From an uncultured Chromatiaceae bacterium (GTDB taxonomy: Bacteria > Pseudomonadota > Gammaproteobacteria > Enterobacterales > Alteromonadaceae), in the NCBI GenBank assembly GCA_946482615.1, contig CAMLSF010000069.1, forward strand, positions 1-18,326: a DNA stretch of 18,326 nucleotides, given 5' to 3'. The translations under genes and the position numbers were made by a program. Under the pieces are notes generated by a model that saw only the letters and a list, made by a program, of their open reading frames with translations, made no database searches and had not been told where the DNA came from. Of the stretch, positions 1 to 18,326 are shown piece by piece. Each line of letters starts with the position of its first letter. Position 1 is the stretch's first letter.

Positions 1-1583
1 GTATGCAGCTTGTAGCCTTTTTTCGTCAGCTGTTGTTGTACTTCTGCTGAAAACGGAGCGTAAGGTTCCATAGTGATTTGATCTTTGGGCAATAACTGGT
101 GATGAAAACGTGGGGCAGCCACGGCGTTTTGCAGTGGCATGGCAAAATCGTACAGGTTGGTGATCACCTGAAAAATAGAAGTGATGATAGTAGAACCACC
201 CGGCGTGCCAACCACCAGCTGCACTTTGTTGTCCTGCACTATCAGGCTCGGCGTCATGGACGACAGCATACGTTTGCCGGGCGCTATGGCGTTGGCGTCA
301 TTTCCCACCACACCAAAAGCATTGGGCACACCGGGCTTGGAGGAGAAATCGTCCATTTCGTTATTCAGTAAAAAACCTGCACCTTGCACCACCACACCGC
401 TGCCAAAATCCAGATTCAATGTATAAGTGTTAGACACCGCATTGCCGTGTTTATCCAAAATAGAGAAGTGAGTGGTGTGGTAGCCTTCAAGGCCTGGCTT
501 GATGGCTTTAGTCTCAGAAATAGCGAGCGGATTAATTTCTTTTGCGCGCTGATCCAGGTAGGTGCTGTCGAGTAATTGCTGCTGCGGCACTGTAACAAAA
601 CCCGGGTCGCCCAAATACTCTGCCCGGTCAGCATAAACCCGTTTTTCCAGCTCAGCTATTAAGTGCACATACTGGCTGCTATTGTGTTTGACGTTTGTAA
701 AATCGCTGCTGCGCCGCTGTTTTAAACCTAATAATTGTGCCAAAGCTATGCCACCTGAACTTGGTGGAGGCGCGCTAATCAGTTGTTTATCCTGCCATGG
801 CGTGACTAAAGCCTCACGCCAGCCTGCGCGGTAGGCTGCTAAATCCTGCATAGTGACGAGGCCATTGCCCCGCTGCATTTCTGCGACCAGAAGCTCAGCC
901 GTTTGACCTTTATAGAAATCGTCCGGGCCCTTTGCAGCTATGCGTTTTAAGGTTTCGGCCAGTTCAGGCTGTTTGAAGTTTTCGCCCGCTTTCATAGCGC
1001 CAAAATACTGCGCAAAGTTGGTTTTCCCCTCTAGTTGCTGCAGTAAATCGGCACGGTACTGGTACTGATTTGCTGCCACGGTAAAACCTGTTTCCGCGTA
1101 ATAAATAGCTGGGGCTACTAAATCCTGCCAGGGCAGGGAGCCGAACTTTTTATGCGCCAGCCATAAGCCCATCACAGTGCCTGGTACACCACTGGCTTTG
1201 TGACCAATCAGACTTAAATTCTCAATCACCTGCTTGTCGGCATCTAAAAACATATCCTTGTGCGCCGCTGCCGGTGCTGTCTCGCGGTAATCGAGGAAAT
1301 AAGGTTTACCCTCAAACCAGACCAGCATAAAACCACCACCGCCTATATTGCCGGCTTCAGGGTAAGTCACTGCCAGAGTAAAAGCCGTGGCTATGGCGGC
1401 ATCGACCGCATTACCCCCTTTACGCAGAATTTGCTCAGCCACTAAGGCCCCGTATTGATCAGGGGAGGCGACTGCGCCGCTTGTTAGGCTTTGGGTTTGG
1501 GCAGTGGTTTCTGCTGCCTGCAAAGGATGAAAAAACATCGAAAACGACAGCACTAGCATTGCAGAGATAAAGCGGTAAGCCAT
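1..1583 (-). CDS. ggt: gamma-glutamyltransferase (glutathione hydrolase), 3' end cut by window edge
   Basis: Periplasmic Ntn-hydrolase that cleaves the gamma-glutamyl bond of glutathione and related compounds and can transfer the glutamyl group to amino acids or peptides. Translation from the ATG at 1581-1583 is open to position 1, giving 527 residues, so only about the last 40-50 residues of the usual ~580 are missing. Seen directly: a signal peptide (MAYRFISAMLVLSFSMFF, ending LQA-AE near residue 24); the substrate-binding stretch LDYRETAPA; the autoprocessing site GYHTTHFSILD, with the first Thr at residue 370 (codon 474-476) as expected new N-terminus of the small subunit; NNEMDDFSSKPGVPNAFG; and GKRMLSSMTPS, with the oxyanion Ser-Ser pair. 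All agree with known GGT. A good ribosome binding site (AAGGAG, 1590-1595) lies 6 bases before the start. It is monocistronic as far as can be seen and divergent from the MarR gene. Confidence 0.97.
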   Translation of the reverse strand, partial: MAYRFISAMLVLSFSMFFHPLQAAETTAQTQSLTSGAVASPDQYGALVAEQILRKGGNAVDAAIATAFTLAVTYPEAGNIGGGGFMLVWFEGKPYFLDYRETAPAAAHKDMFLDADKQVIENLSLIGHKASGVPGTVMGLWLAHKKFGSLPWQDLVAPAIYYAETGFTVAANQYQYRADLLQQLEGKTNFAQYFGAMKAGENFKQPELAETLKRIAAKGPDDFYKGQTAELLVAEMQRGNGLVTMQDLAAYRAGWREALVTPWQDKQLISAPPPSSGGIALAQLLGLKQRRSSDFTNVKHNSSQYVHLIAELEKRVYADRAEYLGDPGFVTVPQQQLLDSTYLDQRAKEINPLAISETKAIKPGLEGYHTTHFSILDKHGNAVSNTYTLNLDFGSGVVVQGAGFLLNNEMDDFSSKPGVPNAFGVVGNDANAIAPGKRMLSSMTPSLIVQDNKVQLVVGTPGGSTIITSIFQVITNLYDFAMPLQNAVAAPRFHHQLLPKDQITMEPYAPFSAEVQQQLTKKGYKLH

Positions 1584-1609
1584 AACAAACTCCTTGGTGG
1601 GTTTGTTCT

Positions 1610-1638
1610 GTTCTATCCTTTCGACCACTCAATTGCAA
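1610..1638 (-). promoter_or_regulatory. probable sigma70 promoter of ggt
   Basis: On the minus strand TTGCAA (1633-1638) and TAGAAC (1610-1615) are separated by 17 bases, 26 bases or more ahead of the ggt start codon and just upstream of its AAGGAG. Both boxes match the consensus at about four of six positions. No operator palindrome is seen here. The rest of the 1639-1820 region holds no gene I can support. Confidence 0.45.
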
Positions 1639-1821
1639 GAGGGGTGTTAAAACTACTTTTATGATCTGAATGCTGAAATTCTAATTGTATGAATGGCTTA
1701 GTATCGAATAGTCTGGAGTTTCAACAGAAGTGATGACATGGATGCGGCTTTATTGGTGAGTTGTTCGTATGATGACGTCACAGACGACTCACTCTGGAGG
1801 TGAAAGAGCAGTTAGCTTTGC

Positions 1822-1850
1822 TTGACTTATGTTTCCCCGGAAACTAAGGT
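1822..1850 (+). promoter_or_regulatory. promoter of the MarR gene with operator in its spacer
   Basis: TTGACT (1822-1827, five of six to the -35 consensus) and TAAGGT (1845-1850, a weak -10) are separated by exactly 17 bases. The palindrome GTTTCC-CC-GGAAAC fills 1831-1844 of that spacer. Transcription would begin about 1857, just before the ribosome binding site AAGGAG at 1861-1866. A protein bound here would block RNA polymerase, which fits autorepression by the MarR protein encoded immediately downstream. Repressor identity is inference. Confidence 0.65.
1831..1844. promoter_or_regulatory. operator copy 1, GTTTCC-N2-GGAAAC
   Basis: A 14-base dyad with six-base half sites, GTTTCC and GGAAAC, and centre CC. 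The identical half sites occur twice more in the window, at 2769-2782 and 2796-2809, both in front of the DUF1398 gene. I found no other paired copy. The clustering around one MarR gene suggests this is its binding site. Confidence 0.7.
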
Positions 1851-1872
1851 GCAAAAACCAAAGGAGATACAA

Positions 1873-2337
1873 ATGCATACAACAACACAGCCGCTTTGTG
1901 CACTGGAAGATCATCTTGGTTTTTGGTTACGTTTTGTCTCTAACCATGTGACTGCCCGCTTTGAGAAATTAATTGCAGCCCATGGCCTGACGGTGACTGA
2001 ATGGGTCGCTTTGCGCACTTTATACACTAAAACAGAGAATACTCATGCTGAGCTGATTCAGGCTTTAGGCATGACTAAAAGTGCTGCGTCTAAAGTGGTT
2101 ACCCGCCTGGAAACCAAAGGTTTAGCAATGCGAACCAGCACAGTACACAGTGCCAAAGAGCAATTTATTGTATTAACACCGCAAGGGCGGGATTTGTTGC
2201 CTGTATTGGCGGCTTGTGCCGATGACAATGAACAGTTCTTTTTTGGTCATCTGGATTTGGGGACCAGACAAGCTTTGCAGCAGTCGATGATGGATTTAAC
2301 TCAACATCACCAATTCACACAGCTGCCAGTCAAATAA
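1873..2337 (+). CDS. MarR-family transcriptional regulator
   Basis: Dimeric winged-helix DNA-binding protein of 154 residues, normal for MarR. I chose ATG 1873 because AAGGAG (1861-1866) stands 6 bases ahead of it; the open frame continues up to a TTG at 1822, but that TTG is the -35 box of the promoter. Visible parts are an N-terminal dimerisation helix (LEDHLGFWLRFV), the helix-turn-helix (LTVTEWVALRTLY, then the recognition helix MTKSAASKVVTRLETKGL) and a wing ending in FIVLTPQGRDLL. The wing lacks the common D-x-R signature (VHSAKEQ instead), so its DNA contacts may be unusual. Cys9 lies near the start, and a second Cys lies in the C-terminal helix region, so redox sensing is conceivable but unproven. 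The stop lies 9 bases from the end of the facing DUF1398 gene. Matching operators in both promoters suggest it represses itself and that gene. The ligand is unknown. Confidence 0.9.
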   Translation: MHTTTQPLCALEDHLGFWLRFVSNHVTARFEKLIAAHGLTVTEWVALRTLYTKTENTHAELIQALGMTKSAASKVVTRLETKGLAMRTSTVHSAKEQFIVLTPQGRDLLPVLAACADDNEQFFFGHLDLGTRQALQQSMMDLTQHHQFTQLPVK

Positions 2338-2346
2338 GCAGGCTTT

Positions 2347-2742
2347 TTACTTTGGAAAATGTTCAATGTGCTGTTCACCTTTGCGGCCAAAATAGCAAAC
2401 ATGACGACCTGCAATCCAGACGATATAGCCTGTACAACCAGCCTGCATGGAGATCAGCTTAAACTCCGGGTACAGGATCTCACCTTGTTGTGCACCCAGA
2501 ATAGCGCCTTTGAGCACTGTAGCGTCAAAGTTTTGAGCTATCTGCTGATCTGAAGGGGCCATGTGGAGTATCAGATGTTGATCATTGTTTAAATGGTAGG
2601 TGGTTTGTTTGGCTCTGTAATCCACCAGATAAGATTCCACCCCTGCAGCCGATAAAGTGGCAACCACCTGGCCAAAATGAATTTGCCCGGTTTGTGATGC
2701 ATGAAACACCTGATTGATACTGTCGATGATGGCGTTGTCCAT
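2347..2742 (-). CDS. DUF1398 family protein (YbcV-like)
   Basis: Small soluble protein of 131 residues with no signal peptide or membrane segment. It has the features I associate with DUF1398, the family of E. coli YbcV: an early GQVVATLSAAGVESYLVDYR segment, the central GAQQGEILYPEF, and the C-terminal AGCTGYIVWIAGRHVCYFG followed by GEQHIEHFP. The molecular function of the family is not known to me; older records call it an envelope or phage protein without strong support. The start ATG at 2740-2742 has AGGAG a few bases upstream. The gene faces the MarR gene tail to tail with a 9-base gap, and its promoter carries two copies of the operator found in the MarR promoter. It is therefore most likely switched on when the MarR ligand appears, making it a candidate stress, detoxification or ligand-handling protein. 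That role is inference. Confidence 0.85.
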   Translation of the reverse strand: MDNAIIDSINQVFHASQTGQIHFGQVVATLSAAGVESYLVDYRAKQTTYHLNNDQHLILHMAPSDQQIAQNFDATVLKGAILGAQQGEILYPEFKLISMQAGCTGYIVWIAGRHVCYFGRKGEQHIEHFPK

Positions 2743-2768
2743 TTGATTCTCCTGCTATTACCGAAATG

Positions 2769-2782
2769 GTTTCCGTGGAAAC
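2769..2782. promoter_or_regulatory. operator copy 2, GTTTCC-GT-GGAAAC
   Basis: Perfect half sites GTTTCC and GGAAAC. Relative to the minus-strand promoter (-10 at 2790-2795) this copy begins at about the transcription start of the DUF1398 gene. Its centre is 27 bases from that of copy 3, so two dimers could bind side by side. Together they would occlude both the promoter spacer and the start site. Confidence 0.7.
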
Positions 2783-2789
2783 TTGATAG

Positions 2790-2818
2790 ATGATAGTTTC
2801 CGTGGAAACTAAAATCAA
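2790..2818 (-). promoter_or_regulatory. promoter of the DUF1398 gene with operator in its spacer
   Basis: On the minus strand TTGATT (2813-2818) and TATCAT (2790-2795, five of six to the -10 consensus) are separated by exactly 17 bases. The spacer contains operator copy 3 directly against the -10 box. This repeats the architecture of the MarR promoter at 1822-1850. Confidence 0.7.
2796..2809. promoter_or_regulatory. operator copy 3, AGTTTCC-GT-GGAAACT
   Basis: The best copy: with one flanking base on each side (2795-2810) it forms a 16-base dyad AGTTTCCGTGGAAACT, symmetric apart from the central two bases. It lies inside the -35/-10 spacer of the DUF1398 promoter. The secreted haem protein gene starts about 190 bases further on in the other direction, so control of that gene is possible but not shown. 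Confidence 0.72.
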
Positions 2819-3000
2819 GTGCCGGATTATTGTTTTTCTGCAGCTGAGGTATCCCACAGTAAAAAGATTTCAGTTTCTTTTTTTGAAAACCTTCCTTTTT
2901 CAATAATAGCAACTAGAGTTTTCGAAACAGGTAAAAATGGTAAAACCAATACATCCTGTTGCTCGAAGTAAAAACAAACCCAAAGGAAGGAATACTGCAG

Positions 3001-4473
3001 ATGAAATCTATATACAGCTTATCTGGTCTTAGTCTTGTGAGTTTGGCTTTGGCTCTGACTAGTCCTGTTTCGGCAGAGCAGCAAAGTTATGCAGCCTCAG
3101 ATCCGGCCGCTGCCTGTCCTGTTGACCCAAACTGGGTCAGCAACCCATCTATGCCAACAGAGGTTAAAAAAAGCGGTTCAGACGGCAGCTCCAATTTTTG
3201 TGATTTTTACCAGTTTTCTAATCAGGCTTTTTTATATCTGATGTCACAAAACAGCAAAGGGCAACGCAACTTTATGGATCTGAGTGTTTACCCTTTGCTG
3301 GAGTTTGATGCCAAAGGTAATCCGGTCAATTCCTGTGACGAAAAGGTCACAGGCGCAACTTTAAGAACCAGCCTGGATAAAGGTGACAGCACTTCTATCT
3401 CAACGGAACAGGCAGGAGATGGCGCTACTATTTATGCGCAGGATGGTAATGTTGTCTATTACGATGTGCGTTTTGATAAAGGCATGTGTAGTCTGTCGGG
3501 CAGTGCGGTGGAGCTGCAGAAACAAAATCTGATTAACTTCCCGTCCGGTACCACTGAAATAAAAGCAGCCTGGAAGCTGTTGTCTGCTGCTGAAGTGGCA
3601 GCTGGTACTTTTGTCACTCAACCCCAGACCATTGGGGGTCAAAACGTGACTTTAGGTTTAGTCGGCATGCATCTGGCTATTGCAACCACAGATCACCCGG
3701 AATTTGTCTGGGCAACCTATGAGCACAGAGTCAACTCTCCGGATTGCACCCCGGCTACGCCTCAGCCTGCCTCCCCCTGGACTTTTGCCAGTGCCAGTTG
3801 CACTGCAGGGTTACCTGGTACAGCAATCAGCGGTAATGACTGCAACTTTAATAACCCTCTGGAAAATCAAACTGCACCTACAGGCGTACCAACGAACATT
3901 TGCCGGGTTCATCCTTATGGCACAGCTGCAGGTGATTTAAAAGCCGCTGAAAATGTGGCAGATATTCAAGCGCAAAACCGTGGTATAGGGGCTTTGGTGT
4001 CTGCTGCTGGAGCACCAGCCGGCATGCCGGTGTTGGGCAATTATTTTAATGTCGGCGCTTTGTGGGTCAGTGACATTTCTAAAAGTTCAGGTGGGGTGGG
4101 TGTACCTAATGAGCGGGGTTCGTTACGCTTAGCCAACACAGTGGCTGAAACCACATTCCAAAACGTTGATTTACAAAAAAGTTTTGCCAGTAACTGCTTT
4201 GGTTGCCATAACTATGTGGGGACAGGCCAGACGGTCAGTAACAATATTACGTCGCAAAATCTGAGCCATATCTTTTTAGATGTAAAAATTGGGCAAGGTG
4301 AAAATGTGGACGTAACATCCCCTACAGTGATTAGCAACAACAGTGCTGCTGCAGGTATCTGTGGTGGTGCAACAGGAGTCTGCCAAAACGCGGCCAGTAA
4401 TCTGAAATGGAACGGTAACTGGACCAACGCCAATGCCAGTGCTGGTTCTGTCTGCGGTTGTACAGCCCAATAA
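3001..4473 (+). CDS. secreted protein with one c-type haem motif, family unknown
   Basis: I do not recognise a named family. From ATG 3001 the product is 490 residues, with AAGGAAGG (2983-2990) ahead of it; an upstream TTG at 2959 in the same frame lacks such a site. A clear signal peptide (MKSIYSLSGLSLVSLALALT, cut near VSA-EQQ, residue 25) sends it to the periplasm. A single haem-binding motif C-F-G-C-H occupies residues 399-403 (codons from 4195), so covalent haem attachment by the cytochrome c maturation system is expected. The region before it is long and contains scattered cysteines, an aromatic-rich stretch NFCDFYQFSNQAFLYL, and GMHLAIATTDHPEFVWATYEH. After the motif come CGGATGVC and a C-terminal VCGC. 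The haem therefore sits near the C-terminus of a large non-cytochrome domain, as in some periplasmic redox enzymes. It appears monocistronic, converging on the siderophore receptor. Confidence 0.8.
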   Translation: MKSIYSLSGLSLVSLALALTSPVSAEQQSYAASDPAAACPVDPNWVSNPSMPTEVKKSGSDGSSNFCDFYQFSNQAFLYLMSQNSKGQRNFMDLSVYPLLEFDAKGNPVNSCDEKVTGATLRTSLDKGDSTSISTEQAGDGATIYAQDGNVVYYDVRFDKGMCSLSGSAVELQKQNLINFPSGTTEIKAAWKLLSAAEVAAGTFVTQPQTIGGQNVTLGLVGMHLAIATTDHPEFVWATYEHRVNSPDCTPATPQPASPWTFASASCTAGLPGTAISGNDCNFNNPLENQTAPTGVPTNICRVHPYGTAAGDLKAAENVADIQAQNRGIGALVSAAGAPAGMPVLGNYFNVGALWVSDISKSSGGVGVPNERGSLRLANTVAETTFQNVDLQKSFASNCFGCHNYVGTGQTVSNNITSQNLSHIFLDVKIGQGENVDVTSPTVISNNSAAAGICGGATGVCQNAASNLKWNGNWTNANASAGSVCGCTAQ

Positions 4474-4486
4474 GGTCAGCTAAACA

Positions 4487-4508
4487 TGGGGTCAGAGATC
4501 TGACCCCA
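4487..4508. terminator. bidirectional hairpin, possibly REP-like
   Basis: TGGGGTCAGA (4487-4496) pairs with TCTGACCCCA (4499-4508), giving about nine usable base pairs around a tight loop. It lies between the converging stops of the haem protein (4473) and the siderophore receptor (4514) and is followed by an A/T-rich stretch rather than a clean T run. It can act as a terminator for both genes. A GGGGTCAGA...TCTGACCCC core also resembles REP-type hairpins that recur between genes in many proteobacteria. Confidence 0.6.
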
Positions 4509-4513
4509 AATAA

Positions 4514-6613
4514 TTAATACCGCCAGGTGATGGATGCTTGCCACTGGCGTGGTGCACCATAATAGGCCTGAGTCCAGTACAGGCTTTCGTAGTATTTTTT
4601 ATCTGTGACATTCATCCCATTCAGCGCCAATGACAGGTTGTCATTGAGCTGATACCGCACAAACAAATCCAGTAAAGCATAACTGTCCTGCGTGATGGTG
4701 ACATCGGCTTCAGGGCTGGTGTAGACACTATCCTGCCATTGTACGCTGGCACCAAAAGATAAATCCGGCAGCAGTTCAGGATAATACACACCGGAAACTT
4801 TGACTAAGTCACGGGGTACATAAGTGCGTACCTGTTCGCCGTTATTGCCCTCAACACTATGCAGCCAGGTGTAGCCCAGACTCAGGTTGAACTGATCCGT
4901 GACAGAACCGATCAATTCAAGTTCAGCCCCTTCTGAGCTGTAATCCAGACCACTGTAGGTATTCACGCCGTTGACCACCCCGATAAACTCACCGACATTG
5001 TTTAAGTCGGAACGAAACAAGGCAAAGCTTGCTGTGGCGCGGGAATTATTTAACGAAAATTTAGTGCCTATTTCGCTGTGTTCACCCTGAGCCACCCCCA
5101 GCGCGTTAAAGTCCGTATCAACAAAAGACTGAGGCGTAAAAACCTCACTGTAGCTACCGTAAAACGCCAGGCTATCATTGAGCTGATACATAGCGCCGAC
5201 ATAAGGCACAGTTTCGTCTGCATCGGATGACGCATCCACGCCATAGTTATAACCACTTTGTTGCACTGACATAGTTCGGGCACCAGCCAGAACTGACAGT
5301 TGATCGGTCAAATGCAGGCGGGTGGCAAAATAGGCTGATTGATGAATTTGTTTGTCTTTGTGACCTGTGCTGTAAGGGTCAGTGTCATCAAATACACCTT
5401 TGACTGAATTACCCAAAGCCCAGTCGCTGCCAAGCACCGGATAACCTGTTTCGTAGTCGTAAAAGGACTGGCCAAACAAATCAATATGGGCATAGTTTAC
5501 CCCCAGCATTAGTTCATGCTGTCGACCCGCTAAGTTAAATTTGCCTGTCAGATACAAGTCACCCATTTTTTGGGTTTCGTCCATATCGTAGCCATAGGCA
5601 TAACCCAAAAGACCAATTTCAGTGCCGCGCTCTGGCGTGCCATACACATAAAATAATTCAGAGTCCATGCGGCTGTCGTTTTGACTCAGGTGCAGATTCA
5701 AACTCCAGTCGGCGGATAACTGATGGCGTAGCTCGGCAAAACTTTGTTTACTTTTTACATCTCGAAAGGCCCAGTCTGTGGCTGTGTTGGTGGATACCGC
5801 ATAATCTGTGGCTGTGCCATCAGTGTAATAAAGTGGCAATGCCCCGGACATACTGCCATCCACTTTATTGTTATTACTGCTATGGCCGAAAGTGAACAGG
5901 GTGTTGTCGCTCAGATCGTATTCAGCGACCAGATAAATCAGGCCGTTGTCGTCAGATTTACGGTCCAGATAGGAGTCTGCGGATTCTTTAGCGGCGACAG
6001 CGCGACCACGCAGATCTTCAGTCAAACTGCCGGATACATCAGCTTCAGCCCGGCGCATTTGTTCTGAGGCCACAGATAAAGTGCCATAAGCGGCCAGATC
6101 TTGAGTTGGACGCTTGCGGATATAGTTGACTGTAGCGGATGGGTTGGCAAGACCTGTGACCAAACCCGCAGCCCCTTTGATCACTTCAATTTGTTCAAAA
6201 GCTGCAGTGTCGTACTGACCATTGGTTAAGCCGGATGAGAAAGGCACACCTATACCGTCGTACTGAAAGTTGACCACATCAAAACCACGGGCTGTGTAAT
6301 AAGTACGGTCTGTTTCGACACTTTCTACCGTCACACCCGGGGTGTAGCTTAAGAGTTCATTAACCGAATGCAGTGAAAAATCTTCAATTTGTGGTCTGGA
6401 GACCACAGTCACGGTTTGTGGGGTTTCATACAGAGTTAAATCCAGTTTAGTGGCGGTACGACTGTCGCCCTGTTCGCCATAAACTGCGATGACTTCGACA
6501 TCAGACTCTTCGGTGTTTTGCGCCAGAGTGACGGTACTTAAACCGGCCAACGAAAATGCCAGACTGATCTGAACAGCTTTAGATAAAACTGAGTAGTTAA
6601 AGGACGGCTGCAT
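4514..6613 (-). CDS. TonB-dependent ferric siderophore receptor (FhuE/FpvA-like)
   Basis: Outer-membrane receptor that imports iron-siderophore complexes using energy from TonB-ExbB-ExbD. I start it at ATG 6611-6613 (699 residues); the open frame reaches TTG 6688, but those extra codons cover the promoter and Fur box. Seen: signal peptide MQPSFNYSVLSKAVQISLAF ending TLA-Q; a TonB box region EVIAVYG; a plug domain with ETPQTVTVVSRPQIEDF, LLSYTPGVTVE, ARGFDVVNFQYDG and IEVIKGAAGLVTGLANPS; then a long barrel ending in NVTDKKYYESLYWTQAYYG and a terminal aromatic WRY. The plug (GAAGLVTG rather than GPQGTLYG) and the YYG-PR ending are typical of hydroxamate or pyoverdine-type siderophore receptors. 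The exact siderophore cannot be read from sequence. It ends opposite the haem protein and diverges from the DUF2007 gene. Confidence 0.93.
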   Translation of the reverse strand: MQPSFNYSVLSKAVQISLAFSLAGLSTVTLAQNTEESDVEVIAVYGEQGDSRTATKLDLTLYETPQTVTVVSRPQIEDFSLHSVNELLSYTPGVTVESVETDRTYYTARGFDVVNFQYDGIGVPFSSGLTNGQYDTAAFEQIEVIKGAAGLVTGLANPSATVNYIRKRPTQDLAAYGTLSVASEQMRRAEADVSGSLTEDLRGRAVAAKESADSYLDRKSDDNGLIYLVAEYDLSDNTLFTFGHSSNNNKVDGSMSGALPLYYTDGTATDYAVSTNTATDWAFRDVKSKQSFAELRHQLSADWSLNLHLSQNDSRMDSELFYVYGTPERGTEIGLLGYAYGYDMDETQKMGDLYLTGKFNLAGRQHELMLGVNYAHIDLFGQSFYDYETGYPVLGSDWALGNSVKGVFDDTDPYSTGHKDKQIHQSAYFATRLHLTDQLSVLAGARTMSVQQSGYNYGVDASSDADETVPYVGAMYQLNDSLAFYGSYSEVFTPQSFVDTDFNALGVAQGEHSEIGTKFSLNNSRATASFALFRSDLNNVGEFIGVVNGVNTYSGLDYSSEGAELELIGSVTDQFNLSLGYTWLHSVEGNNGEQVRTYVPRDLVKVSGVYYPELLPDLSFGASVQWQDSVYTSPEADVTITQDSYALLDLFVRYQLNDNLSLALNGMNVTDKKYYESLYWTQAYYGAPRQWQASITWRY

Positions 6614-6659
6614 AATTGAGTTCTCTACAAAACAAGGAGTTAGCAAATAAATGGCACCG

Positions 6660-6688
6660 ATCTTATTGAGAATTAATATCAAATGCAA
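6660..6688 (-). promoter_or_regulatory. Fur-controlled promoter of the siderophore receptor
   Basis: On the minus strand TTGCAT (6683-6688) and TAAGAT (6660-6665) are 17 bases apart. The spacer contains TGATATTAATTCTCA (6667-6681), which matches the 7-1-7 Fur consensus TGATAAT-N-ATTATCA at 12 of 14 defined positions. Iron-loaded Fur bound here would repress the receptor when iron is plentiful, the usual rule for this family. Confidence 0.75.
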
Positions 6689-6749
6689 GTGGTTCGCAAC
6701 AACATAACTTAACTTTACTCTGCGGGTCTGAGCAAAAATACTGATAGGA

Positions 6750-6795
6750 AAAACCTGCTGATGCTATGCTGCTGATATCAGGTAAAACCTGCTGA
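6750..6795. repeat. pair of 12-base direct repeats ahead of the DUF2007 gene
   Basis: AAAACCTGCTGA occurs at 6750-6761 and 6784-6795, 34 bases apart, with a partial GCTGCTGATATCAGG between them. The second copy runs into the ribosome binding site AGGAG (6800-6804). It could be a regulator site or a leader structure; a weak TTTACT/AATACT promoter (6714-6742) lies just upstream. Confidence 0.35.
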
Positions 6796-6813
6796 ATTCA
6801 GGAGCAGAAGCCT

Positions 6814-7122
6814 ATGAAAATGATCTATACCCACGAAAACAGGCTGATTGTCAGCAATATCAAAAATATTCTGCAGCGCCGTGGTTTTGAGGTTTTTATC
6901 AAAAATGAGCATGCCGTCAGTCTGATAGGTGAAGTATCGGCTTTTGATAGCTGGCTGGAGCTCTGGCTGGTGGATGAAAAAGATTTTGCCTTAGCCAGCA
7001 TGATTTTAACCAACCTGAAACTTGACTGCGAAGAAGCAGACTGGCACTGCAGTAAATGTGCGGAGGAAAACGCTGCTTCGTTTGAGCTGTGCTGGAACTG
7101 TGGGACTGAGCAGGGCATGTAA
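6814..7122 (+). CDS. DUF2007 protein with C-terminal RanBP2-like zinc finger
   Basis: Cytoplasmic protein of 102 residues. The first ~70 residues (MKMIYTHENRLIVSNIKNIL, then LQRRGFEVFIKNE and LWLVDEKDFALASMIL) fit the DUF2007 fold, a small alpha-beta domain called a putative prokaryotic signal-transducing protein; no activity is established. The tail carries four cysteines in the pattern W-x-C-x2-C-x3-N-x6-C-x2-C (WHCSKC ... ENAASFELCWNCG), which matches the RanBP2/NZF zinc-finger signature including the conserved Trp and Asn. Start ATG 6814 has AGGAG at 6800-6804. It is divergent from the siderophore receptor and converges on the amidohydrolase, so context gives no firm role. Zinc binding is a strong inference from the motif. 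Confidence 0.85.
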   Translation: MKMIYTHENRLIVSNIKNILQRRGFEVFIKNEHAVSLIGEVSAFDSWLELWLVDEKDFALASMILTNLKLDCEEADWHCSKCAEENAASFELCWNCGTEQGM

Positions 7123-7173
7123 GGCCAGAGTACAGGCGGCTGCAATAGCCACCCGTAGTCCGGATCCTGTGGG

Positions 7174-8763
7174 TTAAATTTTTGCGTTTGATGTTTGTTT
7201 GGTGCTTTTCACCATATCCCGCACATCTTTTAGCAGCTGCTGCGCATCGTAAACTACACCGTCTTTGATGGTATAACGCACGCCTTTGCTGCGCTCCGGC
7301 TCATTATTGGCATTTAAGCGATAATGACCTGTGCCATAAAGCACTTTAAAATTCGCCAGCGGGTTTTCCGCAACTATCACCATATCGGCTTTTTTACCCG
7401 GCACTAAGCTGCCAATGTCTTTTTCCATACCCAAAGCTTCGGCGCCATTTAAGGTAGCGACTTGTATCACTTCCAGCGGATTAAAGCCTGCTTCACGCAG
7501 CAGCTCCAGCTCCTGAATATAAGCAAAACCATAAATCTTATAGATATAACCAGCGTCCGAACCCGCTGTGACCCGGCCGCCATGGTTTTTAAAATCATTT
7601 AAAAACTGGAACCAGATGCGGTAGTTTTCGCGCCAGGCGATTTCCTGATCCGTGGTCCAGTCAAACCAGAAGGAGCCGTGCGCATACCGGTTTGGCTTAA
7701 AGAAGTTGGTTAAGGTCGGCAGGGTATAGTCCTGATGCCATTCGGCATTACGCTGCGCGCTGGCATCCCGGGTGGCTTCATAAATGGTCAGGGTTGGGTT
7801 GATGGTAAAGTCCAGTTTGATCAGCTCATCCCGCACTGCATTCCATTTCTCTGATCCCGGCGCTGCGGCCTGTTTCCATAACAAGCCTGCGTTGGCGAAT
7901 CTGTCCTGTTCGTTCTGATAGTTGTAGTTGGCAGGGTAATTCTGGATCACCTGACCTGTGAACAGGGCCTCAGGTAAACCATACCAATGTTCCATCGAGG
8001 TTAAACCCATGCGGGCGCTGTCCAATGCATTGGTGCCCATCACGTTGAGCTGAGCATGGTGCATCATAGTGCCAAGCTGTTGTTTTTTCGCTTCATCCAA
8101 AGCGGCCGAAATAATAGCAGGGGTAGAGCCAAAAAATTTAATACCCGCAGCACCGGATTTTTTAATAGTGCGTACCCAGTCTCTGGCTTGTTCCGGGCTG
8201 AACACAGGTTTGCTCAGGCCCTGACCAAAGCCGATATAGGGCACAATACGAGGCGCTACTATAAGGTTTTTCTCTGAGGCTTTGACATGGCGCATAGTCC
8301 AGTCGACGCCATTAAAACTGCCGGGCTCGCGCACTGTGGTAATGCCGTGCGCCAGCCAGAGTTTAAATACGTATTCGGCCGGAGTGCCCTTGGCTGAACC
8401 ACCAATATGGCCATGCATATCAATAAAACCCGGCAGAATATACATGCCACTGACATCCATTTCCTGATCACCGGATTGGGCTACAGGCCTGCCTTCAGGC
8501 AAGATGGGCACGCCCGGATTGCCAACAGCGGTAATTTCAGTGATGCGATCCTGTTCTATCACTATATCGACAGGGCCAACAGGAGGAGCACCTTCGCCGC
8601 TGATGTATGTACCACCGCGCAAAATCAGACGTTTATAAGGGCCTTCTCCTCTGTCACGCTCTGGGGCAGATGGAGTGCGTTCTGTTGTATCTGATAGTGC
8701 GTCAGCTGACACTGACAACACCGCAACGATCAATGCAGCATGGAATAACAGGCGAATAGGCAT
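7174..8763 (-). CDS. secreted metal-dependent amidohydrolase
   Basis: Amidohydrolase-superfamily enzyme of 529 residues, closest in look to the imidazolonepropionase/Xaa-Pro dipeptidase-like group; the substrate is unknown. It has an N-terminal signal peptide (MPIRLLFHAALIVAVLSVSA), so it should act in the periplasm or outside. Visible active-site features in order: H117 and H119 in IDMHGHIGG; K209 in GIKFFG, a candidate carbamylated metal-bridging lysine; H235/H236 in MMHHAQ; H259 in SMEHWYG; D403 in TAGSDAG. The C-terminal sheet is also typical (ATLNGAEALGMEKDIGSLVPGKKADMVI). Start ATG 8761-8763 is preceded by AAGGA. It is divergent from a TonB-dependent receptor, with only 248 bases between start codons, which suggests that the receptor imports a compound (peptide, lactam or similar) that this enzyme opens. 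That pairing is inference. Confidence 0.9.
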   Translation of the reverse strand: MPIRLLFHAALIVAVLSVSADALSDTTERTPSAPERDRGEGPYKRLILRGGTYISGEGAPPVGPVDIVIEQDRITEITAVGNPGVPILPEGRPVAQSGDQEMDVSGMYILPGFIDMHGHIGGSAKGTPAEYVFKLWLAHGITTVREPGSFNGVDWTMRHVKASEKNLIVAPRIVPYIGFGQGLSKPVFSPEQARDWVRTIKKSGAAGIKFFGSTPAIISAALDEAKKQQLGTMMHHAQLNVMGTNALDSARMGLTSMEHWYGLPEALFTGQVIQNYPANYNYQNEQDRFANAGLLWKQAAAPGSEKWNAVRDELIKLDFTINPTLTIYEATRDASAQRNAEWHQDYTLPTLTNFFKPNRYAHGSFWFDWTTDQEIAWRENYRIWFQFLNDFKNHGGRVTAGSDAGYIYKIYGFAYIQELELLREAGFNPLEVIQVATLNGAEALGMEKDIGSLVPGKKADMVIVAENPLANFKVLYGTGHYRLNANNEPERSKGVRYTIKDGVVYDAQQLLKDVRDMVKSTKQTSNAKI

Positions 8764-8927
8764 AGGTTGTCCTTCATTATTATTGTGTTGGGTATGCTTT
8801 GTTTCACTATGGCAAGCTGTGACCAGGCCCGCAACTGAATACGTCTAACAGGGTTATTGGGGCGATAATCCGTTTGCATTTTGTCAGGAACAGAAAGCTT
8901 AGTGGCTGATTTTCTTTAGATTGTTGA

Positions 8928-8956
8928 TGGTCAATATAAGTGGTTTCGCATATACT
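8928..8956 (+). promoter_or_regulatory. probable promoter of the second TonB-dependent receptor
   Basis: TGGTCA (8928-8933, four of six) and TATACT (8951-8956, five of six) are 17 bases apart. Transcription would begin near 8963, leaving a leader of about 50 bases before the TTG start at 9012. This rules against the GTG at 8940 as start codon. No Fur-like palindrome is seen, so iron control is not indicated for this receptor. Confidence 0.5.
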
Positions 8957-9011
8957 GAAATGCCTTCGCGGCCGACCTTCATATTCCAAAATAAAACAAG
9001 GGAGAGCCCTC

Positions 9012-11210
9012 TTGAACAGATCCACATTACCAATCCACATTTTTGCCACTAAAGTCAGCTTGTTAGGTGCCGCTATTGCTGCAGCCCTGTCCTGCACTGC
9101 CTGGGCTGAAGAAAAAGCTCAGACTACTGATGAGGAGCAAATTGAAACCATTCAGGTGACAGCCACCAAACGTACCCAGGTGATTTATGAAGTGCCTTTA
9201 GCTATCAGTGCTTTTAGTGGTGAAGCACTGGCAGAGCAGGGTATCAGTGACCTGACTGATGTAGGTAAATTTGTGCCTAACCTGAATGTGACAGGTTTTT
9301 CCGCCGGACATACTTCCTCTGCGAATCCTTTTATCCGCGGCATAGGTTTGCAGGATCACCTGATCACTACAGATCCCGGTGTCAGTGTGTATGTGGACGG
9401 TGTTTATCTGGGGCGTCAGGTAGGTCAGAACTGGAACCTGAGCAACATTGAACGTATCGAGGTATTACGTGGCCCTCAAGGGACTTTGTATGGCCGTAAC
9501 TCCATTGGTGGTGCTATCAATATCATCACCAAACAGCCGGATGAAGTGGCTGTGACTAAAGTTGCGCTTGAAGGCGGCAGCCGTGGCCGTGCCAAAGCTG
9601 ATGTTTTTGTAAACCGTGAGCTGACCGATACGCTGGCCTTTAACTTTAATGCCGGCTACAACCAGCGTGATGGCCTGGGTAAATTTATCAATGTGCCTGA
9701 TGCTGAATACGATGTAGGTGAAACAGAGGAAGCTTATGGCCGTTTTTCCGTCAAATTTACGCCAAACGATGATTTTAGTCTGGTGCTGACTGCAGACGGT
9801 AATGACGGCGAAGGTGGTTTACGTCCGTACACTGTGTTGATAGATGAAGTACCCACAGGGGCTTATTACACCGGCATGCGTTTTGGTGCTCCAACCCCAA
9901 CTGGTCCTTTGCGTAATTCGGATCTGGCACCAAATATTTATGACAATGCGACCGGTACCCGTGAAGTCACAACGGTCAGCAATGAAGCCAGTGGTGTGTC
10001 CTTAACCGCCGACTGGAGTCTGAACGACGAGCTGTCGACTAAAGCTGTGCTGAGCAACAGAACTTCTGAATACAAAGCCGGTCTGGATGACGACGGTACT
10101 ATTTACGAGCTGGACCATTACCCTGAGCGGGGTGATGCTGATCAAACTTCAGTGGAATGGCAGTTATCCGGTGTTTATGACGAGATGGACTTTGTTTCAG
10201 GCTTGTACTGGTTTGAAGAGAAAGGCAGTAACCGTCAGGGTGAAGACTCCCGTTTTAATGGCGGCGCTAATACACTGGAATTAGATCAAACCTCAACCAG
10301 CCGTGCTGTGTTTGCCAATCTGGGTTATCAGCTGACGGACGATTTACGTCTGGCCGGCGGTGTCCGTTTTAACAAAGATAAAAAAGACGTTCTGGCTAAT
10401 GTCGGCATTGGTCCTTTTGCTGCCAGTGATGAATGGAGCCAGATGAGTTATGACTTATCGGCCAGCTATCGCCTTGAAAATGGCATGAACCTGTACGGCA
10501 GCATTCAAAGTGGCTATCAGTCAGGCCAGTTCCCGGCCCGTCCTTATTGCTTATTTGGCAACCCTGAATGTTTAGTGGCCACAGACAATATCACCGCTGT
10601 GAACTATGAAGTGGGTGTGAAAGGGCAGGTCACTGATACTTTTAGTATGAGTGTGGCTGTGTTTAACACCGTATTTGATGACTTGCCTTATCAGGTCAGT
10701 ACCACGGCAGAAGGTGGCTTTAGCACCACCAATCTGGTCGTCAGCCAAACCTCACGTGGTGTGGAATGGGAAAGCACAGTGTATTTCTCTGATGCCTTTA
10801 AACTGCATAGTGCGCTGGGTTGGATTGACGTGGATGTGGATGAAAAAGACGGCGTTAAACCTGTTGCACCTTTAACTCCGGAGCTGACCGCTGCTATCGG
10901 GCCTTCGTATGAGTTTGCGCTGGCAAGCGGTGCCACTATTACCACCCGTATCGACTATTCATTCCGTGATGAAATGTATGGCGAGCCAAGTTCTGATCCG
11001 GGTCGTTTGACCCAAATCGACAGCCGTGAGCTGGTGAATATGGATATTGCGTACAGCCCGGCCAGCGGCGACTGGACCCTGGCTTTGTACGGTCACAATA
11101 TCTTTGATGAACGTTATGACAATGCCCGCTTAAATACAGGTGATTATGTACTCAGAATTCTGAGTAACGATGCCAGCGAGTTTGGTCTGCGGTACACAGC
11201 ACAATTCTGA
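9012..11210 (+). CDS. TonB-dependent outer-membrane receptor, substrate unknown
   Basis: Outer-membrane active transporter of 732 residues. I place the start at TTG 9012: AAGGGAG (8998-9004) is 7 bases upstream and the product then begins with a normal signal peptide (MNRSTLPIHIFATKVSLLGA, cut at AWA-EE); the open frame reaches GTG 8940 but that lies in the promoter. Seen: TonB box ETIQVTATKR; plug domain with VPLAISAFSGEALAEQGI, VPNLNVTGFS, NPFIRGIGLQDH, VYVDGVYLGRQ and IEVLRGPQGTLYGRNSIGGAIN; barrel strands throughout; and a terminal GLRYTAQF with final Phe. The plug class (GPQGTLYGRN) is that of the broad family importing organic nutrients as well as iron chelates. No FecA-type N-terminal signalling domain is present. 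It is paired divergently with the amidohydrolase and ends at a strong terminator. Confidence 0.93.
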   Translation: MNRSTLPIHIFATKVSLLGAAIAAALSCTAWAEEKAQTTDEEQIETIQVTATKRTQVIYEVPLAISAFSGEALAEQGISDLTDVGKFVPNLNVTGFSAGHTSSANPFIRGIGLQDHLITTDPGVSVYVDGVYLGRQVGQNWNLSNIERIEVLRGPQGTLYGRNSIGGAINIITKQPDEVAVTKVALEGGSRGRAKADVFVNRELTDTLAFNFNAGYNQRDGLGKFINVPDAEYDVGETEEAYGRFSVKFTPNDDFSLVLTADGNDGEGGLRPYTVLIDEVPTGAYYTGMRFGAPTPTGPLRNSDLAPNIYDNATGTREVTTVSNEASGVSLTADWSLNDELSTKAVLSNRTSEYKAGLDDDGTIYELDHYPERGDADQTSVEWQLSGVYDEMDFVSGLYWFEEKGSNRQGEDSRFNGGANTLELDQTSTSRAVFANLGYQLTDDLRLAGGVRFNKDKKDVLANVGIGPFAASDEWSQMSYDLSASYRLENGMNLYGSIQSGYQSGQFPARPYCLFGNPECLVATDNITAVNYEVGVKGQVTDTFSMSVAVFNTVFDDLPYQVSTTAEGGFSTTNLVVSQTSRGVEWESTVYFSDAFKLHSALGWIDVDVDEKDGVKPVAPLTPELTAAIGPSYEFALASGATITTRIDYSFRDEMYGEPSSDPGRLTQIDSRELVNMDIAYSPASGDWTLALYGHNIFDERYDNARLNTGDYVLRILSNDASEFGLRYTAQF

Positions 11211-11229
11211 TCCTGAACAGCTGTACTTT

Positions 11230-11263
11230 AAAAGCCCATGGTTATGCTTGCCATGGGCTTTTT
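11230..11263 (+). terminator. rho-independent terminator of the TonB receptor
   Basis: AAAGCCCATGG (11231-11241) pairs perfectly with CCATGGGCTTT (11251-11261) around a 9-base loop and runs into a T tract. It lies 20 bases after the receptor stop. Confidence 0.92.
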
Positions 11264-11556
11264 ATTTAAGTTTTTGCCTGAGTTTTTTGTCCGTTACTTC
11301 CTACTCCATCCACTCTATCCGCTTTAGGGGGTTTGTTTTTGCCGCATCATCCGGGGTTAGCAGACCGGCTATCCTTAGGTAGGTGCTGTCTCATACCTGG
11401 GTCTGATCCTGTCATCCTTTGAGCTGATGCTCATGCAGCCAAAGCACGGCTGCGACGGCGTTTTTGTTTAAGTAACCTATAGTCAAAGTGGTGTAGATCT
11501 CTGTGCAGGGCAGTACAAGTGCCGGAGCTATGATTTTTTAATCAGGAGCAAAATTC
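11264..11556. other. gene-free leader region of the efflux operon
   Basis: I see no supported gene here. Small inverted repeats occur: AGGTA/TACCT (11377-11381 with 11394-11398), GAGC/GCTC (11421-11432) and GCAGCC/GGCTGC (11435-11440 with 11448-11453), the last followed after seven bases by TTTTT. A TATAGT at 11478-11483 could be a -10 box, but no good -35 stands 16-18 bases upstream, so an activator-dependent promoter is possible. The adaptor gene's ribosome binding site AGGAG is at 11544-11548. Confidence 0.4.
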
Positions 11557-12747
11557 ATGCGGAACACAAAGTTCGATTTATCTTTTTGTCTGCTGTTGCT
11601 GTCAGCACAATTTACTGTGCTGGCGCAGGATAAACCTCAGGTGTCGGTCGCCGAAGTACTGAAGATGAATGTAGTGAGCTGGAAAGAGTTTACCGGCCGG
11701 CTGGAGTCGCCTGAAAGCGCCGAGATAAGACCCAGAGTTTCAGGTTATGTGGACGAAGTATTGTTTGTTGAAGGCTCCCTGGTGAAAGAGGGGCAAGTGC
11801 TGTTTAAGCTGGATGACCGGGCCTTTAAAGCTGAAGTCAGTCGCCTGAAGGCTGAGCAGAAAGTCGCGGAAAGTAAGTACTCGCTGGCGCAAACTGAATA
11901 CCAGAGAGCCGCTGATTTGATCCAACAATCGGCCATTTCCAAAGAGACGCTGGATGTGCGTAAGTCTCAGTTAAATCAAACCTTGAGCAGCATTGAAGCC
12001 ATTAAAGCTGCTGTAGAGCTGGCCGAATTAAACTTAAGTTACTGCAGTGTTGAATCTCCTATTACCGGTCGTATTTCAAAAGCTATTGCCACCAAAGGCA
12101 ATTATGTCAATGCAGGCGAATCTGTGCTGACGTCTGTGGTGTCTACCGGCAAAGTTTATGCGTATTTTGATACGGACGAGCAAACCTACCTGAGTTATGT
12201 GCGGCAGATCAGAGCAGGCGCTTTACCCAGCGCCCGTGAAGTGCAGTATCCGGTGCTGATGGGCCTGGCGGATGAAAGTGATTATCCGAATCATGGCTTA
12301 CTGGATTTTATCGACAATAAAGTGGATGCCAAAACCGGCACTATCAAAGGCAGAGCTGTGTTTGATAATACAGATGGGCGCTTGATCCCCGGGCTTTTTG
12401 CCCGGATCAAAGTTGTAGCTAATGCATCTGCAGAGCGGCTGCTGGTGTTGGATAAAGCCATTTTGAGTGATCTGAATAATAAATATGTGATGGTGCTGGA
12501 TGCAGAAGGACTGGTGCAGTACCGCGCTGTAGAAATAGGCGAAAGAGTAGAAGACTTACGGATCATAGAAAAAGGCCTGGCTGCACAAGATCAGGTGGTG
12601 ATCAGTGGTTTACAGCGGATCAGGCCTGGTTCTGCAGTCACTGCTGTCAAAACCGCTATGGCCTCTGATGAGTTGATTGCAAAAATCAAAAAAACTCAGG
12701 TAGATATTGCTGATTTAAAAGCAGCTCCGGCTAATACCGCACAATAA
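11557..12747 (+). CDS. RND efflux periplasmic adaptor (MexE/OqxA-like)
   Basis: Membrane-fusion subunit of a tripartite RND multidrug pump; it links the inner-membrane pump to an outer-membrane channel. Length 396 residues, normal for the family. Seen: signal peptide (MRNTKFDLSFCLLLLSAQF, cut near VLA-Q) with no lipobox cysteine at the cleavage site, so it is probably soluble or loosely anchored rather than a lipoprotein; the lipoyl half-motif EIRPRVSGYVDEVLFVEGS...VKEGQVLFKLD; a coiled-coil hairpin (about residues 95-165); the second lipoyl half with SPITGRISKAIATKGNYV; beta-barrel and membrane-proximal domains with IPGLFARIKV and GLQRIRPGSAV. AGGAG (11544-11548) supports ATG 11557. The pump gene follows after 14 bases, so they form an operon. 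Confidence 0.95.
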   Translation: MRNTKFDLSFCLLLLSAQFTVLAQDKPQVSVAEVLKMNVVSWKEFTGRLESPESAEIRPRVSGYVDEVLFVEGSLVKEGQVLFKLDDRAFKAEVSRLKAEQKVAESKYSLAQTEYQRAADLIQQSAISKETLDVRKSQLNQTLSSIEAIKAAVELAELNLSYCSVESPITGRISKAIATKGNYVNAGESVLTSVVSTGKVYAYFDTDEQTYLSYVRQIRAGALPSAREVQYPVLMGLADESDYPNHGLLDFIDNKVDAKTGTIKGRAVFDNTDGRLIPGLFARIKVVANASAERLLVLDKAILSDLNNKYVMVLDAEGLVQYRAVEIGERVEDLRIIEKGLAAQDQVVISGLQRIRPGSAVTAVKTAMASDELIAKIKKTQVDIADLKAAPANTAQ

Positions 12748-12761
12748 CAGGGGCTGACAGG

Positions 12762-15700
12762 ATGAACTTTTCCAGATTTTTTATTCACAGACCCATTTTT
12801 GCCACTGTGTTATCTATTGTTATTTTTCTCGCCGGGGCTATCGCTGTCTGGCAGTTGCCTATTACTGAATACCCTGAAGTGGTACCGCCGACCGTAGTGG
12901 TTACAGCCAACTATCCGGGGGCCAATCCCAAAGTCATAGGCGAGACTGTAGCTTCGCCTTTAGAGCAGGAAATCAACGGTGTCGAAGGCATGCTGTATAT
13001 GTCCTCGCAAGCCACCTCTGATGGCCGTATGACTTTAACCGTCACCTTTGCCATAGGCACTGATGTCGATAAAGCTCAGGTGCTGGTGCAAAACCGGGTT
13101 GACCGCGCTGTGCCCCGATTGCCGCAGGAAGTACAACGGCTTGGTATTGTGACTAAAAAGTCATCGCCGGATCTGACCATGGTGGTGCATTTAATTTCGC
13201 CGGAAAATAGCTACGACATGCTGTATTTGTCGAACTATGCCCACCTGAATGTAAAAGATGAACTGGCCAGGATCAGTGGTGTAGGTGATGTACAGTTGTT
13301 TGGTGCCGGTGAATACAGCATGAGGGTGTGGCTGGATCCTGAAAAAGTAGCGGCGCTGAATTTAAACGCTGCTGATATTGTTAATGCAATCCGGGCGCAA
13401 AACGTACAAGCCGCAGCGGGTAGCCTTGGGGCTCAACCTGTGGGCTCCAGCGATTTTCAGGTGCTGATTAATGTCAAAGGCCGGCTGATCACAGAAGAAG
13501 AGTTTGGTCAGATCATTATTCATGTCGGGCAAAACGGTGAAATATCCAGACTCAAAGATGTCGGCAAAATAGAGCTGGGTTCCAATTTTTACGCACTGCG
13601 TTCACTTCTGAATAATCAGCCTGCTGTGGCTATTCCTATTTTTCAGGCACCGGGCTCCAATGCGATTCAAATCTCTGATGATGTCCGGGCCAAAATGGCC
13701 GAATTGAAGAAGAAATTTCCGCAAGGGGTGGATTACTCCATTGTCTACGACCCGACCATTTTTGTGCGTGGTTCTATTAAGGCGGTGATTAATACCCTGC
13801 TCGAAGCTATAGCTCTGGTGGTGGTGGTGGTGATCCTATTTCTGCAAACCTGGCGGGCCTCCATTATTCCGCTGGTGGCTGTTCCTGTATCTCTGGTGGG
13901 GACTTTCGCTGTGATGAGTTTGCTTGGTTTTTCGCTGAATTCATTGTCGTTATTTGGTCTGGTGCTGGCTATTGGCATAGTGGTCGATGACGCCATAGTG
14001 GTGGTGGAGAATGTGGAGCGTAATATTGCCGAAGGCCTGTCGTCGGTGGCGGCCACAGAAAAAGCCATGTCTGAAGTGACCAGTCCTATAGTGGCCACAA
14101 CGCTGGTGCTGGCTGCTGTGTTTATTCCTACGGCTTTTATGTCTGGTTTAACAGGCCAGTTTTATAAACAGTTTGCCTTAACTATTACGATATCGACTTT
14201 TATCTCGGCTTTTAACTCGCTGACCCTGAGCCCGGCTTTGTCTGCGTTGTTACTAAAAGAGCATGGTGATAAAGACAAGCTGACTCTGGCGATGGATAAG
14301 TTATTTGGCCCCTGGTTGTTTAACCCTTTTAACAGGCTGTTTAACAGAGGAGCCAATGGTTACACCAGTCTGACCAAAAGATTGATCCGTTTTAGTGGCG
14401 CCGTCCTGGTGCTCTATGTTGGTTTGCTTGGGCTGACCTATCAGCAGTTTCAGACGACACCCACAGGCTATGTGCCGACTCAGGATAAGCAGTATCTGGT
14501 GTCTTTTGCCCAGTTGCCAAATGGCTCTTCACTGGACAGGACAGAAGCTGTGATCAGGCAGATGTCAGATATTATGCTGAAACATCCTGGCGTTGAATCT
14601 GCTGTGGCTTTTCCGGGCCTGAATATCAATGGCTTTACCAACAGTTCCAGCAGCGGCATCGTTTTTGTCGGCCTCAAACCTTTTGCTGAGCGCACTACGG
14701 AGCAGTTATCAGCTCCTGCTATTGCGGGCGATTTAAATCAGCAATTTGGTGTGATTCAGGATGCTTTTGTGGCGATATTCCCGCCACCCCCGGTGCAGGG
14801 ATTGGGCACTATAGGCGGTTTCCGTCTGCAAATTCAGGACAGGGAAAACCGGGGTTTTGAGGAGCTGTATGCAGTGACTCAGGAGGTGGTGCAAAAAGCC
14901 TGGATGACCCCGGAGCTGACAGGCAATTTCTCCAGTTTTCAGATCAATGTGCCGCAACTGGAAATTGATTTGGACAGAACCAAAGCCTCAGGTCAGGGTG
15001 TGCTGGTGTCTGATGTCTTTGAAACCCTGCAGGTGTATCTGGGGTCTGTCTACGCCAATGATTTCAACAGATTTGGCCGGACTTATCAGGTGAATGTGCA
15101 GGCGGGTGAACAATTCCGCCAGGAGCCTGAACAAATAGCCCAGTTGAAGGTGCGTAATCAGCAGGGACAAATGGTGCCTTTGGGCGCATTCCTTAAAGTG
15201 GAGCATTCGGTAGGTCCGGACAGAGTGATGCATTACAACGGTTTTACCACAGCTGAAGTTAATGGTTCTGCCGCGCCCGGTTTTAGTTCAGGTGAAGCCC
15301 AAAAAGCCATTGAAAAAATTCTGGATGAAACCCTGCCTTTGGGCATGACGTACGAGTGGACAGAAATAACCTATCAGCAAATTATCGCTGGCAATACAGC
15401 TGTGCTGGTGTTTCCGCTGGTGGTGTTTTTAGTCTTTCTGGTGCTGGCGGCTCAGTATGAAAACCTGCGGTTGCCATTAGCTATTCTGCTGATTGTGCCT
15501 ATGACGCTGCTGTCAGCCATGACAGGAGTGATCTTAGTGGGTGGCGACAATAATATTTTCACCCAGATAGGTTTTATCGTACTGGTTGGGCTTGCGACAA
15601 AAAATGCCATTTTAATAGTCGAGTTTGCCAAAGAATTGCAGGACAAAGGCATGAGTACGCTGGATGCTATTTGTGAGGCTGGCCGCTTGCGGTTAAGGCC

Positions 15701-15881
15701 GATACTGATGACCTCCCTGGCTTTTATTATGGGGGTGGTACCTCTTGTATTATCCAGTGGAGCTGGTGCAGAAATGCGTCAGGCTATGGGGGTTGCGGTG
15801 TTTTCCGGCATGATAGGGGTCACTATTTTTGGTTTGATTTTAACCCCGGTGTTTTATTATCTGCTGCAGCGCAAGGGGTAA
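12762..15881 (+). CDS. RND multidrug efflux pump, HAE1 family (MexF/OqxB-like)
   Basis: Inner-membrane proton-driven pump of 1039 residues that expels hydrophobic or amphiphilic drugs through the adaptor and an outer-membrane channel. Full family layout is visible: TM1 (FFIHRPIFATVLSIVIFLAG), first periplasmic porter domain (PEVVPPTVVVTANYPGA), TM2-6 with the proton-relay pair D409-D410 in GIVVDDAIVVVEN, the loop FIPTAFMSGLTGQFYKQFAL, second periplasmic half (TTPTGYVPTQDKQYL, then AIFPPPPVQGLGTIGGF), and TM8-12 with K947 in GLATKNAILIVEFAKEL, matching the AcrB relay lysine. APGSNAIQ and GLGTIGGF place it with the MexF/OqxB branch rather than AcrB. It is the last gene of the operon; a terminator follows and no outer-membrane channel gene is present, so it presumably borrows a TolC-type channel encoded elsewhere. 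No regulator stands next to the operon start. Confidence 0.97.
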   Translation: MNFSRFFIHRPIFATVLSIVIFLAGAIAVWQLPITEYPEVVPPTVVVTANYPGANPKVIGETVASPLEQEINGVEGMLYMSSQATSDGRMTLTVTFAIGTDVDKAQVLVQNRVDRAVPRLPQEVQRLGIVTKKSSPDLTMVVHLISPENSYDMLYLSNYAHLNVKDELARISGVGDVQLFGAGEYSMRVWLDPEKVAALNLNAADIVNAIRAQNVQAAAGSLGAQPVGSSDFQVLINVKGRLITEEEFGQIIIHVGQNGEISRLKDVGKIELGSNFYALRSLLNNQPAVAIPIFQAPGSNAIQISDDVRAKMAELKKKFPQGVDYSIVYDPTIFVRGSIKAVINTLLEAIALVVVVVILFLQTWRASIIPLVAVPVSLVGTFAVMSLLGFSLNSLSLFGLVLAIGIVVDDAIVVVENVERNIAEGLSSVAATEKAMSEVTSPIVATTLVLAAVFIPTAFMSGLTGQFYKQFALTITISTFISAFNSLTLSPALSALLLKEHGDKDKLTLAMDKLFGPWLFNPFNRLFNRGANGYTSLTKRLIRFSGAVLVLYVGLLGLTYQQFQTTPTGYVPTQDKQYLVSFAQLPNGSSLDRTEAVIRQMSDIMLKHPGVESAVAFPGLNINGFTNSSSSGIVFVGLKPFAERTTEQLSAPAIAGDLNQQFGVIQDAFVAIFPPPPVQGLGTIGGFRLQIQDRENRGFEELYAVTQEVVQKAWMTPELTGNFSSFQINVPQLEIDLDRTKASGQGVLVSDVFETLQVYLGSVYANDFNRFGRTYQVNVQAGEQFRQEPEQIAQLKVRNQQGQMVPLGAFLKVEHSVGPDRVMHYNGFTTAEVNGSAAPGFSSGEAQKAIEKILDETLPLGMTYEWTEITYQQIIAGNTAVLVFPLVVFLVFLVLAAQYENLRLPLAILLIVPMTLLSAMTGVILVGGDNNIFTQIGFIVLVGLATKNAILIVEFAKELQDKGMSTLDAICEAGRLRLRPILMTSLAFIMGVVPLVLSSGAGAEMRQAMGVAVFSGMIGVTIFGLILTPVFYYLLQRKG

Positions 15882-15897
15882 CCGGAGCTTAGCCGTT

Positions 15898-15933
15898 AAA
15901 AGCCCGCACAGCAGACAGTTTGCGGGCTTTTTA
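15898..15933 (+). terminator. rho-independent terminator of the efflux operon
   Basis: AAAAGCCCGCA (15898-15908) pairs with TGCGGGCTTTT (15921-15931) around a 12-base loop, followed by further T residues, 17 bases after the pump stop. The A run on the left arm would also let it work on the other strand. Confidence 0.92.
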
Positions 15934-15944
15934 TTTGTCCTTGT

Positions 15945-16190
15945 GTGGAGTGTGAGGCATCGATTTGCACCGTTTGTGGTGCTCACTGGTTTGCCGTTGA
16001 TTGCTTTGCGAAAGAGCAACCGGATTTGGCGAAATTGTTTGATGATGCAAAGTCTGAGTCGTTGCAAAAACAGCTCAAAACGCAGAATAGTCAAAGCGGC
16101 CCACTGCACTATAGCTGCGAAGTTTATCTGGCTTTTAGCAAAAAGAATGCTCAAAGTATGAAAAGGGCAGTGCTTTGGATGCTGGTATAA
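15945..16190 (+). CDS. possible small cysteine-rich protein, or remnant of a gene
   Basis: I do not recognise it. The frame gives 81 residues from a GTG, with an N-terminal cysteine cluster (MECEASICTVCGAHWFAVDC), a helical charged middle (EQPDLAKLFDDAKSESL) and a further Cys in SCEVYLAF. The cysteine spacing C-x4-C-x2-C suggests metal binding. Codon use looks like that of its neighbours. Against it: no ribosome binding site precedes the GTG, the frame continues upstream through the efflux terminator, and the end overlaps the probable promoter of the AraC gene. It may be the 3' remnant of a decayed zinc-binding protein. Confidence 0.3.
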   Translation: MECEASICTVCGAHWFAVDCFAKEQPDLAKLFDDAKSESLQKQLKTQNSQSGPLHYSCEVYLAFSKKNAQSMKRAVLWMLV

Positions 16191-16191
16191 C
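16183..16191 (+). promoter_or_regulatory. possible extended -10 promoter of the AraC gene
   Basis: TGGTATAAC matches the extended -10 form TG-N-TATAAT except for the last base. No convincing -35 stands 17 bases upstream, which extended -10 promoters can do without. The AraC start codon lies about 85 bases downstream. Confidence 0.35.
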
Positions 16192-16276
16192 TGAACGGAA
16201 AAATCCGTACAGTTTCAACAGTTACTGCAGGGCGGGCAGGCCTTCTGACAACATAAAAACACAGGCAGAGTTATAC

Positions 16277-17137
16277 ATGACAGCTTCCACTTATCCGCTA
16301 TTCTGGCGTCATCCTGACTTACCTTATCTGGAATTACGTTGGGTAAAGGATGGACGCAAGGTGAGCTACGCACCACATTCCCACCAGCAGTGGTCTGTGG
16401 GCGCTATTCTGGCCGGACAAAGTGAGTTTCGTTGTGAAGACAGGCTGCATTATGTAGAGCAGGGAGCCTTGGTGCTGATGAACCCGGATCAGGTGCATGC
16501 CTGTAACCCACGTCAGGGCTCACCCTGGGCTTATTATATGATGCATCTGGATAAAGACTGGCTGGCCGGTTTTTTACAGCAGGCTGGTGTCCGCAAGGAT
16601 GCGATGTGGTTTGACACAAAAGTCGATACCCTTACTGAGGCCGCTTTATTTGAAAATTTTGTCGCTTTAGCACAGCAGCTGATGTCGGCGGACTATGGCA
16701 CTTTGGAAAAAGAACAAAGGTTAAAGTCTTATTTGCTCAGCTTATTTTTACAACTGGATCAACACAGCCAAACCCCTGATGAATTGTTAGCACCTAACCC
16801 TCTGTATCTGGTTGCGGATTATCTGAGCGCACACTGTGAGGAAGACAGAGCGATCGAAAGTATCAGTGCAGAATTTGGTTACAGCCCTGGTTACCTGGTG
16901 CGGGCCTTTAAACGGCATTTTCATATCACACCTCATGCCTACCGCTTAAACCGCAGGGTGCAACTGGGGCAGCAGGCGTTAAAACAAGGCGAAGCCATAG
17001 CCGCAGTGGCTCAGACGACAGGCTTTAGTGATCAGGCGCATTTTCAGCGGGTGTTTAAACAACGGGTGGCGGCAACACCGGATCAGTATCGCCGCCCCGG
17101 GTCAGAGCATAAGCAGGATGCAACTGGCGGCAAGTAA
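16277..17137 (+). CDS. AraC-family transcriptional regulator
   Basis: DNA-binding regulator of 286 residues. I use ATG 16277, with AGGCAGAG 6 bases upstream; the frame also opens at an ATG at 16175, but the extra 34 residues look non-coding. The N-terminal half is a cupin-type ligand domain (YAPHSHQQWSVGAILAG, GALVLMNPDQVHACNP, histidines that could bind a ligand or metal). The C-terminal ~100 residues hold two helix-turn-helix motifs (AIESISAEFGYSPGYLVRAF and IAAVAQTTGFSDQAHFQRVF) and the family signature ending PDQYRR. Its 3' end overlaps by 36 bases the 3' end of the LysE-type exporter on the other strand. AraC regulators of this cupin type often stand beside LysE/RhtB exporters, so it probably senses the exported amino acid or analogue. 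That target is inference. Confidence 0.92.
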   Translation: MTASTYPLFWRHPDLPYLELRWVKDGRKVSYAPHSHQQWSVGAILAGQSEFRCEDRLHYVEQGALVLMNPDQVHACNPRQGSPWAYYMMHLDKDWLAGFLQQAGVRKDAMWFDTKVDTLTEAALFENFVALAQQLMSADYGTLEKEQRLKSYLLSLFLQLDQHSQTPDELLAPNPLYLVADYLSAHCEEDRAIESISAEFGYSPGYLVRAFKRHFHITPHAYRLNRRVQLGQQALKQGEAIAAVAQTTGFSDQAHFQRVFKQRVAATPDQYRRPGSEHKQDATGGK

Positions 17138-17692
17138 CAGAGCCAGGCTTTTGTTTAGCGCCCGCATTCTGGCTGGTTTTTGTAAATAGGGCCGCAACAT
17201 AATGCCAGCCCAAAGCCAGGCTCCGAGTGAAAACCAGCAAATGGGCAGATAAATACCGGCAAAGATCAGCAATTGATCGGTCTGGGCTTCGGGAATATAA
17301 GCCGCTATACCGGACAAAGACGCCAGCCAGGCTTTAGGGTTCAGCCACTGCATTAAAGCTCCGGTGATAAAATCCGGCGCTCTGGCTTTTGGATGGTCAG
17401 AAAGCCCGCCATTGTCGCTGTACAACTGATAACTCAGATAAAGTAAAAAAGCTATGCCAAGCCATTGCAGTACTTGTGTCAGCACAGGCAAAGCCGTCAG
17501 TACATGACGCAAAGCAAAACCTATGATTAAAAACAACAAAATAAACCCAAGCGTGGCACCAGTGATAAAGCTCAGGCCTTTGCTTACGCCATAACGGGCT
17601 CCATTGCTGACAGAGACCAGATTGACAGGTCCGGGTGAAAATGAAGCGGCAAAGGCAAATAACGCCATTGAGGTGATAACAGATAAGGTCAT
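17102..17692 (-). CDS. LysE/RhtB-family amino-acid exporter
   Basis: Inner-membrane protein of 196 residues with about six membrane helices that exports amino acids or their analogues. Family hallmarks: ASFSPGPVNLVSVSNGARYG (residues ~16-35) followed by GATLGF, and MQWLNPKAWLASLSG around residues 114-128. The usual length is about 200-210 residues, so it is complete. Start ATG 17690-17692 is preceded by GGAG 7 bases upstream. Its stop lies inside the end of the AraC gene (36-base overlap), so heavy transcription of one could interfere with the other. The substrate cannot be told from sequence; threonine, homoserine, lysine or cysteine-pathway compounds are known for relatives. Confidence 0.93.
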   Translation of the reverse strand: MTLSVITSMALFAFAASFSPGPVNLVSVSNGARYGVSKGLSFITGATLGFILLFLIIGFALRHVLTALPVLTQVLQWLGIAFLLYLSYQLYSDNGGLSDHPKARAPDFITGALMQWLNPKAWLASLSGIAAYIPEAQTDQLLIFAGIYLPICWFSLGAWLWAGIMLRPYLQKPARMRALNKSLALLLAASCILLML

Positions 17693-17864
17693 AGAAAGGC
17701 TCCGGCAGTGATTTAGTCTGGTGCTGACTATGCCCTTTCGGATTTTTGCAGTATTGAATAAAACTGACCTTTTGCATTTTTTCGCAGAGTTTTTTTACAG
17801 AGCAGTCAAAGGGCTGATCATTGAGGTAAGCTACAACTATTCCATTGATAAAAAGGACAAAGAG

Positions 17865-18227
17865 ATGGTGTTGATTACAAATTTAGTGATACTTCTGGTG
17901 GCATTACTGCACTTGTATTTTCTGGTACTGGAAATGTTTTTATGGGACAAACCCAAAGGCATGAAGGTGTTTGGTCTGACGCCGGAAAAGGCCGCTGTGA
18001 CTAAAGTGCTGGCCGCCAATCAGGGGTTATACAATGGTTTTTTGTCCGCTGGTTTGTTGTGGGGTTTGTATCAGGGGGAGGCAGGCTTTGATGTCAAAGT
18101 GTTTTTCCTGCTCTGTGTGCTGACTGCAGGTCTGTATGGCGCTATGACAGTAGGGAAAAAAATACTTTATGTGCAGGCCTTGCCAGCGGCGCTGGCTTTA
18201 GTGCTGTTGTATTTCACTCTGATTTAA
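17865..18227 (+). CDS. DUF1304 small membrane protein
   Basis: Integral inner-membrane protein of 120 residues with about four hydrophobic segments, the normal size of DUF1304 proteins. Matches I recognise: LLVALLHLYFLVLEMFLWDK at the start, then FGLTPEKAA...ANQGLYNGFLSAGLLWG, and LTAGLYGAMTVGKKILYVQALPAALAL. Function is unknown; the family has been loosely linked to transport. I use ATG 17865 since AAGGA (17853-17857) stands 7 bases ahead; the 48 codons upstream in the same frame (from 17721) are not family-like. It is divergent from the LysE exporter with 172 bases between start codons, and its stop is 7 bases from that of the gene at the right edge. Confidence 0.88.
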   Translation: MVLITNLVILLVALLHLYFLVLEMFLWDKPKGMKVFGLTPEKAAVTKVLAANQGLYNGFLSAGLLWGLYQGEAGFDVKVFFLLCVLTAGLYGAMTVGKKILYVQALPAALALVLLYFTLI

Positions 18228-18234
18228 AGCGGCT

Positions 18235-18326
18235 TTAGCGTTTAATACAAACAAAAAGCGCATTGCCGGAATCTTTGTCCCAGGCCGCAATTTTTTCGTA
18301 ATTGTGTTCAAGAATATGCACTTCAA
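18235..18326 (-). CDS. C-terminal end of an unidentified gene, cut by window edge
   Basis: On the minus strand a frame enters from the right edge and ends at TAA (18235-18237) after 29 residues: EVHILEHNYEKIAAWDKDSG followed by NALFVCIKR. Codon use and the 7-base tail-to-tail gap with the DUF1304 gene support a real gene. The short tail is not enough for me to name it; a methyltransferase-type ending is one possibility. Confidence 0.65.
   Translation of the reverse strand, partial: EVHILEHNYEKIAAWDKDSGNALFVCIKR

Follow-up and report, generated by a model that had tools for sequence, protein, structure and literature searches.

A MarR-family regulator and a DUF1398 protein as a probable local autorepressing switch with a defined palindromic operator

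Results and discussion

The adjacent marR and DUF1398 genes of the analyzed stretch of DNA, a window of 18,326 nucleotides, probably constitute a local autorepressing switch, in which a MarR-family protein would act on the palindrome GTTTCC-N2-GGAAAC and DUF1398 is the only evident target apart from the regulator gene itself. This reading was deduced from the computed conservation of the operator, its confinement to the gene pair in the genomes tested, its position within the promoters, the association of the two genes and the predicted fold of the DUF1398 protein.

Operators, promoters and genes of the window

The exact palindrome occurs three times in the window, at positions 1831-1844, 2769-2782 and 2796-2809, and each copy is located at the marR/DUF1398 pair. 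No further copy was detected in the window when up to two mismatches were allowed. Among the nine perfect 6-N2-6 palindromes of the window it is the sole one that repeats, and first-order Markov simulations of the window (n=2,000) yielded a mean of 0.002 exact matches with a maximum of 1. The weight of the three-copy observation lies on the exactness of the copies, because three matches were reached in 5 of 200 shuffles with two mismatches allowed.

The marR gene (1873-2337, forward strand) encodes a regulator of 154 amino acids that belongs to the MarR family according to the Pfam models MarR_2 (39.7 bits, cut-off 27) and MarR (35.1 bits, cut-off 24.6). The nearest organism-named relative among the matches listed is a MarR protein of Rheinheimera faecalis with 84% identity. 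Judging from the sequence, the start codon is most likely the ATG at 1873, which is accompanied by AAGGAG at 1861-1866, and not the TTG at 1822 given in the list of open reading frames. The DUF1398 gene (2347-2742, reverse strand) encodes a protein of 131 amino acids (Pfam DUF1398, PF07166, 41.8 bits, gathering cut-off 22) and is provided with a Shine-Dalgarno-like AGGAGA at 2748-2753 on the same strand. The two genes are convergent, with 9 bp between their ends (2337-2347); no terminator-like site was found in the region 1600-3050, and an antisense overlap of the two transcripts is possible. The region 3001-4473 encodes a protein of 490 amino acids with a CFGCH motif, which we take to be of the heme type, and this protein yielded no Pfam match above cut-off.

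The marR promoter, as read on the forward strand, consists of a -35-like TTGACT (1822-1827), the operator O1 with the sequence GTTTCC-CC-GGAAAC (1831-1844) in the 17-bp spacer and, directly 3' of O1, a weak -10-like TAAGGT (1845-1850) that matches three of the six consensus bases. On the reverse strand, the DUF1398 promoter comprises a -35-like TTGATT (2813-2818) and a -10-like TATCAT (2790-2795), again with O1 (2796-2809) in a 17-bp spacer, followed by a second operator, O2 (2769-2782), at a distance of 27 bp from O1. A promoter scan of the region 1600-3050 returned two sites, namely the DUF1398 promoter and an unrelated site at 1707-1678, as compared with an average of 2.4 sites in shuffled sequences. 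The marR promoter is missing from this listing, and its placement is upheld despite the weak -10 region because homologous promoters share the layout. The first-pass annotation of this DNA had described three palindromes in the window, all next to the two genes, two of them within 17-base spacers of the two promoters and the third over the DUF1398 start site. The exact-match scan confirmed the number and location of the copies, the sequence together with the homologous layout bore out the spacer positions, with the reservation of a weak marR -10 region, and the third copy sits on the expected transcription start.

Conservation of the promoter anatomy and proposed mechanism

A set of 47 promoters, including the two of the window and the two of locus L001, was used to compare the anatomy of these control regions. 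The O1 arms GTTTC and GAAAC are invariant in all 47 promoters, an invariance that is partly artefactual because sites were selected at two mismatches or fewer. The motif TAnnnT directly follows O1 in 41 of the 47 promoters; on the other side, 36 promoters have a TTG whose first base lies 9 bp before O1, and nine have TTGA displaced by one base to either side. O1 fills the spacer between the -35 and -10 regions and usually abuts the latter. The distance between O1 and O2 is 26-28 bp in 21 of 36 cases; it spans 21-35 bp in total, and strict cooperative phasing is therefore not indicated. At most 8 bases separate O2 from a following ATG or GTG codon in 27 of 31 tandem promoters, and in 26 of the 31 this codon shares the reading frame of the matched gene. 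The right arm GGAAAC of O2 may double as ribosome-binding site, and one element would therefore serve both repression at the DNA level and translation.

The layout is varied at several loci. In four plasmid loci from Alphaproteobacteria the two best-matching dyads are spaced 25-26 bp apart, and in three of these loci they deviate from the consensus by two to three mismatches. As read from the sequence, these dyads appear to overlap the promoter hexamers themselves, unlike O1 with its position in the spacer. At locus L049 a tandem operator with one mismatch lies between marR and DUF1398 (L049:4922-4960), with only a two-mismatch dyad before marR, and the stronger operator thus follows DUF1398.

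An operator between the -35 and -10 regions fits the exclusion of RNA polymerase and not activation. The MarR protein very probably binds the palindrome and represses its own gene together with DUF1398. In the proposed mechanism, a MarR dimer would recognize GTTTCC-N2-GGAAAC; a dimer on O1 would fill the spacer and exclude RNA polymerase, and a further dimer on O2 would cover the start region and strengthen the block. A small molecule or stress signal would then free the repressor, with the consequence that DUF1398 and more MarR are made. Binding to the site, repression and release by a ligand are steps that we infer. Ligand release is the default in the MarR family, and a small molecule is a reasonably likely signal of the regulator.

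Occurrence of the gene pair and confinement of the operator

A scan of genome contigs with a DUF1398 alignment provided 74 public DUF1398 loci, which together with the window resulted in a set of 75. Genes in these loci were identified by tblastn and profiles, as open-frame calling performed poorly at GC-rich loci. A close MarR relative adjoins DUF1398 in 47 of the 75 loci, counting the window and including L018 (marR with stop codons), L013 (5' part unlike its relatives) and L014 (partial match). In 44 of these 47 loci both genes share a strand in the order marR>DUF1398, and a tandem operator is usually present; the convergent two-promoter layout is present in two (the window and L001) and a divergent one in a single locus. 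Locus L103, from another genome of the L001 genus, shows the order DUF1398>marR and carries an exact dyad and a two-mismatch dyad before DUF1398. Four of 21 plasmid matches were examined: the pair is annotated in Azospirillum and Methylocystis and was detected by tblastn in Sinorhizobium, and in the Agrobacterium vitis plasmid locus MarR is accompanied by a DUF1398 match that is incomplete. At the cut-off used, the regulator was found in one of 98 genomes of the L001 family, the L001 genome itself, and in two of 22 genomes of the L001 genus, namely the L001 genome and one with 42% identity. The distribution of the pair is patchy.

The palindrome, with at most one mismatch and at most 250 bp from the matched marR or DUF1398 start, is present in 45 of the 47 MarR-bearing loci, 34 of which contain at least two copies. 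The operator is nearly constant next to this pair across bacteria that are only remotely related. The two loci without it are L013, in which the 5' part of marR and the upstream DNA are unlike those of the relatives, and L014, a contig of 3.3 kb whose MarR match is partial. The palindrome at up to one mismatch is absent from all 28 MarR-less DUF1398 loci, with at least 1.8 kb of upstream DNA available in 24 of them, 440 bp in one and less than 50 bp in three. In 700 kb of locus DNA, 81 of 82 sites are located at the pair, the exception being found in L054. Moreover, whole-genome searches covered 25 genomes, selected among the 46 MarR-bearing loci that remain when the window is set aside. Exact sites occur in 22 of the 25 genomes, and all 29 are located at the pair and none elsewhere, a location checked by gene matches in 22 loci and by position for second sites; the reversed exact pattern gave five sites. 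With the relaxed pattern GTTTCYNNRGAAAC, 50 sites were obtained, 41 at the pair and nine elsewhere, and since the reversed control gave 41, nothing points to a regulon beyond the pair.

A palindrome alone does not name the protein that binds it, and binding by MarR is a prediction; in principle, another, global transcription factor could own the site and control the pair incidentally. One would expect such a factor to act at further sites, whereas no exact site was found off the pair in the 25 genomes and the site is missing from all MarR-less DUF1398 loci, including the three with short upstream DNA, which makes this explanation highly improbable. DUF1398 is likely to be the only target of the MarR protein besides its own gene. 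Since none of the 29 exact sites of the 25 genomes lies off the pair, the operator is also a candidate for a clean repressor-operator part.

In addition, the order that includes G012 (source genome of a Variovorax locus) was sampled with 399 genomes, which were searched starting either from the operator or from the regulator. The tandem pattern was found five times (reversed control, 0), in all five cases beside MarR and DUF1398; G002 and G012 among the five genomes were already known. The MarR profile search, which scored up to nine candidates per genome, detected nine MarR genes. All nine adjoin a DUF1398 relative, in two cases a weak one with 32-42% over about 60 residues, and all nine are preceded by a dyad with 0, 1 or 2 mismatches. 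DUF1398 itself was found in 18 of the 399 genomes at the cut-off used. The search for MarR genes near DUF1398 that the first-pass annotation had suggested thus showed that most of them keep the palindrome, with drift in three of the four alphaproteobacterial plasmid loci, and a genome-wide recurrence of the operator beside unrelated genes was not seen. The description of a self-contained two-gene unit with DUF1398 as its main output is supported by these data.

DUF1398 without a close MarR relative was found in 28 of the 75 loci, three of which are clipped by contig ends, and DUF1398 can therefore be controlled otherwise. In a tree of 71 DUF1398 proteins the pair-linked and unlinked members do not form separate clades but are interleaved. 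The tree contains 17 label changes between linked and unlinked members, compared with a mean of 21.9 in shuffles (5 of 500 as low), although this count is inflated because L019, L031 and L071 hold less than 50 bp of upstream DNA, the marR gene of L018 is decayed and the match in L014 is partial. The strict pairing seen in all nine cases of the MarR-first search, along with the lack of other shared neighbours, could also be understood if DUF1398 were not the final output but a partner that acts back on MarR, for instance as a ligand carrier or an anti-repressor. The retention of DUF1398 without MarR and its interleaved position on the tree make an independent role of the protein probable, and a partner function is unlikely. 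At locus L018 (G006:C1:2346741-2347115) the marR match contains four stop codons, and two exact operators and DUF1398 remain; here the regulator has decayed and its sites have been preserved. The marR match of L025 (G010:C8:21628-22083) was reported with one in-frame TAA.

Gene neighbourhood and mobile elements

When the open frames of the 75 loci were compared all against all, seven clusters emerged that occur in at least five loci. The four clusters richest at the pair represent marR and DUF1398 themselves or overlapping frames (119 of 136, 130 of 169, 46 of 46 and 10 of 10 members), and the other three, present in 11, 6 and 5 loci, lie outside the pair with two, five and two members within 2.5 kb of DUF1398. 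A tally of Pfam families among neighbours covered 68 of 162 candidates at MarR-linked loci and 47 of 104 at the others. The commonest family, the LysR substrate domain, reached four of 68 at MarR-linked loci, and the maximum at the others was two of 47. No shared adjacent gene besides the pair stood out in either analysis. A deduction of the DUF1398 function from the neighbourhood was rejected, as the clusters are mostly the pair itself and no Pfam family exceeds four of 68.

Two small genes with autoregulatory palindromes, a patchy distribution and no shared neighbours are also reminiscent of a toxin-antitoxin-like or defence-like mobile pair that is autoregulated by its DNA-binding member. 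The persistence of DUF1398 where MarR is absent or decayed would be unexpected for a toxin without its antidote, and in PADLOC no match to DUF1398 was obtained and the matches of MarR, to models for CARF and Csa3, were all weak, so that this reading is very improbable. No hits were obtained when phages were searched with the DUF1398 protein or when plasmids were searched for distant DNA similarity, and PHROGs returned weak matches only. For the local autorepressing switch, the patchy distribution and the lack of an outstanding shared neighbour suggest that the pair travels or persists as a unit, and its horizontal spread is what we infer from this pattern.

Predicted fold and possible role of DUF1398

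By fold comparison of the predicted structure, the DUF1398 protein has the fold of E. coli YdfO (PDB 2hh8) at 14% identity; a profile search of PDB by sequence detected no convincing relative. According to the model, the protein (2347-2742) appears to consist of an internally duplicated helix-helix-three-strand unit. YbcV and YcgX are named as YdfO homologues in the accessible part of PMC3509220. In the accessible parts of the literature consulted, ydfO and ybcV are placed on prophages, no MarR partner of the kind described here is mentioned for YdfO, and ydfO is without induction when ionic liquid is present from the start of growth. The YdfO phenotype is that of a protein only about 14% identical to the DUF1398 protein of the window. 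A known function for the DUF1398 proteins YdfO, YbcV and YcgX was not found in the accessible parts of the literature searched.

Oxidant release had been considered beside ligand release by the first-pass annotation, and a cysteine-based sensor of the OhrR type would be in line with a weak OhrR family match of the regulator (25.3 bits, cut-off 200) and with the link of YdfO to oxidative stress in the accessible part of the published record. The thiol-sensing OhrR subgroup is characterized by a conserved sensing cysteine. The MarR proteins aligned here do not show this feature, as no cysteine occupies an invariant or near-invariant position in alignments of 20 or 68 MarR rows; a cysteine-based oxidant switch is therefore disfavoured and has very little probability.

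We conjecture that DUF1398 would most likely be a stress or small-molecule-binding protein acting on the inducing condition, and an action on the inducing molecule itself is a tentative proposal. A similarly tentative view of the whole is that of a horizontally spread two-gene chemical-sensing module, in which a MarR subfamily with one fixed operator might govern a single target, DUF1398, that binds or neutralizes the inducer. If the module reading is true, the pair is a first handle on the role of the DUF1398/YdfO family. The dedicated regulator and the defined operator make the function of DUF1398 testable.

Relation to known MarR systems

MarR, SlyA, HosA and OhrR exemplify local autoregulated systems, in which the promoter of a winged-helix repressor gene contains the short palindrome on which the repressor acts. 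MarR autorepressors are a known kind of system, from which the present pair differs in the operator sequence, the tandem layout and DUF1398 as the single evident target. In the open-licence papers searched, we found no account of this MarR subfamily, of the operator or of a MarR-DUF1398 pair.

The best NCBIfam match of the window MarR is the Saro_0803 family (NF053777) with 39.6 bits, far below the cut-off of 200, and the protein is thus not a member of that family. According to the accessible part of PMC10046596, Saro_0803 is a MarR protein of Novosphingobium that controls nov1 and is released by resveratrol. Similar to the pair described here, the Saro_0803 gene adjoins its target, and its site overlaps the -35/-10 region. 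In contrast, as far as that part of the source goes, the Saro_0803 inverted repeat is GCAATA...TATTGC, and its target is a stilbene-cleaving enzyme instead of a DUF1398 protein.
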